DNA of 64,000 bases from Synergistaceae bacterium. GTDB taxonomy: Bacteria > Synergistota > Synergistia > Synergistales > Aminobacteriaceae. Of the stretch, positions 1 through 64,000 are shown in pieces. Under the pieces are notes generated by a model that was given only the letters and a program-made list of their open reading frames with translations, did not search any database and was not told the origin of the DNA. How positions within the stretch are numbered: the stretch's first letter is position 1; every line of letters starts with the position of its first letter. The DNA lies in NCBI GenBank assembly GCA_017448795.1, contig JAFSKV010000020.1, positions 1 to 64,000 of the forward strand, read 5' to 3'. A program made the translations under genes and the position numbers.

Positions 1-456
1 CTGGTTATCGTAGCAGCGCAGTTGAGTCAAAGCGGTATTCTTGCTCACATCAAGCTCCGTAAGCCGGTTGTTGTGGCACCACAGATACGTAAGATCGGTG
101 TTGTTGCTCAAGTCAAGCTCGGTCAGTTGGTTGCTGTAGCAATACAGAGTCGTCAGAGTGGTATTCTTGCTCACGTCTAACGCGGGCAGCTGGTTATAAT
201 TGCAGTACAGAGTCGTAAGAGTGGTGTTATTGCTCACGTCTAGTTCCGTCAGACTGTTCCCTGAGCAGTGCAGAGTCTCTAAAGCGGCAAACCACTCAAT
301 CCCCTTCAGGCTGGAAATACTTTTGCCGCTGACATCGATATTCGTTACTGCCGCGATCTCCTCATCGCTGAGAGAGCCGTCTCCGTCCTTGTCGAGATTC
401 CCGCTGATGTAGCTCCTGAAATTGTCATCCGGGAAGTTCGTCTCGTCAACCGCCAC
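1..456 (-). pseudogene. Leucine-rich-repeat surface-type protein, 5' end lacking, 3' end beyond window
   Basis: An open frame runs off the left edge and encodes BspA-like repeats of about 21 residues (63 bp), consensus LTELDVSxNTxLTxLxCxxN, seen at least four times. They follow an N-terminal DETNFPDDNFR segment and a DKDGDGSLSDEE stretch resembling an EF-hand loop. Related proteins are usually secreted and begin with a signal peptide. Here the frame upstream reads FFCAKIFAPGAWA, which looks like the tail of a signal peptide, but there is no ATG and the frame runs straight into the terminator of the preceding penicillin-binding protein gene. The only in-frame alternative start is GTG at 456, with no ribosome-binding site. 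It is therefore probably an N-terminally truncated, decayed gene, or one needing an unrecognised start. The repeat identity is clear; functional status is not. Confidence 0.7.
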
Positions 457-491
457 ATATGCCCATGCCCCCGGCGCAAAAATTTTTGCAC

Positions 492-525
492 AAAAAAATC
501 CCCCGATGCCTGACACACCGGGGGA
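492..525 (-). terminator. Rho-independent terminator of the PBP1A gene
   Basis: On the minus strand TCCCCCG pairs with CGGGGGA across a 13-base loop and is followed by seven T. It begins about 20 bases after the penicillin-binding protein stop codon. Confidence 0.85.
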
Positions 526-544
526 CTCTTGCTCTTCCTGTCCG

Positions 545-2962
545 TTACTCCAGTCCGTACTGCTTCAGCAGCTGCCTGTAACGCACCTCAACCTCACTGA
601 GCTGAGGCTCTTGGCGCTTCGGGGCGGGGGCTGAAGGTCTAGGCACTGCCGCTTTCGTTGACGGCGCGCTTACCTGCTGAGGAGCCGAGGCGGTCTCTTC
701 CGACTGCTGCGAGGACTTCTTCTTTCCGCCCGAATCCTTCGGTTGCTCCGAATACCTGCGGGCAAGATACGTGTCATCCTGTTCAACCAAGAACAAGCGC
801 GGCCCCCTGGGGTCATTGTCGGCGGCTCTGTAGCTTCCTCCGTGAACAGGACATGATGCGGTAGGCGAGCGTCCCTTGGGGAAATACAGCGGAACAGCCT
901 GGCAGCCTGCCCTTGCCCTGTAACCAGTAGCCCGGCATATTGATACCTTGTCGACCTCAACCCATGAGGGAGGATTCGCGAAATTCGCCGGAGTCTTCTG
1001 CTCCTGAACCGCGTACTGCATGAACTTCTTCCACACAGGAGCGGCCATAGTCCCGCCGAAAGCACGTTTGCCCATGGTCTTGTGGTCATCCCTGCCAACG
1101 TAAACAACCGCCGTAAGTCCCGGAACTCCTCCGCAGAACCACGCGTCTATGAAGTCATTTGACGTTCCAGTCTTGCCGAAAGTGTTTATCTTGGGAATCG
1201 CCGCGGGCTTCCCTGTCCCTGCCCTCACAGCGTCCTGCATCATCGAGCGGAGCGCGTAGGCTGTTTCCGGGCGCATGGCCTGGGTCTCGGCTGTCTGGCG
1301 GTGCTCTATAACGTTACCGTCCCTGTCCTTGATCTCGCGTATCATGAGGGGGACTATCCGCTTGCCTCCGTTGTTGAAGCAGTTGAAGGCTACTGCCATT
1401 TCCAGCGGCGTAAGGCTCGCAGACCCAAGAGCGACCGATAAATCGTTGGGCAGATACTTCGTCTCAATCCCCATGTTCCGCGCCATCTTCACGATTGAGT
1501 CAGTCCCGATATATGCCGCTACCCTCACTGCTACGGTGTTATAGGAGCTGGTGAGTGCGCGCTGTAACGTAACCTCGCCCGCGTAGCCCCCGCCTGAGTT
1601 GTGGGGCGACCAGCCTTTGCCCTTGCCTCCCTTCTGCTTGAAGGTTATGGGAGCGTCGAGGAAGTGATCGCTGGGCATAACGTCTTCCTCCATCGCGGCG
1701 GCGTAAACTATCGGCTTGAAGCTGGAGCCGGGTTGTCTCACCGCTTGGGTTGCACGGTTGAACTTGCTCTCCTTGAAGTCTTTTCCACCGACAAGCGCGA
1801 GTACCTCTCCTGTTTCTGACTCTATGCAGACTAACGCCCCCATTACTGACTTGTTGAGTCCCTGTATGCACTCCCTTGCTTTCTCCTGTAGTTTCAGGTC
1901 AAGAGTCGTGTATATCTGCATCCCCCCGCTGTAGACCTCATCCTTGCCGTACTTGGGCAGAAGGTCGTTGAACAGCAGGTGTGAAACAAAGTAGGGTGCC
2001 ATGTTGAACTCTTCGATTTTGTTGACCCTGCTTCGGAACTCTAATTCCTCGTTGTACGCGTCCTGCCGTTGCTGTGATGTGATCCATCCTAGGGCCTCCA
2101 TCCGTCCGAGAACGTAATTCTGCCTAGCTTTGGCGTTGCTCAGGCTAGACTGCGGATTGTAGCGTCCCGGATTGGCGATGAGGCCGGCGAGTATTGCCGA
2201 CTGCGCGAGGTCTAAATCTCTTGCTGACTTGTCGAAGTATGTCCGCGCGGCTGTCTCGACCCCCCATGCACCATGACCGAAATTTATCGTGTTCAGGTAA
2301 AGCTCAAGTATCTTGTCCTTGGGGAATAATTTTTCCAGCCTCATAGCTATGATGATTTCCTTTGCTTTGCGCGTGATGCTCTTTTCGTGGGTGAGGAATA
2401 AGTTCCTCGCTAACTGCTGTGTGATTGTGCTTGCCCCCTGAACCTTCCCGCCTTCAACAATATCCGTCCACAAAGCGCGGAAGATTGAGCCGAGCCTTAT
2501 TCCCCCGTGCTGGTAGAAAGCCGAGTCCTCAGCCGCCAATACTGCGCGTACGATATTGGGCGACATCTCATGAAGCTCAAGCGGTGTCCTGTTCTCGATG
2601 AAGAGGCGGGCTATGACTTCACCGTTGCGGTCATACATGATTGAAGGGAGGCTGCTGCGCGGATTGGCCAAGTCAACCATACTGGGCAGATCTTCGGACA
2701 ACTTCACGACGTACCACGCTACACCCGCGCTCAATGCCCCGGTAGCAAGAAGAACAACAAGAAGAATCGTCATGAGTATAATCTTCATGATTGAGACATG
2801 TTTTCGCTTCTGCGGCTTCTTGGGACGGGGGGCTTCCTGCTCATGCTCCTGCCTGATCCGCTGCTGCTTCTGCCTGTTCCCCATGACTAGTTCGTCAAGG
2901 TCTATGCGGTAATTTGTATTGTTACTCCCTCGCGGCTGGTTAGGGCGGTATCTTTCATTCAT
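545..2962 (-). CDS. mrcA: Class A penicillin-binding protein 1A (glycosyltransferase/transpeptidase)
   Basis: Bifunctional peptidoglycan synthase of 805 residues. A basic cytoplasmic N-terminus (about 1-55) is followed by one membrane anchor (about 58-90). The GT51 glycosyltransferase domain shows EDSAFYQHGG and GASTITQQLARN, and the penicillin-binding transpeptidase domain shows SSFK (catalytic serine), SYN and KTGTS. It polymerises lipid II and cross-links the stem peptides outside the inner membrane. The C-terminal 90 residues are a Ser/Pro/Gln-rich tail with no recognised fold. The gene is monocistronic, with its own terminator. ponA is an equally valid name; the family assignment is secure. 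Confidence 0.96.
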   Translation of the reverse strand: MNERYRPNQPRGSNNTNYRIDLDELVMGNRQKQQRIRQEHEQEAPRPKKPQKRKHVSIMKIILMTILLVVLLATGALSAGVAWYVVKLSEDLPSMVDLANPRSSLPSIMYDRNGEVIARLFIENRTPLELHEMSPNIVRAVLAAEDSAFYQHGGIRLGSIFRALWTDIVEGGKVQGASTITQQLARNLFLTHEKSITRKAKEIIIAMRLEKLFPKDKILELYLNTINFGHGAWGVETAARTYFDKSARDLDLAQSAILAGLIANPGRYNPQSSLSNAKARQNYVLGRMEALGWITSQQRQDAYNEELEFRSRVNKIEEFNMAPYFVSHLLFNDLLPKYGKDEVYSGGMQIYTTLDLKLQEKARECIQGLNKSVMGALVCIESETGEVLALVGGKDFKESKFNRATQAVRQPGSSFKPIVYAAAMEEDVMPSDHFLDAPITFKQKGGKGKGWSPHNSGGGYAGEVTLQRALTSSYNTVAVRVAAYIGTDSIVKMARNMGIETKYLPNDLSVALGSASLTPLEMAVAFNCFNNGGKRIVPLMIREIKDRDGNVIEHRQTAETQAMRPETAYALRSMMQDAVRAGTGKPAAIPKINTFGKTGTSNDFIDAWFCGGVPGLTAVVYVGRDDHKTMGKRAFGGTMAAPVWKKFMQYAVQEQKTPANFANPPSWVEVDKVSICRATGYRARAGCQAVPLYFPKGRSPTASCPVHGGSYRAADNDPRGPRLFLVEQDDTYLARRYSEQPKDSGGKKKSSQQSEETASAPQQVSAPSTKAAVPRPSAPAPKRQEPQLSEVEVRYRQLLKQYGLE

Positions 2963-3004
2963 ACAGTGAATTACCCCTTTTCGTTTGGATTCGTTGAAAT
3001 CATA

Positions 3005-3619
3005 TCACAATGCGCGCTCAATTATCCGTATCATTCCGCCGCGGCGGTCATACCCTGTCTCGTACATGTCCTCAAGGCTGAACCATTGATACTCGCCGTA
3101 AGTTACTGTTAGGACGCGTAGCCCATTGTCGGACTCGTCATAGCCTGCGAGGTTGAACCAGTGCCACTGGAAATCGTCGAGCTTGGGATTCTTGTGATGG
3201 AGGAGGAGAAAGGGGACGGGAAGATTTCTGTCGAGCTGGCTCACTATTGCCCCCGCGAAATCGTCATAGGGTATGTTGCCTGAGATGCCTTCGAGAATGA
3301 GGCAGTTGTTGTTCACGCTGGCCATGTAGTCATAGAAGCCGCAAATGTAGGTCTCTAGGAAGTCGATTCCGTGATAGCGTGGTGAGAGGTAGGGCTTCAT
3401 GATCGATGCGAACCTGACGAAATCGGAGCGGGTGAGTCTTTCCGGGTTGAAGGGGTAGAGCTGGCGGTATTCGTCCCTGCGTGAGAGGAATATCGATGTG
3501 TCGCAGGCAGTAACGGCGGCGCATCCTCCCATGTTCATATCCCATTCGGGGAGCCAGTCCTGATTTCCGCCGGGAGCGTCGTCAATCGTGAAGTAGCCGA
3601 GAATTTTTCTGCGTGTCAA
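3005..3619 (-). CDS. C39-like cysteine-peptidase-fold protein
   Basis: A 204-residue cytosolic protein with no signal peptide or membrane segment. The GGCAAVTACD motif near residue 33 and the WHWFNLAGYDE stretch near residue 156 look like the Cys and His regions of papain-fold C39-type domains, though overall similarity is weak. The start is TTG at 3617-3619, eight bases after GAAGGTG. There is no ABC transporter or bacteriocin precursor nearby, so a leader-peptidase role is not supported. The function is unknown; whether it is an active peptidase or an inactive fold is open. Confidence 0.55.
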   Translation of the reverse strand: MTRRKILGYFTIDDAPGGNQDWLPEWDMNMGGCAAVTACDTSIFLSRRDEYRQLYPFNPERLTRSDFVRFASIMKPYLSPRYHGIDFLETYICGFYDYMASVNNNCLILEGISGNIPYDDFAGAIVSQLDRNLPVPFLLLHHKNPKLDDFQWHWFNLAGYDESDNGLRVLTVTYGEYQWFSLEDMYETGYDRRGGMIRIIERAL

Positions 3620-3672
3620 TGTACTATCACCTTCTGTGAAAATTTACAGCGGATATTCTACAGCGTACGGGG

Positions 3673-3710
3673 AAAAATAATCCCCCTCCCGTGATTTATG
3701 AGAGGAGGAA
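3673..3710 (-). terminator. Terminator after the sugar-binding fusion gene
   Basis: On the minus strand TTCCTCC pairs with GGGAGG(GGGA) around a loop of about 13 bases, followed by TTATTTTT, just downstream of the stop at 3722. Confidence 0.65.
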
Positions 3711-3721
3711 TTTTTTTTGCC

Positions 3722-5819
3722 TCATTGCAGTAAGCTCTTGTAGTTTTCCTGCGTTACTTTGACATACGGAATCCAGATATATTTTCCGTCCGTGATTCTG
3801 TAGCCTATGCTTGATTCCGTTACACGCTCGCCATCAGCCGCGATCACAGCAATCCTAACAGCCGCTATACCCTGATTGTCAGCGTCATTAAGCACCGTTC
3901 CAATCATCTCGCCTCTGGCTATTGAGTTTATAGCCGGAGCTGTTGCATCAATTCCGACAACGGGAATATATCTGCTTGGATTGCCAGTGTTATAGCCGCT
4001 GTCTTGCAGAGCCTTCAAAGCTCCCAATGCCATATCATCATTATTGGCTAGTACAGCCTCTATTCTGTTGACTCCAAATTGCCGAATGAATCCAAGCATT
4101 TTGTTATTTGCTTGTATTGCGCTCCAATTCGCCGACTCGCTCCCAAGCTCCGAAATTCTCAGGCCGTAATCTTTCATTGCCTTCTTTGCGTATTCAGTAC
4201 GTAGTATAGCGTCTTGATGGCCATTTTCGCCCCTGAGCATTACGAACTGTATTACACCGTCATGATTTTTATCGGCCTCCGGGTGTTTCATGAAGTACTC
4301 AGCAATTATTTCACCCTGTTTAATTCCAGCCTCCTCAGCTTTTGCGCCAACATACCAGACTTTATTGTTAGGATTTCAAGACTTCGGCGTAAGGCTCACG
4401 GTTGATGAATATTATCGGGATGTCCTCGAATTTAGCCTTCTCCGTGAGAAATTTTGCGGCTGTACGGTCGACAAGGTTAATAATTAATGCGTTTGCACCC
4501 TTTGAGATAAAAGCATCCGCTTGGTCATTCTGTAACTGCTGGCGGTTCTGGCTATCTACAATTTCGAGTTCACCGCCAAGCCTTTCTATCTCATAGCGCA
4601 TTGCGTTGCGTATCCCGGCCATGAAGACATCACCAAACCTGTATATGCACGCTCCTACAAGGGCATCAGTCCTGTAACGGAACTCCCGTTTGATTCCCGT
4701 CTGCTGTGTACTTTCATTCCCGAAAAGCCCACGCAATTCCCCCGGCAGACTCGCAACATCAATCCTTCCCCGTTTCATCTGTGCGAGAACAGCCCCGCTA
4801 ATCTCAGTCTCACGCCCTGAACTGACATTCCCATACTCCACGCACGTGATGGCCTCGTCCTTATCCCCAAGCGCGAAATACACTATCCCCGCAAAGAGAT
4901 TGCTCCCCCAGTCATAAGCCGGCGTATAATCGCGCACAACTTCTACAAGCCTCCGAATTTCCGCAAGACTTTCAGCCGATTGCACTCCCTTTTCCGCAAG
5001 CTCACGTATCCTGTACTTTGTCGCCTCAAGTTTGTACGGGTCATAATTCAGCACTGGCCGCCACACCTCATTGAACCTGCTGAAACACTTTCTGCATTCC
5101 GCCTCATTCCCCGCGCCCTTTGCGGCATATGCACGGAAGAACCAATACGGCGGGTACACCCGGAATTTCCGCTCGATGAATCTCAGACGGCCAAGACGGT
5201 TTGACGGGTCAGCCTCATTCATGGCCGAGAGAAATTCCCGGACGTTCTCCTGCGTCAGCCTGTACTCATTCGGCAGATGATACTTGCTGAGTAATGACCA
5301 CGACGAATTGAGCAGTGTTGCCTGAAGTTTGTTGCAGGCGTTGAGTTCGTCTTTGGTGAGCTGCCACGAGCCATTGCTGATTTCACGGCGGATTTCTTCC
5401 TTCGAGGCCTCGTAGTCATAGTACCCTGCCCCGACCGATGACGCTCCTGACACGAACAGACTCCCAATCCAGCCCCATAACGAATCGTTTTCGGGCGCGC
5501 GTACGTTCTCGAAACCGTGAGACATTGCGCGGTAATATGCTTCCTGCTCGCGGCGTTTGTAGCTGTCTTTGAGCCTCATCAAGTCTTCCTGCCTGAGTCT
5601 TTTGCCGTTGATGAAGCCCAGAAGCTCATCGTACAAGCTCTTCATTTCCGGGTCGCTCTCAATGTTGCCGATTGCGAGTCGGTTGATGATGTTCTCGTAC
5701 TCCCATTCGAGGACTGTCCTGTCTTGGGTTGTGAGTATCCTGTGGACTGAGACTATGGCCATGTTCAGCGCGAGCATCGTGTGAAGAGGATCGTAAGCCT
5801 CCGCAAATTTCTTAGGCAT
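3722..5819 (-). pseudogene. Helical-repeat/galactose-binding-protein (MglB-like) fusion, broken by a frameshift
   Basis: Two adjacent frames, 5819-4368 and the frame ending at 3722, together encode one protein of roughly 690 residues. Residues 1-370 are helical with TPR-like stretches, and there is no signal peptide. From about residue 375 the sequence follows E. coli galactose-binding protein MglB, including INLVD, the calcium-loop-like DKNHDGVIQF, GENGHQDAILR, ANNDDMALG, VVGIDA and VLNDADNQ. These cover the aspartate, histidine, arginine and asparagine residues that contact sugar in MglB. After EVLKS a TAA stops frame 0; skipping one base (AAT CCT AAC AAT AAA) restores the MglB-like frame NPNNKVWYVGAK. 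Either a real frameshift mutation or a sequence error. A periplasmic-type binding domain in a protein without an export signal suggests an intracellular sugar sensor; that is inference. Confidence 0.75.
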
Positions 5820-5864
5820 GAGACAGCTTCCTTTCTTCTCGGAATTTTTACGGGATGCGAAAAA

Positions 5865-5897
5865 TTATACAGTGAATAATTCCGGCTGTGCTAAAAT
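5865..5897. promoter_or_regulatory. Divergent promoter region of rpmG and the sugar-binding fusion gene
   Basis: The minus-strand -10 is TATAAT at 5870-5865 (context ACTGTATAATT). The plus-strand -10 is TAAAAT at 5892-5897, about 40 bases before the rpmG start. The -35 elements are weak, so the calls rest on the -10 hexamers and position. Confidence 0.4.
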
Positions 5898-5937
5898 ATT
5901 CCCCGTTTTCACATTTCATCAGGAGGCACAATTTCAC

Positions 5938-6087
5938 ATGGCAGACATAATCGGACTCACCTGCACACAGTGCAAGCACCGCAACTACACCACCACCGTC
6001 AACAAGAAGAAGCAGGCCAAGAAACTCGAACTCAAGAAATACTGCAAGTGGTGCAACGCTCCGACCGTCCACAAGGAGTCAAAGTAG
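5938..6087 (+). CDS. rpmG: 50S ribosomal protein L33
   Basis: A 49-residue basic protein of the large ribosomal subunit. Two CxxC pairs (CTQC near residue 9 and CKWC near residue 36) mark the zinc-binding form of L33. The start is ATG at 5938, eleven bases after AGGAGG; an earlier in-frame ATG at 5818 would add a tail not found in L33. It heads the block rpmG, tRNA-Trp, secE, nusG, rplK common in many bacteria. Confidence 0.97.
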
Positions 6088-6089
6088 TG

Positions 6090-6118
6090 TTGCCAAAAGG
6101 TTAAGCCTGTTGTACAAT
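6090..6118 (+). promoter_or_regulatory. Sigma-70-type promoter for tRNA-Trp/secE-nusG
   Basis: TTGCCA at 6090-6095, a 17-base spacer, then TACAAT at 6113-6118, placed 22 bases before the mature tRNA 5' end. Confidence 0.65.
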
Positions 6119-6140
6119 TCAGCGCGGTAAAATTTCACGC

Positions 6141-6216
6141 AGGTCCGTGGCTCAATTGGCAGAGCACTGGTCTCCAAAACCGGGGGCTGTAGGTTCGAGT
6201 CCTACCGGGCCTGCCA
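6141..6216 (+). tRNA. trnW: tRNA-Trp (anticodon CCA)
   Basis: The sequence folds as a cloverleaf: acceptor AGGTCCG with CGGGCCT (one T-G pair), D arm GCTC/GAGC, anticodon stem CTGGT/ACCGG with loop CTCCAAA, and T arm with TTCGAGT. The anticodon CCA is at 6174-6176. Discriminator G and an encoded CCA end the gene. Confidence 0.96.
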
Positions 6217-6241
6217 TTTCGTTATCATAAGGACAAAGCAT

Positions 6242-6454
6242 ATGGCAAAATCAGCAGAGAAACCCACAAAAATGTCTTCGCTAATGAACTTCATCCGTGA
6301 AGCAAAAGCCGAACTCAAGAAAGTTACATGGCCTACGCGCAGACAAATATGGTACTGGACGCTAGTTGTGATAGTGTTCACATTGTGCGTCTCGCTGTAT
6401 TTGGGACTGGTGGATTTCCTCCTTGCATGGCTGTTCAGCGCGCTTTTGGGTTAA
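6242..6454 (+). CDS. secE: Preprotein translocase subunit SecE
   Basis: A 70-residue single-span SecE of the short bacterial type, clamping SecY in the Sec translocon. The amphipathic helix carries the typical NFIREAKAELKKVTWPTRRQ signature, followed by one transmembrane helix (about 38-65). It lies between tRNA-Trp and nusG, nine bases upstream of nusG, which is the classical arrangement. Confidence 0.96.
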   Translation: MAKSAEKPTKMSSLMNFIREAKAELKKVTWPTRRQIWYWTLVVIVFTLCVSLYLGLVDFLLAWLFSALLG

Positions 6455-6463
6455 GGTAGAATC

Positions 6464-7000
6464 ATGCCGGGCGAACGTAAATGGTATGTCGTCCAGACTT
6501 ACGCCAGCTACGAGAAACGCGTGAAGGATGACCTGACCCAGCGCATCAAGGCCATGAAGATGCAGGACAAGATATTCAACGTCCTTATTCCGACAGAGAC
6601 GAACATTGTGGTCAAGGACGGGAAAAGCCGCGAGGTTGTCCGCAAACTTTATCCCGGCTATGTCATGATTGAGATGGTGCTTGATGAGCAGTCATGGTAC
6701 GCTGTCAGGCACACCCCGGGCGTAACTGGCTTCATCGGCGCGGGAACTCATCCTATGCCGCTCTCAGAAGCTGAAGTCGAAAAAATAATGTCCGGCATGA
6801 AGAAATCTGAAGGCACTCCAAGAGTTGAGATTGACCTCAAAGTCGGCGATACTGTGCGGGTTGTGGCTGAAGGCGACATGAAGGGATTCACAGGCCCCGT
6901 TGTTGAGATAAACGCGAAGAAGGGGCGGGTCAAATTCAAGAGTGATATGCTCGGCGGTTCAGTGCTTGAGACGGATTACAAAGCCTTGGAGAAGATATGA
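6464..7000 (+). CDS. nusG: Transcription termination/antitermination factor NusG
   Basis: A 178-residue NusG: the N-terminal NGN domain (WYVVQTYASYE, PGYVMIEM, HTPGVTGFIG) binds RNA polymerase, and a C-terminal KOW domain (GDTVRVVAEGDMKGFTG) binds Rho or S10. The length is standard with no insertion. It is cotranscribed with secE and probably with rplK, 33 bases downstream. Confidence 0.97.
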   Translation: MPGERKWYVVQTYASYEKRVKDDLTQRIKAMKMQDKIFNVLIPTETNIVVKDGKSREVVRKLYPGYVMIEMVLDEQSWYAVRHTPGVTGFIGAGTHPMPLSEAEVEKIMSGMKKSEGTPRVEIDLKVGDTVRVVAEGDMKGFTGPVVEINAKKGRVKFKSDMLGGSVLETDYKALEKI

Positions 7001-7033
7001 GGCAGTAAGCGATAGAGAAAGGAACGTTTTATC

Positions 7034-7459
7034 ATGGCTAAGAAGGTAGTAGGGCAGATAAAATTGCAGCTGCCCGCAGGAAAAGCAACCCCCGCGCCCC
7101 CTGTAGGTCCTGCGCTCGGACAGCACGGCGTGAACATCATGGAGTTCTGCAAGCAGTTCAACGCAAAGACTCAGGATCAGCCCGGGCTCGTAATCCCGGC
7201 AGTAATCACGGTGTATGCTGACAGAAGTTTTACGTTCGAGCTGAAGACTCCCCCCGCGGCAGTACTGCTCAAGAAGGCCGCAGGAATCGAGTCAGGTTCA
7301 GGAGTCCCCAACAAGACCAAAGTCGGCAAGTTAGCCCGCGCAAAAGTCAGGGAGATTGCCGAGATGAAGATGAAGGATCTTAACGCCAACGACGTAGAAG
7401 CCGCTATGCGCATGATTGAAGGCACAGCGCGTTCTATGGGGCTTGAGATTACCGACTAG
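7034..7459 (+). CDS. rplK: 50S ribosomal protein L11
   Basis: A 141-residue L11 of normal length, with [20 protein letters not shown] at the N-terminus and the RNA-binding C-terminal half ending in [11 protein letters not shown]. It forms the GTPase-associated centre with 23S rRNA and the L10/L12 stalk. The RBS GAAAGGAAC precedes the ATG. First gene of the rplK-rplA pair. Confidence 0.97.
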
Positions 7460-7514
7460 CACCACGCAAGCGGAAGGGCAGAATCCAGCCCGCTATTGAC
7501 CGCAGGAGGTAAAC

Positions 7515-8219
7515 ATGAAGAGAAGCAAACGCTACAGGGAAGCCGCCGCCAAAATCGAGGAAGGAAAACTTTACGGACTTCGTGAGGCTGTGGAGCTGTT
7601 CAAGGCAATATCGACAGCGAAATTCAACGAGAGCATAGAAGTGCATGTACGCTTAGGGATTGACCCGCGCCACGCAGACCAGCAGGTAAGAAGCACGGTG
7701 TCATTGCCACACGGGACTGGCGTAACGAAGAGAGTCCTAGTCATCACTCAGGGCGAGAAGGTTAAGGAAGCACAGGACGCAGGGGCTGACATTGTCGGCG
7801 GTGATGACGTAGTCCAGCAGATTCAGGGCGGGTTCATGGATTTCGACGCTGTAATCGCCACGCCTGACATGATGAAGTCAGTAGGCCGTCTCGGAAAGGT
7901 ACTCGGACCTAGGGGACTCATGCCCAGCGCAAAAACCGGCACGGTAACATTCGAGCTTGCCGCCGCCGTCAAGGAGATCAAGGCAGGACGTGTTGAGTTC
8001 CGCGCAGACAAGACAGGAATCACCCACAACGCCGCCGGAAAACGCGATTTCAGCGCAGATGACCTGTACGACAACGTGAAGGCACTGCTTCAGGCGATAT
8101 ACCGCGCAAGACCCGCATCCGTGAAGGGTACGTACGTCCGCAGTATCGCCATCGCTCCCACAATGGGGCCCGGAATCGCGGTTGACCCGTCATTAGCGCA
8201 GAAAGAACTAGCACTGTAA
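7515..8219 (+). CDS. rplA: 50S ribosomal protein L1
   Basis: A 234-residue L1 of the ribosomal L1 stalk, with the signature [20 protein letters not shown] near residues 122-145. The RBS GGAGGT lies six bases before the ATG. In many bacteria L1 represses the L11 operon by binding its mRNA; no clear L1 target was identified here. Confidence 0.97.
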
Positions 8220-8358
8220 CATATAGATTCCGCAGACAGCAGGGGCGCATCGACGCTTAATCATCCTGCCCAGGAGTGAGAGAATGTGAGCATCAACGCT
8301 CCTCCTGTGTCATCATGGGGGGAGCTTGTTTTATGGTGAAGGAGGTGAAAATCACAAC
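8220..8358 (+). ncRNA. L10 leader of the rplJL operon with attenuator hairpin
   Basis: The 139-base stretch between rplA and rplJ matches the position and general form of ribosomal protein L10 leaders, in which L10(L12)4 binds the mRNA to repress rplJL. Within it GCTCCTCC at 8298-8305 pairs with GGGGGAGC at 8318-8325 and is followed by TTGTTTT, an intrinsic terminator before the rplJ ribosome-binding site. The L10-binding kink-turn was not modelled, so autoregulation is inferred. Confidence 0.7.
8298..8332 (+). terminator. Attenuator terminator inside the L10 leader
   Basis: An eight-pair stem (one T-G pair) with a 12-base loop and TTGTTTT tail, 27 bases before the rplJ start. Confidence 0.7.
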
Positions 8359-8895
8359 ATGCCGGCAACAATAAAGTATGACTTAGTCGCGGGGCTTAAG
8401 GAAAAATTATCGCGGACAAAGGCCGTTTTCGTGGCAGAATATCGCGGGATGACGGTCGAACAAAGCACAATGTTACGCCACAAAGTACGCGGGGCGGGCG
8501 GAGAGCTTAAAGTCGCGAAGAATACACTTTTTGCCATCGCCATGAAGGAAGCGGGACTTGCTGAACTCCCGGAAGACATGACAACAGGCCCGAACATCTA
8601 CGCGCTTTGCTATGATGACCCTGTAGCAGTCGCAAAAGTCCTCAAGGAATATGCCAGCGACAAGACACAAAAAGCATTCATCCTCAAGGGCGGACAGCTT
8701 GAGAGCCAGAATCTCAATCTCGCGCAGGTGATGGCACTTGCAGACCTTCCGTCAAAAGAAGTTCTCAGGGGTCAGGTTGTCAGGACAATTGCCGCGCCTA
8801 TATCGGGGTTCGTCAACGTACTGGCCGGGACTATCAGGAATTTCGTTACATGCCTCGACCAGATCCGCGCAAAGAAAGAAGAAGCAGCAGCATAA
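8359..8895 (+). CDS. rplJ: 50S ribosomal protein L10
   Basis: A 178-residue L10, the base of the ribosomal stalk that carries the L7/L12 dimers. The N-terminal RNA-binding half is typical (FVAEYRGMTVEQ, LKVAKNTL), and the C-terminal helix binds L12. The start is ATG at 8359, preceded by GGAGGTG at 8341-8347; the open frame continues upstream to 8326, but that would begin within the attenuator tail and lacks an RBS. Confidence 0.96.
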   Translation: MPATIKYDLVAGLKEKLSRTKAVFVAEYRGMTVEQSTMLRHKVRGAGGELKVAKNTLFAIAMKEAGLAELPEDMTTGPNIYALCYDDPVAVAKVLKEYASDKTQKAFILKGGQLESQNLNLAQVMALADLPSKEVLRGQVVRTIAAPISGFVNVLAGTIRNFVTCLDQIRAKKEEAAA

Positions 8896-8919
8896 CACAA
8901 TCAGGAGGAAAATATTATT

Positions 8920-9297
8920 ATGACCAAAGAAGAAATCATCCAGGCTATCGAAACAATGTCAGTGCTTGAGCTTTCGGAACTCGTGAAGGCTCTTGAGGAG
9001 AAGTTCGGCGTATCAGCATCAGCAGCCCCCGTAATGATGGCGGCCATGCCCGGAGCAGGTGCAGCAGCAGCCCCCGCAGAGGAGAAGACAGAGTTTGATG
9101 TCGTCTACAAGGGGCCCGGCGCAAACAAGATCGGTGTCATCAAGGTTGTGCGTGAAATTACGTCACTCGGCCTGAAGGAAGCAAAGGAACTCGTCGACAA
9201 TCCGCCCAAGAACATCAAAGAAGGCGTGTCGAAGGAAGAGGCTGAAGAGATCCGCAAGAAGCTCGCTGACGCAGGCGCAGAAGTCGAGGTTAAGTAG
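8920..9297 (+). CDS. rplL: 50S ribosomal protein L7/L12
   Basis: A 125-residue L7/L12: an N-terminal dimerisation domain, an Ala-rich hinge (about 38-53), and the factor-binding C-terminal domain with [26 protein letters not shown] precedes the ATG. A terminator follows, and rpoB, the usual next gene in many bacteria, is not there. Confidence 0.97.
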
Positions 9298-9312
9298 CAA
9301 TTCCACACAACG

Positions 9313-9340
9313 GAGGCTCATTACCGGGCCTCTTTTGTTT
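9313..9340 (+). terminator. Terminator of the rplJL operon
   Basis: GAGGC pairs with GCCTC around a 10-base loop, followed by TTTTGTTT, starting 16 bases after the rplL stop. Confidence 0.75.
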
Positions 9341-9362
9341 ATGTGAGAACGGAGGAATGACA

Positions 9363-9740
9363 ATGAGCGCGCAGAAAGAAAAGAAAAATTCCCCGAAGCC
9401 CGACAACAAGAAGAAAATCATAATCGGTGTGGTAGCTGTGATACTCCTGCTCAATATCATGTGGACGATAATGCAGAACAAGTTCACGCCCAAACTTGAC
9501 GAAGTGAAGGCGGCAATGTCAGCATTAGAGCAGAGAATCGAGAAGCTGGAGAAGGGCGGACTGCCGGACGTGGCTGACCTCAAGGAAGATTTCGCGGCGT
9601 TGAAGGCGGTATCTGACAAGTTCGCTGAGAGGCTCAACAGCTCGGTCAAGGCAGAAGAAGAGCAGCTTGCATCGCTTGAAGCGCAGGTTGAGGCGCAGAA
9701 GGCAAGGGTCGAGTCGCTCAGGAAGATGGCGGCGGAATAA
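9363..9740 (+). CDS. Small single-span membrane protein with coiled coil
   Basis: A 125-residue protein with a short Lys-rich cytoplasmic N-terminus, one transmembrane helix (about 18-38) and a long C-terminal coiled coil rich in Glu, Lys and Ala, presumably extracytoplasmic. GGAGG at 9351-9355 is seven bases from ATG 9363, which is preferred over ATG 9357. No known family is recognised. It sits between two terminators and so is probably a single transcription unit. Confidence 0.7.
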   Translation: MSAQKEKKNSPKPDNKKKIIIGVVAVILLLNIMWTIMQNKFTPKLDEVKAAMSALEQRIEKLEKGGLPDVADLKEDFAALKAVSDKFAERLNSSVKAEEEQLASLEAQVEAQKARVESLRKMAAE

Positions 9741-9771
9741 CTCTCATTCACAGCAAGAACACTCAGGATTG

Positions 9772-9803
9772 CCCCGGTTGAACATGGCCGGGGTATTGTT
9801 TTA
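9772..9803 (+). terminator. Terminator between the coiled-coil and zinc-ribbon genes
   Basis: CCCCGG at 9772-9777 pairs with CCGGGG at 9788-9793 across a 10-base loop, followed by TATTGTTTT. Confidence 0.7.
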
Positions 9804-9819
9804 CTCTCAGGAAGGAAGG

Positions 9820-10431
9820 ATGAACGTGAACTGCAAATCATGCGGCGCGCCACTCGATGAAGGGACGGAGAAATGCCCCTATTGCGGGACTCTCACGGAT
9901 TACGGCAAGGAGAAATTCCGCGAACGTGAGTCAAAGAAACACGAGGATGAACGACGGCAGAAGCTCGACAATCTCCCGGCCATGAAGTATGTTGCTCCGG
10001 GACTGCTGGCGGTGCTGTATGTGGTAACAGGGGGGATTTACTCGGTCTACTGGTACGCTATGAGGCTGAAGCCGCTAAACTCGCTTGGTACAAAGGCAAA
10101 AGTCCCGGCGTGGCTGGTTGGGATTTTCGCGCTGGTGTACGTGGGGTTGTGTCTCCTGCCTCAGTATGACCTGACGGAATACGGGCTTGACGCTGAAATT
10201 GCCGACAACATCTACAACTATGCGCTGGGAATCGTGATTGTAGCGTCGGGATGGCTGGCGTTCATGGCTAGGAGGGTGCTTCAGGAATACGCGGCCAGAT
10301 TCATGGACAGGACTCAGGCCGTCAGCATCATAGCTCCGTCAAGCGTCCTGTTAGGGCTGTTCGGGGCGGGTTATCTTCAGTCCCAAGTCAACAGGATGAT
10401 AAAGATGAATCTATTTTCACCCAAGATATGA
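9820..10431 (+). CDS. Zinc-ribbon membrane protein (DUF4234-like)
   Basis: A 203-residue protein. The N-terminal zinc ribbon (CKSC near residue 5, CPYC near residue 19) is followed by a charged linker and about four membrane helices. The GGIYSVYWYAMRLK stretch is reminiscent of DUF4234-type membrane domains. The start is ATG 9820, directly after GAAGGAAGG; the longer frame upstream would cross a terminator. The function is unknown. Similar zinc ribbons recur in the SPFH protein at 11236-12333. Confidence 0.7.
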   Translation: MNVNCKSCGAPLDEGTEKCPYCGTLTDYGKEKFRERESKKHEDERRQKLDNLPAMKYVAPGLLAVLYVVTGGIYSVYWYAMRLKPLNSLGTKAKVPAWLVGIFALVYVGLCLLPQYDLTEYGLDAEIADNIYNYALGIVIVASGWLAFMARRVLQEYAARFMDRTQAVSIIAPSSVLLGLFGAGYLQSQVNRMIKMNLFSPKI

Positions 10432-10444
10432 GGCAACAAAAAAA

Positions 10445-10470
10445 CCCCCGGCCATTCACCGGGGGCGTTC
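10445..10470 (+). terminator. Bidirectional terminator between convergent genes
   Basis: CCCCCGG pairs with CCGGGGG over a seven-base loop, with GTTCTTTCTT on one side and seven A on the other, so it can serve both the zinc-ribbon gene and the minus-strand gene ending at 10504. Confidence 0.8.
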
Positions 10471-10478
10471 TTTCTTCT

Positions 10479-10510
10479 CGTCTGCTTCACGTCTGCTTCA
10501 CGTCTACTTA
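10479..10510. repeat. Short tandem repeat, 11-bp unit
   Basis: CGTCTGCTTCA occurs twice head to tail at 10479-10500, with a third imperfect copy reaching the stop codon of the neighbouring minus-strand gene. Confidence 0.8.
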
Positions 10511-11220
10511 GCGTTCTTCACGTACTCGTTCCGCAGGGTCAAGGCACGTTCCGCCAGCGTACAGGCACGGATCACACCCTGAACATCTCCGCTCTTCACG
10601 GCTGACTCAAGCTCCTTCACGGCCGATTCGAGTCCCCGCTCAAGTTTCCCGCTCGCTGGGGTGGGGTCTGAGTACTTCACGGACTCGGAGAACCTAATAA
10701 CCTGCGATATTGCGTCCTGACTCATTCCGGCGGCTCTCATGTCGTCAGCAATGTACCCAATCTGTGATGACATTGACGCGAGATTTGCACGGCCCTCGGA
10801 CTGTCGGCGGGTTGTCGCGTCTGAGAGTTTCAGCTCGGCCATGTTGATCAGCCCCATCGGCACAAGGAACACCACAAGCCCCCCGATTTCCGTCAACATG
10901 AGGCGCGTAACAGTCCAGCCCGCATAGGCATTCCAGACGGCAATCACGATCGTGAACACGAAATACAGCCCCCCAAGTATCGACTTCGAGAAGCTGACCG
11001 GGATATTTTTGCCTCCGTTACCGCGCCACGCAATCCCCGCGAACATGAGCGTCTCAACCACGAGAGCGAACACGATGAATCCTGCCGAAATCCAGAAGGT
11101 AGTACCGCGCTGTTCCGGTGTCGTCAGGTAGTAGGTGAAGACCGCCGCCGCAAGCCCAATCAACGCCATAATCAGGAAGATGTTGAAGACCTGGCGTAAC
11201 TTGCTGAAGAATTTTCCCAT
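10504..11220 (-). CDS. Four-span membrane protein with helical C-terminal region
   Basis: A 238-residue protein. Four hydrophobic segments lie roughly at 14-32, 44-65, 84-101 and 108-126. A soluble helical C-terminal half follows, ending in two similar ES-AVKELESAVK segments. No known family is recognised. It starts 15 bases after the SPFH/zinc-ribbon gene and is very likely cotranscribed with it, suggesting a shared membrane-associated role. Confidence 0.7.
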   Translation of the reverse strand: MGKFFSKLRQVFNIFLIMALIGLAAAVFTYYLTTPEQRGTTFWISAGFIVFALVVETLMFAGIAWRGNGGKNIPVSFSKSILGGLYFVFTIVIAVWNAYAGWTVTRLMLTEIGGLVVFLVPMGLINMAELKLSDATTRRQSEGRANLASMSSQIGYIADDMRAAGMSQDAISQVIRFSESVKYSDPTPASGKLERGLESAVKELESAVKSGDVQGVIRACTLAERALTLRNEYVKNAK

Positions 11221-11235
11221 GATTAACCCTCCTTG

Positions 11236-12333
11236 TTATATCTGCTGCCCGCAGTTGGGACAGAATTTCGCGCCGGGCATTATCGGCTGTCCGCAGTTCG
11301 CGCACACGAGTTTTGCCCCGCAGTTCATGCAGAATTTCGCCCCCGCCGGGACTGCCTGCCCGCATGAAGGACACGTAGAGCCTGTGGGTAGTGGAGAGGG
11401 GTTAGTGGGTAGTGGGGGCTGTGAGTTGGGATTGATGTACTGCCCCATCTGAGCGGCCATGTTCCCGAAAGCTCCGCCCATTCCCATGCCTGCGCCGAGT
11501 CCGACCCCCGCCCCAAGCAGTGAGCTTCCTCCCTCGTTCTTTGCGGCTGACTCCATCACGTCAAACGAGCGTTTCTGCTGGTAGCTGTAGCCCATGACGT
11601 TCATTGTTGCGCGTTCTGCCATGGCTGATTTCAGCTTCTTCACGCCCTCGTCCGAGTCGTCAACGTTCACCGAGCCGAAGTAGAAATTAAGCGGCTCAAT
11701 CCCGTAAAGCGCGAACTCAGGGCGCACCTTCTCTACAGCCTCGTTCGACATGTCTTCAAGGTACGCGGAAATCTCGAAGATATTGACCTTCTTGTGAGCT
11801 ATGTAGGTCGCTATCATGTCGCCCATACGTGAGAGAATTAACCCCTTGAAGTAGGCGGCGATTTCATCACGTGTGATTGATGACTTGTTGCCGGAAAGTT
11901 TCAGGACAAACTGCCGGCTGTCCTTCACGCGGATTCCGAACTGCCCGAACGCACGCACGTAGATCGGTATCTGATATTCCGGGTCTCGCAGGAGAAGCGG
12001 ATTCTGAGTCCCCCACTTCACGTCGAGAATGTTCACCTTGTTGACGAACCACACAGCCGCCTTGAATGCGCTCTCACCGCCTGTAGCAAGGCTGATTAGC
12101 CGCCCTAACATGGGGATGTTGCTTGTCGACAGGGTATGACGGCCTGCGGGGAACAAGTCTAAGGCCTGCCCGTCCTTGAAGAGGATTGCCTCCTGAGTTT
12201 CCCGGACTACAAGCTGAGTCCAGTTGCCGAGTTCGTCGCTTTTTGCGGGATTCTTGCGGTCAACGTAACGCCACGCTAGTATGTCGTTTGTGTTGAGGGA
12301 GTCGTCCCACTGCACTACCTGTACTATTGCCAT
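11236..12333 (-). CDS. SPFH (band-7-like) domain protein with C-terminal double zinc ribbon
   Basis: A 365-residue protein of the YdjI/virion-core-protein type. The SPFH-like domain spans about residues 20-260 and a Gly/Met-rich stretch about 270-300. Two zinc ribbons follow (CPSC...CMNC and CANC...CPNC). SPFH proteins assemble on membranes as scaffolds. The start is ATG 12333, eight bases after AAAGGAG; the in-frame GTG nine bases upstream overlaps that region and is less likely. It lies 13 bases downstream of hicB and upstream of a four-span membrane protein. Confidence 0.85.
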   Translation of the reverse strand: MAIVQVVQWDDSLNTNDILAWRYVDRKNPAKSDELGNWTQLVVRETQEAILFKDGQALDLFPAGRHTLSTSNIPMLGRLISLATGGESAFKAAVWFVNKVNILDVKWGTQNPLLLRDPEYQIPIYVRAFGQFGIRVKDSRQFVLKLSGNKSSITRDEIAAYFKGLILSRMGDMIATYIAHKKVNIFEISAYLEDMSNEAVEKVRPEFALYGIEPLNFYFGSVNVDDSDEGVKKLKSAMAERATMNVMGYSYQQKRSFDVMESAAKNEGGSSLLGAGVGLGAGMGMGGAFGNMAAQMGQYINPNSQPPLPTNPSPLPTGSTCPSCGQAVPAGAKFCMNCGAKLVCANCGQPIMPGAKFCPNCGQQI

Positions 12334-12346
12334 TTTTCGCACTCCT

Positions 12347-12625
12347 TTACACTGCTATTCTGGAATATAGCTCCGTGTCTGCCGTGATTAACGCCGCTAT
12401 TTCGCCCGCATGGAGATTCATGCTGTCCATGTCTGAGGCTTCTGGGACTGCGATTCCCTGAGTCTCAGCGTCAAGCAGCATCAGGTTCAGCACGTCTTCT
12501 GCGTTGTCGAGAGCCTCGCGCAAGGTCAGGCCGTCAGCAAAACAGTTCTTCATGTCGGGGAAATCAACGTAATATACTTTGTCGCCGAAATCATAGCTTA
12601 TGACTGCCGGATATGAGTACTTCAC
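12347..12625 (-). CDS. hicB: HicB-family antitoxin
   Basis: A 92-residue protein with the HicB partial RNase-H-like fold (YPAVISYDFGDKVYYVDFPDMKNCFADG, here named by its ends). It is predicted to bind and inhibit HicA. The start is GTG at 12623-12625, overlapping the hicA stop as GTGA and preceded by AGGGAGG; starting further upstream would overlap hicA extensively. It is short, and no obvious C-terminal DNA-binding domain is visible, so autoregulation is uncertain. Confidence 0.85.
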   Translation of the reverse strand: MKYSYPAVISYDFGDKVYYVDFPDMKNCFADGLTLREALDNAEDVLNLMLLDAETQGIAVPEASDMDSMNLHAGEIAALITADTELYSRIAV

Positions 12626-12807
12626 CTTATGCCAGCCTCCCTGAAAATCTTGCGCAGGGTCCCCGGCGGAATATCCTTGCCCGAATGCCGCCATACCGGG
12701 AAATCCTGCCCCGTAATGTCCGAATGCCACACTTCATGATTTGTCCCTTCACGCACAAAATAACACCTGTTTCCCTTGAGTATACGTAACAGCTCAGAGC
12801 GTTTCAT
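12622..12807 (-). CDS. hicA: HicA-family mRNA interferase toxin
   Basis: A 61-residue HicA with a double-stranded-RNA-binding-like fold. KRSELLRILKGNRCYFVREG and the catalytic-histidine region TNHEVWHS are present, followed by HSGKDIPPGTLRKI. HicA toxins cleave mRNA unless bound by HicB. The gene begins nine bases after the prepilin stop and overlaps hicB by four bases, so the pair lies inside a longer operon. Confidence 0.88.
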   Translation of the reverse strand: MKRSELLRILKGNRCYFVREGTNHEVWHSDITGQDFPVWRHSGKDIPPGTLRKIFREAGIR

Positions 12808-12816
12808 GACAGAACG

Positions 12817-13314
12817 CTACTTCTTGCCCGAACGTATCAGAAGCCACACATGAGAGTTGCTGCTCTTGTAGGAAGGATACGCTGTGCCGCTCTTTTCCGG
12901 GGGAGTCGCGCTCGATGACCCGCAGAGATTCGCGCTTGACGCCCTGCCTTCGATTTTCTCCCTGACCCTCGTTCCGTCAGCGTCACTTAAAGCATACCCT
13001 GCCCACCACACCCCGGAAGCATTCTTCACCATGTAGCTGGCTACATCCGGGATTTTGCCCTCGTTGTGCATGTACTTCTTGACGTAAGACATGAGCTCCG
13101 CCGGTTCATTGGGCGTTTTCCCGAAATGATCCATGCTGTCAGTGTAAAACGCCATTGCCGCCATCGAGAAATTCCGCAGGTTGCTGATGATGTTATTTGC
13201 CCTGGCCGTTGAGATTGACTCGTTGCTCGATACCATCATCATAGACCCTAGTATTCCCATCACTACAATCACTATGAGAAGCTCAATGAGTGTGAAGCCT
13301 TTGTGTTCGCGCAT
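12817..13314 (-). CDS. Type IV prepilin/pseudopilin
   Basis: A 165-residue prepilin. After a short positive leader comes the prepilin peptidase site G/FTLIELLIVIVVMGI, with Glu at +5, then a hydrophobic helix and a variable C-terminal domain of about 130 residues. The start is ATG 13314 (MREHKGF), behind GGGGTGAT; a longer frame to 13380 has an implausible leader. It follows the terminator of the pilB-pilT-pilC cluster, so it appears to be separately transcribed while functionally linked. Confidence 0.9.
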   Translation of the reverse strand: MREHKGFTLIELLIVIVVMGILGSMMMVSSNESISTARANNIISNLRNFSMAAMAFYTDSMDHFGKTPNEPAELMSYVKKYMHNEGKIPDVASYMVKNASGVWWAGYALSDADGTRVREKIEGRASSANLCGSSSATPPEKSGTAYPSYKSSNSHVWLLIRSGKK

Positions 13315-13346
13315 ATTATCACCCCGCCACATGATAGCATACGCCC

Positions 13347-13391
13347 GCAAAAAATCCCTCCCCCGCGAATCTTCACGCAAAGAGAGGGATT
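13347..13391 (-). terminator. Terminator after pilC
   Basis: On the minus strand AATCCCTC pairs with GAGGGATT, followed by TTTT, with a loop of about 23 bases. It lies between the pilC stop and the prepilin start. Confidence 0.65.
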
Positions 13392-13419
13392 GTGTGTTAC
13401 GTTTTTTGCTGACTGACTG

Positions 13420-14703
13420 CTACGACAGCTGGACTATTGCCGACGTTACAGGCGCAAAAATCGACGTGGCTATGATGGCTATAATTCCGCCTACAAACAC
13501 AATAAGCATAGGCTCAAGCAATGACACGGTGGCCTTCACCTGCTCGTCAAGCTCCTGGTCATACCAAGCCGCCACACGCTCAAGCATGTTGTCCAAGTGC
13601 CCGGTCTCCTCGCCTATCCTCATCATCTGAGAGACAAGAACAGGGAAAATTTTTGCCTGACGCGCAGAGTCCCCTAGAGATATTCCCCTGATTACCCCCT
13701 GGCGCAAAGCAGCGTAGCCTTCTTCGACAGCAACATTCCCGGCCGTCCCTTCAGCCATCTCGAGCCCGCGGACTATAGGCACACCCGCCGAAGTCAATGC
13801 GGAAAGTGTCCGGCTTGACCGCGCCATCGATGCCTTCATGATCAGATCCTTCATCACGGGAATCTTCAGCTTTATTTTGTCCATTGTCCCCTTTGTGGCC
13901 TTGTTTGTTGACAGGAAGTAAAGCCCCCCTATTACCGCTACAAAAGCCGCCGCCACTATGTACCAGTTCTTGGAAAACCAGTTGCCTATACCGAACATGA
14001 CAAGCGTTATCTGAGGAAGCTCAATGTTGAGGGCCGCAAATGTCTCCTCAAATTTCGGCACGAGGAACATGAAGAACAGTATCAATATTCCTATGGCAAA
14101 TATCATGATGAAGGCCGGGTAGAACATAGCACTCTTGATTTTGCTCCGCAGCTGCTCCTGTTTCTCCAGCAGCGTCGCCGCCTGCTCAAGGGACTGACCC
14201 AGCAATCCGCCTTCTTCTCCTGCTTCTATCAGGGAGATTATGAGCGTGCTGAATGCTTTTTCTTGGCTCATGGCCTGTGAGAGCGGTATTCCTCTGTCGA
14301 GCCTGTTCTTGATGTTCTGTAGGGCGTAACGCAATGAAGCATTTTTCTCACCGCCCGCTATAACGTCTATTGATGTCGCGAGGCTCAGGCCTGCATTCTC
14401 CATCGTGGCAAGCTGACGGAAGAAGACCATAAGCGATTTCAACGGGACTCTGCCGCCGCTGAGGAGATGGCCTATATCCAGATTCATCAGGGACTTCAAG
14501 GACATTCCGCTTCCTGAACCTGACGGCTTTTTTGCCTGTGAGGACTGTGAAGGTGAATGACCCTTTCCGCTCTGTGCGTTAAGGTTGACGACTATCATCC
14601 CCTGAGCTCTTAGGCTGTTCAGCGCGCTCTTCTGGTCTTCAGCCTCAACGAAGCCTTCCACCATTTCACCGCTTGAAGCTCTTGCGCGGTACTTGAAGTT
14701 CAT
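13420..14703 (-). CDS. pilC: Type IV pilus inner-membrane platform protein PilC (GspF family)
   Basis: A 427-residue polytopic protein with an N-terminal cytoplasmic region, two GspF domains (about 95-220 and 300-420), and three membrane helices, including LILFFMFLVPKFEE. It anchors the pilus assembly and retraction ATPases. It starts 15 bases after pilT. Confidence 0.93.
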   Translation of the reverse strand: MNFKYRARASSGEMVEGFVEAEDQKSALNSLRAQGMIVVNLNAQSGKGHSPSQSSQAKKPSGSGSGMSLKSLMNLDIGHLLSGGRVPLKSLMVFFRQLATMENAGLSLATSIDVIAGGEKNASLRYALQNIKNRLDRGIPLSQAMSQEKAFSTLIISLIEAGEEGGLLGQSLEQAATLLEKQEQLRSKIKSAMFYPAFIMIFAIGILILFFMFLVPKFEETFAALNIELPQITLVMFGIGNWFSKNWYIVAAAFVAVIGGLYFLSTNKATKGTMDKIKLKIPVMKDLIMKASMARSSRTLSALTSAGVPIVRGLEMAEGTAGNVAVEEGYAALRQGVIRGISLGDSARQAKIFPVLVSQMMRIGEETGHLDNMLERVAAWYDQELDEQVKATVSLLEPMLIVFVGGIIAIIATSIFAPVTSAIVQLS

Positions 14704-14718
14704 CGCTTATGTTCTCCC

Positions 14719-15798
14719 TTACAGCCCCGACGACACAGCACGGTCAAATTCCGCTTGGTCATAAGCGAAGCTCTTTGCTGTTGACCGGGAAATCTTGCCG
14801 TCCTTCACCCAGTGGACTAAATCCTGCTCCATCGTGTGCATCCCGAATGACATTCCCGTAAGCATGGCATTCCGTATACTGCTGATTTTGCCTTCACGTA
14901 TGCTTGCGCGGATTGCCGGGGTCGTAATCATGATTTCCGTTGCGCAGACTCTCCCCTTGATGTCGTCGCGCGGAATGAGCTGCTGTGAGCATATCCCAAG
15001 AAGCGTGTAGGCAAGCTGAAGCCTGATTTGATTTTGCTGATGAGGGGGGAAAACGTCAACAATCCTCTCTATTGACTGTGAAGCGTCCTGTGTGTGGAGC
15101 GTCCCGAAAACAAGATGCCCTGTTTCAGCCGCTGTGATGGCCGCGCCGATTGTCTCAAGGTCTCTCATTTCGCCTATCATGATAACGTCCGGGTCCTGTC
15201 TCAGAACGTGGCGGATTCCTGATGCGAAATTCTCCGTGTCATGGCCGATTTCGCGCTGGTGGATGACCGACATTGCCGGGCTGTGTATGTACTCGATCGG
15301 GTCCTCTATAGTTACGATGTGGGCTTTCCTGTTGTGGTTGATTTCGCTGATTATCGCCGCGAGGGTTGAGCTTTTGCCGTGTCCTGTCGGGCCTGTCGCG
15401 AGGAAGAGCCCCCTGTGCTTCTGGGACATCGTTTTGAGGATGGGCGGAAGTCCCAGCTCATCAAGCGAGCGTATCAATGTCGGGACAAGCCTGAATGTAA
15501 GTGATACCCCGTTCATCTCCCTGTAAGCACTGCCCCTGAACCGCTGTGTGCCGTATGTGAACGCAAAATCAAGGTCGCCCGTGTCAGTGAAGCGTTCATG
15601 CTGTGAGGGCGTGAGGATTTCGCTGATGAATTTTTCGAGTGCCTCCTTCGTGAATATCACCGACGATTCTATGTAGTTGAGTTCGCCGTGAACCCTCAGG
15701 GCAGGAAGGCAGCCTGACGAAAGATGTATGTCGCTCGCACCGTCATTGATTGCCAGCCTGATTAGCTCCTCAAGGTCTGTGTTGTCAAATTTCTGCAC
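14719..15798 (-). CDS. pilT: Pilus retraction ATPase PilT
   Basis: A 359-residue hexameric ATPase. Walker A is GPTGHGKSST; the Asp box region IVTIEDPIEYIH, Walker B (DPDVIMIGEMRDLE) and the His box (HLVFGTLHT) follow, with the PilT AIRASIREGK segment near the C-terminus. The start is GTG 15798, behind AGGAGG. It powers pilus disassembly and twitching. pilT lies directly between pilB and pilC, 14 bases after pilB. Confidence 0.93.
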   Translation of the reverse strand: MQKFDNTDLEELIRLAINDGASDIHLSSGCLPALRVHGELNYIESSVIFTKEALEKFISEILTPSQHERFTDTGDLDFAFTYGTQRFRGSAYREMNGVSLTFRLVPTLIRSLDELGLPPILKTMSQKHRGLFLATGPTGHGKSSTLAAIISEINHNRKAHIVTIEDPIEYIHSPAMSVIHQREIGHDTENFASGIRHVLRQDPDVIMIGEMRDLETIGAAITAAETGHLVFGTLHTQDASQSIERIVDVFPPHQQNQIRLQLAYTLLGICSQQLIPRDDIKGRVCATEIMITTPAIRASIREGKISSIRNAMLTGMSFGMHTMEQDLVHWVKDGKISRSTAKSFAYDQAEFDRAVSSGL

Positions 15799-15812
15799 CT
15801 TATGTATCCTCC

Positions 15813-17495
15813 TTATATTGTCGCGCTCAGTATTTCCTCTACTGATGTGTAGCCTGCAAGTGCCGCGTTGAGTCCGGCTCTGCGCAGTGTCTTCATTCCG
15901 TCATCAATGGCCGCGTTCCTGAGTTCCATTGCGTCAGCCCCCTTGATGATCATCTCGCGCAGGTGGTCATTCAGCACCATGATCTCGTAAATCCCGCGCC
16001 TTCCCCTGTAACCGTGCCGGCAATGCTGGCATCCCACAGGCCTGAAAGCAGTACTCCCCGCCGGGACACCGAACTTCTCGCAGCTCACCTCGTCAAGCTC
16101 GTACTCTTCTTTGCAGTGAGGACAGAGACAGCGTACAAGCCTCTGCGCAATTACACCCGTAAGAGAGGCCGCAAGAAGGAACGGCGCGACTCCCATGTCG
16201 ATGATTCTCACAGCCGCGCTGGGTGCGTCGTTCGTGTGAAGCGAGGAAAGCACGAAATGCCCAGTCAGAGCCGAGCGTATTGCAATCTGTGCTGTGTCAG
16301 TGTCGCGGATCTCTCCTATCATGATTTTGTCCGGGTCCTGCCTCAGGATTGAGCGGAGGGCGGAGTCGAACGTCAGGCCTGCCTTCTCGTTCACGTTGAC
16401 CTGGTTGATGCCGGGTATGTAGAACTCTACGGGGTCTTCTACTGTGATTATGTTTATGTCGGGGTTGCTGATTTTCTTCAGCATGGAGTAAAGCGTCGTG
16501 GACTTCCCGGAGCCTGTCGGGCCTGTAGCAAGCATCATTCCCCAAGGAGTCTCGCAGAAACTCTGTATATGCTCCATGTCGTCATCCTCAAGGCCTAATT
16601 GCTCAAGCTCGACGAAAGAGTGATCCCTGTCGAGAATACGGAGGACGACTTTTTCCCCGCTCATTGTAGGGAGTGAGCTGACGCGCAAATCTATGTGCCT
16701 GCCGTCAATAATCGTAAGAATACGGCCGTCCTGCGGCTTGCGTTTTTCTGCAATGTCCATCCCTGCCATGATTTTAAGGCGTGAGATGACTGCGGGCTGA
16801 ACTACTGCCGGGTACTGGTTGTGAATGTAAAGCGCGCCGTCAACGCGGAAACGTATGCGGCTCATCTGCTCATAGGCCTCGAAGTGAATATCTGAAGCGT
16901 TCTCCCTGACTGCCTGCTGTATTGCGCTGTTCACAAGTTCGATGAGGGGCGCGTCATCCGGGTTCATTGTTGTAGTCGTCGCGGCGAGCGGGGTGTAAAC
17001 GTCCCCTGCCTCCATAGTGTCGCTCATTGCTCCGGCAAGGTTGGCGCTGAACTCGTACATTCTGGACAGGTTGCGTGAAATGTCGTCGCCTCCTGAAGTG
17101 GCGATGCGCAGGTCGTGGCCTGTGAGCATCTTGATTTCGTCCTGAGCCGGGAGGTCGAGGGGGTCGGACATGGTAACAAGAAGGGTGTCATCATCGTCGA
17201 GTTTAAGAGGAATGAGCTGTAGTCTTTCCGCGACGTTTTTGGGGATCATCTTGATGGCTTCGTCTTCGGGCTGGTAGCGGTCGAGCTGTATGAACTGGAG
17301 CTCAAGCTGGACTGCGAGGGTTTCTGCGACTTGTGTGGGAGTCAGTGCGCCGAGGGACACGAGGATTTCGCCGATTCTTTTGTCTGAAGTCTGCTGTAGC
17401 ATGAGGGCTTTGTCGAGGGATTCCTGGCTGACCAAGTCATACTCGCGGAGAATTTCGCCGAAGCGTTTCCGCTGTGTGAAGAATATATCCTGCAA
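15813..17495 (-). CDS. pilB: Pilus extension ATPase PilB (GspE family)
   Basis: A 560-residue assembly ATPase. The N-terminal MshEN domain (about 1-145) is a likely c-di-GMP-binding region in this family. The ATPase core has Walker A GPTGSGKSTTL, Walker B DPDKIMIGEIRD, and a tetracysteine zinc motif (CLCPHC...CQHC). The start is TTG 17495, after AAAGGAGG. It follows the EpsG-like gene by 32 bases. Confidence 0.94.
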   Translation of the reverse strand: MQDIFFTQRKRFGEILREYDLVSQESLDKALMLQQTSDKRIGEILVSLGALTPTQVAETLAVQLELQFIQLDRYQPEDEAIKMIPKNVAERLQLIPLKLDDDDTLLVTMSDPLDLPAQDEIKMLTGHDLRIATSGGDDISRNLSRMYEFSANLAGAMSDTMEAGDVYTPLAATTTTMNPDDAPLIELVNSAIQQAVRENASDIHFEAYEQMSRIRFRVDGALYIHNQYPAVVQPAVISRLKIMAGMDIAEKRKPQDGRILTIIDGRHIDLRVSSLPTMSGEKVVLRILDRDHSFVELEQLGLEDDDMEHIQSFCETPWGMMLATGPTGSGKSTTLYSMLKKISNPDINIITVEDPVEFYIPGINQVNVNEKAGLTFDSALRSILRQDPDKIMIGEIRDTDTAQIAIRSALTGHFVLSSLHTNDAPSAAVRIIDMGVAPFLLAASLTGVIAQRLVRCLCPHCKEEYELDEVSCEKFGVPAGSTAFRPVGCQHCRHGYRGRRGIYEIMVLNDHLREMIIKGADAMELRNAAIDDGMKTLRRAGLNAALAGYTSVEEILSATI

Positions 17496-17527
17496 AATGA
17501 GATTCCTCCTTTGTGTGTGAATTATGT

Positions 17528-18631
17528 TTACAGTATCGACTTGTAGGGGTATGTTTGTGCATAGTTGCCGCGTATATAGAAACGATACCAGTAGAAAGTC
17601 AACGCAGACAGTATACCAGCGAACAGCATAAACCTGAGATACCTGTTCTTGATACAGCGTGGAAGAGCGGCCATAGAGAGCATGCTGACAAAATCGTAAT
17701 ACACCAGCACCCTCGTTGAAACGAATCTTACAGCCACACGGTATATGATGCAGAAGAGGAACATGAACATGTGGAAGTTGACCCCGCTTCCTCCGGCAGG
17801 CAGGATAATTTTCTCCGCGTTCCTCCGGTAGAACGCCATGACGAGGAACTGTATAGCCATCAAGAGAACGGGAGTAGTCGGAACGAACATATCACTGTAT
17901 CTGTTCTCGTAATGCTGGTAGTATGAAGCTCCTGCGACAACATCAGCGTACAGGGAGGCGGCAGGTTTCACTGACATCAGTACAAAAACCATTACCGCCG
18001 CGAAAACAGCTTTGTACTTCCGGCTGTATGTTACCTTTTCTGAAGTTGCCAGCATATGGAAGCCAATCAGAAGGGGAAAGCCAATCAATGATGACTTGTG
18101 GAAGAAGTATCCTGCTATGATGTACAGCGAGAACTTGAAGTACTGTTTTGTCTCAATGCAGTCCAAGCCCATGAAGATAATCGCGGCTGAAATCATCTGA
18201 CGCATCATATTGTAGCTGTCGTTGTACTCCATCAGACAGAATATCAGCAGCAGGAAAGGCAGGCTCACCGTCTTTCTGTGTTTGTACGCGCCTATGTAGA
18301 AGCATGAAATCGTTATAAGCTGGTAGAAGAACAATGCCCAGTTGAAATGCCCCAGAAATTTGCAGCACATGTAAGTTATCATGAGCCACCCTGATTCATG
18401 GCCTGATCTGCTCGTGTAATCCGCGAAATCTACGGACTGTGCCGCCTTTGTGTAGTCGAGGACTCCGTATAATCTTGTGTCAGTCCCGATAGTCCAATCC
18501 CTCAGCCCTCCAAGAACACACAGCACCAAGACGCTAGCCGCCGAGCACACGAACGCCGTCATCCTGTCCTTAGCCCTCGAGGCCAGCCACGCGAAAGCCG
18601 CCGACACCATGAAGCACACGATGTATATCAC
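17528..18631 (-). CDS. EpsG-family/Wzy-like polysaccharide polymerase
   Basis: A 367-residue integral membrane protein with about ten hydrophobic helices. The early GLRDWTIGTDTRLY motif is typical of EpsG-type proteins, which are thought to polymerise exopolysaccharide or O-antigen repeat units. The start is GTG 18631, behind GGGAGGAG with a long spacer. It is not inside a polysaccharide cluster; the neighbours are pilB and hisS. Substrate unknown. Confidence 0.8.
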   Translation of the reverse strand: MIYIVCFMVSAAFAWLASRAKDRMTAFVCSAASVLVLCVLGGLRDWTIGTDTRLYGVLDYTKAAQSVDFADYTSRSGHESGWLMITYMCCKFLGHFNWALFFYQLITISCFYIGAYKHRKTVSLPFLLLIFCLMEYNDSYNMMRQMISAAIIFMGLDCIETKQYFKFSLYIIAGYFFHKSSLIGFPLLIGFHMLATSEKVTYSRKYKAVFAAVMVFVLMSVKPAASLYADVVAGASYYQHYENRYSDMFVPTTPVLLMAIQFLVMAFYRRNAEKIILPAGGSGVNFHMFMFLFCIIYRVAVRFVSTRVLVYYDFVSMLSMAALPRCIKNRYLRFMLFAGILSALTFYWYRFYIRGNYAQTYPYKSIL

Positions 18632-18710
18632 AGAAAAAAGCTCTCCTCCCTGAAACTGGTACTATACTTATACCACATAATCCTAAATTTTACAGGAGTG
18701 AACGCGACAC

Positions 18711-19967
18711 ATGACAGCAATAACCGCGCCAAGAGGAACACGCGACATTCTTCCCGCCGAGTCGTGGAAGTGGTCATACATCATCAGCACAGCCTCACGA
18801 ACCATGAGGGATTTCGGCTTCAGCGAGATTCACCTGCCCATATTCGAGCACACAGAGCTTTTCTCGCGGGGGGTAGGCGAGACAACGGACATCGTCGAGA
18901 AGGAAATGTACACCTTCACGGACAGGGGAGGACGAAGCATCACCCTCCGCCCTGAAGCCACAGCAGGAGTCATGAGGGCGGCAATAGAGAACAACCTTTG
19001 CGCTCAGGGAGCGTCGGCAAAACTCTGGAGCTGGGGGCCGATGTTCCGCCATGAGAGGCCGCAGAAGGGACGTTACCGCCAGTTCTACCAGATCGACGCG
19101 GAATGTCTCGGAATCGCCGGGCCTATGGCTGACGTTGAAGTTATCGCGCTGAGTCTGGAACTCTTCCGCAGGTTAGGCCTCAAGAATCTCGAAGTCGTCA
19201 TCAACTCTGTAGGCTGTGAGAAGTGCAGGCCTGTTTACCGTCAGAAGCTCGTGGAATATTTCTCGTCCCACAAATCCGAACTCTGCGGGACATGCCTTGA
19301 CCGCCTCGGACGCAACCCCCTCCGTATTCTGGACTGCAAGAACGAGTCATGCGGCCATGTAGCAGACGGAGCTCCCGACATTTTCGACTCATTGTGTGAT
19401 GAGTGCCGTGAACATTTCGCGGAGGTCAGGGCGGGACTCGAACGCTTGGGCTTCACGTACACGGTCAGCAAAAGACTCGTGCGCGGACTCGACTACTACA
19501 CCAAGACTGCCTACGAGATTCTTTCGGGGGACTTGGGCGCGCAGAACGCAGTAGCCGGGGGAGGAAGGTATGACAATCTTTCGTCGGCAATAGGAGGGGG
19601 CAAAATTCCGGGCGTGGGCTTTGCGTGCGGGCTTGACCGTGTTGCGCTGGTGATGGAGGAACAAGGCTGCTCGTTCGGTGAGAGGCCGGGAGTTGCTGTG
19701 TACTGCGTGGCGATGGATGACGAGTCGCGGGGGACGGTGCAGGCTCTGACACACTCGCTGAGGATGGCCGGGATTTCTGCGGAATGTGATACGGCCGGGC
19801 GGGGCTTCAAGGCTCAGATGAGGGCGGCGGGGTCTTGCAGGTTCGCGTGCATTGTCGGTGCTGACGAGAGGGCGGGCGGGACTGTCGCGGTGAAGAATCT
19901 TGCTGACGGCTCGCAGGTCAGTGTGAAGGCTTGTGATGTTGCGGGCTATATCGGCGGGAAGCTGTAG
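18711..19967 (+). CDS. hisS: Histidyl-tRNA synthetase
   Basis: A 418-residue class II synthetase charging tRNA-His. Motif 2 (WGPMFRHERPQKGRYRQFYQ), the histidine-binding LVRGLDYYT segment and the GGGRYDNLSSAIGG motif are visible, and the C-terminal anticodon-binding domain is complete. The RBS AGGAG lies upstream of ATG 18711. It is a single gene ending in a terminator; there is no T-box or aspS neighbour. Confidence 0.97.
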   Translation: MTAITAPRGTRDILPAESWKWSYIISTASRTMRDFGFSEIHLPIFEHTELFSRGVGETTDIVEKEMYTFTDRGGRSITLRPEATAGVMRAAIENNLCAQGASAKLWSWGPMFRHERPQKGRYRQFYQIDAECLGIAGPMADVEVIALSLELFRRLGLKNLEVVINSVGCEKCRPVYRQKLVEYFSSHKSELCGTCLDRLGRNPLRILDCKNESCGHVADGAPDIFDSLCDECREHFAEVRAGLERLGFTYTVSKRLVRGLDYYTKTAYEILSGDLGAQNAVAGGGRYDNLSSAIGGGKIPGVGFACGLDRVALVMEEQGCSFGERPGVAVYCVAMDDESRGTVQALTHSLRMAGISAECDTAGRGFKAQMRAAGSCRFACIVGADERAGGTVAVKNLADGSQVSVKACDVAGYIGGKL

Positions 19968-19977
19968 CGGTGAAATG

Positions 19978-20012
19978 TCCCCCGGCCATGTGATGACTGG
20001 GGGATTTGTGTT
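19978..20012 (+). terminator. hisS terminator
   Basis: TCCCCC pairs with GGGGGA across a 15-base loop, followed by TTTGTGTT. Confidence 0.65.
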
Positions 20013-20907
20013 ACTGGTACGAGTCTATGACGTGCTGAAGAATTGTTGACGGTGTGAGCCTGCTGCGGTCAATCTTGTGGTTCATCTTGTGGAAGTCGCT
20101 GGCTGATGTGAGCTGTCTCATTCGTTCGTCGGAATAGTCATCATACATTGCCCGGCTCATTTTTTGGTGAGGCTGGTCTGACATGAAGGGCATCTTTCTG
20201 TATTCGTCAATGTACGCTTCTGCCGCCATATTGAAGAACATGTGAAAGAAGAAATAGTGTATCGCGTAATCATAATCCTTCCAGTACTGAAACAATAATT
20301 TCTGCGTAAGCTCAAGTATAGGGTCATGAGGGTCTGAGACTATAAAGCAGTTTGCGATTGAGAGCCAGTTCCCTAATGGGCGCGAAGGGCTGTCGTCCCT
20401 GTACAGGAAAAGCGGAAGGTGCATCACATACTCGTCATGCTCACGGCCAGTGCAGTAGACGGTCGAGTCAATCCACGTCCCCCCATGCTCAATGAGGAGC
20501 TGTGCGCGGACTATGTCGCTGTAGTGCGTGTGAGTGATGAGGCCTTGCTCGTGCTTGCGTGTGATGTGTTCGGGAAGGGTGATGTAGTCGGGAAGATTTT
20601 GCTGATCTAGGACGATGATTTTCTTTTCGGGGTGCCAGCGCCTCAGTGAGCGGAGGCAGGCCTTGCAGATGTCGGGGGCGTTGTCTTCTCCCTGTAGCCA
20701 GAGCCACCAGATAATATCCTCATGCCCCCCCCCCCGGGCTACGTAATTCGGCTGAGTATGTTCCGCGACGAACTTGCTGTACTTCCTCTGAAGCCGCGCG
20801 TACATTATCCGTGAGTTCAGCTCGTAAAGTGCCTTGTCCTTCACCTTGCCGAACTGCCCGGACGACACAAGCCCGGCAATCTTCTTGAGTTTCCGCAGTA
20901 TGTGCAA
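20011..20907 (-). CDS. Glycosyltransferase of the capsule-synthesis/GT32-like type, with poly-G tract
   Basis: A 298-residue cytosolic or membrane-associated glycosyltransferase. The core near residues 60-175 contains IIWWLWLQGEDNAPDICKAC, YSDIVRAQLLIEHGGTWIDS and a substrate-facing Asp/Arg pair typical of Caps_synth/Gly_transf_sug proteins. Codons 58-61 (R-G-G-G) contain an uninterrupted run of 11 G on the coding strand. With 11 G the frame is intact; gain or loss of one base would truncate the protein ahead of the catalytic region. It likely modifies a surface polysaccharide; donor and acceptor are unknown. Confidence 0.82.
   Translation of the reverse strand: MHILRKLKKIAGLVSSGQFGKVKDKALYELNSRIMYARLQRKYSKFVAEHTQPNYVARGGGHEDIIWWLWLQGEDNAPDICKACLRSLRRWHPEKKIIVLDQQNLPDYITLPEHITRKHEQGLITHTHYSDIVRAQLLIEHGGTWIDSTVYCTGREHDEYVMHLPLFLYRDDSPSRPLGNWLSIANCFIVSDPHDPILELTQKLLFQYWKDYDYAIHYFFFHMFFNMAAEAYIDEYRKMPFMSDQPHQKMSRAMYDDYSDERMRQLTSASDFHKMNHKIDRSRLTPSTILQHVIDSYQ
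20725..20735. repeat. 11-base homopolymer (C on plus, G on coding strand) in a glycosyltransferase gene
   Basis: Uninterrupted C11 within the minus-strand glycosyltransferase reading frame. Such tracts are typical slipped-strand contingency loci. Confidence 0.85.
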
Positions 20908-20930
20908 TTGTTACACCTCCTAGCTGAATG

Positions 20931-20963
20931 ATAAACCCCCCTCACCGTCTCAGCAAGGGGGGG
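20931..20963 (-). terminator. Terminator of the 5'-nucleotidase gene
   Basis: On the minus strand CCCCCC(C) pairs with GGGGGG over about 15 bases, then TTTAT, just after the stop at 20970. Confidence 0.65.
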
Positions 20964-20969
20964 AAATTC

Positions 20970-22592
20970 TTACTCCGTGATGAATGTTATCCTTCCCTGC
21001 GCAGTCCTGTAACGTTCCGGCAATGTCTGGAAGTCCCGGATGTAATGAGCCAGCGCGTCATCATCCGTCATGTAGTTAGCCTCGATGACCTTCGCGCCCC
21101 GGAACAAATGCCCGTCCCCTTCCTCAAGGAGAACGTAATTCGATGACGCAACTTTGTACACTTTCTCCGGGTCAAGTGCTTCACCGTTGATTTTCACGTC
21201 CTTCACCCTGCGTTCGCCCTCAATTCCAACAAGCCTGTTGCGGTCGTCGAGCTTAACAGGAGTCGGTATCCTAGAGTCAATCGTGTATGTCATCCCCGCG
21301 ACATGAAGAAAGCCCCCGCTCTTGCCCGGCATGAGGCGCGCACCTACTTCAAGCTCATCAAGAATACTCTGTCCCGGAACCTCGCAGATGTACATTGTGT
21401 TCACGAACGGCAGAACATCAAGCACATTCTTATAGGTTATGTCGCCTGAAGGAATCCTCGTGCGGAATGCCCCCGCGTTGACCAGCGCAATATCGGCCTT
21501 CTTTGTGGGAGTCTCACGCGCTGAGGCAAGGAAAGCATCGGCCACAAGGTTGCAGATGTTCGTCTCAGCGTTGCGCATAAGCCACTCGTTTTTGTCGTTC
21601 TTCACGGGGAAATCGAAGCTCGAAAATGTCAGCTTCCTCGTCATTGTCCCGGCTAAACGTTCCTTGATGCTGTCAACAAGTTTCACTGTAGCCTCGTCCC
21701 GGCCGTCAAAGCCTGCAAGAAGCTCCGTTGAGATTTTGCCCTCTGTGTTGATTGTGAGCTTGCCGACATGAGTCAGCTTTGTCCCGGTCTGAGTTATTAC
21801 AACGTCCTTGCTGTCCAGATTCTTGAAGACTAGTCCGGGCGTAACCTCGTGCGAATGTCCGTCAATGAACGCGTCAATTCCTCTTGTTCTCGGCGCGATA
21901 TAGGGAGCTGACCACACTTCTGTTACGTCCTCATACTCGCCAAGATGCCCGACAACGATAACGTAGTCAGCACCTTCTGCCCTTGCGTCATCAACTGCCT
22001 TCTGTATTGACGCGATGAGTTTTGCCCCGGTCTTGTCGCCGTCAAAGTCGTAGATGTACTGCCCGTTTTCGTCCTTGAAGAATGACGGAGTTGACTTGAC
22101 GATTGACTCAGGGGTTGTAACTCCGACAAACGCGGCTTTCACATCACCGTATGTGAGAATCCTGTAGGGCTTGAAGATGAGTTCACCTGTCCGCAGGTCT
22201 CTTATGTTGCAGGAAATGAATCCGCTCTTGAGAAGCCCGGCGAATTTCTCGAACATTGGCCAGCCGTAATCGAACTCATGATTTCCCGGAACGACGATGT
22301 CATAGCCGATTGCGTTCATGATCTCGACGATGTAGCGTCCCTGAGATACTGTGCCGATTACAGCACCCTGCGCGAAGTCCCCAGCGTCAACCAGCGTAAC
22401 ATAGGGAGTGAGTTTGCGGGCCTCGTTCACGCAGTACATGAAGCCGGCGTAGCCTAGGGTATCGTCGACCCCGCAATGTACGTCGTTGGTGTAGAGAATG
22501 ACAATGTCCTTGTCGGGTGCAGCACTCCATGACGGCCCGGCAAAAACGCACATGGCCGGCACGAGCAAGAGTAACGCAAAAACTTTCTTCAT
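20970..22592 (-). CDS. ushA: Secreted 5'-nucleotidase/2',3'-cyclic phosphodiesterase (UshA family)
   Basis: A 540-residue secreted metallophosphoesterase. A signal peptide (about 1-23) is followed by the catalytic domain with YTNDVHCGV, DAGDFAQG, GNHEFDYG and DGHSHEV, and then the 5'-nucleotidase C-terminal domain (about 330-520). It would dephosphorylate extracellular nucleotides. The start is ATG 22592, nine bases after GAGGTG; the GTG at 22604 overlaps that RBS. The family is secure; the exact substrate is not. Confidence 0.9.
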   Translation of the reverse strand: MKKVFALLLLVPAMCVFAGPSWSAAPDKDIVILYTNDVHCGVDDTLGYAGFMYCVNEARKLTPYVTLVDAGDFAQGAVIGTVSQGRYIVEIMNAIGYDIVVPGNHEFDYGWPMFEKFAGLLKSGFISCNIRDLRTGELIFKPYRILTYGDVKAAFVGVTTPESIVKSTPSFFKDENGQYIYDFDGDKTGAKLIASIQKAVDDARAEGADYVIVVGHLGEYEDVTEVWSAPYIAPRTRGIDAFIDGHSHEVTPGLVFKNLDSKDVVITQTGTKLTHVGKLTINTEGKISTELLAGFDGRDEATVKLVDSIKERLAGTMTRKLTFSSFDFPVKNDKNEWLMRNAETNICNLVADAFLASARETPTKKADIALVNAGAFRTRIPSGDITYKNVLDVLPFVNTMYICEVPGQSILDELEVGARLMPGKSGGFLHVAGMTYTIDSRIPTPVKLDDRNRLVGIEGERRVKDVKINGEALDPEKVYKVASSNYVLLEEGDGHLFRGAKVIEANYMTDDDALAHYIRDFQTLPERYRTAQGRITFITE

Positions 22593-22698
22593 GATAGGAA
22601 TCACCTCGCAGGGAATTATAGCGCAACAGCTTGTGAACTTCCCCGCAGCTCCCTATAATTCAGCCGTTATCCAGCACAGAATCAAGGAGGAGTCAGAC

Positions 22699-23967
22699 GT
22701 GAGAAAATCGCTTGCACTTGTCTTCATGTTCATGTTCTTATGCACGGCCGCTTCAGCCAGCCCGGATGTTTTCCCGGAAGTCGGCATCAAGATTGACTGT
22801 CAGGAAACCTTCAACCAGTCCGCAGGAACACTTTACCTTCAGAAAACAGGCATAGTATCACACAAGCCGTTCATATCCGCCCTCTACTTGGGGTACACCG
22901 CTATACCGAAAGAAAAGATTGAGACGTTTTCCGCGTCAGCTTTCGGGTCATTGTTCATCCTGTCGAAAACAACACTGTCCATGCTTGTTGTTGCCACTGA
23001 CGGAAGCATCGATGATGTGTTGTCGAGGGTGAACAGCAAGGACATAAGCCGGGAAAGTTTCACTGAGCTCGGCCATGTTGACGGCTTCAGGTTCTATTAT
23101 GCTCCCGTGAAAGATGATGACGCTCTGGACAGAATCGAGCAGAAATACAGGGACGACCTGGAGAAAGTGAACGCCGCTTTTATCGGAGACCTGAAGAAGG
23201 CGGAAATCTTCGCTCCGGTCAACCCGTACGAAAAATTGATCGGGCAGGCCATCAGCTTTGACTCGGTTACACTTGACGGCGAGAAGGTATCAGTAAGCCA
23301 GCTTTTCGCCTCGAACAAAATCACGATGGTGAACTTGTGGGGGACATGGTGCTACAACTGCGTAAACGAGATGGACGAGCTTGCGGAGCTCCACAGGAAA
23401 TTTCAGGCTGAAGGGTGCGGGATTGTCGGCGTTGAGTATGAGCAGCTCCCGAACGATGCGACATTCCAGAAGGCGAGGGACTTGCTGCGCGACAAGGGCG
23501 TAACTTACCCGAACGTCATAATGCCTGAGAACGCCGGTGAGATTCTGGAGTCTGTTACGGGCTACCCGACCAGCTTCTTTGTCGACAGCAAAGGGAAAAT
23601 CCTCACGTATCCCATCATAGGGGCGGCGGTGAAAGACTACGAGCCTACGGTCAGGAAACTTCTTGCTGGAGAGTCAGCCGGCATAGTCAGCGATACGGGG
23701 GCTTCCGGCAATGACGGCGATTCGTTCAGGGTCTGCGTTCTTGACGGCGGCAAGAATCCCGTGAAGGGCGCTGTGGTTCAGTTCTGCGACGAGTCAGCGT
23801 GCAACATAGGCAGGACTGGCGCGGACGGCATCGCGGTGTTCAACATGCCCGCCGGGAAAATCTACGAGGTTCACCTGCTCAAAGTCCCAGCTGGTTACAA
23901 GATGGACACGGACTGCTACAAGACGCTTGACGTTTACAGCGACATAGTCATTAACCTGCCGGAATAA
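22699..23967 (+). CDS. Secreted TlpA-like thiol-disulfide protein with a C-terminal Cna-B-like domain
   Basis: A 422-residue protein with a signal peptide (about 1-21), an N-terminal region of unknown fold (about 22-170), a thioredoxin/TlpA domain with active site WGTWCYNC (about 185-320), and a C-terminal prealbumin/Cna-B-like domain (GAVVQFCDESACNIGRTGADG). The start is GTG 22699, eight bases after AAGGAGG; an in-frame ATG upstream lies inside the divergent 5'-nucleotidase gene. It is the first gene of a tight trio with a CXXC membrane protein and a NapH-TlpA fusion, so it is probably reduced across the membrane by them. Confidence 0.82.
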   Translation: MRKSLALVFMFMFLCTAASASPDVFPEVGIKIDCQETFNQSAGTLYLQKTGIVSHKPFISALYLGYTAIPKEKIETFSASAFGSLFILSKTTLSMLVVATDGSIDDVLSRVNSKDISRESFTELGHVDGFRFYYAPVKDDDALDRIEQKYRDDLEKVNAAFIGDLKKAEIFAPVNPYEKLIGQAISFDSVTLDGEKVSVSQLFASNKITMVNLWGTWCYNCVNEMDELAELHRKFQAEGCGIVGVEYEQLPNDATFQKARDLLRDKGVTYPNVIMPENAGEILESVTGYPTSFFVDSKGKILTYPIIGAAVKDYEPTVRKLLAGESAGIVSDTGASGNDGDSFRVCVLDGGKNPVKGAVVQFCDESACNIGRTGADGIAVFNMPAGKIYEVHLLKVPAGYKMDTDCYKTLDVYSDIVINLPE

Positions 23968-23968
23968 G

Positions 23969-24388
23969 ATGCTCAGGAAAACTTGCCTGCTCGCTGAGAG
24001 CGCCTTAGCCGTGATTATCGCGGTCTGCCTTATCGTCTCAGCAATGGAAATCTACACGGAAGGCTTGGCGCGGAAAACTGCTGACCCTCTGGCATGGATA
24101 TACACACGTGAGGCTGTCTCGGAGAAACTTGCGCCGGTTGTGCCGCTGTTCGCGGTGTTCGCGGTTCTGGCTTTGGCGGGATGGATTGCGGGAGTCAGTG
24201 CTGACGTGAAAACGAGGATCGGCCGGGAGTTTATGACCGCACGGACCCGGAGGCCTAACGGGATTTTGCGGGCTGTGATTCTTGCCGCGGCTTTGTGCTT
24301 CATCATCGCGGGGGTCTTCAACGGGAGCGCGAGGGATGTGTTCTACAAGGCTGTGAACATATGCACGGAGTGTGTCGGACTTGGATAA
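23969..24388 (+). CDS. Membrane protein with CD1871A-type CXXC C-terminus
   Basis: A 139-residue protein with three hydrophobic segments (about 8-28, 50-70, 98-118), ending in AVNICTECVGLG. This ending matches the small CD1871A-family CXXC proteins found beside ferredoxin-like membrane proteins in anaerobes, here carried on a longer N-terminal membrane region. It begins two bases after the TlpA-like stop and overlaps the next gene. A role relaying electrons between the cytosolic iron-sulfur protein and outer thioredoxins is inferred. Confidence 0.65.
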   Translation: MLRKTCLLAESALAVIIAVCLIVSAMEIYTEGLARKTADPLAWIYTREAVSEKLAPVVPLFAVFAVLALAGWIAGVSADVKTRIGREFMTARTRRPNGILRAVILAAALCFIIAGVFNGSARDVFYKAVNICTECVGLG

Positions 24389-25766
24389 GAGGAAAATCGT
24401 CCAGCTTTACAGCGCGCTGCTCTACAACACCCACGTCAGAGGCTTCATCAGCGGCGAAATCTACCGGGGTGCGGCAAAATTCACGTGTGTCCCAGGCCTG
24501 AACTGCTACTCATGCCCGGCGGCTGTCGGTGCTTGTCCGTTGGGGGCAATCCAGAACGCTTTGGGGGCGGCGAATCACCGTGCCGGCTGGTACGTGCTGG
24601 GAATAATCCTGCTTTACGGCGTAATTCTTGGGCGGACTGTATGCGGCTGGCTTTGTCCCGTTGGGCTGATGCAGGAGCTTCTGCACAAGATACCAACCTT
24701 CAAGCTCGCAAAGTCCAGACTCACCCGCGCCCTGTCGTGGCTCAAGTATGTATTCCTCGCTGTCCTGGCTGTGATTATGCCGCTGTGGTACGCAGTCCGT
24801 CATGATATGCCCATGCCCGGCTTCTGCAAGTACATCTGTCCTGCCGGGACTCTTGAGGGGGCTGTGGGTTTGCTGTCGAACCCGGCAAATTCTGACATGT
24901 TCGGGATGCTTGGGGCGTTCTTCACGGGCAAGTTCACGGTGATGGTTATAATCGCTCTGGCCTGTGTGTTCTGCTACAGGGCGTTCTGCCGCTTCATATG
25001 TCCGCTGGGGGCAATTTACGGATGCTTCAACAGCTTCAACATCGTGGGCGTGAAGGTTGACGGGGATTTATGCACAAGCTGCGGAAGCTGTGTGAGATTC
25101 TGCAAGATGAACGTGCGTCATGTGGGCGACAGGGAATGCATCAGCTGCGGGGAATGCGCCAAGGTCTGCGGACGGAAGGCCATTGCGTTCAGGTTCGGCA
25201 GTTCGTCAGCAGACTCAGTGAGACTCCGCTTGCTTTGGGGAGTCGCATTGGCTGTGCTGTGTCTGGCACTGGTAGGCTTTAACGTTCCCGGCTCTGACAC
25301 GCGGAAGAAAGTTGCCCCCAGCAACGCACCCATAGGCCATGAAGCAGGGCAGAGGCTCCCGGATTTCTCCGTGAGATGCCTAGACGGGACAGACTTTCAC
25401 CTTGCCGGCAACGCGGGAAAAGTCGTGATAATCAACCTGTGGGCTACGTACTGCACCCCGTGCGTGAAGGAGCTTCCGTACTTCGAGGCTCTCCAGCGTG
25501 AACACAAGGATGATGCTGTGATTCTTGCGGTTCATTCCTCGCTGGTTACTGATGACCCGACGGAATTTGTCGCGGGACGGGGCTTCACGATGAAGTTTGC
25601 GGTTGACACGGATGATGATTTTGTCTGGGGGACGGTGAACGGCTCATCATCAATGCCTCAGACCATCGTGCTGAACCGAAGGGGCGAGGTTGTCTACAAT
25701 CAGGCGGGCTCCGTAACGTTTGAGACACTCAACGCGCTGTACCAGAAGGCAGGAGCAAAAGAGTAG
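24372..25766 (+). CDS. NapH-type polyferredoxin membrane protein fused to a TlpA thioredoxin domain
   Basis: A 464-residue protein. Several helices flank cysteine motifs: CVPGLNCYSCP near residue 38, CGWLCPVG near 92, CKYICPAG near 155, and CRFICPLG near 210. A two-cluster ferredoxin segment follows (CTSCGSCVRFC, CISCGECAKVC), then another helix and a C-terminal TlpA domain with WATYCTPC. Most likely it moves electrons from cytosolic donors to extracytoplasmic thiols. The start is GTG 24372 (or TTG 24381, with better RBS spacing); it overlaps the CXXC gene by 17 bases. The fusion of polyferredoxin and thioredoxin in one chain supports a direct relay. Confidence 0.82.
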   Translation: MSDLDKRKIVQLYSALLYNTHVRGFISGEIYRGAAKFTCVPGLNCYSCPAAVGACPLGAIQNALGAANHRAGWYVLGIILLYGVILGRTVCGWLCPVGLMQELLHKIPTFKLAKSRLTRALSWLKYVFLAVLAVIMPLWYAVRHDMPMPGFCKYICPAGTLEGAVGLLSNPANSDMFGMLGAFFTGKFTVMVIIALACVFCYRAFCRFICPLGAIYGCFNSFNIVGVKVDGDLCTSCGSCVRFCKMNVRHVGDRECISCGECAKVCGRKAIAFRFGSSSADSVRLRLLWGVALAVLCLALVGFNVPGSDTRKKVAPSNAPIGHEAGQRLPDFSVRCLDGTDFHLAGNAGKVVIINLWATYCTPCVKELPYFEALQREHKDDAVILAVHSSLVTDDPTEFVAGRGFTMKFAVDTDDDFVWGTVNGSSSMPQTIVLNRRGEVVYNQAGSVTFETLNALYQKAGAKE

Positions 25767-25860
25767 CAGGGCAGGGCGGCGCGGATTTCTCCGTCCGTGC
25801 TACAATATCCCATAAATTCCACAAGAAAGGGCTTAACATCATCAATGTTAGTCAGTAAAA

Positions 25861-25899
25861 TCGGCTGTCGGCTGTCGGCTGTCGGCTGTCGGTTGTCGG
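25861..25899. repeat. Heptanucleotide tandem repeat upstream of the ATP-grasp gene
   Basis: TCGGCTG occurs four times perfectly (25861-25888), then TCGGTTG and a partial TCGG. It lies about 70 bases before the ATP-grasp start, in a 203-base gap that otherwise holds only weak promoter-like sequence (TACAAT near 25801). Confidence 0.9.
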
Positions 25900-25969
25900 T
25901 ATCCTATTGTCTGAAATCCCACCACAATAACCCACGCTTCACGCTCACATATTCCGGGGGTGTCCGGGT

Positions 25970-27001
25970 ATGCTGAGGAAGATTTACCGCGCAACAGTTC
26001 CCGGTTTCATCCGCTCAATCATCAGCGGCATCCGCTCACTTCCAGCAGAGTCCAGAGAGTTCCGCAGGGATTATGACAGGCGGGGCATCAGGCATTCCCG
26101 GACGATTCTGTTCTGGGACTGGGTATTGTGCCGGGCGTTTCTCGGCGCGACCCCGGATGACTACTTCAAGTACAGGTTCTATGACAGGACATGGAGATGC
26201 CGCCGGGAGTTCATCACGTGGCGCAGGATGATGTGGCTGATTGGCGCGTTCAACAATGGCTCGGAAGACGAGAGGATACTTGTTGAGGACAAGACAATTT
26301 TCGCGGAGGCCTTCAGGGATTTCACGAAGAGAAAAATTCTGTCTTCTGACGGCCTTACGCTGGAGGCGTTCCGGGCGTTCGTCAGCAAACTGGGACGGGT
26401 CATCATCAAGCCCGCTGACGGCTTCAACGGCAACGACATATACATTCTCAGCGGGTCAGACGGCGAGGAAGCGATACGCCGGGCATACGGCACGTTCTCG
26501 TCCCACAAGTACACAATCGAGGAAGTACTGGCGCAGGACGGTATGCTCCGCGAGGTCAACCCCGGAACCTGCAACACAATCCGCGTGAACGTCATCAACA
26601 ATCACGGCTCATTCGAGATACAGAACGCAGTGCTCAGGACAGGGCAGGGAAGCAGGCCGGTCGACAACCTTTCATCGGGCGGAATGGTCTCGAAAGTTGA
26701 CGTTGACACGGGAACAGTCATCTCGCTCTTCTGTGATGTCATAGGCAAGAGGCTTCTGGCACATCCGCTCACAGGAGCAGTCATAATCGGCCGCAAAATC
26801 CCCCAGTGGGAGCGCGTGAAGGAGGTCGCTGTTGAGGCCGCAAGGAGAATCAGCCGCGTGAAATACACCTCGTGGGACATAGCGGTAATCACGGGCGAAG
26901 ATGTTGCAATTGTCGAGGGCAACACTTACGGGAATTTCCAGAATCAGCAGATAGTTGACCAAGTAGGACTGTGGGAGCATTACAGGCAATACCTGCGCTG
27001 A
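25970..27001 (+). CDS. Sugar-transfer-associated ATP-grasp protein
   Basis: A 343-residue ATP-grasp enzyme with the nucleotide-binding segment GRVIIKPADGFNGNDI near residue 145 and the metal-binding end region DIAVITGEDVAIVEGNTYGNFQ. Related proteins occur in polysaccharide and capsule loci and are thought to attach amino-acid-like groups to sugars; the substrate is unknown. The upstream gap contains a heptanucleotide repeat. It stands alone, followed by a terminator shared with dut. Confidence 0.8.
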   Translation: MLRKIYRATVPGFIRSIISGIRSLPAESREFRRDYDRRGIRHSRTILFWDWVLCRAFLGATPDDYFKYRFYDRTWRCRREFITWRRMMWLIGAFNNGSEDERILVEDKTIFAEAFRDFTKRKILSSDGLTLEAFRAFVSKLGRVIIKPADGFNGNDIYILSGSDGEEAIRRAYGTFSSHKYTIEEVLAQDGMLREVNPGTCNTIRVNVINNHGSFEIQNAVLRTGQGSRPVDNLSSGGMVSKVDVDTGTVISLFCDVIGKRLLAHPLTGAVIIGRKIPQWERVKEVAVEAARRISRVKYTSWDIAVITGEDVAIVEGNTYGNFQNQQIVDQVGLWEHYRQYLR

Positions 27002-27004
27002 GGC

Positions 27005-27040
27005 AAAAAAATTCCCCTCTGACTCATCATCAGGGGGGAT
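27005..27040 (-). terminator. dut terminator (convergent with the ATP-grasp gene)
   Basis: On the minus strand ATCCCCCCTG pairs with AGAGGGGAAT and is followed by TTTTTT. Confidence 0.7.
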
Positions 27041-27043
27041 TCA

Positions 27044-27487
27044 TTATCTCGTTCCTGTGCTTCCGAAGCCTCCTGAGCCCCGCTTTGTCGGTGTAAGCTC
27101 CTTGACCTCCTGGAACTTAGCCCGCGCAACAGGCACAAATACAAGCTGCGCTATCCTGTCGCCGAATCTCAACGTAAACGGGTCTTCCCCCATGTTCAGG
27201 AGGAGGACTCTAATCTCGCCCCTGTAATCCGAGTCAATCGTTCCGGGACTGTTCGGGATGATGATACGGCTGTTCATGACGAGGCCGCTTCTTGGTCTGA
27301 TCTGGCCCTCGTAACCTTCCGGGATTTCCAGGTAGACCCCCGTCGAGATGAGCGACATTTCACCCGGCTTAATCATGCAGTATTTCATAGAACACAGGTC
27401 AACACCAGCCGAGCCCGGAGTCGCATATTCAGGGATTGCGATTGTGTTAGCCTCGCGCTTTATCTTCACGGTGATTTCGTCAGGCAT
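27044..27487 (-). CDS. dut: dUTP diphosphatase
   Basis: A 147-residue trimeric dUTPase hydrolysing dUTP to dUMP. All five motifs are recognisable: PGSAGVDLCS, RPRSGL, PGTIDSDYRGEI, FGDRIAQLVF and the C-terminal RGSGGFGSTG. The ATG at 27487 shares its A with the pnp stop (TGATG), and GGAGG sits within the pnp end, so translation is coupled to pnp. Confidence 0.96.
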   Translation of the reverse strand: MPDEITVKIKREANTIAIPEYATPGSAGVDLCSMKYCMIKPGEMSLISTGVYLEIPEGYEGQIRPRSGLVMNSRIIIPNSPGTIDSDYRGEIRVLLLNMGEDPFTLRFGDRIAQLVFVPVARAKFQEVKELTPTKRGSGGFGSTGTR

Positions 27488-29838
27488 CAATAACCCCTCC
27501 TGCTCCTGTCATTCCTTCTGCCGCGTCCCTCACGGTCAAAGTCATTGCGTGTTGCCCTGTTGGACGAGTAGCCCCGCTCAAGGTATCTGGCCGATGATGA
27601 CGCGCCTCCTATTCTGTCCTTCATGGAGAAGCTGCCGTGTCCCCGTTCGCGTGAGGCAAGAGTCGTAATCAGGTTGTCGCGTTCTCTTTCGTCAGGGAGA
27701 GCGTAAGCTAGTCCGGCTGAACGTATCTTTTCCTCGTTGGCCATGATGCGCCTGCGTGTCAGGTTTGCACGCCCCTGTTCATCTATTTCCTTCACCATGA
27801 CAAGCACCCTGTCCCCCGGCTTGAAGATGTCCTCAACTCTCGGCACTCTTGCTGTGCTTACCTCGCTGATGTGAAGCAGGCCTTCTTTTCCCGGCAGGCA
27901 TTCCACGAAGACACCGAAATTCAGCAGGCGTGTTACAGTCCCGTAGTAGACTTCCCCGGCGGCCAGATCCCTCGTCAGCGCGAGAACAATTGCGTGAGCG
28001 TCCTCAACCTGCGCCATTGTCGGCCCGGAAATCGTGATTACTCCGTCATCCTCGATGTTCATCTTCACGCCTGTCCGCTGTGTGATGCTCCTGACGACCT
28101 TACCGCCTGAACCGATTACGTCGCGGATCTTGTCCGGGTCAATCTCGAACGAGATTATGCGCGGAGCATCAGGTGATATTTTGTTCGGCACAGGGATAAC
28201 TGACTCCATTTCCTCAAGTATCTGCATCCTTGCCCGTCTTGCCTGGCCTAATGCCTTCTCCAGAATCCCGCGGGTGATTCCTCCTGCCTTGTTGTCCATC
28301 TGGAGAGCAGTAACACCCGCCCTTGTCCCGGCTACCTTGAAGTCCATATCACCGTAATGATCTTCAAGCCCCTGAATGTCCGTGAGAATCTGCACCTTGT
28401 CGCCTTCCTTGATGAGTCCCATAGCTATACCTGCAACGTGGCACCTTATGGGAACTCCCGCGTGCATCATCGAGAGAGAACCGCCGCAAATGCTCGCCTG
28501 GGAGCTTGAGCCGTTGGACTCCAGAATGTCAGAGACAACGCGGATGACGTAGGGGAACTCTTCCTCAGACGGTATGACCGGGAGCAATGCGCGCTCTGCC
28601 AATGCGCCGTGTCCGATTTCCCTGCGTCCGGGCCCTCTGATTCCCTTGACCTCGCCGACTGAGTAGGGCGGGAAGTTGTAGTGTAACAGGAATCTTTTTG
28701 CTGGCTCGTTGAGCTTGATACCGTCCTGAATCTGGTCATCCTCGCCTATCATTCCGAGCGTTGTAGTTGCGAGAGACTGAGTTTCACCGCGTGTGAAGAG
28801 CGCGGAGCCGTGAACCTTCGGAAGGAGTCCAATCTCGCAGGTTATGGGGCGTATCTGATCCATTCTGCGGCCGTCAACGCGGATATGCTCGTTGATGATT
28901 ATCCCGCGCATTATGGCTCTTACCCTGCTGTCTATGAAGGTGCTGATGTATTCTTCCTTTGTGGGGTCTTCCTTGATGAGGTCGCTGAAGTGTTCTAAGG
29001 CTGAGGCTTTTACGGCGTTGATTTTCTTTTCGCGGGGCTTCTTCTCGTGGATTCTCACTGCTTGGTCAATTTCGCTGTCCAGATTTCCGCGTATCCAGTC
29101 GTCTATGTCAGGCAGCTTTTCGGGTAGGGTGATTTCGAGCTGAGGCTTGCCTACTTCCTCCTTCATCTGCCGGAAAAGGGCTATTATCTTCCGTATCTCA
29201 CTGTGAGCGAGCTCCAGCGCGTCAACAAGCAACTCCTCCGAGACCTCGTATGACCCGGACTCAACCATTGTGATTCCGTCATCATGGCCGGCGACAATCA
29301 GGTTAAGCATTGAGTTGTTCATCTGCTTCTCTGTCGGGTTGACGATGAGATTGCCGCCTATGAGGCCGATTCTGACAGCTCCGACAGGCCCGCCCCACGG
29401 TATTCCTGAGATTGAGAGTGCCGCGCTTGCCGCGTTTATGCCGAGAATGTTAGGCGGGTAAACCTGATCCATAGCAAGGACTGTATTCACGATTTGCACG
29501 TCGTTGCGCATTTCGTCAGCAAAAAGTGAACGTATTGCCCTGTCAGCGACTCTTGAGCCGAGTATAGCAGAGTCTGCCGGTTTCCCTTCGCGCTTGATGA
29601 AGCCTCCCGGAATTTTCCCCGCCGCGTAATATCTCTCTTCGTAGTCGACAACAAGCGGGAAGAAATCGATGCCTGTCCTTGCTTCGTCAGACATGCAGGC
29701 GGTTGAGAGCATGAATGTATCACCGTGTGAAGCTATAACTGCTCCGTTAGCCTGCTTTGCCGCGTGTCCTGTCCTGAACACGAGCTCTTCGTCTCCGATT
29801 AGTACGGAGTAAATTTTTTCGTTGTCCAAAGTTTTCAT
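27487..29838 (-). CDS. pnp: Polyribonucleotide nucleotidyltransferase (PNPase)
   Basis: A 783-residue 3'-5' phosphorolytic exoribonuclease with two RNase PH domains, then KH (VIGSGGKVVRSITQRTGV) and S1 (YYGTVTRLLNFGVFVECLPG) domains. It exceeds the usual length of about 700 because of an Arg/Gly/Asp-rich, probably disordered tail of about 80 residues (ending RGRRNDRSRRGY), which may bind RNA. It is cotranscribed with dut and divergent from the ankyrin gene. Confidence 0.97.
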   Translation of the reverse strand: MKTLDNEKIYSVLIGDEELVFRTGHAAKQANGAVIASHGDTFMLSTACMSDEARTGIDFFPLVVDYEERYYAAGKIPGGFIKREGKPADSAILGSRVADRAIRSLFADEMRNDVQIVNTVLAMDQVYPPNILGINAASAALSISGIPWGGPVGAVRIGLIGGNLIVNPTEKQMNNSMLNLIVAGHDDGITMVESGSYEVSEELLVDALELAHSEIRKIIALFRQMKEEVGKPQLEITLPEKLPDIDDWIRGNLDSEIDQAVRIHEKKPREKKINAVKASALEHFSDLIKEDPTKEEYISTFIDSRVRAIMRGIIINEHIRVDGRRMDQIRPITCEIGLLPKVHGSALFTRGETQSLATTTLGMIGEDDQIQDGIKLNEPAKRFLLHYNFPPYSVGEVKGIRGPGRREIGHGALAERALLPVIPSEEEFPYVIRVVSDILESNGSSSQASICGGSLSMMHAGVPIRCHVAGIAMGLIKEGDKVQILTDIQGLEDHYGDMDFKVAGTRAGVTALQMDNKAGGITRGILEKALGQARRARMQILEEMESVIPVPNKISPDAPRIISFEIDPDKIRDVIGSGGKVVRSITQRTGVKMNIEDDGVITISGPTMAQVEDAHAIVLALTRDLAAGEVYYGTVTRLLNFGVFVECLPGKEGLLHISEVSTARVPRVEDIFKPGDRVLVMVKEIDEQGRANLTRRRIMANEEKIRSAGLAYALPDERERDNLITTLASRERGHGSFSMKDRIGGASSSARYLERGYSSNRATRNDFDREGRGRRNDRSRRGY

Positions 29839-29910
29839 TATCCTCCTGAAATTTTTTCGGGGTATATTTTACCTACATGAACAAGAAAAATCACGCCGGA
29901 GGTGTACAAG

Positions 29911-30921
29911 ATGGCAATGAATGACAGAAGATTTACCGGGCTTTGCATGTCAGGGACTGCTGAGGAAGTCAAAGCGGCTCTAAATGACGGGGCAAATCCC
30001 AACGCAAAGGATGACGAATGCATTACGGCTCTCATGAAGGCGGCTGATTTCAACGAGGACACAAGGGTTATTGCTGTGTTGCTTGAAGCCGGTGCTGACA
30101 TCCGGGCAAGAAGCACCTACTACATGACCGCTTTAGACTGGGCGGAAGGCCGGACTCCTGATAAACGCCGGGAGAAACTCGCTGTCTTGAAGTCGGCTGT
30201 ACTGAGTCTTGATGTGATTGATGATGATATTTTCGCGACGTTCTGCGGTTATGCCAACCCCTGCGAGATTCACGGGGCACTCAAGAAGGGAGCGAACCCA
30301 AACGCCGCTAATACCCCGCACGGCACAACCACCCTAATGTCAGCAGTCCGCAAAAACAACGGGGCAATAGACACGCTGCTTGAGGCAGGAGCGGACATTC
30401 ACGCACGGGACAAAGAAGGACAAACCGCCCTGATGTACGCTGAGACACCCGGAGTCATACGCAGGCTTCTTGATGCCGGGTCTGAGGTTGACGCAAGGAC
30501 TAATGACGGGGCTACATTCCTGATGCTTGAGGCGCAATTCGGGGAGCTTGAGATTGTTGACTATCTGCTTGAGGCGGGGGCTTACGTCAACGCTAGGGAC
30601 AACATGAGGCGGACTCCTCTCTTCTATGCGGCATGGAACAAGGACACGAGAGTCATCACAAGAATAATCACGGAGCTTCAGTCAGCAGGCAAGAATATCA
30701 ACACAATACGTGCGGTGAACGGTGAGACAGCCTTAATGCATTCCGCGAGATATTGCAGGAACGCCGAAGTCATACGCATACTCTTGGGGGCAGGGGCTGA
30801 CCTACACGCACGGGACAAGGAAGGTCGCAACGCGCTGGATTACGCGGAGGCAGGGAGGACTCCGCCGGAAGTCAGGCATGAGGTGAGGCAGTATCTTGCT
30901 GACGCGGGGGAAGGGAGATGA
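29911..30921 (+). CDS. Ankyrin-repeat protein
   Basis: A 336-residue cytosolic protein made of about eight ankyrin repeats, for example GADIHARDKEGQTALMYAE and GADLHARDKEGRNALDYAE. There is no signal peptide. The start is ATG 29911, preceded by CGGAGGTG; the frame upstream begins at a GTG inside that RBS. Its last 50 bases overlap the convergent rsmI gene. Ankyrin repeats mediate protein contacts; the partner is unknown. Confidence 0.85.
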   Translation: MAMNDRRFTGLCMSGTAEEVKAALNDGANPNAKDDECITALMKAADFNEDTRVIAVLLEAGADIRARSTYYMTALDWAEGRTPDKRREKLAVLKSAVLSLDVIDDDIFATFCGYANPCEIHGALKKGANPNAANTPHGTTTLMSAVRKNNGAIDTLLEAGADIHARDKEGQTALMYAETPGVIRRLLDAGSEVDARTNDGATFLMLEAQFGELEIVDYLLEAGAYVNARDNMRRTPLFYAAWNKDTRVITRIITELQSAGKNINTIRAVNGETALMHSARYCRNAEVIRILLGAGADLHARDKEGRNALDYAEAGRTPPEVRHEVRQYLADAGEGR

Positions 30922-31765
30922 GATATTTCTTCACGTCATTCTTTGGGACGCTGTAACGCTCTGACAGGGACGAGGCTGTATCTTTCACGCTCATTCCAGC
31001 CTGATACATGGACGAGGCTTCATCTTTCCACGAGTCATCAGCGGCCATGTTTCCCCCGTCAACAATTTGTGTGATGGTGGTTTTGTGCGTACAAATTGCT
31101 TTCTTGTCCCGCCCAGCTACAACGAGTACTAATTCACCCCGTATTCCCCCACTGACACGCCCAAATATCACGCTCAGAGTCCCGCGCACAGACTCTTGAT
31201 GTATCTTGCTGATTTCCCGGACTAAAGCCGCCTCCCTGTCGCCGAAAACTTCCAGCATGTCCGCAATGTCCCGGCTGACTTTGTGGGGTGAAACGTAGAA
31301 GCACAATGTCCCGGCAAAATCTTTCACGGCCTCGAACAGCCTCACTCTTTCCCCGTGTTTCTCCGGCGGAAATCCCGCGAACATGAACGGCTGAGGACTC
31401 AATCCCGACAGCAATACGGCGGGGATTAGTGCATTCGGTCCGGGCAACACGTCAACCGCAAGCCCTTCATCCATTGCCCGGCGCAATAATATCCAGCCGG
31501 GATCGGAGATTCCCGGAGTCCCTGCGTCAGAGATCACTGCGACATTCACGCCCTCACGCAATTTTTCCAGCAGCAAGGGGAGCTTGTCATTCTCATTATG
31601 GACGTGAAAAGATGTCAGCGGCTTGTGTATGTCATAATGACGGAGCAATATTCCCGAAGTCCTCGTGTCCTCACATGCGATAATATCCGCCTCACGCAGG
31701 ACACGCAAAGCACGAAGCGTAATATCCTCAAGGCTGCCGATTGGTGTCGGTACAAGTGTCAGCAT
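30872..31765 (-). CDS. rsmI: 16S rRNA 2'-O-methyltransferase RsmI
   Basis: A 297-residue tetrapyrrole-methylase-fold enzyme methylating C1402 of 16S rRNA. PTPIGSLEDIT, CEDTRTSG and SDAGTPGISDPG are conserved. The C-terminal half is about as long as usual, and its last 17 codons overlap the ankyrin gene on the opposite strand. The ATG shares bases with the stop of the metallophosphoesterase gene upstream. Confidence 0.93.
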   Translation of the reverse strand: MLTLVPTPIGSLEDITLRALRVLREADIIACEDTRTSGILLRHYDIHKPLTSFHVHNENDKLPLLLEKLREGVNVAVISDAGTPGISDPGWILLRRAMDEGLAVDVLPGPNALIPAVLLSGLSPQPFMFAGFPPEKHGERVRLFEAVKDFAGTLCFYVSPHKVSRDIADMLEVFGDREAALVREISKIHQESVRGTLSVIFGRVSGGIRGELVLVVAGRDKKAICTHKTTITQIVDGGNMAADDSWKDEASSMYQAGMSVKDTASSLSERYSVPKNDVKKYLISLPPRQQDTASPHA

Positions 31766-32832
31766 TATTCCTCGCGCACAATGTCAATCACAACAACTTC
31801 CGGCGGAACAAACAGCCTCATCATTGCGCGGTTGAAGCCTGCTCCGTTGCTGACGTAGACATAGCCGCCTGCCTTCCTGGTGAGTCCCTGCTGACTGTTT
31901 AGAGCCTTGTCCTTGAAGTAACCCAACGGCCAGAACTGCCCGCCGTGCGTGTGGCCTGAAAGCATGAGGTCGAAATTTCCCCGCGCGTCATTGGGGATTC
32001 CGGGACGGTGCTTCAGGATGATGGTGAAGCGGTCTTTGTCTTGCGGCTCAAGGTAGGGGCGTATCCAGCCGTAATGTACATCTTCTAGGCCGATTATAGT
32101 TATCCCGGCGGTTTCTCTGCGTTCGTTGATGAGAAGGTCATAGCCGCATTCACGGATTATGCGCTCGTGGTCAACGTCAAGGATGATATAGTGTTCATGA
32201 TTTCCGTTGACCGCAAACGCTCCGTAACGCGCCTTCCTTGCCGCCTCAGTCAGCATCTCAAGCTCGCGTTTCCTCACCGACAAATCCCCGTCGAAAATAT
32301 CACCGCCAAGCAGCAATATATCCGGGCTTGCCTCGTCGACGATTCTCATTGCCCGCTCAAAGTGCGCAAGTGTGTACAGCCCTCCTATGTGTACATCAGT
32401 CAGCAGGACAACGCGCAGTTTCTCTGTGCCTTCAGGGAGCTTTCTTGTTGGGATTGTTACGTGTACAGGACGGACGTAATACGCTTCCCACATGCTGTAG
32501 ACAGTAACAAGAATCATCAGGACGAAAGCGCAGACAGCCTTGCGTTTCGTGAACGCCTTGAAGCCCGTCAGCAGACTCACTCCGAAGAACGCAAGAAATC
32601 CGTAAAGCGTAATGATTATCACGTTCATGTCGACGGCCCGGAGAAGCTCGGCCATGTGATAGGGGAAAATGTCGTATTCTGCCATCATGAAGTCGAACCC
32701 GGCGACTCCTCCCACGACAAGCCACAAGAACATCAGCAGCCACATTCCCCGCAATATGAGCCTTGAGACTCCTGCTTCCCTGAGCTTCCGGCAGATGAAC
32801 CACAACGCTCCAAGCGTCAATATCTCGTACAA
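31765..32832 (-). CDS. Membrane-anchored metallophosphoesterase
   Basis: A 355-residue protein with about four N-terminal membrane helices (about 1-115), followed by a calcineurin-like phosphoesterase domain: LLTDVHIGG, GGDIFDG, GNHEH and GHTHGGQFW. The start is TTG 32832, six bases after GGGAGGAG. It resembles YkuE/YaeI-type phosphodiesterases; the substrate is unknown. It overlaps rsmI by a few bases and follows the TrmN6-like gene. Confidence 0.88.
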   Translation of the reverse strand: MYEILTLGALWFICRKLREAGVSRLILRGMWLLMFLWLVVGGVAGFDFMMAEYDIFPYHMAELLRAVDMNVIIITLYGFLAFFGVSLLTGFKAFTKRKAVCAFVLMILVTVYSMWEAYYVRPVHVTIPTRKLPEGTEKLRVVLLTDVHIGGLYTLAHFERAMRIVDEASPDILLLGGDIFDGDLSVRKRELEMLTEAARKARYGAFAVNGNHEHYIILDVDHERIIRECGYDLLINERRETAGITIIGLEDVHYGWIRPYLEPQDKDRFTIILKHRPGIPNDARGNFDLMLSGHTHGGQFWPLGYFKDKALNSQQGLTRKAGGYVYVSNGAGFNRAMMRLFVPPEVVVIDIVREE

Positions 32833-32846
32833 GTTGTATCTCCTCC

Positions 32847-33581
32847 CTATATGTACCCGTCAGGCTCATAGGCCTTCAGGATTTCAGCGGTGTAATTCCC
32901 GTTCATGTCCCTCACGAAAAGCGGAGGAAGAAGGCTCATCCCTTCCCCGCCGTCCTTCACGAACTCTGACAGAAACACGCCGGAATTATAATTCATGGCC
33001 GGGTAAACAGGGCGTATCCTCTTGGGAATGATTTTGTGATTCCTCATTGCTGACAGGAAAACATCAAGCCTTTCACTCGTGAAAATGGTGAACAGCCTCC
33101 CCCTGCTCTTGAGGACTCTGTGAGAGAACTCGGCGGCATCATCAGGCGTGCATGACACTTCAAGCCTTGACTCTGTCCGGGAAGAATCGGGGCTTTCACG
33201 GCCTGCATTGAGTGATGAATACGGGGGGTTGAAGGCCGCAATGTCGAACTTTCCGCGCGGGAATAGTCCCTTGTCCCTAATGTCCCCGGCAATAAATGTT
33301 ACACGGTCAGCGAGTCCGTTGTTTTCGGCGTTGATAGTCGCAAGCTCCGCAAGCTCCGGCTGAATGTCGACACCAGTAACACGAATATTCCTGTGCTTCA
33401 TGGCCAGCATCAGAGACACAGCCCCCGACGCGCACCCTGCCTCCAGAATCTCGCGCTGTCCTGAACGAACCTTCACCCACGCCGACAATAATACAGTATC
33501 CATGCTGACACGCTGGCCGTTCACTGGCTGTAACAGTCTCAGCCGGCCGAAGAGCATATCATCGCAAGTAGTCTCAAGCAT
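32847..33581 (-). CDS. TrmN6-like tRNA (adenine-N6)-methyltransferase
   Basis: A 244-residue class I SAM methyltransferase with EAGCASGAVSLMLA (SAM loop) and FNPPYSS (NPPY catalytic motif). Proteins of this YfiC/TrmN6 type methylate A37 of tRNA1(Val). Its ATG at 33581 overlaps the smc stop by eight bases, indicating coupled translation. Identity as TrmN6 rather than a related N6-methylase is likely but not proven. Confidence 0.85.
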   Translation of the reverse strand: MLETTCDDMLFGRLRLLQPVNGQRVSMDTVLLSAWVKVRSGQREILEAGCASGAVSLMLAMKHRNIRVTGVDIQPELAELATINAENNGLADRVTFIAGDIRDKGLFPRGKFDIAAFNPPYSSLNAGRESPDSSRTESRLEVSCTPDDAAEFSHRVLKSRGRLFTIFTSERLDVFLSAMRNHKIIPKRIRPVYPAMNYNSGVFLSEFVKDGGEGMSLLPPLFVRDMNGNYTAEILKAYEPDGYI

Positions 33582-36500
33582 AATTCTCCGGGTTTATGCC
33601 GACAACAGCAGACAGCCCCGCCTCAATCATAGTTACGCCGTAAATCAGATCAGCGCGTTCCATTGTCGCCCGCCTGTGTGTCATGGCTATAATCTGGACA
33701 GAGCCGGAATATTCCCGCGCAAGCTCCGCGAAACGCACAAGGTTGTACTCATCAAGTGCCGCGTCAACCTCGTCAAGAACAGCAAGAGGACTCCCGGCCG
33801 CCTCAAGTGCCGCGAATATCAAGGCTATAGATGTCAAAGACTGCTCGCCCCCGGAAAGCTGGGAGATGTTCTGCAGCTTCTTTCCCGGAGGACGCGCGAA
33901 AATTTCGACTCCCCTGTCCCAGACAGAGTCCCCGTCCTGAAGCGTCAATCTTGCCTCACCGCCCCCGAACAGTCTCACAAACAGCTCATTGAAGCGCGAG
34001 TCAATCCGGGACATTGAGGCAGTGAATGAGCGTTCAACCTGTGAGTCTGTGTCTGCAATCAACGCTGTGAGTTCGTCCGCTGATGTGTTCACGTCGTCGA
34101 GCTGGTCTGTGAGGAAGTCTATTCTATCGGCAAGTGAATTGTCCTCGTTGATGTAGCCGAGATTGTACGCGCCTAAAGATTTAAGCTCACGTTCAAGTTT
34201 TCTGAGGGATGAAGTGAGCTCGCGGCCTCCTTCTGTTGACCTTGCCTCGTTCTTGTCGTACGGGTATTTTTCCTCCCACAAGTCAACGAGCTGTGATAGT
34301 TCTGCCTCAACGCGTGAGATTTTTCCGTCAAGCCCGGCAATATTCCCCTTCATGGCCGAAATTTTTTCCGCCGATATAGCCGACTTTTTCCGCAGACGCT
34401 CAAGCCTCTTCACAGCCCCCGCAAACTCGCTTTGATGACGCGCAATTTCCCGCCTCAATGAAAGCTCCTCACTGTGAACGCCGGAAATCTCGCGCCCAAG
34501 ACGGGACAATTCTTCACGGTCTGCCCTCTCAGCCGCAAGCCCGGACTCAATCTCAGCTTCAGCCCGCGAAATCTCCCCGTCAGCCCCCGACAAATCCACG
34601 CAGGCACGCTCAAACAGAGTCCGGGAAACATTCAGCCTCTCAGACAGAAGGCTAATCTCACCCCTGAGAGGAAGAAGGGAGCCGCCTTTGTCGTCAGTGC
34701 GAACGTCAGGAAGCCCGGATAATTCCGCCTCAAGAGCCTCGATTTTCCCGGCCATGTCGTGAATGTCATGCTCCAGTTCCTGAGAACGGGACTCGCATTT
34801 TGCCTGTTCATTCCCGAGACGCTCCAAATTTTTCCCGGCTGACTTGAGGGCCCTTTGTTCCGCGCTGATTTCCGCCCTGACTTCATCAAGTGCTGCCTCT
34901 GCCTCTTCTGCATGATGCCTGATTTCCCGCTCTGACTGTGAAGCCGCCTCAAGCTGCCCTGTCAGCTCCGTTATTCTGGCCGTGAGTCCTTCAAGCTGCC
35001 TGTGAAGCTCGTCTGCTTTCTGCTGTGCAGTAACAGCCCCTGCTTTCTGCCGGAACGCCCCGCCTGAGACTGTCCCGTTTGCCGCGAAAATATCGCCCTC
35101 TGCTGTTGCGACCGGGAATCTTGCTCCATGCCTCACGATTTCCGCGCCGGTTGCGTAATCCCTCACAATCAGCAAATCCCCCATCATGTGAGAGACTGCC
35201 CCGCGCCATTCTTCGGCAACGTCAACAAGATCCATAGCCCAGCCTATTACCCCGTCCCCAAAAGAAAGCCTGTAATCCCGCTCCCTTTCCCTGCATCGTT
35301 CAAGCGCAAGGTACGTAACACGCCCGGCCTTGCTGGATTTCAGGAAGTCTATACCCTCTTGGGCTTCCTCCATTGTGCGGACTAACAGCCAGTATTGCCG
35401 CCCGCCCAGAAATGCCTCGACAGCCTCCGCGACATCCTGGCTTCTGCACGTGAAGACATCAGCCGCCGCTTTCGGCCTGGAACACAGCAATCCTTTTTCC
35501 GCCGCTGTGAGGATTATTCTGACTGCTTCGGGGTATGTTCCTTGTGTGAATGCTGCTGACTGGCTGAGATGGTTATACTGTGATTCAGCGTGGGACAAGT
35601 CGCGCCTCAACGCCTGAATCTCAGAGCCTTTCTGCTGGTACGACACTGTGAGACGCGTAAATTCTTCCTCAAGGGTATTCCTGCGTTCGCTGAGATGTGA
35701 GAGTGTTTGCTGACGGGATGACAATTCCGCTTCTGTCTCTGAGATTTCCTGCCTCAATGACTCCTGTGATGATGACACTCTGAGTTCTGCTTCTCTGCGT
35801 GAGAGGGTGAGCTTCATCCCGGCCATGTCATCGAGCAGCTTATTGCGCCGTGAAATTACTGCCTGTGCTTCCTGATTATGCCGGGAAATTTCTGCTTCCA
35901 GCGCGGAATATTCCTGCTGTTTGCGGTCAAGCTCATGCCTGAGATTCTCGCACTCATTTCCTGCGCGTTCCCGTTCCTGCGACGATGCTTCGCGCTTAAG
36001 CCTGAGAGTGTCAAGCTCATCCGTGAGAATCCTGCGGCGTGCTTTAATGTCTCTTGCCTGTGTGGAAATAATGAATGCCCGGCGGTGAATTGCTTCCTTG
36101 CGTGAAGTGAGAGCCTCAAGACGTGAAGAGTCCTCAACGCTGACAGTATAGCCCTGAAGTTTTCCCTCATAAGATTTCAGCCCGAACGCCCAGAGCCTGC
36201 CCCATTTTTCCAGACCCTCAAGCCTCGTTTCCGTGATATGACGCTGAAGTTCAAGGTCAGCCTGCTCTTTCTCGCAGAAATAACGCCTCACAAAGTAGTA
36301 ATCATGCCTTAGAGCGTCAAGCTCATCAAGAATCCCCTGCGCCTCAAGTGCCTTGCTTACCTCGTCAGAAATTTCCTGCCTGCGTGATTTCAGCTCGTCA
36401 ATCAGAGTCTGAATGCGCCCGGCTTCTTCCTGTGAGTCATGAAGTTTCCTGAGACTCTCATCACGTTTATCACGGTAACGTTCAATCCCGAAAAGCGAGT

Positions 36501-36963
36501 CAAGCTGCCTGCGTCTTTCTTTCGGCCTCTGGTGAATAGTCTGCGCTATTTCCCCCTGCCCTATGAGCGCGAAGCCCTCGCCTCCGAGTCCGAAACGCTG
36601 TTTTACCCCGCCTAGTTCCTGCAAGAGTATGCGCCCTCCGTCAAGGAAAAGTGATGAGCCTCCTTCCTGCGTGTAAATGCGCCGGAGCGTCGCGCGGTCA
36701 TTGCCTGCCGTGAGCCTGAGTGTTACTTCTGCTGACTGCGCGGGGGGTGATGAGCCTGAGCCCTGAAATAACAGGTCTGACTGCCGGGTTATTCTGAGGC
36801 CTGACGATGAAGCCTCGCCTAGTATCCACTTGAGAGCGTCTAGGACGTTGCTTTTTCCCGAACCGTTCGGCCCTACTATTGCCGTGAATCTGGGGGAAAA
36901 TGTGAAGTCGCACTGTGTTCCGAAACTCTTGAAGCCCTTGAGCCTCAGTGATGATATGGGCAA
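33574..36963 (-). CDS. smc: Chromosome segregation protein SMC
   Basis: A 1129-residue condensin ATPase: N-terminal Walker A GPNGSGKSNVLDALKW, a long coiled coil, a hinge (about 490-640), the returning coiled coil, then the ABC signature LSGGEQS and Walker B LAVLDEVDAAL. The start is TTG 36963, eight bases after AAAGGAGG. It is slightly shorter than Bacillus SMC. ScpA/ScpB are not in the window. Confidence 0.96.
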   Translation of the reverse strand: MPISSLRLKGFKSFGTQCDFTFSPRFTAIVGPNGSGKSNVLDALKWILGEASSSGLRITRQSDLLFQGSGSSPPAQSAEVTLRLTAGNDRATLRRIYTQEGGSSLFLDGGRILLQELGGVKQRFGLGGEGFALIGQGEIAQTIHQRPKERRRQLDSLFGIERYRDKRDESLRKLHDSQEEAGRIQTLIDELKSRRQEISDEVSKALEAQGILDELDALRHDYYFVRRYFCEKEQADLELQRHITETRLEGLEKWGRLWAFGLKSYEGKLQGYTVSVEDSSRLEALTSRKEAIHRRAFIISTQARDIKARRRILTDELDTLRLKREASSQERERAGNECENLRHELDRKQQEYSALEAEISRHNQEAQAVISRRNKLLDDMAGMKLTLSRREAELRVSSSQESLRQEISETEAELSSRQQTLSHLSERRNTLEEEFTRLTVSYQQKGSEIQALRRDLSHAESQYNHLSQSAAFTQGTYPEAVRIILTAAEKGLLCSRPKAAADVFTCRSQDVAEAVEAFLGGRQYWLLVRTMEEAQEGIDFLKSSKAGRVTYLALERCRERERDYRLSFGDGVIGWAMDLVDVAEEWRGAVSHMMGDLLIVRDYATGAEIVRHGARFPVATAEGDIFAANGTVSGGAFRQKAGAVTAQQKADELHRQLEGLTARITELTGQLEAASQSEREIRHHAEEAEAALDEVRAEISAEQRALKSAGKNLERLGNEQAKCESRSQELEHDIHDMAGKIEALEAELSGLPDVRTDDKGGSLLPLRGEISLLSERLNVSRTLFERACVDLSGADGEISRAEAEIESGLAAERADREELSRLGREISGVHSEELSLRREIARHQSEFAGAVKRLERLRKKSAISAEKISAMKGNIAGLDGKISRVEAELSQLVDLWEEKYPYDKNEARSTEGGRELTSSLRKLERELKSLGAYNLGYINEDNSLADRIDFLTDQLDDVNTSADELTALIADTDSQVERSFTASMSRIDSRFNELFVRLFGGGEARLTLQDGDSVWDRGVEIFARPPGKKLQNISQLSGGEQSLTSIALIFAALEAAGSPLAVLDEVDAALDEYNLVRFAELAREYSGSVQIIAMTHRRATMERADLIYGVTMIEAGLSAVVGINPENYA

Positions 36964-37008
36964 ATTTGAGGCCTCCTTTCACGCGTAATATATCACATGG
37001 AGGAGGCA

Positions 37009-37596
37009 TTAGCGGACGAGGGCGGCAAGTTTCCTGAATGCGTTTGTCCTGTGTGAGATTCTGTTTTTGACGGAAGAGTCCAATTCCGCAAACGTCAGGC
37101 TATAACCTTCAGGCACAAATACAGGGTCATACCCGAAGCCGTTATCTCCCCTTGGTGAGGCCGTGATATTCCCGGTGCAAAAGCCCTCGGTGATGAGCGT
37201 GTATTCACCCGGAACACACAGGCACAACGCCGCGGCAAATCTGGCTTTCCTGTCCGTTATGCCCTCAAGCTGTCCGAGAAGCCACGAAACTTTGTCCGAG
37301 TCCTGACCCTGAATCACCCGCGCTGAATAGAGTCCCGGAGCTCCGTCCAGAGCGTCGGCCTCAAGCCCTGAGTCATCAGCGAGGCAGGGGCAGCCTGATT
37401 TTTCCGCCCAAGCACGCGCCTTCAGCATGGCGTTTTCCGCGTAGGTTCTGCCTGTCTCGTCAACAACCATCCGCGCAATGTCGGGGGCAAAAATTATCCC
37501 GTCAGCAAAACCTTCACCCGCAATTTCCCTGATTACCGCCGAAAACTCGCGGTATTTCCCCTCGTTCCCTGTGGCTATGATTAACCTGCTGAACAT
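37009..37596 (-). CDS. rdgB: Non-canonical purine NTP pyrophosphatase (RdgB/HAM1)
   Basis: A 195-residue enzyme clearing dITP/XTP. IATGNEGKYREF, CLADDSGLEADALDGAPG and the C-terminal SHRTNAFRKL are diagnostic. It starts 12 bases after the GerMN gene, with GGAGG before the ATG. Confidence 0.95.
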   Translation of the reverse strand: MFSRLIIATGNEGKYREFSAVIREIAGEGFADGIIFAPDIARMVVDETGRTYAENAMLKARAWAEKSGCPCLADDSGLEADALDGAPGLYSARVIQGQDSDKVSWLLGQLEGITDRKARFAAALCLCVPGEYTLITEGFCTGNITASPRGDNGFGYDPVFVPEGYSLTFAELDSSVKNRISHRTNAFRKLAALVR

Positions 37597-37607
37597 TTCG
37601 CGGCCTC

Positions 37608-38378
37608 CTAACTGCCGGCTTTCTTTGGGAGCTTCCAGACTGACGCAAGATTAACCGTCCCGCCTGAAGCAGGAGTCTTCGAGTCTATGAGGAATCTTAC
37701 CTGTGAGACGGGCGGAAAATTCTCCTGCATCGTCCTGACTATCCCGGTGATAAGAAGGAGTGATTTCTGCTGACCCATTGTGTTCAAAGCTGAAGCAAAC
37801 TGCCCCGGCATGTCAAGAAACGCGGTCTCACCGTTCCTGAACACGTGGAGCAGCTTTATCTTGTCGGCGTTAGGGACTCCGCTCATATCAAGAATCTCAT
37901 TTACAGCATCCCTCATGTTGTCCTCATGTGTGCGCGCAAGAAAATTCCTCCTTGCCTCAGCGATTGCATCATCCTTGACGTGATACAGATTCAGTGAAAC
38001 CTGCTGAACTTCTGCGCCTGAAGCTAGGGCATCCCTTGCTGTGCGTTCGCGTTCTGACTCCTCGAAGCGGGACAAGTCTTCCTGATTCTCGATTCTGTTT
38101 TCGGGCTTGAGGAGGAGCTTGCGGTTGAGAAAATCAACGACCCATGAAGTCCCAAGATACCCAAGAACGAAGCACAGGAGTATTACGCCCAGTATCATCA
38201 ATATGCGCAGAAGGAGGGGTGTCGGTTTTCCCTCGTCATAATCCGGCGGGGGTGTCGGTCTCGGTCTGGGATGCTGAACGGTGCGCCTTTGTGCCTGAGC
38301 CATTGCTTGTTGAGCCTGCCTCCGCCTGTTTGGGACCTGCCGGGGTGATGGGGAGTCGTTCCTTCTTGCTGGCGGCAT
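37608..38378 (-). CDS. GerMN-domain membrane protein
   Basis: A 256-residue protein. The Arg/Pro/Gln-rich cytoplasmic N-terminus (about 1-50) is followed by one transmembrane helix (about 53-80) and an extracytoplasmic GerMN-like domain (about 120-250; VSLNLYHVKDD, LHVFRNGETAFLDMPGQFA). It follows the AmiC-type amidase gene by about 20 bases, a context that fits cell-wall remodelling. The function is otherwise unknown. Confidence 0.78.
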   Translation of the reverse strand: MPPARRNDSPSPRQVPNRRRQAQQAMAQAQRRTVQHPRPRPTPPPDYDEGKPTPLLLRILMILGVILLCFVLGYLGTSWVVDFLNRKLLLKPENRIENQEDLSRFEESERERTARDALASGAEVQQVSLNLYHVKDDAIAEARRNFLARTHEDNMRDAVNEILDMSGVPNADKIKLLHVFRNGETAFLDMPGQFASALNTMGQQKSLLLITGIVRTMQENFPPVSQVRFLIDSKTPASGGTVNLASVWKLPKKAGS

Positions 38379-38397
38379 TATTCTTTCACCTTCCTGA

Positions 38398-40320
38398 TTA
38401 CCTGATATAGTTTGCTATGCCTTCAGACATTGCGTCTGCGATTCTCTGCTGGTAGGCCTGTGTCGTAAGAAGCCGGGACTCGTTCGCGTTTGTTACGAAC
38501 CCTATTTCAAGCAGAACTGCCGGCATTCCCGCGCCTCTTAGCACGAAGAAGGGGGCTTGCGCTACTCTCCTCATAGGCAGGCCGTTTCTTACTCCGGCGT
38601 TGTAGAGCATGGCCGCAAAGTCTGTGCTTTCAGAAATCTTGTTGTTCTGCTGCATGTCGCCCAGTATACGCAGGAGCATTTCAGTTCTTCTGTCTACGTT
38701 GGCTGTGTCCATGCTTTTGCCCTCGACGTACTCCCTGTTCTCGATTTTGGCGAGGTTCATTGCGTCCTTGTCAGTCGGAAGAGCCATGATGTAAATCTCG
38801 AAGCCTGTCATGGATTTCTTGTTTGGCAGGGCGTTCACGTGTACGCTGACGAAAAGGTCGGCCTTCGCGTCATTAGCTATGTCGGTGCGTTCTTGCAACT
38901 TGAGGTAAACATCCGTCGCCCTTGTCATGATTACGTTGTAGCCCTTGGCTGTCAATGCTCTCTGAAGCTCAAGCCCTACAGCTAGGTTCACATCTTTCTC
39001 CATGACTCCGTTGTCCATTGCGCCTGGGTCTTTTCCGCCGTGTCCCGGGTCAATTACGATTGTCTTGCGGCCGTTGCTCAGGCTTGGGATTCTTCCGAGT
39101 CTTTCTGCGGCCTGTTGGCTTGTTGGAATCGTTATAGTGCTTGGGCGTGTCATTGTCGCCGGGACTTTCGGAGGCTCAGGGCTGGGTGTCGTCGCTATTA
39201 CCGGGTCAGGTTTCTTTGACTGGGCTGGTGCTGGCGACGGAGTCTGTGAGACTTGTCCGGGAAGCTGGATGCTAGTGTCTGCCTTCGCTGGCGAGGTGCC
39301 TATGATGGCCGCGTCTTCAGGGTAGAAGAAATCGAACACAATACGCCGCGGGCTGTTGAGGATGACTTTTTCGGCCTTAGTGATTCCTTTGGGCGTGAAT
39401 ATGAGGTCAACTCCGTCTGCTCCGGGCTTGATTTCGGCCTTCACGTTTTCGGCAAAAGGCGAGGCTGCCCCCGCTGAGTTTTCCAGAGACGACGAGAACA
39501 GGGCATGAAGCCTCCCCTTGTCCATGAAAACTTGAGGGTCTGCTCCGTCATCGGCCATGACAACGGCGCGGATTTTCTTGTGATTTCCTTCCTGCGTTGT
39601 CCATCTTATGCCCTGAATTGTCCCGCTGTAATATTCGCCCTTCTCTGTCTTGCTGTCGTCCGGCCTGAACGTTTCAAGCCTGGGCTGTGATTTTCCTGAA
39701 GGCTTCTTTGATGAGGACGCTTTGATTTCCGGCTGTGATGAAGCGGCTGTTACCGGCTGAGATTGAGGAGCCTGCGCTGTCTGAGCCTGGGGCTTTGCCG
39801 GCGATGTTCTGCTAATTATCGCGTCAATGTCTATTGTGTATTCCGGCTTTTTTGCCTGGGAAGGAGCGGGCGGGGTCTCTTCAAATTCCCCGAAGTCCCT
39901 CACGCTTGAAGCAGCGGAAGCACCTGCGATTTTCGCGAACCTGAGTCTATTTGCGGCTCCTTTTCCTGCCACTGTCTGAAACAATGCCGCCGTACTCTGA
40001 GCATCAAGCCAGAACTTCCCGCCCCTCTCGAACGGAGCAGAGTACAGCGGAACAATCGCGTAACCGTGCCACCCTGCCGCCGCCCCTGCCGAAAGTCTGA
40101 GCAGGGCATTCCCCCGCGTCATAAGAAGCTCATCGCCCGAACGCCTCACATTGAAGCCCAAGAGCCGCCCCGCATCCTCGACTGACACGCAAAGAGCGGA
40201 ATTGTTGTCGACCGACGGAACAGCCCCTACATTGTCCCGCCCCCTGTAGAGCATAGCGTCAGCATACGACACAGTGCAGAACATTAGCACAAGCGCGAGG
40301 CCGATCAATATCCTGCGCAT
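38398..40320 (-). CDS. amiC: N-acetylmuramoyl-L-alanine amidase (Amidase_3)
   Basis: A 640-residue exported amidase cleaving the MurNAc-L-Ala bond. After the signal peptide come two N-terminal domains: a copper-amine-oxidase-like segment, then an AMIN-like domain around residues 225-325. A Pro-rich linker leads to the zinc catalytic domain with VIDPGHGGKDPGA, EKDVNLAVGLEL, SVHVNAL and a C-terminal LLEIGF. It lies immediately downstream of cheW and upstream of the GerMN gene. The gene symbol is by analogy. Confidence 0.92.
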   Translation of the reverse strand: MRRILIGLALVLMFCTVSYADAMLYRGRDNVGAVPSVDNNSALCVSVEDAGRLLGFNVRRSGDELLMTRGNALLRLSAGAAAGWHGYAIVPLYSAPFERGGKFWLDAQSTAALFQTVAGKGAANRLRFAKIAGASAASSVRDFGEFEETPPAPSQAKKPEYTIDIDAIISRTSPAKPQAQTAQAPQSQPVTAASSQPEIKASSSKKPSGKSQPRLETFRPDDSKTEKGEYYSGTIQGIRWTTQEGNHKKIRAVVMADDGADPQVFMDKGRLHALFSSSLENSAGAASPFAENVKAEIKPGADGVDLIFTPKGITKAEKVILNSPRRIVFDFFYPEDAAIIGTSPAKADTSIQLPGQVSQTPSPAPAQSKKPDPVIATTPSPEPPKVPATMTRPSTITIPTSQQAAERLGRIPSLSNGRKTIVIDPGHGGKDPGAMDNGVMEKDVNLAVGLELQRALTAKGYNVIMTRATDVYLKLQERTDIANDAKADLFVSVHVNALPNKKSMTGFEIYIMALPTDKDAMNLAKIENREYVEGKSMDTANVDRRTEMLLRILGDMQQNNKISESTDFAAMLYNAGVRNGLPMRRVAQAPFFVLRGAGMPAVLLEIGFVTNANESRLLTTQAYQQRIADAMSEGIANYIR

Positions 40321-40324
40321 GAAC

Positions 40325-40843
40325 TTAATCGCTGTCCTCTAGAATCTGGTCAAGCTCAAACAGGTTAGACACGTCAAGAAGCAATATTAGCCTGTCATCC
40401 GAAGGCTTCGCAACCCAAAGCACATATCTCCTGTCTATCGCTGATGACAATTTCGTGGCAACCTCAAGCTGTGAGTCGTAAATCGTCAGAACCTCGCGCA
40501 CAGAGTTCACTATCATCCCAAACGTTACCTCATTGATCGCGATAACTACGATTCTTGCCTCATCCGTTAGAGGATGCCCTGCCATTCCGATTTTCATGTG
40601 CATGTCGAAAACCGGCACTATCGTTCCGCGCAGGTTGATCACTCCCCTGATATAGGCCGGAGCGTTGGGGACTCTCGTGATGAATGACGGGACTCTCACA
40701 ATCTCGCGCACCATGTTCACATCAACGCCGAAATTCTCAAGCCCCAGCTTGAACACAAGGTTGATATGCTCCTCGCCTAAAGACTCCATGTCAATATCAC
40801 GGAAATCCTGATTGACTTCTTTCTTTACGGGTTCGTCTGCCAT
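40325..40843 (-). CDS. cheW: Chemotaxis coupling protein CheW
   Basis: A 172-residue protein, one complete CheW domain (about 28-165) with NVMVREIVRVPSF-like content, YIRGVINLRGTIVPVFD and the closing LLLDVSNLF. It couples chemoreceptors to CheA. It is isolated from other chemotaxis genes and cotranscribed with the amidase gene four bases on. Flagellin lies further along in the window. Confidence 0.94.
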   Translation of the reverse strand: MADEPVKKEVNQDFRDIDMESLGEEHINLVFKLGLENFGVDVNMVREIVRVPSFITRVPNAPAYIRGVINLRGTIVPVFDMHMKIGMAGHPLTDEARIVVIAINEVTFGMIVNSVREVLTIYDSQLEVATKLSSAIDRRYVLWVAKPSDDRLILLLDVSNLFELDQILEDSD

Positions 40844-40887
40844 AAAAATTTTGCCTCTTTTTCTGTGAATTGCTTTGTGTGAATGGA

Positions 40888-40927
40888 AATCCCCGCCCCA
40901 TGCGCACGCAAAGAGCAGGGATTTTTT
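40888..40927. terminator. Hairpin between the ROK kinase gene and cheW
   Basis: AATCCC pairs with GGGATT over a loop of about 24 bases with a T6 tract on the plus side, just past the minus-strand ROK gene stop. It is stronger on the plus strand although no plus gene ends here. Confidence 0.4.
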
Positions 40928-40934
40928 CTCTGGA

Positions 40935-41837
40935 TTATTCTTCTTCCGCCGCCATTACAGCGAGCTTTATTGCTCCCATGATGCCCTGGTTCCCGTTGAG
41001 AGCCGCGGGGGAAACGTAAGCATTCATGTTGCGGAGTTCCTTCGTGGTGATGTAGTCGTTGATGTACTCGGCAAGGTACTTCCTGATGAGCGGGAAAAGC
41101 TGTGTCTGGCTCATGATCCCGCCTCCGAGAATTATCTTCTGCGGACTCAGGGTGTACGTTATATCCGTCAGAGCCTGCGCGATATATTTTGCCTCAAGCT
41201 CCCAGACTTCCGGCATTTCCGCGAGTTCATTTCCGGGCTTGCCCCATCTTTCAGCAACAGCCGGGCCGCTCGCCATTCCCTCGAAACATGCCCCGTGCGT
41301 CGGGCAGTGTCCCTTGTACTCATCGCCCGGTACTCTGGACATGAAAAGATGCCCCGCTTCAGGGTGAAGCATTCCGTGAATGAGATTCCCGCCTGACATC
41401 GCGCCCATTCCGATACCTGTTCCTATCGTGAAATAAACAGCGTCAGTGAGTCCTTTCGCGCTTCCCCAAGTGGTTTCGCCCAGAAGCGAGCCGTTCACGT
41501 CCGTGTCAAAGCCTACAGGAATCCCAAGAGCTTCCTTCATGGTCTTGACCATCGGGAAATTACGCCACGGAATCTTGGGGGTATTGAGGATGTTCCCGTA
41601 AGTCTTTGAGCCTTTTCGGACATCAACAGGCCCGAAGCAGGCTATTCCGAGTGCCTTAATCCTGTCATCTTCAGGAAGCTCCGGGTCAACTTTCGCCTTG
41701 AAGTACTCGGTGACTCTGGGCATCGTCTCATCTGGAGTAGCCGTCGGTATTGTCTCCTGATCCAGAATGATTCCGTCTTCGTTGCCGACCGCGCAGACCA
41801 TTTTTGTCCCGCCGGCCTCTAATGCTCCGTATAACAT
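40935..41837 (-). CDS. ROK-family sugar kinase (fructokinase-like)
   Basis: A 300-residue ROK kinase. N-terminal GALEAGGTKMVCAVG binds ATP phosphate, TIGTGIGMGA follows, and the zinc motif is HPEAGHLFMSR with GHCPTHGACFEG. It resembles ScrK/fructokinases of about 290-300 residues. It starts one base after the ptsI stop, so sugar phosphorylation and the PTS phosphorelay are expressed together. Confidence 0.88.
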   Translation of the reverse strand: MLYGALEAGGTKMVCAVGNEDGIILDQETIPTATPDETMPRVTEYFKAKVDPELPEDDRIKALGIACFGPVDVRKGSKTYGNILNTPKIPWRNFPMVKTMKEALGIPVGFDTDVNGSLLGETTWGSAKGLTDAVYFTIGTGIGMGAMSGGNLIHGMLHPEAGHLFMSRVPGDEYKGHCPTHGACFEGMASGPAVAERWGKPGNELAEMPEVWELEAKYIAQALTDITYTLSPQKIILGGGIMSQTQLFPLIRKYLAEYINDYITTKELRNMNAYVSPAALNGNQGIMGAIKLAVMAAEEE

Positions 41838-43559
41838 CTAGCTGAACAACCTCCCAAAAAATCCCTTTTTCTCCGGCTTGGGGGCTTCCGCTTTCACGTC
41901 GGCCTTTGCTTCCGGCTTAGGGGATTCAGTCTTGAATTTCGACAGGTCAACATTCCTTACATTTCCGCGCAGAGGCAGGATGCTCTTCGGGTTCACTGAC
42001 AGCTCATCGACTCCCCATTTCAGGAAGTCTTCCGTCAGTGTAGGATCAGCTCCAAGCTCGCCGCAGATGCCTACCCATGTTCCGTGCCTGTGTCCTGCCT
42101 CGATTGTCTCACGAATCAGCCTCAGTACTGCCGGGTGATGAGTGTTCGCGAAAGGCTCAAGGCTCGCGCTCTGTCTGTCAATAGCGCACGTGTACTGCGT
42201 CAGGTCATTCGTTCCGAGCGAGAAGAAGTCAACCTCCTCCGCCAGCTCATCCGCGCACAAAGCCGCCGCCGGTGTCTCAATCATTATGCCGATCTCGTAC
42301 TTGCCGACCTTCTGGCCTTCCGCCTCAAGCTCTTTCCTGCACTCAGCGAGAATCTCCTTGCACTTCACGACTTCCCAGCGCGATATTATCATCGGGAACA
42401 TGATTCCGAGATTCCCGAACGCAGAAGCCCGGAGCAGTGCGCGTAACTGACGCTTGAAGAAATCCGTCCTAGTCAGGCAGATTCTCACAGCCCTGAAGCC
42501 GAGCGCGGGATTCTCTTCCTTGTCGAGGTTCATGTAGTCAATCGTCTTGTCCGCGCCAATATCGCAAGTCCTTATGATGACCAGACGGGGGGCTAGGCCT
42601 TCCAGCACCTGCTTATAGGCGGCAAACTGCGCGTCCTCTGTGGGGTCAGTCTTGCTGTTGAGGTAGACGAACTCAGAGCGGAAAAGCCCGACTCCTTCCG
42701 CGTCATTCTCGATTACGGCCTTGATGTCCTTGGGGCCGCCTATGTTCGCGTAGAGCCTGACTTTCCGGCCGTCTTTGGTTACGCTGGGCTGACCTTTGAG
42801 CTTCTGGAGTTCTTCCTCCTTGCGCTTGTCTTCGGCCTGCTTTGCGCTCAGTTTGTCGATGATGTCCTGCTCAGGCTCAATGTAGATGCATGAGTTGTAG
42901 CCGTCGAGGATGGCAAATTTCCCGTCCCAGTCGTCCGTGATGTCGTGGCACTGAATCAGAGTCGGCCAGTTCATGGAACGCGCGAGAATTGCTGTGTGGC
43001 TGTTGGAGCTTCCGAGTCTGGTTACGAGTCCAAGCAGTAATGACTTGTCGAGCTTGACGGTCTCGGACGGTGCTAAATCTTCTGCCACGAGGATAGCGGG
43101 TTCTGTACCCTGAAGGCTCGTAGTGTCAGCACCGAAAAGTACATCGAGCATGGAGTTCTTGAGGTCGACAACATCCGCGCTTCTTGCCCGGAAATACTCG
43201 TCCTCCATCTCGCTGAAGGCCTGGGCTGCCGCGTCGAATGCCTCACGCACAGCGTATTCCGCCGTATGACCCTCGGCCATGATTTCCTTGCACGGGTCAA
43301 TGAGCGTGTCCTCATCGTCAAGCATCAAAGCATGTGCCTCAAAGATTCCGGCGGTGTCCTTGTGGCCTGCCTTCATCTCCTTGTCGTAGAGGGCGTTCTG
43401 GTCTTCCTGGACTTTCACGCGGGCAGCCTCGAAACGCTCAATCTCCCCGGCAATGTCGCTCACCAACTCTTCGTTGATCTCGTAGACGGCAGGCTTGTAG
43501 AGTTTTATCTTGCCGATTGCGATTCCGTTTACGATTTTCGTACCTTTGAAGACTTCCAT
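41838..43559 (-). CDS. ptsI: PTS enzyme I with unusual C-terminal tail
   Basis: A 573-residue phosphoenolpyruvate-protein phosphotransferase. The phosphohistidine region reads GSSNSHTAILARSMNWP (His near 188); the PEP-binding domain has FRSEFVYLN, IRTCDIGADK and FSLGTNDLTQY. After the normal end (about residue 540) there is an added Lys/Pro/Ala-rich linker and a final KKGFFGRLFS. Three bases separate it from ptsH, and the ROK gene follows. No PTS permease is visible in the window. Confidence 0.95.
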   Translation of the reverse strand: MEVFKGTKIVNGIAIGKIKLYKPAVYEINEELVSDIAGEIERFEAARVKVQEDQNALYDKEMKAGHKDTAGIFEAHALMLDDEDTLIDPCKEIMAEGHTAEYAVREAFDAAAQAFSEMEDEYFRARSADVVDLKNSMLDVLFGADTTSLQGTEPAILVAEDLAPSETVKLDKSLLLGLVTRLGSSNSHTAILARSMNWPTLIQCHDITDDWDGKFAILDGYNSCIYIEPEQDIIDKLSAKQAEDKRKEEELQKLKGQPSVTKDGRKVRLYANIGGPKDIKAVIENDAEGVGLFRSEFVYLNSKTDPTEDAQFAAYKQVLEGLAPRLVIIRTCDIGADKTIDYMNLDKEENPALGFRAVRICLTRTDFFKRQLRALLRASAFGNLGIMFPMIISRWEVVKCKEILAECRKELEAEGQKVGKYEIGIMIETPAAALCADELAEEVDFFSLGTNDLTQYTCAIDRQSASLEPFANTHHPAVLRLIRETIEAGHRHGTWVGICGELGADPTLTEDFLKWGVDELSVNPKSILPLRGNVRNVDLSKFKTESPKPEAKADVKAEAPKPEKKGFFGRLFS

Positions 43560-43562
43560 CGG

Positions 43563-43820
43563 CTAGAAGTTCTCCTTCATGAATTTCTCCAGGGCGGCGG
43601 CGCAGGCTTCCTCGTCTTCTCCCTCGATTCTCACGAGAACCTCATCGCCCTGCTTGATGCCCATTCCCATGAGCTTCATGAGGGCGGTTGCCTTCGCTGA
43701 CTTGTCGCCTTTGATGAACGTCGCGGTGCTCTTGAAGTTCTTTGCCTCCTTGACGAGAAGGCCGGCGGGGCGCGCGTGGATGCCTACAGGGTCGGTGATG
43801 ACATACTTGAATTCCTTCAT
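43563..43820 (-). CDS. ptsH: PTS phosphocarrier HPr
   Basis: An 85-residue HPr accepting phosphate from enzyme I at the histidine of GIHARPAG. The region holding regulatory Ser46 in Firmicutes reads KATALMKLMGMGI, with Ala at the aligned position, so control by HPr kinase is unlikely. The start is ATG 43820, after GAAAGGAAG; an upstream extension to 43895 crosses the promoter. Promoter TTCACG-17-TATAAT at 43912-43884. Confidence 0.95.
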   Translation of the reverse strand: MKEFKYVITDPVGIHARPAGLLVKEAKNFKSTATFIKGDKSAKATALMKLMGMGIKQGDEVLVRIEGEDEEACAAALEKFMKENF

Positions 43821-43883
43821 GACTGTCTGCTTCCTTTCTGTATGTGTGTTGTGCAGTAAGTTAATGGGTATTGTTAGCATCAG

Positions 43884-43912
43884 ATTATAATACATGTTTC
43901 AGTTTACGTGAA
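43884..43912 (-). promoter_or_regulatory. Promoter of ptsH-ptsI-ROK kinase operon
   Basis: On the minus strand TTCACG, a 17-base spacer, then TATAAT, about 64 bases before the ptsH start. Confidence 0.65.
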
Positions 43913-43939
43913 ATCCATGCTGGGGAAAAAATTTCGTGC

Positions 43940-43968
43940 TTGACGCGGGGATTTGGGGCGTGTAAAAT
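43940..43968 (+). promoter_or_regulatory. Promoter of tRNA-Met(CAT)
   Basis: TTGACG at 43940-43945, a 17-base spacer, TAAAAT at 43963-43968, 17 bases before the tRNA. Confidence 0.7.
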
Positions 43969-43985
43969 CTTTCCTTGTTCGAGCC

Positions 43986-44059
43986 GGGCCCATAGCTCAA
44001 GTGGTTAGAGCCACCGGCTCATAACCGGAAGGTTCCTGGTTCGAGTCCAGGCGGGCCCA
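43986..44059 (+). tRNA. tRNA with CAT anticodon (elongator Met, possibly Ile2)
   Basis: Cloverleaf: acceptor GGGCCC/GGGCCC, D arm GCTC/GAGC, anticodon loop CTCATAA (CAT at 44020-44022), T arm CCTGG/CCAGG with TTCGAGT. CCA is not encoded. Two positions do not pair canonically: the last acceptor pair (A-C) and the first anticodon-stem pair (A-A). Not an initiator by its A-type start and lack of the GGG/CCC anticodon-stem pairs. A strong promoter and terminator flank it. Confidence 0.88.
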
Positions 44060-44070
44060 TGAAGAGCAAG

Positions 44071-44102
44071 ACTCCTCGGTGTTAAAGCCGGGGAGTTTTT
44101 TT
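44071..44102 (+). terminator. Terminator of the tRNA-Met unit
   Basis: ACTCCTCGG pairs with CCGGGGAGT (one T-G pair) over an eight-base loop, followed by six to seven T. Confidence 0.85.
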
Positions 44103-44112
44103 GTTGCGCGGA

Positions 44113-45180
44113 TCACAAGTGCCATCTGAACTCTGCAATTTTGCGGATGAACAGGCGCTTGTATATCCTCCTGCCGTTGATGAGGGGCTGGGCGACTCCT
44201 GATGATGCGTCCCACAAGCCATTGGAGAATCCTTTGCCTTCGCTCTCAGTGCATCCCACAATCTCGAACTGCTGGGGGCAGTATTTGTCCATGAAAGTAA
44301 CCGGGACTCCCATCACGCCGTCATAGTCGCAGGGAATATCATCAACCCGGCTGACTTCTATTGCGTCATAGTTGTCATACTTTGGGTACTTTTCAGGGGT
44401 ATATTTCTTGCACAGGTAGAACATCTCATTTCGCTTCTTGATTTCGAGGTTGGTGAACCAGCAGGCCATTATGTGTTTGAGCTTAGTGCCGTCTTTCTTC
44501 TCGCGCTCATGCTCCCTGCCTTCCGGGACTTTAAGCCAGAGATCTTGATTCATCCCGCGATACCCCAGCCAGATTTTGCCCTTCATGAAGAGCGGGAATA
44601 TCTCCTTGTAGGTCACCGCGTTCTTGTTGCCGAGTATGAGAAACTTCTTGCTGTGCTTCACGAGCAGTGAGACATACTCCCGGAACAATGAGAAGGGCGG
44701 GTTTGTCACCACAACGTCAGCATCCTCCAGAAGTTCGAGGCACTCCGGGCTTCGGAAATCTCCGTCCCCTTTCAGTTTGCGCAAAGCACCCGGAATATTC
44801 TTCATCGCCCAGATTGCGTCGTTCATGTCCGTCCTGCCGTCGCCGTTGAAGTCCCGTAACTCGGTCAATGTCGCGCAGTAAGGAGTCCTCAAAGGGGCGG
44901 GCCTGTCCTCCTCGAAGAGCGAGATCTGCTGCTGGGCAATCGGGCTTCCGGCGTAACATGTCGCTGTGAGTTTGGCGAGTCTCAAGGGCAGGTGAAACCG
45001 TGTCGCGAAGTACTCGAAAAATTTGCTCTCGAAGGGGTCATCACAGTTACACAAAATCTTTTTGCCGTAAAAGTGTTCCCAGTAGTAGCCGAGCTCGCGC
45101 TCAATATCCCCCGTCTGCGTGTAAAATTCATCCTGCTGTGCCCTAGCCGCCGCCTGTAACGCCCGATTTTTCGCCATCAT
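44113..45180 (-). CDS. EcoRI-type adenine-specific DNA methyltransferase
   Basis: A 355-residue N6-adenine methylase of the EcoRI family. EFYTQTGDIERELGYYWEHF, FYGKKILCNCDDPFESKFF and the catalytic NPPFSLFREY are typical of these enzymes, which methylate GAATTC-like sites. An EF-hand-like DFNGDGRTDMND lies just ahead of the catalytic half and appears in relatives too, from memory. No restriction endonuclease gene is adjacent, so it looks like an orphan. The start is ATG 45180, after GGGGGA. It lies next to a tRNA gene, a common site for acquired DNA. Confidence 0.88.
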   Translation of the reverse strand: MMAKNRALQAAARAQQDEFYTQTGDIERELGYYWEHFYGKKILCNCDDPFESKFFEYFATRFHLPLRLAKLTATCYAGSPIAQQQISLFEEDRPAPLRTPYCATLTELRDFNGDGRTDMNDAIWAMKNIPGALRKLKGDGDFRSPECLELLEDADVVVTNPPFSLFREYVSLLVKHSKKFLILGNKNAVTYKEIFPLFMKGKIWLGYRGMNQDLWLKVPEGREHEREKKDGTKLKHIMACWFTNLEIKKRNEMFYLCKKYTPEKYPKYDNYDAIEVSRVDDIPCDYDGVMGVPVTFMDKYCPQQFEIVGCTESEGKGFSNGLWDASSGVAQPLINGRRIYKRLFIRKIAEFRWHL

Positions 45181-45229
45181 TCATTCCCCCGAATACATAA
45201 ATCACGCTTAGTGTAACAGACTTCATCCA

Positions 45230-45238
45230 TGCTATAAT
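45230..45238 (+). promoter_or_regulatory. Extended -10 promoter of the tct operon
   Basis: TGCTATAAT, 70 bases before the first tctC start; the -35 is weak (TTAGTG at 45209-45214, 18-base spacer). Confidence 0.5.
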
Positions 45239-45307
45239 TCCGTCAACCAATTTTCACACAATCAAGTTCCAAAATCCATATCCATACACAGGAGGTCTCA
45301 TATCATT

Positions 45308-46264
45308 ATGAGGAAAGTTTTTGCGTTGCTTCTTGCCGTGTGTCTCGCTGTCCCGTCATTCGCCGCCGATTACCCCGCCCAGAACATTACGGGTGTCGTC
45401 CAGTGGGGAGCAGGCGGAGGAACTGACTCACTCATGCGTCCGCTGTGCGCAATCGCTGAACAGTCGCTCGGAAAATCCATCATCATCCAGAACATGACAG
45501 GCGCAACCGGGTCAATCGCTACACAGTACGTGTTTGACGCTCCGACTGACGGCTATACCCTGCTCATGGGAGCTGAGAACCCCGCGCTGTATGATATCCT
45601 CGAAATCTCAGAGCTGACCTACAGCAATTTCGACTGCGTTTATCTCATCGGGGACGAGGTCGTCGGAATCGTTGTCGGGAAAAACTCGCCCTACAAGTCC
45701 TTGAAGGAAATCGTTGACGCTGCCCTCAAAGCTCCGTGGACGGTCAAAATCTCAACGACAGGTACAGGCGGACTCCCTTGGGAAGTCGGGGCATTCATCA
45801 CGGACATCACAGGGGCAATGTTCAACCAGATCCCATATGACAGCGACGCGAGCGCGAAAACAGCGGTCATGAACGGAGAATGCGACTTCACGGTCTGCAA
45901 AGTCCAGTCAGGAATCGAGGACTGGAAGGCCGGGGATCTCAAGTTCCTCTGCATGCTGTCGACAAAGCCCGTGCCAGTCATGCCCGATGTTCCTCTCGTA
46001 ACGGCTGAATACCCCGATTTCGCGAAATATCTTCCTTGGGGCCCCTTCTACGGAATCTTCGCCAAGAAAGGCACTGACCCCGCAATCCTGAAGACGCTAT
46101 CAGATGCGTTCACGAAGGCAGGTCCGCAGGAGAGCTACCAGAAAGTCCTGGCGAACTTCAACATTAACTTCATGGGTTACTCAGGCGAGGAGGCCGCAAA
46201 GTACATCAACGCGTGGCGCGAAAACACAGTAACAGCCCTCAAGAACTCAGGAGCGTTAGACTAG
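45308..46264 (+). CDS. tctC: Tripartite tricarboxylate transporter binding protein, copy 1
   Basis: A 318-residue periplasmic binding protein. The signal peptide covers about 1-20; GVVQWGAGGGTDSLMRPL, IIQNMTGATGSIATQY and DGYTLLMGAENPALYD are typical of TctC. It delivers a carboxylate to the TctAB membrane complex. The RBS AGGAGG precedes the ATG. A second, clearly homologous tctC follows after three bases. Confidence 0.93.
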   Translation: MRKVFALLLAVCLAVPSFAADYPAQNITGVVQWGAGGGTDSLMRPLCAIAEQSLGKSIIIQNMTGATGSIATQYVFDAPTDGYTLLMGAENPALYDILEISELTYSNFDCVYLIGDEVVGIVVGKNSPYKSLKEIVDAALKAPWTVKISTTGTGGLPWEVGAFITDITGAMFNQIPYDSDASAKTAVMNGECDFTVCKVQSGIEDWKAGDLKFLCMLSTKPVPVMPDVPLVTAEYPDFAKYLPWGPFYGIFAKKGTDPAILKTLSDAFTKAGPQESYQKVLANFNINFMGYSGEEAAKYINAWRENTVTALKNSGALD

Positions 46265-46267
46265 GCC

Positions 46268-47227
46268 ATGAAGAGACTGCTCACATTAACGCTGGTGCTT
46301 GCGCTGTGTGTCCCGGCGTTTGCTGACGGCTACCCTGACAGGAACGTTACGGGCGTGGTGTTGTGGGGGGCCGGCGGGACTACTGACTCGCTGATACGTC
46401 CTCTGTCGGCTGTGGCGGAACAATACCTCGGCAAGTCCATCATCATCCAGAACATGACGGGTGCGGCCGGGTCTGTGGCGACTCAGTATGTCTATGACGC
46501 TAAGGCTGACGGCTACACGCTGCTGATGGGCGCTGAAAATCCCGCGCTTTATGACGTTCTCGGCATCAGCGATGTAACGTATGACCAGTTCGATTGTGTC
46601 TACCTTATAGGTGATGAGGCTGTGGGAATCATAGTCGGCAAAAATTCCCCCTACAAGTCATTCACCGAGGTCATCAACGCCGCGAAGGAAAAGCCGTTCA
46701 CGCTGAAATACTCGATGACCGGCAAGGGCGGACTCCCGTGGGTTGTCGGCTCGTTCATCATGGACGTTACGGGCGCGCAGTTCAACATGATACCCTATGA
46801 CTCGGACTCGGCCGCGAAGAATGCTGTCGTCAACGGTGAATGTGAGTTCACGGCGTGCCTTCTGCTTCAGGGAATCGAGGAGGCAAAAGCAGGGGATGTG
46901 AAGTTCCTGGCGGTTCTCGCGAATGAGCCTGCCCGCGCATTGCCTGAAGTCCCGGTGATCGTGAAGGAGTTTCCCGGCTTCAGCAAATATCTTCCGTGGG
47001 GGGCGTTCTACGGGGTGTTCGCGAAAAAGGGGACTGACCCGGCAATAATCGCGACTCTTGCTGACGCTTTCACTAAGGCCGGGCCGGATGAGAACTACCA
47101 GAAGGTTCTGCTGAATTTCGACGTGAACTTCATGGGCTACACCGGGGAAAAAGCGGCTCAATACATTTCCTCGTGGCGGAAGAACACCGTCGAGGCTCTG
47201 ATGTCAAGCGGAGCATTGGACGACTAA
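46268..47227 (+). CDS. tctC: Tripartite tricarboxylate transporter binding protein, copy 2
   Basis: A 319-residue paralogue of the preceding protein, aligned over its full length with few gaps and clearly derived from it by tandem duplication. It has a signal peptide (about 1-19). The residues differ mainly in the ligand-facing C-terminal half (for example TVCKVQ versus TACLLQ), which could give a different substrate range. It has no strong RBS, so translation coupling with copy 1 is likely. A terminator-like hairpin follows. Confidence 0.93.
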   Translation: MKRLLTLTLVLALCVPAFADGYPDRNVTGVVLWGAGGTTDSLIRPLSAVAEQYLGKSIIIQNMTGAAGSVATQYVYDAKADGYTLLMGAENPALYDVLGISDVTYDQFDCVYLIGDEAVGIIVGKNSPYKSFTEVINAAKEKPFTLKYSMTGKGGLPWVVGSFIMDVTGAQFNMIPYDSDSAAKNAVVNGECEFTACLLLQGIEEAKAGDVKFLAVLANEPARALPEVPVIVKEFPGFSKYLPWGAFYGVFAKKGTDPAIIATLADAFTKAGPDENYQKVLLNFDVNFMGYTGEKAAQYISSWRKNTVEALMSSGALDD

Positions 47228-47240
47228 CACAGCAAACATA

Positions 47241-47274
47241 ACCCCCTGAGTCATTCTTGGGGGGTCAACTTTTT
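47241..47274 (+). terminator. Partial terminator between tctC copy 2 and tctB
   Basis: ACCCCC pairs with GGGGGGT over about 12 bases, followed by CAACTTTTT. It lies inside the apparent operon, so it may lower expression of the membrane genes relative to the binding proteins. Confidence 0.7.
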
Positions 47275-47294
47275 CTGAAGAGGTGAAAATCTTT

Positions 47295-47873
47295 ATGGAC
47301 GAAATCGAAAAGAGAACCAAGGAAGAATACCCCGACATAAACCCGGATCTCGAAGTCAACACAGACGACCTCATTGTCATCAAGGAGCATCCGCTTGAGG
47401 CTGGGGAAAAAGTATTCTCGTTCATCCTGCTGATTGTGGGACTAATCGCGCTGAAGCTGTCGGTTGACTTGTGGTTCAGCATCTCGCTTCGCAGAGGCCC
47501 CAGGATTGCGTCGGCGGCGGCAGTCCCTGTGTTCGTGTCCGGGCTGTGGGTATTGATGTCATTGTGGACGGTCATCGAGAACTTCAAGCTCACGACCCCC
47601 CTTTCGAAGGTCAAGGGGCTCGGCGAGAAAGTGGCGAAGGCTCTGGCTTACGCGTTCCCGCTCAACGTGCTGATCATGCTCGCGCTGATTGTGGCGTACT
47701 GCGCGGCATTGGTCGAGGGTGTCAGCTTCTACATCGCTACTCCCGCGTTCCTCTACGTCTCAATGTGCTACCTGATGCGCAAGGATTACGTGAAGAATAT
47801 TCTGTGGACTGGAATCGTTATGGCATTCATCGTGCTGGTCTTCAGGGTGCTGTTCAGCGTCGTGTTCCCGTAA
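47295..47873 (+). CDS. tctB: Tripartite tricarboxylate transporter small membrane subunit
   Basis: A 192-residue protein with a charged N-terminus of about 35 residues followed by four membrane helices, the TctB pattern. The start is ATG 47295, ten bases after GAGGTG; a GTG at 47283 inside that RBS is rejected. tctA follows after 15 bases. Confidence 0.85.
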   Translation: MDEIEKRTKEEYPDINPDLEVNTDDLIVIKEHPLEAGEKVFSFILLIVGLIALKLSVDLWFSISLRRGPRIASAAAVPVFVSGLWVLMSLWTVIENFKLTTPLSKVKGLGEKVAKALAYAFPLNVLIMLALIVAYCAALVEGVSFYIATPAFLYVSMCYLMRKDYVKNILWTGIVMAFIVLVFRVLFSVVFP

Positions 47874-47888
47874 AAGGAGGGGTAATTC

Positions 47889-49391
47889 ATGGAAGCATTA
47901 TCACATATGGCCGTGTTCTTCCGCGAACCGTGGCTGATCGCTCTTGTGGCGGCCGGGACTTGCGCGGGGGTCTACGTCGGGGCAATTCCGGGACTCTCCG
48001 GGACTATGGCGGTGTCGCTGCTCGTTTCGTTCACGTTCGGCTGGGAGCAGCACAGTGCGCTTGCGGTGATGGTAGGCGTGTATGTCGGCTCAGTATTCGG
48101 CGGCTCAAGGTCAGCAATCCTCCTCAACATTCCCGGAGCCCCCGCGGCTGTAGCAACTGCGCTTGACGGTTACGCCCTCGCGAAACAGGGACGGGCCGGG
48201 GAAGCTATGGGACTCGCAACGTCTCAGTCCGTAATTGGGACTCTTCTCGGCGTTCTTGCGCTGGCTACGTGCGCTCCGCTGGTGGCAAGCATAGCCCGTA
48301 ACTTCCACTCAATCGACTACCTGATGTTATCGTTGATGGGCTTGATGATGGTCGGTTCGTTGTCGGGAAGGTCAGTGAGATTCGGACTGATTGCCGGGTG
48401 CATAGGTATCTTCTTGGGGTGCGTTGGTGTTGACGGCCAGACGGCGGTAAAGCGTTTCACGTTCAACATTGTGTACCTGAACAGCGGAGTTGATTACGTT
48501 GTGGCCATGATAGGACTGTTCGGAGCGTCCGAGGCATTGAGCCAGATCACGGACATGAAGGCTACCCCCGTCAAGCAGAAAGTCGACAAGATTCTTCCGT
48601 CATGGGCGGAGTCGTTGAAGTATCTCGGACTCACAATCAAGTCATCAATCATAGGCGTGTTAGTGGGAGCGTTGCCGGGAGCCGGCGGAGACATTGCCGC
48701 GTTACTGAGCTATGACCAGGCAAAACGCACAGTCCGCAAACCTTCCGCGCCGTTCGGGAAGGGAGCTGTCGAGGGAATAATCGCGCCAGAGTCCGCGAAC
48801 AACGCCGCGATTGGTGGGGCATTCATCCCGATGCTGACGCTGGGAATACCGGGCGACGCTGTTACGGCTGTCCTGATTTCCGCGCTCACGATACAGGGAC
48901 TGAGGCCGGGTCCGAATCTCATCTCACAGACTCCCGATCTGTTCTGGCTGATTGTGGCGAGCCTTCTGTTTGCCTCATTCTTCCTGCTTGTGTTCGGGCT
49001 GACGGGAATCAAGGCGTTCACGAAGATTGTTGAAGTCCCCAAGGGAATCCTAATGCCGACGATTCTCATCCTGTCAGTAATAGGAGCATACGCAATCCGC
49101 AACAGCGTGTACGATATACTGTGGATGTTCGGCTTCGGGATAATCGGTTACTTCCTCAAACGCTTCAACTACCCAATAGCCCCCATTGTTCTGGGAGTCA
49201 TTCTCACGCGCTTATGTGAGGAGAATTACCGCAGGGGAGTCATGCTGCAGGGCGGCTCGGTGATGGGGATGTTAGGGAGCATCTTCACGAGCTACATATC
49301 GATTGCGCTGTTCGTGCTGCTGGTGGTGCTGTTTGTTACGCAGACAGAGAGCTACAAGCACTGGCAGGCAAAACGCCGCGGCGAAGCGTAA
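47889..49391 (+). CDS. tctA: Tripartite tricarboxylate transporter large membrane subunit
   Basis: A 500-residue permease with about eleven helices. The motifs GAIPGLSGTMAVSLLV (near residue 31), PGAPAAVATALDGY (near 79) and ALPGAGGDIAALLSYDQAK (near 259) are diagnostic of TctA. Coupled with TctB and TctC it imports di- or tricarboxylates using an ion gradient. The terminator at 49411 ends the operon. Confidence 0.95.
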   Translation: MEALSHMAVFFREPWLIALVAAGTCAGVYVGAIPGLSGTMAVSLLVSFTFGWEQHSALAVMVGVYVGSVFGGSRSAILLNIPGAPAAVATALDGYALAKQGRAGEAMGLATSQSVIGTLLGVLALATCAPLVASIARNFHSIDYLMLSLMGLMMVGSLSGRSVRFGLIAGCIGIFLGCVGVDGQTAVKRFTFNIVYLNSGVDYVVAMIGLFGASEALSQITDMKATPVKQKVDKILPSWAESLKYLGLTIKSSIIGVLVGALPGAGGDIAALLSYDQAKRTVRKPSAPFGKGAVEGIIAPESANNAAIGGAFIPMLTLGIPGDAVTAVLISALTIQGLRPGPNLISQTPDLFWLIVASLLFASFFLLVFGLTGIKAFTKIVEVPKGILMPTILILSVIGAYAIRNSVYDILWMFGFGIIGYFLKRFNYPIAPIVLGVILTRLCEENYRRGVMLQGGSVMGMLGSIFTSYISIALFVLLVVLFVTQTESYKHWQAKRRGEA

Positions 49392-49410
49392 AGTCAGCAA
49401 GACATTCACG

Positions 49411-49443
49411 GCCTCTCCTGGAACAACGGGGGAGGCTTTTTTT
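49411..49443 (+). terminator. Terminator of the tct operon
   Basis: GCCTCTCC pairs with GGGGAGGC over a loop of about 10 bases, followed by seven T. Confidence 0.85.
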
Positions 49444-49449
49444 GCGGGC

Positions 49450-49458
49450 TGATATAAT
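49450..49458 (+). promoter_or_regulatory. Extended -10 promoter of the antiporter-subunit gene
   Basis: TGATATAAT, 45 bases before the start at 49503, close to the tct terminator; no clear -35. Confidence 0.45.
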
Positions 49459-49502
49459 ACTCGCAATCCACAACAACAATCATTATCACAGGGGATGAAA
49501 AC

Positions 49503-51488
49503 ATGAGGGGAAATCTTGCGCTGTTGTTCCTCGCAGTCTGGCCGATGCTTGGGGGCTTCGTGTCGTATGTCTTGGGGAAAAAGAGCAGGCTTGTGCGTGA
49601 TGTAGCGGCTGATATTGTGTGCGTCATTGAGCTTGCCGCTGTCCTGTCTCAATGGGGTAACTTAGGGAGCGAGCTTGTTATACCGGGAGTGTGCGGGCTG
49701 GGAATGAAATTCAAGCTGGACGGTTTCAGGTTCATTTACGCCGTGATTATCGCGTTCATGTGGTCGGCGACAACGATATTTTCCCGCGAATACCTCAGAG
49801 GCCACCGTAACCGTAACCGCTACTACCTGTACGTCCTTCTGACTCTCGGCTCAATCATGGGCGTGTTCATTTCGGGGGACTTGTACACAACCTTCATGTT
49901 CTTCGAAATGATGTCGCTGTTCTCGTACATCATGGTTGTTCAGGACGAGACGCATGAAGCCCAGAGAGCCGCCCAGACCTACCTTGCCATCGCGATAATA
50001 GGGGGGCTTGTTACTCTGACGGGATTAATCCTCCTGTACAACTACACGGGGACTCTCGACATTGACGCGCTCGCGAAATTCCAGCTTCACGACAAATCCC
50101 CGCTGTATGTTCCGGGCTTCCTAGTGTTCGTAGGTTTCGCCGCAAAAGCCGCAATCTTCCCGTCCCACATATGGCTTCCCACAGCCCACACCGCCGCCCC
50201 CGCTCCGTCAAGCGCGCTTCTCTCCGGCCTGCTGACGAAATCCGGGCTGTTCGGAATTATCGTACTCAGCTCAGGAATCTTCATGCACGACTCACGCTGG
50301 GGATTCATGCTGTTGATACTTGCGGTTATAACTATGGTGCTTGGGGCAGTGCTGGCTGTCTTCTCCGTCAACATCAAGCGCACACTGGCCTGCTCCTCAA
50401 TGTCCCAGCTCGGCTTCATTCTGACGGGAGTCGCTATGCAGTGCTTTCTTGGGGCGGACAATGACCTTGCTGTGCGCGGGACGATTCTGTACATGGTCGG
50501 TCATTCGCTGGTGAAGCTGGTGCTGTTCCTCTGCGCTGGGGTCGTCCACATGAACACTCACAAGCTCAACCTCAACGACATCCGGGGCTTCGGGCGGGGA
50601 AAATGGGCGTTCATGTTCGCGTTCGTGATGGGAGGCTTGGGACTCATGGGCGCGCCCCTGTGGAACGGCTACTTGGGCAAGACATTAATCCACGAGGCAA
50701 TAGTCGAGCATATTCACGGGCTGGGGCATCTCGCGAGGGGTGCGTCGGGGACTCTTCCGTTCATGTCGGCAAGCGCGGAAGCCTTCATGTTCAGCGTGTG
50801 CGAATGGCTGTTCCTGATTTCGGGGGGGCTGACGGCGGCGTATGTGATAAAGCTGTTCGTGGCTCTATTCGTGGCCAGGCCCGCGCCCGGAATGCACCAG
50901 AAGGAAATCTATCTTTCGTGGACGAACACAATAGTCCTCACTCTGTCAGCACTAATCCTCCCTGTGATAGGGTTCTTCCCTGCTGAGACTGGCGACAAGA
51001 TTTCGGCGTTAGGCTCGGCGTTCATGAGCGGCCCGGAGCATCATCACGCTGTGGAATATTTCTCGTTCGCGAATCTTGAGGGGGCGATCATCTCCGTAAC
51101 AATCGGAGTCGCGGTGTACTTCCTGTTCATCCGGCGTTTGCTTCAGTCTGAGAGCGTGAAGGGCGAGGTTGTGTACTTGGACTTGTGGCCTGAGTGGCTG
51201 AACATCGAGAACGCTCTGTTCCGTCCCGTGATTGGGCTGGTGCTTCCGTTCGTCGGGTCATTGCTCGCGAAGGTTGTTGACCTCATCACCGCCGGGCCTG
51301 TCGAGTTCATGATTTCGCGCGCCTCCCGTGTGAAGTTCATCCGTCCGCCTGAAGATACGGATTTCGGGTACTATCAGGACGAGGGCAAAGCCGAGACTGC
51401 CGGGAATCTTCTGCCGTCGAGCCTGTCTTACGGGCTGATGACGTTTGCGGCTGGCTTGCTGTTCGTGATCGCCTTCATGATGACGTGA
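49503..51488 (+). CDS. NuoL/NuoM/MrpD-like proton-antiporter subunit
   Basis: A 661-residue membrane protein of about 15 helices. Conserved ion-channel residues are present: Glu in FMFFEMMSLFSYIM (near 138) and Lys in GFAAKAAIFPSHIWLPTAHTAAPAPSSALLSG (named by its ends, near 214). It belongs to the proton-antiporter superfamily shared by complex I, Mrp antiporters and energy-converting hydrogenases. No other subunit gene flanks it, so the complex it serves cannot be told from context. Confidence 0.85.
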   Translation: MRGNLALLFLAVWPMLGGFVSYVLGKKSRLVRDVAADIVCVIELAAVLSQWGNLGSELVIPGVCGLGMKFKLDGFRFIYAVIIAFMWSATTIFSREYLRGHRNRNRYYLYVLLTLGSIMGVFISGDLYTTFMFFEMMSLFSYIMVVQDETHEAQRAAQTYLAIAIIGGLVTLTGLILLYNYTGTLDIDALAKFQLHDKSPLYVPGFLVFVGFAAKAAIFPSHIWLPTAHTAAPAPSSALLSGLLTKSGLFGIIVLSSGIFMHDSRWGFMLLILAVITMVLGAVLAVFSVNIKRTLACSSMSQLGFILTGVAMQCFLGADNDLAVRGTILYMVGHSLVKLVLFLCAGVVHMNTHKLNLNDIRGFGRGKWAFMFAFVMGGLGLMGAPLWNGYLGKTLIHEAIVEHIHGLGHLARGASGTLPFMSASAEAFMFSVCEWLFLISGGLTAAYVIKLFVALFVARPAPGMHQKEIYLSWTNTIVLTLSALILPVIGFFPAETGDKISALGSAFMSGPEHHHAVEYFSFANLEGAIISVTIGVAVYFLFIRRLLQSESVKGEVVYLDLWPEWLNIENALFRPVIGLVLPFVGSLLAKVVDLITAGPVEFMISRASRVKFIRPPEDTDFGYYQDEGKAETAGNLLPSSLSYGLMTFAAGLLFVIAFMMT

Positions 51489-51555
51489 GGGGGGCTTTGC
51501 GGCCTTTCGTGGGATGCGGGAGGACGTCTGCTCACAGTGCGCTAATTTGCCGGAT

Positions 51556-51582
51556 TTATTTTTTCCCGCTCATGCCCGATAA
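51556..51582 (+). promoter_or_regulatory. Sigma-28 flagellar promoter of the flagellin gene
   Basis: CCCGATAA at 51575-51582 matches the -10 GCCGATAA at seven of eight bases; TTATTTTT sits 11 bases upstream in place of TAAAGTTT. Confidence 0.5.
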
Positions 51583-51632
51583 TTAACACAAGCAATCACC
51601 CGGCATCTTAGTTAGAGAAGGAATGATACTGA

Positions 51633-53318
51633 ATGATAATCAACAACAATCTTACAGCGTTATCTGCCCTTAACGTAACAAAAGCTACTGACAGCATGGT
51701 GAACAAGTCCGTTCAGCCTCTTGCTACTGGCCTCAAGGTAAATTCAGCCTCTGATGACGCGTCAGGACTTGCCATAAGCGAGAAGATGCGCTCACAGATC
51801 AAGGGCTATGATATGGCCGTCAAGAACGCTCAGGACGGTATATCTATGCTGAGGGTTGCTGAAGGTGCTTTGGGTGATACTAATGACCTTCTCCACAGGA
51901 TGCGCGAGCTTTCAGTCCAGGCCGGCAATGACTCCCTGACCATGCAGGACAGGACTCACATTCAGGAAGAGCTTGACGGTCTCCGCGAACAGATCAACCA
52001 CATATCAGACTACACTAACTTCAACACTAAACGCCTGCTTAACGGCGATTTGGGCGCGCTCTGGTCAACGGATGACTCAAAGCTCAAAGTGAGGGTGAAA
52101 GGCAGCCTTCTCACGATTGACGAGGAAGGAAGGACCGGGAACAGCGAGGCTAATTACAGGCTTGAAATCAGGTCAGATCCCGGTACTGCCCAGGTGCAGA
52201 AGGGAAACATCATGAGCGTAACTGAAACCATGCTTGTTGACGGCGACGACGAGGGAAGCAAGATAGAAGTCTATTACGACAAAGCATTATGGGAGATTGA
52301 CCAGTTTTATGACTCTGAAGGCTCGTTCCTTGTTGAGGAACCCCAGAAGCTCACACTTATTCAGGGCGACGGGAAAACTGCAAGCGTCATGATTTACAGT
52401 GAAGACACATTGCAGGACACGGCCTCGAAGATCAACACTGCCATAGCTGACGGATTAGGGCAGGCTGTATACGCTGATGACGCGTACCAGTTTGCCGTGA
52501 TTTCAGACGGGACAGGCAACACATCAGAGTCAGTACACACAAGATCTGCGATCTATGACGACACGGGAGCCTTGACGGGCTACGACATAAAGTCAACCCT
52601 GGTTGTCAGAAGCGCGGTGCAGGGCACGGAAGGCGAGATATATTTCGCGGGCAATGACGAGCTGATTCACGCATTCGGCCTCAACACGATCCAGGACTCT
52701 CAGGACGGGACGTTCAGCGTCTCAGTGTATGACGCTCACACGGGCGAGGCTGTTGTGTCAGACATGAGGATCACAGGCCATGAGCTGGGGGGCATAATCC
52801 ACCCCAACATTGACGTTGATTTTGACCCTATGGCCGGGACTATGGCATCTTGGGACGAGGCAACAAAGCAGTACCTCATGACATCAACAGGGACTTACAC
52901 AGCAAATATTCACCTGAGCAACAACGGCCTGACCTTCCAGACCGGGACAAATCAGGCTGAAACTTTCGGTGTACAGTTCGGGAATGTCTCGGCGGATATG
53001 CTAGGTGTTGACCGTGTGAACGTGATGACTAGGGAGCTTGCGGAAAAATCTGTATCATACATTGACGAGGCAATAGACAGCGTTGTGAAGCAGAGGACTC
53101 AAATCGTCTCATACGGCAACGCGCTGGAACACTCCGTAGCAAACCTCACAGTATCAGGCGAGAATCTCACAGCCTCACGCGGCCGCATAACTGATGCCGA
53201 CTACGCGAAATCGACAATGAGATTCATAGAGTTCCAGATTCTGAGCCGGGCAGAAAATGCTATGCTGACACAGGCGAACCAGCAGCCGGAAGCAGTTTTC
53301 AGCCTCATCAACTCATAG
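51633..53318 (+). CDS. fliC: Flagellin
   Basis: A 561-residue flagellin. The D0/D1 N-terminal region is classical (INNNLTALSALN, DDASGLAISEKM, MRELSVQAGNDSL). A central region of about 300 residues is variable, and the C-terminal coil is conserved (LTASRGRITDADYAKSTM), although the last helix ends NQQPEAVFSLINS rather than the usual VLSLL. It is long, with a surface-exposed D2/D3-type insert. A single gene, overlapping the Ig-like gene at the 3' ends. Confidence 0.93.
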   Translation: MIINNNLTALSALNVTKATDSMVNKSVQPLATGLKVNSASDDASGLAISEKMRSQIKGYDMAVKNAQDGISMLRVAEGALGDTNDLLHRMRELSVQAGNDSLTMQDRTHIQEELDGLREQINHISDYTNFNTKRLLNGDLGALWSTDDSKLKVRVKGSLLTIDEEGRTGNSEANYRLEIRSDPGTAQVQKGNIMSVTETMLVDGDDEGSKIEVYYDKALWEIDQFYDSEGSFLVEEPQKLTLIQGDGKTASVMIYSEDTLQDTASKINTAIADGLGQAVYADDAYQFAVISDGTGNTSESVHTRSAIYDDTGALTGYDIKSTLVVRSAVQGTEGEIYFAGNDELIHAFGLNTIQDSQDGTFSVSVYDAHTGEAVVSDMRITGHELGGIIHPNIDVDFDPMAGTMASWDEATKQYLMTSTGTYTANIHLSNNGLTFQTGTNQAETFGVQFGNVSADMLGVDRVNVMTRELAEKSVSYIDEAIDSVVKQRTQIVSYGNALEHSVANLTVSGENLTASRGRITDADYAKSTMRFIEFQILSRAENAMLTQANQQPEAVFSLINS

Positions 53319-55073
53319 CCTCCCGGAAAATTTCCCCCTGCTTCTCCGCGCCATGACAGACAGCAATATCAAAGCTCCTGCGATTCCTGACGCGTTACAG
53401 CCTGAGTAGCTCCCCTGAATCTCACCTGACACTTCAGCTCCTGCCCCGCTAGGTTTCACCGGCTCGCTGGATTCTTCCGGGGTATCTTCCCTGACTCTTG
53501 CCGTGATTACAGGCTCATACCTAACGCCACCTTCAAGCCATGCCGACACAACAACACTGTGATTTTCCGGGACTGTTATAGTCTCTTTTCCGTCAGAATC
53601 CTTGAACTCGTAAATTTCCCCGTCTGACTCGATTCCGTAAGGGAAAGAGTGCCACACTATATATGACCCTGCCGGAATGCCCGCGTCAATGCTCACAGGG
53701 AAATCATATTTTCCGTCAGCACTAACAGTAACAGCAGGCAAGACCGCCGCAGTAACATAATCCAGTTTTGCTCCGCCCGACACTCTCAGTGTGAAACGCC
53801 TCGATGCCTTTCCGCCCGTGTTGACAGCTGAGGCATTGAGCGAGAATCTTCCGGCTTTCTCCGGGACTCCTTCAAGGACACCTGACCTGCTGAAGCTGAG
53901 TCCTTCCGGGATTTTCCCGCGGAACTCCCACGTTATACCCTGCCCTCCTTCTGCCTTAAGCTCCGTCCTGTAGTCAACGCCCGTGAAGCCTTCAGGCAAC
54001 AGTGATGTGATTATGCGGGGCTTCTTGGTTCTGATGCTGAATGATATTGCACGGGACGCACTGCCCTCGCTGTTTGAGGCGGTGAAGGTAATTTTCCCCT
54101 TGAAGTCTGCTGACGGTCTGCCGGAAATTTCGCCTGTCTCAGGATTCAGAGTCAGGCCTTCGGGGAGACGGTCTGCTTTCCATGTTACGGAATTTTTCCC
54201 GGAGGCTTTAAGGTTGAACGAGTAATCTTCTCCCGTGAATGCCTGCTTGAGTGATGATGTTGATATTCTCGGTATGTTCCTGGGTCTTGGCTTTGGGGCT
54301 GGCTTAGGGGCGGGCTTTGGCTTGGGAATGTCGCGGCTTGAGACTTTCAGGGCGAGTGAGGACGACGATTCCCCGGCGTCATTTGCGGCTGTTATGTTCA
54401 CGGTGTAATCGCCGGGTCTGGCGGGTCTGCCTGAGATTTTCCCTGAGCTGTCGACCGTCAGGCCTTCAGGGAGTCCGGCGGCCATGATGACAGGAGCGGG
54501 CGAGTCGTTCATCTTAAGCGTGAAATCATATGAGGCATTAACGTTCGCTTCCGGGAGTGTCTCAGTAACAACAGCAGGCTTTGAGTCGGCAAAAATCTTG
54601 AGGGTGAAGACCTGTGAGGATTTCCCTGCGTTTGTCTCGGCTGTAACGTCGACGCTGAATGTACCGGATTCTGCAGGGCGGCCTGAAATTTTCCCGGCTG
54701 ATGAGACGCTGAGGCCTTTGGGCAGTCCGTGTGCTGACCATTTCGCGCGGGGCTTGTCCGTCCTGAGGGTGTAGGAGTAATCCGCGCCCACGACTCCCGG
54801 CCACAATGAATTTCGCGAGATGTCCGGGGCACTGTCAGCAGTCTTCAGCGTCCAAGTTCCGGGAATGTCTATCTTCATGGGGGGGATCTGCGAGCCTGAA
54901 TTTCCCCCTTCACGCCGGAAAATGACGGGCTGTCGTGAGTCTGGATAACTGAGGATGAGTGTATCGCCTGAGATTTCGAGGGTAGTAGTTGCGGGGGATG
55001 AGGCCTGAGAATCTCCGGGCAATATTGCTGTTATCGCGGCAAAAACTGCGAGGCTTAGGAGAACCTTGCGCAT
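53313..55073 (-). CDS. Secreted Ig-like repeat protein with Synergist-CTERM-type sorting signal
   Basis: A 586-residue exported protein with a signal peptide (about 1-25) and four putative-Ig repeats (GLS...GKISGRPxxxGxFxVxVTAxNxAG, with GLPEGLTVDSSGKISGRPAR and GEISGRPS). A Lys/Pro-rich linker separates repeats two and three. The C-terminus has SGCNASG, a hydrophobic helix and a basic tail (MARRSRGK), fitting the Synergist-CTERM sorting signal. The start is ATG 55073 behind AGGTGAAGG. It is likely displayed on the cell envelope, perhaps for adhesion. It follows the YhcH-type gene by five bases. Confidence 0.83.
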   Translation of the reverse strand: MRKVLLSLAVFAAITAILPGDSQASSPATTTLEISGDTLILSYPDSRQPVIFRREGGNSGSQIPPMKIDIPGTWTLKTADSAPDISRNSLWPGVVGADYSYTLRTDKPRAKWSAHGLPKGLSVSSAGKISGRPAESGTFSVDVTAETNAGKSSQVFTLKIFADSKPAVVTETLPEANVNASYDFTLKMNDSPAPVIMAAGLPEGLTVDSSGKISGRPARPGDYTVNITAANDAGESSSSLALKVSSRDIPKPKPAPKPAPKPRPRNIPRISTSSLKQAFTGEDYSFNLKASGKNSVTWKADRLPEGLTLNPETGEISGRPSADFKGKITFTASNSEGSASRAISFSIRTKKPRIITSLLPEGFTGVDYRTELKAEGGQGITWEFRGKIPEGLSFSRSGVLEGVPEKAGRFSLNASAVNTGGKASRRFTLRVSGGAKLDYVTAAVLPAVTVSADGKYDFPVSIDAGIPAGSYIVWHSFPYGIESDGEIYEFKDSDGKETITVPENHSVVVSAWLEGGVRYEPVITARVREDTPEESSEPVKPSGAGAEVSGEIQGSYSGCNASGIAGALILLSVMARRSRGKFSGRL

Positions 55074-55078
55074 GAATT

Positions 55079-55531
55079 TTACGCCTTCACCTTGATTACT
55101 ACCTTCCTGACTTTTTCCGGGCTGCTGACTGCGCACTTGGGCATGTGAGCTTCTTCCGGGATGACTATGATGAAGTCGCCTGCGTTGAGGAGGACTCTTC
55201 CGGCATTCTCTGGCTCACCGTAAAAATAGGTATCACGTTCCGGGTGTTCTTCTGTTACGGTGAGGCCGTTGAGAGGGCAGACTCCGAAATATTCGCGACC
55301 CTCGGCTACATATTGTATGTCGAAGTGTTCGTGATGGGACTCGAAACGGCATTCTGATTCTGGTTTTGTGGTGTAGGTCTGGATGTCGGCGGCAAGATCT
55401 GTGCCGGGTATGAGGTGCTTTCCGTCGGCGAGTGAATGAATGTCTGTGTCAGCGAGCCATTTCAGCCCGGCAATGAACTGGGGGGCAAGGTATGAGTATT
55501 TTCCGGCGAGATTTACGGGGCATGAGAGCAT
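55079..55531 (-). CDS. YhcH/YjgK/YiaL family cupin-like protein
   Basis: A 150-residue protein of the family including EbgC and the N-acylneuraminate-linked YhcH proteins. The core pattern FESHHEHFDIQYVAEGREYFG and the late FIIVIPEEAHMPKCA are characteristic. Related proteins are thought to bind or isomerise sugars such as sialic acid. AGGAGG precedes the ATG. No sugar catabolic gene adjoins; the next gene is the Ig-like surface protein, so cotranscription may be incidental. Confidence 0.88.
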   Translation of the reverse strand: MLSCPVNLAGKYSYLAPQFIAGLKWLADTDIHSLADGKHLIPGTDLAADIQTYTTKPESECRFESHHEHFDIQYVAEGREYFGVCPLNGLTVTEEHPERDTYFYGEPENAGRVLLNAGDFIIVIPEEAHMPKCAVSSPEKVRKVVIKVKA

Positions 55532-55561
55532 GATTATTCCTCCTTGATGATGGGTATGTGA

Positions 55562-55570
55562 GAATTATAC
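55562..55570 (-). promoter_or_regulatory. -10 element upstream of the YhcH gene
   Basis: On the minus strand ACTGTATAATT, about 33 bases before the start; the same sequence occurs at 5870-5865. The remaining 250-base gap to the Sel1 gene shows no further gene. Confidence 0.4.
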
Positions 55571-55781
55571 AGTCAGAATTTGGCATTTTACAGCTGCATT
55601 TACAGCCGCAAAAATCACACCACTGATTCATTTCTCACAGTCTCAAAACAGAATCGGCCATGAAATTCCGAGAAGCTCAAAACGTTACTGGCTGCGTAAT
55701 TTTGGGGACGCAGATTCTTCACTGGCTGAAAAATTCCGCACGAGTCGTTAGAATATTAGCATCCCAAAAACGGAGAACGAA

Positions 55782-56525
55782 ATGACGGCCTTAATCGAAA
55801 TCATCATTGACGGTGTAAAGAAGTTCGGCGGGGAAATCGTCGGGGGGATTCTGTTTGTTGCTGCGCTGTGGCTGTTTCCGAGTCTGAAGAGGCTGCTGAA
55901 GAAGGATGAAGTATCGTCTGAGGAAGCGAGGCAGAAGATTCTTGACGCGATTGAAGCAAACCGCAGGGAAGTTGAACGCCTGAAGGAAGAGCTGACCAGA
56001 TCGGGAGCATCGGGGAAGCGTTCTGAGGCCGGGAAGGAGCTTGAGCAGAAACGCAGGGAAGAGGGACGCTTGAGGGAGGAGCTTGGTCGGCGTGAGGAGG
56101 CACTGAGGGCGGCTGAGGCAAGAAGACAGGAGGAGGCCAGGCGGTCAATTGAGGATGAACCGAGAGATGCTCGGGCACAGTTTAAGTTAGGCAAGAAGTA
56201 TGATGATGCTGGGGATTTCGGGAAGGCTGTCAAATGGTATCGGCTGGCCGCTGAACAGGGACATCCTTTGGCGCAGTGCAATCTGGGGGCTATGTACCAC
56301 AGCGGCAGGGGAGTGAGGCAGGATTATTCGGAAGCGGTGAAGTGGTATCGGCTGGCCTCTGAACAGGGACATACCGGGGCGCAATGCAGGCTGGGAGCTA
56401 TGTACCACAGCGGCGAGGGAGTGAGGCGGGATTACGCCGAGGCGGTGAAGTGGTATCGTATGGCCGCAAAGCTGGGAGATATGTCTGCCCGGCGCAGGCT
56501 TGCGCGGCTCTGCGAAACATGGTGA
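55782..56525 (+). CDS. Sel1-repeat membrane-anchored protein
   Basis: A 247-residue protein: an N-terminal hydrophobic segment (about 12-33), a charged coiled coil (about 45-115), then three Sel1 repeats (AVKWYRLAAEQGHPLAQCNLGAMYHSGRGV, named by its ends). The RBS CGGAGAA precedes the ATG. Sel1 repeats mediate protein assembly. The mazG gene overlaps the stop. Confidence 0.82.
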   Translation: MTALIEIIIDGVKKFGGEIVGGILFVAALWLFPSLKRLLKKDEVSSEEARQKILDAIEANRREVERLKEELTRSGASGKRSEAGKELEQKRREEGRLREELGRREEALRAAEARRQEEARRSIEDEPRDARAQFKLGKKYDDAGDFGKAVKWYRLAAEQGHPLAQCNLGAMYHSGRGVRQDYSEAVKWYRLASEQGHTGAQCRLGAMYHSGEGVRRDYAEAVKWYRMAAKLGDMSARRRLARLCETW

Positions 56526-57394
56526 CACCCTGCTATAATTTCACCATCACACAAAATTTCACACGCAAGAAGGGATTCATAATAGACAGCTCACACTACT
56601 TTGACGAAATCGTGAACATCATCGAGAGACTCCGCGCACCCGGCGGCTGCCCGTGGGACCGCAAGCAGACCCTCGAAACCCTCCGCACCCCCATCACAGA
56701 GGAAGCCTATGAGCTGGCCGACGCAATCACCAAGCGCGACATGGCCGCAATCTGCGAGGAAGCCGGGGACTTACTGCTGCAGGTCGTGTTTGTTGCCTCA
56801 ATCGCTCATGAACTGGGATCGTTCGACATGAAGGACGTTGTCAGGGGAATATGCGACAAGCTCATACGCCGTCATCCCCACGTTTTCGGGGACGTTAAGG
56901 CCGACAACAGCGACGAAGTCCTCCGCAACTGGGAGCGCATCAAGGCTGAGGAACGCGCAGAGAAACACGAAAGCACATCGATACTTGCCGGGATTCCTGA
57001 CGGACTGCCCCCCCTCCTCAAGGCCAACAGGATTCAGGGCAAGGTGAAGCATGTCGGCTTTGACTGGCCGACGGGTGAAATCGAGCCCCTTTTCGCGAAA
57101 CTCGACGAGGAAATTCACGAACTCAGGGACGCGGCAAGTGAGAACAACCCCGACCACATGGCCGAAGAACTCGGTGATGTCCTCTTCATGACGGTGAACA
57201 TTGCCAGAAGGCTCAACGTTGACCCGGACGCGGCGTTGAACATGGTGTGCGGGAAATTCCGGCGGCGTTTCGGAATCATGGAGGAGCTTGCGCAGAGTGA
57301 GGGGAAAAATATTTCCGACTACACACTTGAGGAACTCGACTCTTTCTGGGACATCGCAAAGAAGAGACTCAGTGAGTCAGACACGGAGTCATAG
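56519..57394 (+). CDS. mazG: Nucleoside triphosphate pyrophosphohydrolase MazG
   Basis: A 291-residue MazG with two MazG domains hydrolysing (d)NTPs. The first reads LRAPGGCPWDRKQT, EEAYELADAI and EEAGDLLLQVV; the second EEIHELRDA and EELGDVLFMTVNIA. The start is uncertain. ATG 56519 overlaps the Sel1 stop but has no RBS and precedes an extended -10 (TGCTATAAT, 56531-56539). The only start with a ribosome-binding site (AAGAAGGGA) would be ATA at 56579 or 56582, which begins like other MazG proteins. Confidence 0.9.
   Translation: MVTPCYNFTITQNFTRKKGFIIDSSHYFDEIVNIIERLRAPGGCPWDRKQTLETLRTPITEEAYELADAITKRDMAAICEEAGDLLLQVVFVASIAHELGSFDMKDVVRGICDKLIRRHPHVFGDVKADNSDEVLRNWERIKAEERAEKHESTSILAGIPDGLPPLLKANRIQGKVKHVGFDWPTGEIEPLFAKLDEEIHELRDAASENNPDHMAEELGDVLFMTVNIARRLNVDPDAALNMVCGKFRRRFGIMEELAQSEGKNISDYTLEELDSFWDIAKKRLSESDTES
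56531..56539 (+). promoter_or_regulatory. Extended -10 promoter inside the 5' end of mazG
   Basis: TGCTATAAT followed by an A/C-rich leader like those of several other genes here. A transcript from it would start near 56546, after ATG 56519. Confidence 0.4.
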
Positions 57395-57405
57395 CCTCAC
57401 CTAGT

Positions 57406-57452
57406 CCCCGCTCTCCAGCTTGTATATCATAGGAACGGGGCATTGCTCCTTT
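57406..57452 (+). terminator. Possible mazG terminator
   Basis: CCCCG at 57406-57410 can pair with CGGGG at 57436-57440; a CCTTTTTCT run follows. Long loop, weak call. Confidence 0.3.
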
Positions 57453-57524
57453 TTCTGGCACTAGGAACAAACGTCTCATGTTGCTTCTCTCCCTGCTGAT
57501 TTGGTCTTTACGCCGGAAAATAGG

Positions 57525-57611
57525 GTATAATACTGGCAGAATCCCATGACAACAGTAAGGAGAATAATTTATGGCAGGAGAGAAAAGAGTGCGTATCACT
57601 GAAGCCGGCCT
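57525..57611 (+). repeat. Copy of the oadA promoter, RBS and first 13 codons
   Basis: Parallel to 58788-58875, the two share GTATAATACTG, an A/C-rich leader, AAGGAGAATA-TTT and the coding start: 37 of 41 bases are identical over ATG...GGCCT, giving MAGEKRVRITE.GL in both. Confidence 0.9.
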
Positions 57612-58608
57612 ACACTTGGCTCGTAAGAAGTTGCTTGTTGCCCTGCTCATGCTTCCCTTTGTTTTTGCTCCAGCATTTGCTGCAGAGAGCGAAGATTCCC
57701 TGCCGGATTTTGTTTTCACCCCAAAAGCTGAGACTCAAGAGGAAAAAGCATCAAGCGACATCCTCCCCGATTTCGATTCCACGCCGAAAGTAGAATACAA
57801 ACTCCCCAATCCCGGCAACTTTTTCGGCGAAGCAAAAACGAAGCCTGACACAGCGGACTTTTCTTTCAGGGGCAAAATTTTTGACTGCTATGTGTACAAG
57901 CACATGGTCAACCGTGAAACCCAGCTGAAGCAGTACAGGGATGAGCTCGAAAGCAAGGGCTTTTCTTCCTATCCTGATGAAATATCCGGTGAGAGCGCGC
58001 TTGTGATAGTGAACGGTGAAAAAACTGCCTACCTGTTTATGGACTATAAAGGCAAGGGGTACTTCATGTTCATGCTTGAAAAGGGCTTTGAGATGGAAAA
58101 AGCTGTAGTGAGGGCCGTAACGCTGGACAAGGGGGACGTGATTTTGAACCTCAACGGCTCTGTGTATGAATATGAGAACAAGTCCATGAGCAACGCTCTG
58201 CACACTACTTGGGTTTATACTCCCGTGTTCGGAGGTATCTCCCTTACCGGAGGGATGTCTATTCGAGAAACTAAGATAATAACAACAGGCGAAGGCGATA
58301 TAGAGTTCGCACTCCCACGTGACATAAAAACGGGCTATCACGAGCGGTTCAGTGCGCAGTCGGAGGCAGGGAGCATCAAACTTTTGTTGTTTGGTACGCT
58401 GTATTTTGGCGAAGAAACAGTTGAGGGTGATCCATATGATTTTCGTGATAACCGTACATACAATACAAACCTTATGAAGGGGAAGACTGATTATCTCAGC
58501 ATAAAGGTTATCTACCGGGACGACCGCGAAATAAGGGGGTCAATGGAAGGGACATTTGAGGACGGCAAAACAAAAGCCAAGGTAGATTTCTGGCTTCCAA
58601 TAAGGTAG
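57571..58608 (+). CDS. Secreted protein of unknown function with an oadA-derived N-terminus
   Basis: A 345-residue protein. The first 14 residues (MAGEKRVRITEAGL) equal the start of the OadA protein encoded downstream apart from one residue; next comes a typical signal peptide (RKKLLVALLMLPFVFAPAFA, ending near residue 36), then a mature region of unknown fold with two DSLPDF/DILPDF-like repeats. The RBS AAGGAG and promoter-like TATAAT also parallel those of oadA. The likeliest history is a partial duplication that placed this gene under copied oadA expression signals. No known domain is recognised in the mature part. Confidence 0.75.
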   Translation: MAGEKRVRITEAGLHLARKKLLVALLMLPFVFAPAFAAESEDSLPDFVFTPKAETQEEKASSDILPDFDSTPKVEYKLPNPGNFFGEAKTKPDTADFSFRGKIFDCYVYKHMVNRETQLKQYRDELESKGFSSYPDEISGESALVIVNGEKTAYLFMDYKGKGYFMFMLEKGFEMEKAVVRAVTLDKGDVILNLNGSVYEYENKSMSNALHTTWVYTPVFGGISLTGGMSIRETKIITTGEGDIEFALPRDIKTGYHERFSAQSEAGSIKLLLFGTLYFGEETVEGDPYDFRDNRTYNTNLMKGKTDYLSIKVIYRDDREIRGSMEGTFEDGKTKAKVDFWLPIR

Positions 58609-58630
58609 AACAGTATAACTCACAGACATA

Positions 58631-58670
58631 AAAGCGTCTCCTGTCAATTTTCGGGAAACGCTTTTTCTTT
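58631..58670 (+). terminator. Terminator before oadA
   Basis: AAAGCGT pairs with ACGCTTT across a loop of 20 bases, followed by TTTCTTT. Confidence 0.75.
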
Positions 58671-58787
58671 ACTGAGTAAAATCCACAAACACACATACAA
58701 CCAACAGTTAAATAACCAAACATTTACGGTTCTTCATGCGGTAATAGTTGAAGCTGAAAATTTTACGGCGTTTTTTTGATAAAGAAA

Positions 58788-58875
58788 GTATAATACTGTC
58801 CAAATTCCACAATCACAAAAAGGAGAATATTTTTATGGCAGGAGAAAAGAGAGTACGTATCACTGAAACCGGCCT
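58788..58875 (+). repeat. oadA: Original oadA promoter and 5' end, duplicated at 57525-57611
   Basis: TATAAT at 58789-58794, RBS AAGGAG, then ATG 58835 and the first 13 codons, repeated with silent and one missense change upstream. Confidence 0.9.
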
Positions 58876-60232
58876 GCGCGACGCTCACCAGTCATTAATC
58901 GCGACAAGAATGCGGACTGATGACATGCTCCCCGTCCTCGAATACATGGATGCCGCGGGTTACTGGGCACTCGAAATGTGGGGTGGAGCTACGTTCGACT
59001 CGGCAATGAGATTCCTCGATGAAGACCCGTGGGAGAGACTCAGGACTATACGCTCAAGGGTCAAGAACGCAAAACTGCAGATGCTCCTTCGCGGTCAGAA
59101 TCTCGTGGGCTACAGGCACTATGCAGATGACGTTGTGCGCGAGTTCGTCAAGAAGGCTGTCGGTAACGGTATAGACATCATCCGTTGCTTTGACGCTCTT
59201 AATGACTTGCGGAATGTTGAAGTCGCCGCCGACCAGGTCAAGAAAGAGGGCGCACACCTTCAGCTTTGCATGAGCTACACTCTTTCACCCGTCCACACGC
59301 TGGACTCTTTCTCAGGAATGGCAAAACGTATGCAGGAAATGGGCGCGGACTCAATCGCAATTAAGGACATGGCCGGACTGATCGGGCCGATGGACTGCGC
59401 AAAACTCGTTACCGCCATCAAGGAGAAAGTAGACATCCCTATAGAGCTTCACAGCCACTACACTACAGGACTGGCGAGCATGGCCTATCTTGCGGGAATC
59501 GAGGCGGGTGCGGAAATCGTCGACACAGCAATATCACCGTTCGCATTAGGCACAAGCCAGCCCCCGACCGAGTCAATCGTTGCGGCTCTCGCAGGCTCAG
59601 AGTATGACACGGGAATCGAGATAGAGAAGCTCCTTCCCATCACCAACCACTTCAAGAAGCTCCGTGAGAAGTACAAGGACTTGCTGCCGGAAATCGCAGG
59701 CGTTGACATCAACATTCTCCGCTACCAGATACCGGGCGGAATGTACTCCAACATGGTCAATCAGCTCCGCGAAATGAACGCACTCGACAAACTCGAAGCA
59801 GTGCTGAATGAAGTACCCGTTGTGCGTAAGGCTATGGGCTATCCTCCGCTCGTTACACCGTCAAGCCAGATGGTAGGAACTCAGGCAACCGTCAACGTGC
59901 TCAGAGGAAGGTGGAAGAGTTTCCCGAAAGAAATCCGGCAGTACTTCCTCGGCTACTACGGCCAGCCCCCCGCGCCGATGGACCCGGAAGTCCAGAAGCT
60001 CGCAATCGGGAATGAGGAGCCCATCACCTGCAGGCCCGGCGAGAAGATAGCCCCCGAAATGGAGCAGGCACGCAAGGACGCACAGCCTTGGATGACAGAG
60101 CCGGAAGACGCTCTGACATGGATAATGTTCCCGCAAGTCGCAAAGGACTTCCTGCCCAAGAAGTACGCGAGAGTCCACAAGCGCGACACAGGGCTTCAGT
60201 CTCAGGCATCACCAGAGGCATACCCGGCGTAA
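58835..60232 (+). CDS. oadA: Oxaloacetate decarboxylase/pyruvate carboxylase carboxyltransferase subunit
   Basis: A 465-residue carboxyltransferase. ETGLRDAHQSLIATRMRTDDM is the family start (named by its ends); RCFDALNDLRN, KDMAGLIGP, ELHSHYTTGLASMAYL (metal ligands) and VDTAISPFALGTSQP follow. It transfers CO2 between oxaloacetate and biotin. It ends before any biotin-carrier domain, so it needs a separate one. The beta and gamma subunits are absent nearby. ATG 58835, after AAGGAG; an upstream extension is not needed. phoH starts eight bases after the stop. Confidence 0.93.
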   Translation: MAGEKRVRITETGLRDAHQSLIATRMRTDDMLPVLEYMDAAGYWALEMWGGATFDSAMRFLDEDPWERLRTIRSRVKNAKLQMLLRGQNLVGYRHYADDVVREFVKKAVGNGIDIIRCFDALNDLRNVEVAADQVKKEGAHLQLCMSYTLSPVHTLDSFSGMAKRMQEMGADSIAIKDMAGLIGPMDCAKLVTAIKEKVDIPIELHSHYTTGLASMAYLAGIEAGAEIVDTAISPFALGTSQPPTESIVAALAGSEYDTGIEIEKLLPITNHFKKLREKYKDLLPEIAGVDINILRYQIPGGMYSNMVNQLREMNALDKLEAVLNEVPVVRKAMGYPPLVTPSSQMVGTQATVNVLRGRWKSFPKEIRQYFLGYYGQPPAPMDPEVQKLAIGNEEPITCRPGEKIAPEMEQARKDAQPWMTEPEDALTWIMFPQVAKDFLPKKYARVHKRDTGLQSQASPEAYPA

Positions 60233-60240
60233 CATCTCAG

Positions 60241-61197
60241 ATGGATATTCCTTTGACGGGAGACAGCTTCACTCAGGCAAGACTTCTCGGCGTAAATGAT
60301 GAGAATTTCCGGGCGATTGAGGCGCGTTATCCCGTAACATTGTCGGTCAGTAACGGGGTCGTTCACGTGAGCGGCCCTGATTCTGAACCCGTCAAAATTG
60401 CCGCAGCACTCATCCGCGAATTATCATCAGCCGCCGCAAAAGGCCACGAGATCCACACCGACGACATCCGCGCCGCTATGGACGCATTAGCAGAAGGCCG
60501 CGAGCTGAATCTCACCGCACTTTACTCCGAAATCATCTGCACCACCGCACGAGGCAAGCCCATACGCGCAAAAACCCCCGGTCAGCGCGCATACATCAAG
60601 GCAATCCGCGACAACTTCATACTGTTTGCCACAGGCCCGGCCGGGACAGGCAAGACATATCTCGCTGTCTGTGAGGCCGTCTCAATGCTCAAGGCCGGGA
60701 AGGTCAACAGAGTCGTTCTCGTCCGTCCTGCTGTCGAGGCCGGGGAGAGTCTGGGGTACTTGCCGGGAGACCTGCGCGAGAAGGTGGAGCCTTATGTGAG
60801 ACCGCTGTATGATGCATTCTACGATTTGCTGTCGCCCGAAAAATTCCTGCGTTATGCGGACAAGGGGGTAATAGAGATTGCTCCGCTGGCATACATGAGG
60901 GGGAGGACGCTTAACGAGAGCTTCATTATTCTTGACGAGGCACAGAACACGACCCCCAAGCAGATGAAGATGTTTCTGACACGGCTCGGCTTCGGGTCTA
61001 AGGCGGTTGTTACGGGGGATATTACGCAGGTTGACCTTCCGGGAGCGTCGCAGTCAGGGCTGAAGAGCGTACGCGAGATTCTCGGCGGCATTAAGGGTAT
61101 CGGCTTCATGGATCTCACACACGCTGATGTTGTGAGACACGAAATAGTACAGAAGATTGTGCAGGCTTATGCGCGTTACGAGGAGGGCAGGCCATGA
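60241..61197 (+). CDS. phoH: PhoH-family ATPase
   Basis: A 318-residue PhoH with an N-terminal KH-like region and a P-loop ATPase: Walker A GPAGTGKTYLA near residue 130, RPAVEAGESLGYLPGD, and Walker B FIILDEAQNTTPKQMK. The ybeY-linked PhoH proteins are thought to take part in RNA metabolism. The start is ATG 60241, with a poor RBS; it lies just after oadA. It overlaps pgpH by four bases (ATGA). Confidence 0.93.
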   Translation: MDIPLTGDSFTQARLLGVNDENFRAIEARYPVTLSVSNGVVHVSGPDSEPVKIAAALIRELSSAAAKGHEIHTDDIRAAMDALAEGRELNLTALYSEIICTTARGKPIRAKTPGQRAYIKAIRDNFILFATGPAGTGKTYLAVCEAVSMLKAGKVNRVVLVRPAVEAGESLGYLPGDLREKVEPYVRPLYDAFYDLLSPEKFLRYADKGVIEIAPLAYMRGRTLNESFIILDEAQNTTPKQMKMFLTRLGFGSKAVVTGDITQVDLPGASQSGLKSVREILGGIKGIGFMDLTHADVVRHEIVQKIVQAYARYEEGRP

Positions 61198-63308
61198 CGC
61201 GCAGAATCATTCCTTCAGAACGCGGCTTCTTACAGCGGATGGATTTTGCCGCTTTCGTGCAATACGCCGGGCCGATGATATTCCTTCTTGTCGCCGGGAT
61301 TCTTACGGTCATCGCCCAGTGGGCCATACTTAACCAGCGCGGAGACAGCTTCAAGATAGGCAGCCCTGCTCCTGAGACTTACAGGGTCATAACGCAAATG
61401 CGCTACGACGACAGGGAGTCAGCCGAAAAACTCCGCTCTATGGTCAGAGAAAGCGTCGCTGGCGTAAATGTTCACGACTTCACGGCAAAAGCCCGGCTTC
61501 AGCGAAGGCTTGAGGCACTGCGAGATGTCCCTAATCTGCAGTCAGCAAAAAGCTCGCGTTACCTGTCAGCTTTCCCTGACGGACTCATCACAGCTATTCT
61601 CAGTCTGAATTACGAGGACAAAGCACGCATCATCAATTACGCCTACACAGCAGGAAGCGCGTACCTTGACCGACTGGAACGCGAGAAAGTCTACACGTCA
61701 AATGTACACCTCACGAACTCCATATTATGGGACGAAATCAACAGCTCCAAAGTCCCGGCCAATGACGCGAATTTTGTCTACCAGATACTTGCAGTCTTCG
61801 GCAATCTCAACATAAAGCAGGATGACACGCTTACGGAGCTTGTGAGGCAGTCAGCAGTAAACGAAGTCCCTACGATTGACCGCAAACTTGACCCCGGTGA
61901 TGTCATAGTCAGTGCCGGCGAAGTCGTAACGGAACAGACTGCTATACTCCTCAGGCTTCAGGGCTATACGGAAAACGCTTTCCCTGTGAGGGAGATATTC
62001 TCGGTGATACTGTGCGTGTTCTCCCTGCCTTTGTGGCTGAACATTCTAAGCAGGGGCGCGGGTGAACATAAACCTGAGCTCAGGTGCACGGCCTTCATTG
62101 TGATCACCGCGTGGGTGTCCGAGACTCTTGCGGCGAAAATAGGGGTTTACGGCGCGGGAACTATGGCGGCGGCCTGCATATCCTTCCTCTGCATTGACGG
62201 CTACATGGCCTTCTGCGTTGCTGTCATAGCGTCGTCGTCAGGCGTGTTCATCATGACAGGGCAGGCTGTAACAAATATTATTCTCTTGGGCGTTCTTTCT
62301 GTCTTCACTGCCACGGCGGGCTTCTTCCTGATGAGGAATCTTGAATCGCGGCGGCAGGTGTCATACAGGATTGTTGTGATGGCTCTGATTCTTACGGCAT
62401 TACGCATGAGCCTCCGTTTCTATCAGGGGACTCCTTACACTCTCGGAAGTTTCTGGCGGGGGGCATTGCTCTTCTTTGCGTTCGAAGCAGGGTCAGCACA
62501 TGCCATGATGGGAATAATACAGTATTTCGAGGAATATCTAGGCACGCTGTCAATCATGAGCATACGGGAAATCAGCAACCCTTCAAGCCCTCTTCTGCGC
62601 GACTTACAGCAGCACGCGCCGGGAACGTATCAGCACAGCCTGACTATAGCAACACTGATTGAGGCTGTAGGAATGAAACTCGGAATGGACACAAACCTTC
62701 TCCGGGCGGGAGCGTATTACCACGACATAGGCAAGCTGAGGAAGCCGGAATATTTCGTCGAGAACCAGGGAGGCGGCAAGAACATTCACGACACAATGTC
62801 GCCTATGTTAAGCTCGCTTGCGATAATCTCACACGTGAACGACGGATTAGAACTCGCGTATGAGGCTCATCTTCCGCGCAGGATAAGGGACTTCATAGCC
62901 GAGCATCACGGAGACACATCAACCCGCTACTTCTACAACAAGGCTGTATCACTCGGCGAAAATGTCGACTGGTGGCAGTTCTGTTACCCCGGACCTAAGC
63001 CGCAGTCAAGAGAGACAGCACTTCTCATGATTACGGACTCTGTTGAGGCAGCTGTGAGGGCGGCGAATATACGCGAGCTTGAGCAGGACGACTCAAACGA
63101 GGGAAAAGGCCAAGCGGTCAGCAAGATCGAGAAGATAGTGAACCAGGTCATCCATAGCAAAATCAACGAAAACCAATTCGACAACGTAGCCTTCACCATG
63201 AGGGATTTTGCGGTGATAAAGCGGACGTTAATATCAGTCTTGCAGTCAATGTACCACACGCGCAAGGTCAAGAAAATCGAGCGCAGGAAGACTGACAGCA
63301 GGAAATAA
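61194..63308 (+). CDS. pgpH: 7TM-HD phosphodiesterase (PgpH, c-di-AMP hydrolase family)
   Basis: A 704-residue membrane protein. One helix (about 20-43), an extracytoplasmic 7TMR-HDED domain (about 50-275), seven helices (about 280-470), then the HD domain: HSLTIATLIEAVG, YYHDIGKLRKPEYF and EHHGDTSTRY. In other bacteria PgpH cleaves c-di-AMP, linking it to osmolyte and potassium control. It overlaps phoH and is followed by ybeY. Confidence 0.93.
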   Translation: MTRRIIPSERGFLQRMDFAAFVQYAGPMIFLLVAGILTVIAQWAILNQRGDSFKIGSPAPETYRVITQMRYDDRESAEKLRSMVRESVAGVNVHDFTAKARLQRRLEALRDVPNLQSAKSSRYLSAFPDGLITAILSLNYEDKARIINYAYTAGSAYLDRLEREKVYTSNVHLTNSILWDEINSSKVPANDANFVYQILAVFGNLNIKQDDTLTELVRQSAVNEVPTIDRKLDPGDVIVSAGEVVTEQTAILLRLQGYTENAFPVREIFSVILCVFSLPLWLNILSRGAGEHKPELRCTAFIVITAWVSETLAAKIGVYGAGTMAAACISFLCIDGYMAFCVAVIASSSGVFIMTGQAVTNIILLGVLSVFTATAGFFLMRNLESRRQVSYRIVVMALILTALRMSLRFYQGTPYTLGSFWRGALLFFAFEAGSAHAMMGIIQYFEEYLGTLSIMSIREISNPSSPLLRDLQQHAPGTYQHSLTIATLIEAVGMKLGMDTNLLRAGAYYHDIGKLRKPEYFVENQGGGKNIHDTMSPMLSSLAIISHVNDGLELAYEAHLPRRIRDFIAEHHGDTSTRYFYNKAVSLGENVDWWQFCYPGPKPQSRETALLMITDSVEAAVRAANIRELEQDDSNEGKGQAVSKIEKIVNQVIHSKINENQFDNVAFTMRDFAVIKRTLISVLQSMYHTRKVKKIERRKTDSRK

Positions 63309-63329
63309 TCACGAAAGGTGTAATAATAC

Positions 63330-63821
63330 TTGAAGTTATCAGTAACAGTAGATGCCCCTGACGATTCATCAGACGGCAACAGTACAGCGAACCCGAATTT
63401 TTTTGCCCGCCCCGAAATATCACAAGTCCTTGAAGAATATCTGCGTGAGCTTCTCCCGGCCTCAGAGAAATACGCCGCGGCTGAAGTCTCACTTACCTTC
63501 ATGAGTCCCGAAGAAATACGCGTACTCAACAGCGATTACCGGGATGCTGACGAGGCAACTGACGTTCTTTCTTTCCCGATGATTGACGACATGGCCGGAC
63601 TTCCCGCAGGAATGCCCCTCATGCTCGGCGACATAGTGATATGCCCGGAGGAAACCGCCCGACTTCACCCGGAACTCTCACAGAACGAGGCTATGTGCCT
63701 GATGATTGCGCACTCGTTCCTTCACCTTCTTGGATGGGATCATGACACGGAGGAGTCAGAAGCGGCCATGTGGGAGAAACAGGCGGAAATCTCCCGGAAA
63801 TTGCTGGAGGTGCTTGACTGA
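63330..63821 (+). CDS. ybeY: Endoribonuclease YbeY
   Basis: A 163-residue zinc enzyme of rRNA maturation. The metal-binding motif HSFLHLLGWDHD and the conserved TDVLSFPM segment are present. The start is TTG 63330, nine bases after AAAGGTG. The block phoH, pgpH, ybeY, CNNM-type gene is a common bacterial arrangement. Confidence 0.95.
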   Translation: MKLSVTVDAPDDSSDGNSTANPNFFARPEISQVLEEYLRELLPASEKYAAAEVSLTFMSPEEIRVLNSDYRDADEATDVLSFPMIDDMAGLPAGMPLMLGDIVICPEETARLHPELSQNEAMCLMIAHSFLHLLGWDHDTEESEAAMWEKQAEISRKLLEVLD

Positions 63822-64000
63822 TGGGGGGAGTAATCGCGGGATTTGTTGCGCTGTTCCTTCTGTCGGCGTTCTTCAGCGGGGCGGAAACCTCAATAACAGC
63901 AACAGGCACAGGGAAATTGCGCACTCTTCAGGAGACGGGGAAATATCGTTTTCTCAACTCAACGTTTCAGTGGCTCATTGATGACACGCAGGAGGCTCTT
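63821..64000 (+). CDS. CNNM/CorC (HlyC) family membrane protein, 5' part
   Basis: The ATG at 63821 overlaps the ybeY stop (TGATG). The visible 60 residues include a hydrophobic helix and FLLSAFFSGAETSITATG, the start of the DUF21 domain found in magnesium/cobalt efflux-related proteins. The gene continues beyond the window. Confidence 0.88.
   Translation, partial: MGGVIAGFVALFLLSAFFSGAETSITATGTGKLRTLQETGKYRFLNSTFQWLIDDTQEAL

Follow-up and report, generated by a model that had tools for sequence, protein, structure and literature searches.

MglB, the galactose/glucose-binding protein (GGBP; NF011924; PDB 1GLG, 8FXU), is the closest described counterpart of the C-terminal part of the gene analyzed here: the two belong to the same domain family and share the sugar-contact and calcium residues, whereas the MglB-like domain of our gene is located behind a helical domain and outside an mgl operon, lacks a signal peptide and is interrupted by a frameshift. 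A link between an exported repeat protein and a solute-binding protein is known from the TPR-protein-associated TRAP transporters (TPATs) of Treponema pallidum, in which, as described for TatT/TatP, an exported periplasmic TPR-type protein holds a solute-binding protein (PMC5812351). TatT and TatP, however, are two separate lipoproteins that work with TRAP membrane subunits, and the binding protein is of the DctP type, whereas our gene would specify a single chain with an ABC-type (CUT2-type) domain that belongs to the Peripla_BP_4/MglB type. Periplasmic Sel1-like repeat proteins, such as IltA/PA3978 from P. aeruginosa, act by binding envelope proteins or enzymes (PMC10746161). These are likewise helical-repeat proteins, and many relatives of our gene end in Sel1 repeats (e.g., L064 and L004); in the gene itself, no Sel1 repeats score above the threshold. 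Finally, one lobe of the ribose-binding protein can fold alone (PMC9815098; PDB 7PU4, 7QSQ), which resembles the seeming single lobe of one relative described below, except that the ribose-binding protein lobes are not fused to a helical domain. A literature search on TPR/binding-protein fusions and on Sel1 families of Synergistetes, in which few subscription papers were covered, yielded no description of such proteins.

The gene is encoded on the minus strand of the window, i.e., the entire analyzed stretch of 64,000 nucleotides from a Synergistaceae bacterium. Its first frame, ORF1 (5819 to 4368, 483 aa, with the TAA stop at 4370-4368), encompasses a predicted α-solenoid of about 370 residues that appears TPR-like (the N-domain, residues 9-370, positions 4710-5795) and the beginning of a galactose-binding domain of the MglB type, namely the first part of its N-lobe (residues 383-483, positions 4371-4673). 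The rest of the latter domain, including the crossing helices, the C-lobe and the C-terminus, is encoded in a second frame that runs from about 4375 to the stop at 3722-3724 (positions 3722-4375). The Pfam profile Peripla_BP_4 matches residues 391-475 of ORF1 (profile positions 4-89, E = 1.6e-12) and resumes without overlap in the second frame (positions 93-257, E = 6e-32), and the two pieces similarly cover positions 24-124 and 126-327 of the NCBIfam MglB profile, which implies that only the reading frame has been lost. Comparison with the genome's own MglB1 places one extra base, followed by the premature stop, within approximately 4368-4380. Thus, the fusion of a helical-repeat region with an MglB-like domain proposed in a sequence-only reading of this DNA is real, and it is broken by one frameshift, as stated there.

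ORF1 starts with MPKKFAEA (5796-5819), and its in-frame ATG is preceded by an AAGGA-type ribosome site near 5828-5834. A TATAAT hexamer at 5864-5869, read from the sequence and not listed by a generic promoter scan, lies in the region (5820-5937) that, according to the sequence and the alignment, the gene shares with the divergent rpmG. On the other side, the gene is adjoined by an unnamed 204-aa ORF and pbp1A. The 204-aa ORF (3005-3619, minus strand) has no Pfam or NCBIfam match and occupies the same place in the related genome G056 (L221:1470-2084). Elsewhere in the window (8212-8340, plus strand), there is an ordinary ribosomal protein L10 leader RNA (Rfam RF00557, 64.7 bits).

The conservation of the MglB-like domain was assessed by alignment to E. 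coli GGBP (1GLG numbering), using the established list of ten sugar-contacting residues of this protein. All ten residues are kept across the two frames: D14, F16 and N91 in the first frame, and H152, D154, R158, W183, N211, D236 and N256 in the second one. The calcium loop DKNHDGVIQ and E205 are retained as well, so that the second half of the domain is indeed as well conserved in its ligand-contacting residues as originally noted. The PDB matches are to MglB/GGBP, the best one being 8FXU, for the second half (E = 4e-77), and lie well outside what chance would give. The two pieces score 86.6 and 170.3 bits against NF011924, the MglB equivalog with a cut-off of 420 bits, and neither the mglAC neighbours nor the signal peptide that are typical of MglB are present at this gene. 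A complete mglB-mglB-mglA-mglC set is found on another contig of the same genome, so that uptake does not depend on the fused copy. In that set (L114:6273-8412, contig C43), two tandem MglB paralogues precede mglA and mglC; most of the genomes in this genus have two MglB-like genes next to each other. The fused domain is about 70% identical to the genome's own MglB1 (77% in the N-lobe vs 66% in the C-lobe) and has evolved fast, with a branch length of 0.60 vs 0.047 for MglB1. No gene-conversion tracts between the two were detected, the nucleotide identity being 0.50-0.78 throughout. Given that both frames are conserved and adjacent, one could imagine that programmed frameshifting joins them; but the site occurs in no intact relative, the context of the TAA is unlike the prfB +1 signal, and a second in-frame TAA follows shortly downstream, which makes this mechanism scarcely credible.

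The N-terminal part (residues 1-370) belongs to no named Pfam or NCBIfam family, and the NCBIfam matches of the gene are all of the sugar-binding type and confined to its tail. An AlphaFold2 model built from 48 relatives (pLDDT 88, pTM 0.88) is all-helical and appears TPR-like, in agreement with the original assessment of this region. The Pfam TPR_2 profile gives 21.4 bits for this gene, below the gathering threshold of 27, and is matched by 35 of the 48 family members at E-values up to 0.1. The nearest solved structures are TPR proteins, e.g., MamA (Z = 9.7 over 164 residues, a middling value of the kind that is common for helical repeats), and Foldseek, with the best E-value of 0.015, returned generic TPR matches only; such matches of a predicted model would be indicative of the fold type alone. 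We defined the N-domain family from an alignment (A1; profile length 352), which the window gene matches almost completely (positions 5-351, E = 4.1e-152). A profile search detected this domain in 69 of the 183 Synergistales genomes, distributed over 12 of the 59 genera, with one or two copies per genome in other genera and up to eight in the genus of the window genome, which itself has six matches. The family records come from uncultured Synergistales, Synergistaceae and Fretibacterium assemblies, many of these from ruminants, and from Fretibacterium fastidiosum. For the N-domain of the window gene, dN/dS is 0.11 vs the related genome G047 and 0.085 vs G056 (range 0.085-0.17).

Signal peptides, which we called by eye and by the presence of a hydrophobic run rather than with a trained predictor, immediately precede the conserved YDPxHTMLALNMA motif in most family members, and nearly all members from other genera start with one; judging by these N-termini, the family appears to be mostly exported. 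A single clade, with the N-terminus M-x-E-YDPLLTMSALNM, has no signal peptide, and its tails are ankyrin repeats, DUF4357 or Sel1 repeats. To this clade belong L004, L005, L083, L023 and L085-L088, some of them with a membrane segment in the middle of the protein, and these loci probably represent a cytosolic branch of the family.

In the tree, the window gene falls outside this clade and groups with its syntenic orthologues from G047 (98% identity over 89 codons) and G056 (80%), within an exported clade. Both orthologues adjoin rpmG, a tRNA gene and secE, and carry the signal peptides MKKSIAAIILMLTVSPRACA and MMKKILSAIVLVFVISQGAFA, respectively. The absence of a signal peptide from the window copy, already noted in the sequence-only reading, holds: its corresponding start, MPKKFAEA, lacks the hydrophobic core, only 44 bases separate TATAAT from the ATG, and no hydrophobic frame is found upstream of the latter. 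The stretch from TATAAT to the conserved YDP could not accommodate a signal peptide together with a leader. Because the orthologues have a signal peptide and there is no room for one upstream, its absence in the window copy is best explained by loss after the split from G047 (dS = 0.11 over the 89 codons). The 5' tract of the gene is more divergent than the remainder, and no donor for it was found in the same genome. The missing signal peptide thus appears to be a second lesion that is limited to the window copy. As for the proposal of a periplasmic-type sensor that is kept inside the cell as a distinct architecture, the observation named beforehand as speaking against it was a signal peptide in intact relatives. 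A search for intact homologues shows that these exist with signal peptides: the genes from G047 and G056, as well as an MglB-lobe fusion from G018, all start with one. We therefore consider the cytosolic-sensor reading unlikely.

A version of that reading would treat the frameshift as a sequence or assembly error, with the gene encoding an intact fusion that lacks the signal peptide and works in the cytoplasm. The second half of the domain, in which all contacts are kept and there are no stops, the retained ribosome site and the very existence of the clade without signal peptides, with its ankyrin, DUF4357 and Sel1 tails, are all compatible with this possibility. Nevertheless, we regard it as rather unlikely given that a signal peptide is present in the nearest orthologue, that the window copy belongs to an exported clade, that no other sugar-binding fusion without a signal peptide is found in 43 genomes of the genus, and that the frameshift site is not a long homopolymer.

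Within the genus, the C-terminal tails of the family include Sel1 repeats, ankyrin repeats, DUF4357-like ends, unnamed tails and sugar-binding domains, and in three genomes the tail is a sugar-binding domain of an ABC transporter; no sugar-binding fusions were seen among the inspected members from other genera. At the same locus in G056, the helical domain is joined to a different, complete sugar-binding protein. In this case, contig C1 stops inside the sugar-binding domain, and contig C35 opens with the same 97 bases, completes the domain and continues into an unnamed 204/205-aa ORF and pbp1A, as downstream of the window gene; from the synteny and the 97-base overlap, we infer a single gene (L061:4131-5744 with L221:2-709; L222 and L220). 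The native copy of the fused binding protein in G056 runs from C16 to C8 into its own ABC operon, and the fused and native versions are 86% and 90% identical in two parts, which suggests either a young fused module or one that recombination has refreshed. The G056 assembly breaks at the stretch common to the fused and native copies. In G047, the contig ends at residue 97 of the gene; the remainder was not found, and there is no third MglB-like copy in that genome.

Could the fusion in the window be an assembly chimera of unrelated helical and MglB genes? The genome is assembled in 86 contigs. However, the region upstream of the gene is single-copy, both flanks are syntenic with G056, and G018 encodes an analogous fusion. 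Furthermore, with only about 70% identity between the fused MglB and MglB1 of the same genome, the assembler had no repeat that could mislead it. We consider a chimera highly improbable.

The G018 gene (L071:3096-4778) is open and consists of a signal peptide, the N-domain and the MglB N-lobe only: the C-lobe is absent, the crossing segment is kept, and the protein seems to contain a natural single-lobe binding domain, for which a model built from an alignment (A2) predicts alternating strands and helices with moderate confidence. The MglB lobes of the window gene and G018 are sisters (95/89) within the MglB1 clade, unlike their N-domains, which are not. Provisionally, given the few columns and long branches in these alignments, either the MglB module moved or long branches attract each other.

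The G018 protein also offers a parallel for a functional truncated product in the window, where the 483-aa protein, a helical domain with a partial N-lobe, would belong to a fusion that is shedding its C-lobe. Isolated lobes of the ribose-binding protein are stable (PMC9815098), and the C-lobe of the window gene is the more diverged of the two relative to MglB1. Yet the truncated product in the window would be without the N-lobe's crossing helices, which G018 keeps, a C-lobe that had long been dispensable would not keep its contacts, and the signal peptide is lost, so that this scenario appears improbable.

More generally, we tentatively propose that, in Synergistaceae associated with ruminants, an exported helical scaffold repeatedly acquires binding proteins from the cell's own sugar transporters as exchangeable C-terminal modules, which might be refreshed by recombination, as in G056, and in some cases trimmed to a single lobe, as in G018; we hold this broader scenario to be possible rather than probable.

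With respect to the age of the damage, the second frame contains no stop in 217 codons, for which the probability under random substitution is about 0.06 after 10% neutral change and 0.007 after 20%. The lack of stops, together with the retention of all contacts at 66% identity, indicates that the frame was lost recently or that the assembly is in error. Because the domain was constrained until shortly before, the lesions of the window gene appear to be recent, as the sequence-only reading also concluded. Although the frameshift rests on one assembly, we infer that it is biological rather than a sequence error. Internal stops occur at nine other places of the family, in seven genomes, suggesting that birth and decay are common among the helical proteins. 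In G051 and G045, the stop sits at a glutamate codon of intact relatives and the frame is unchanged, a pattern that does not resemble an indel error. Several paralogues within the helical family, including L062:2175-3620, L065:1944-3215, L066, L119 and others, have in-frame nonsense codons or are in pieces.

Taken together, we believe that the window gene probably belongs to a modular Synergistales family of exported proteins and was damaged recently, and that what looks like a cytosolic sugar sensor is most likely a gene in decay. The intact form would consist of a Sec signal peptide, a TPR-like helical domain of about 350 residues and an exchangeable C-terminal module, and would be released into the cell envelope. 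In the lineage of the window genome, the module would be a copy of MglB, the galactose/glucose-binding protein, taken over from the set of transporters that the genus possesses. The helical domain might dock on a partner, with the sugar-binding domain opening and closing in response to sugar; the outcome would be recruitment that depends on sugar, or local capture within the envelope, and not uptake by an ABC transporter. In the present assembly, the window copy has lost the core of its signal peptide, after the split from its nearest relative, and one frameshift cuts the sugar-binding domain, so that the product would be no more than a cytosolic helical protein of 483 aa that ends in half a lobe. 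Against decay, the ribosome site and the in-frame ATG remain at the 5' end, and the gene may therefore still be expressed.

The window gene itself serves mainly as a warning, in that a cytosolic sensor was deduced from one damaged copy. The part worth following is the module-swapping family, with its exchange of transporter binding domains. Unnamed in both Pfam and NCBIfam, this family occurs in more than a third of the Synergistales genomes that we searched and has multiplied in one ruminant-associated genus. Its C-terminal modules, entire binding proteins of transporters among them, are swapped, and a single fixed locus is one of the places where this happens. Provided that the sugar-binding fusions are functional, they would show in compact form how parts of transporters are turned into receptors of the envelope, and if these modules are indeed captured and refreshed as outlined above, the family would represent a system of interchangeable envelope receptors.
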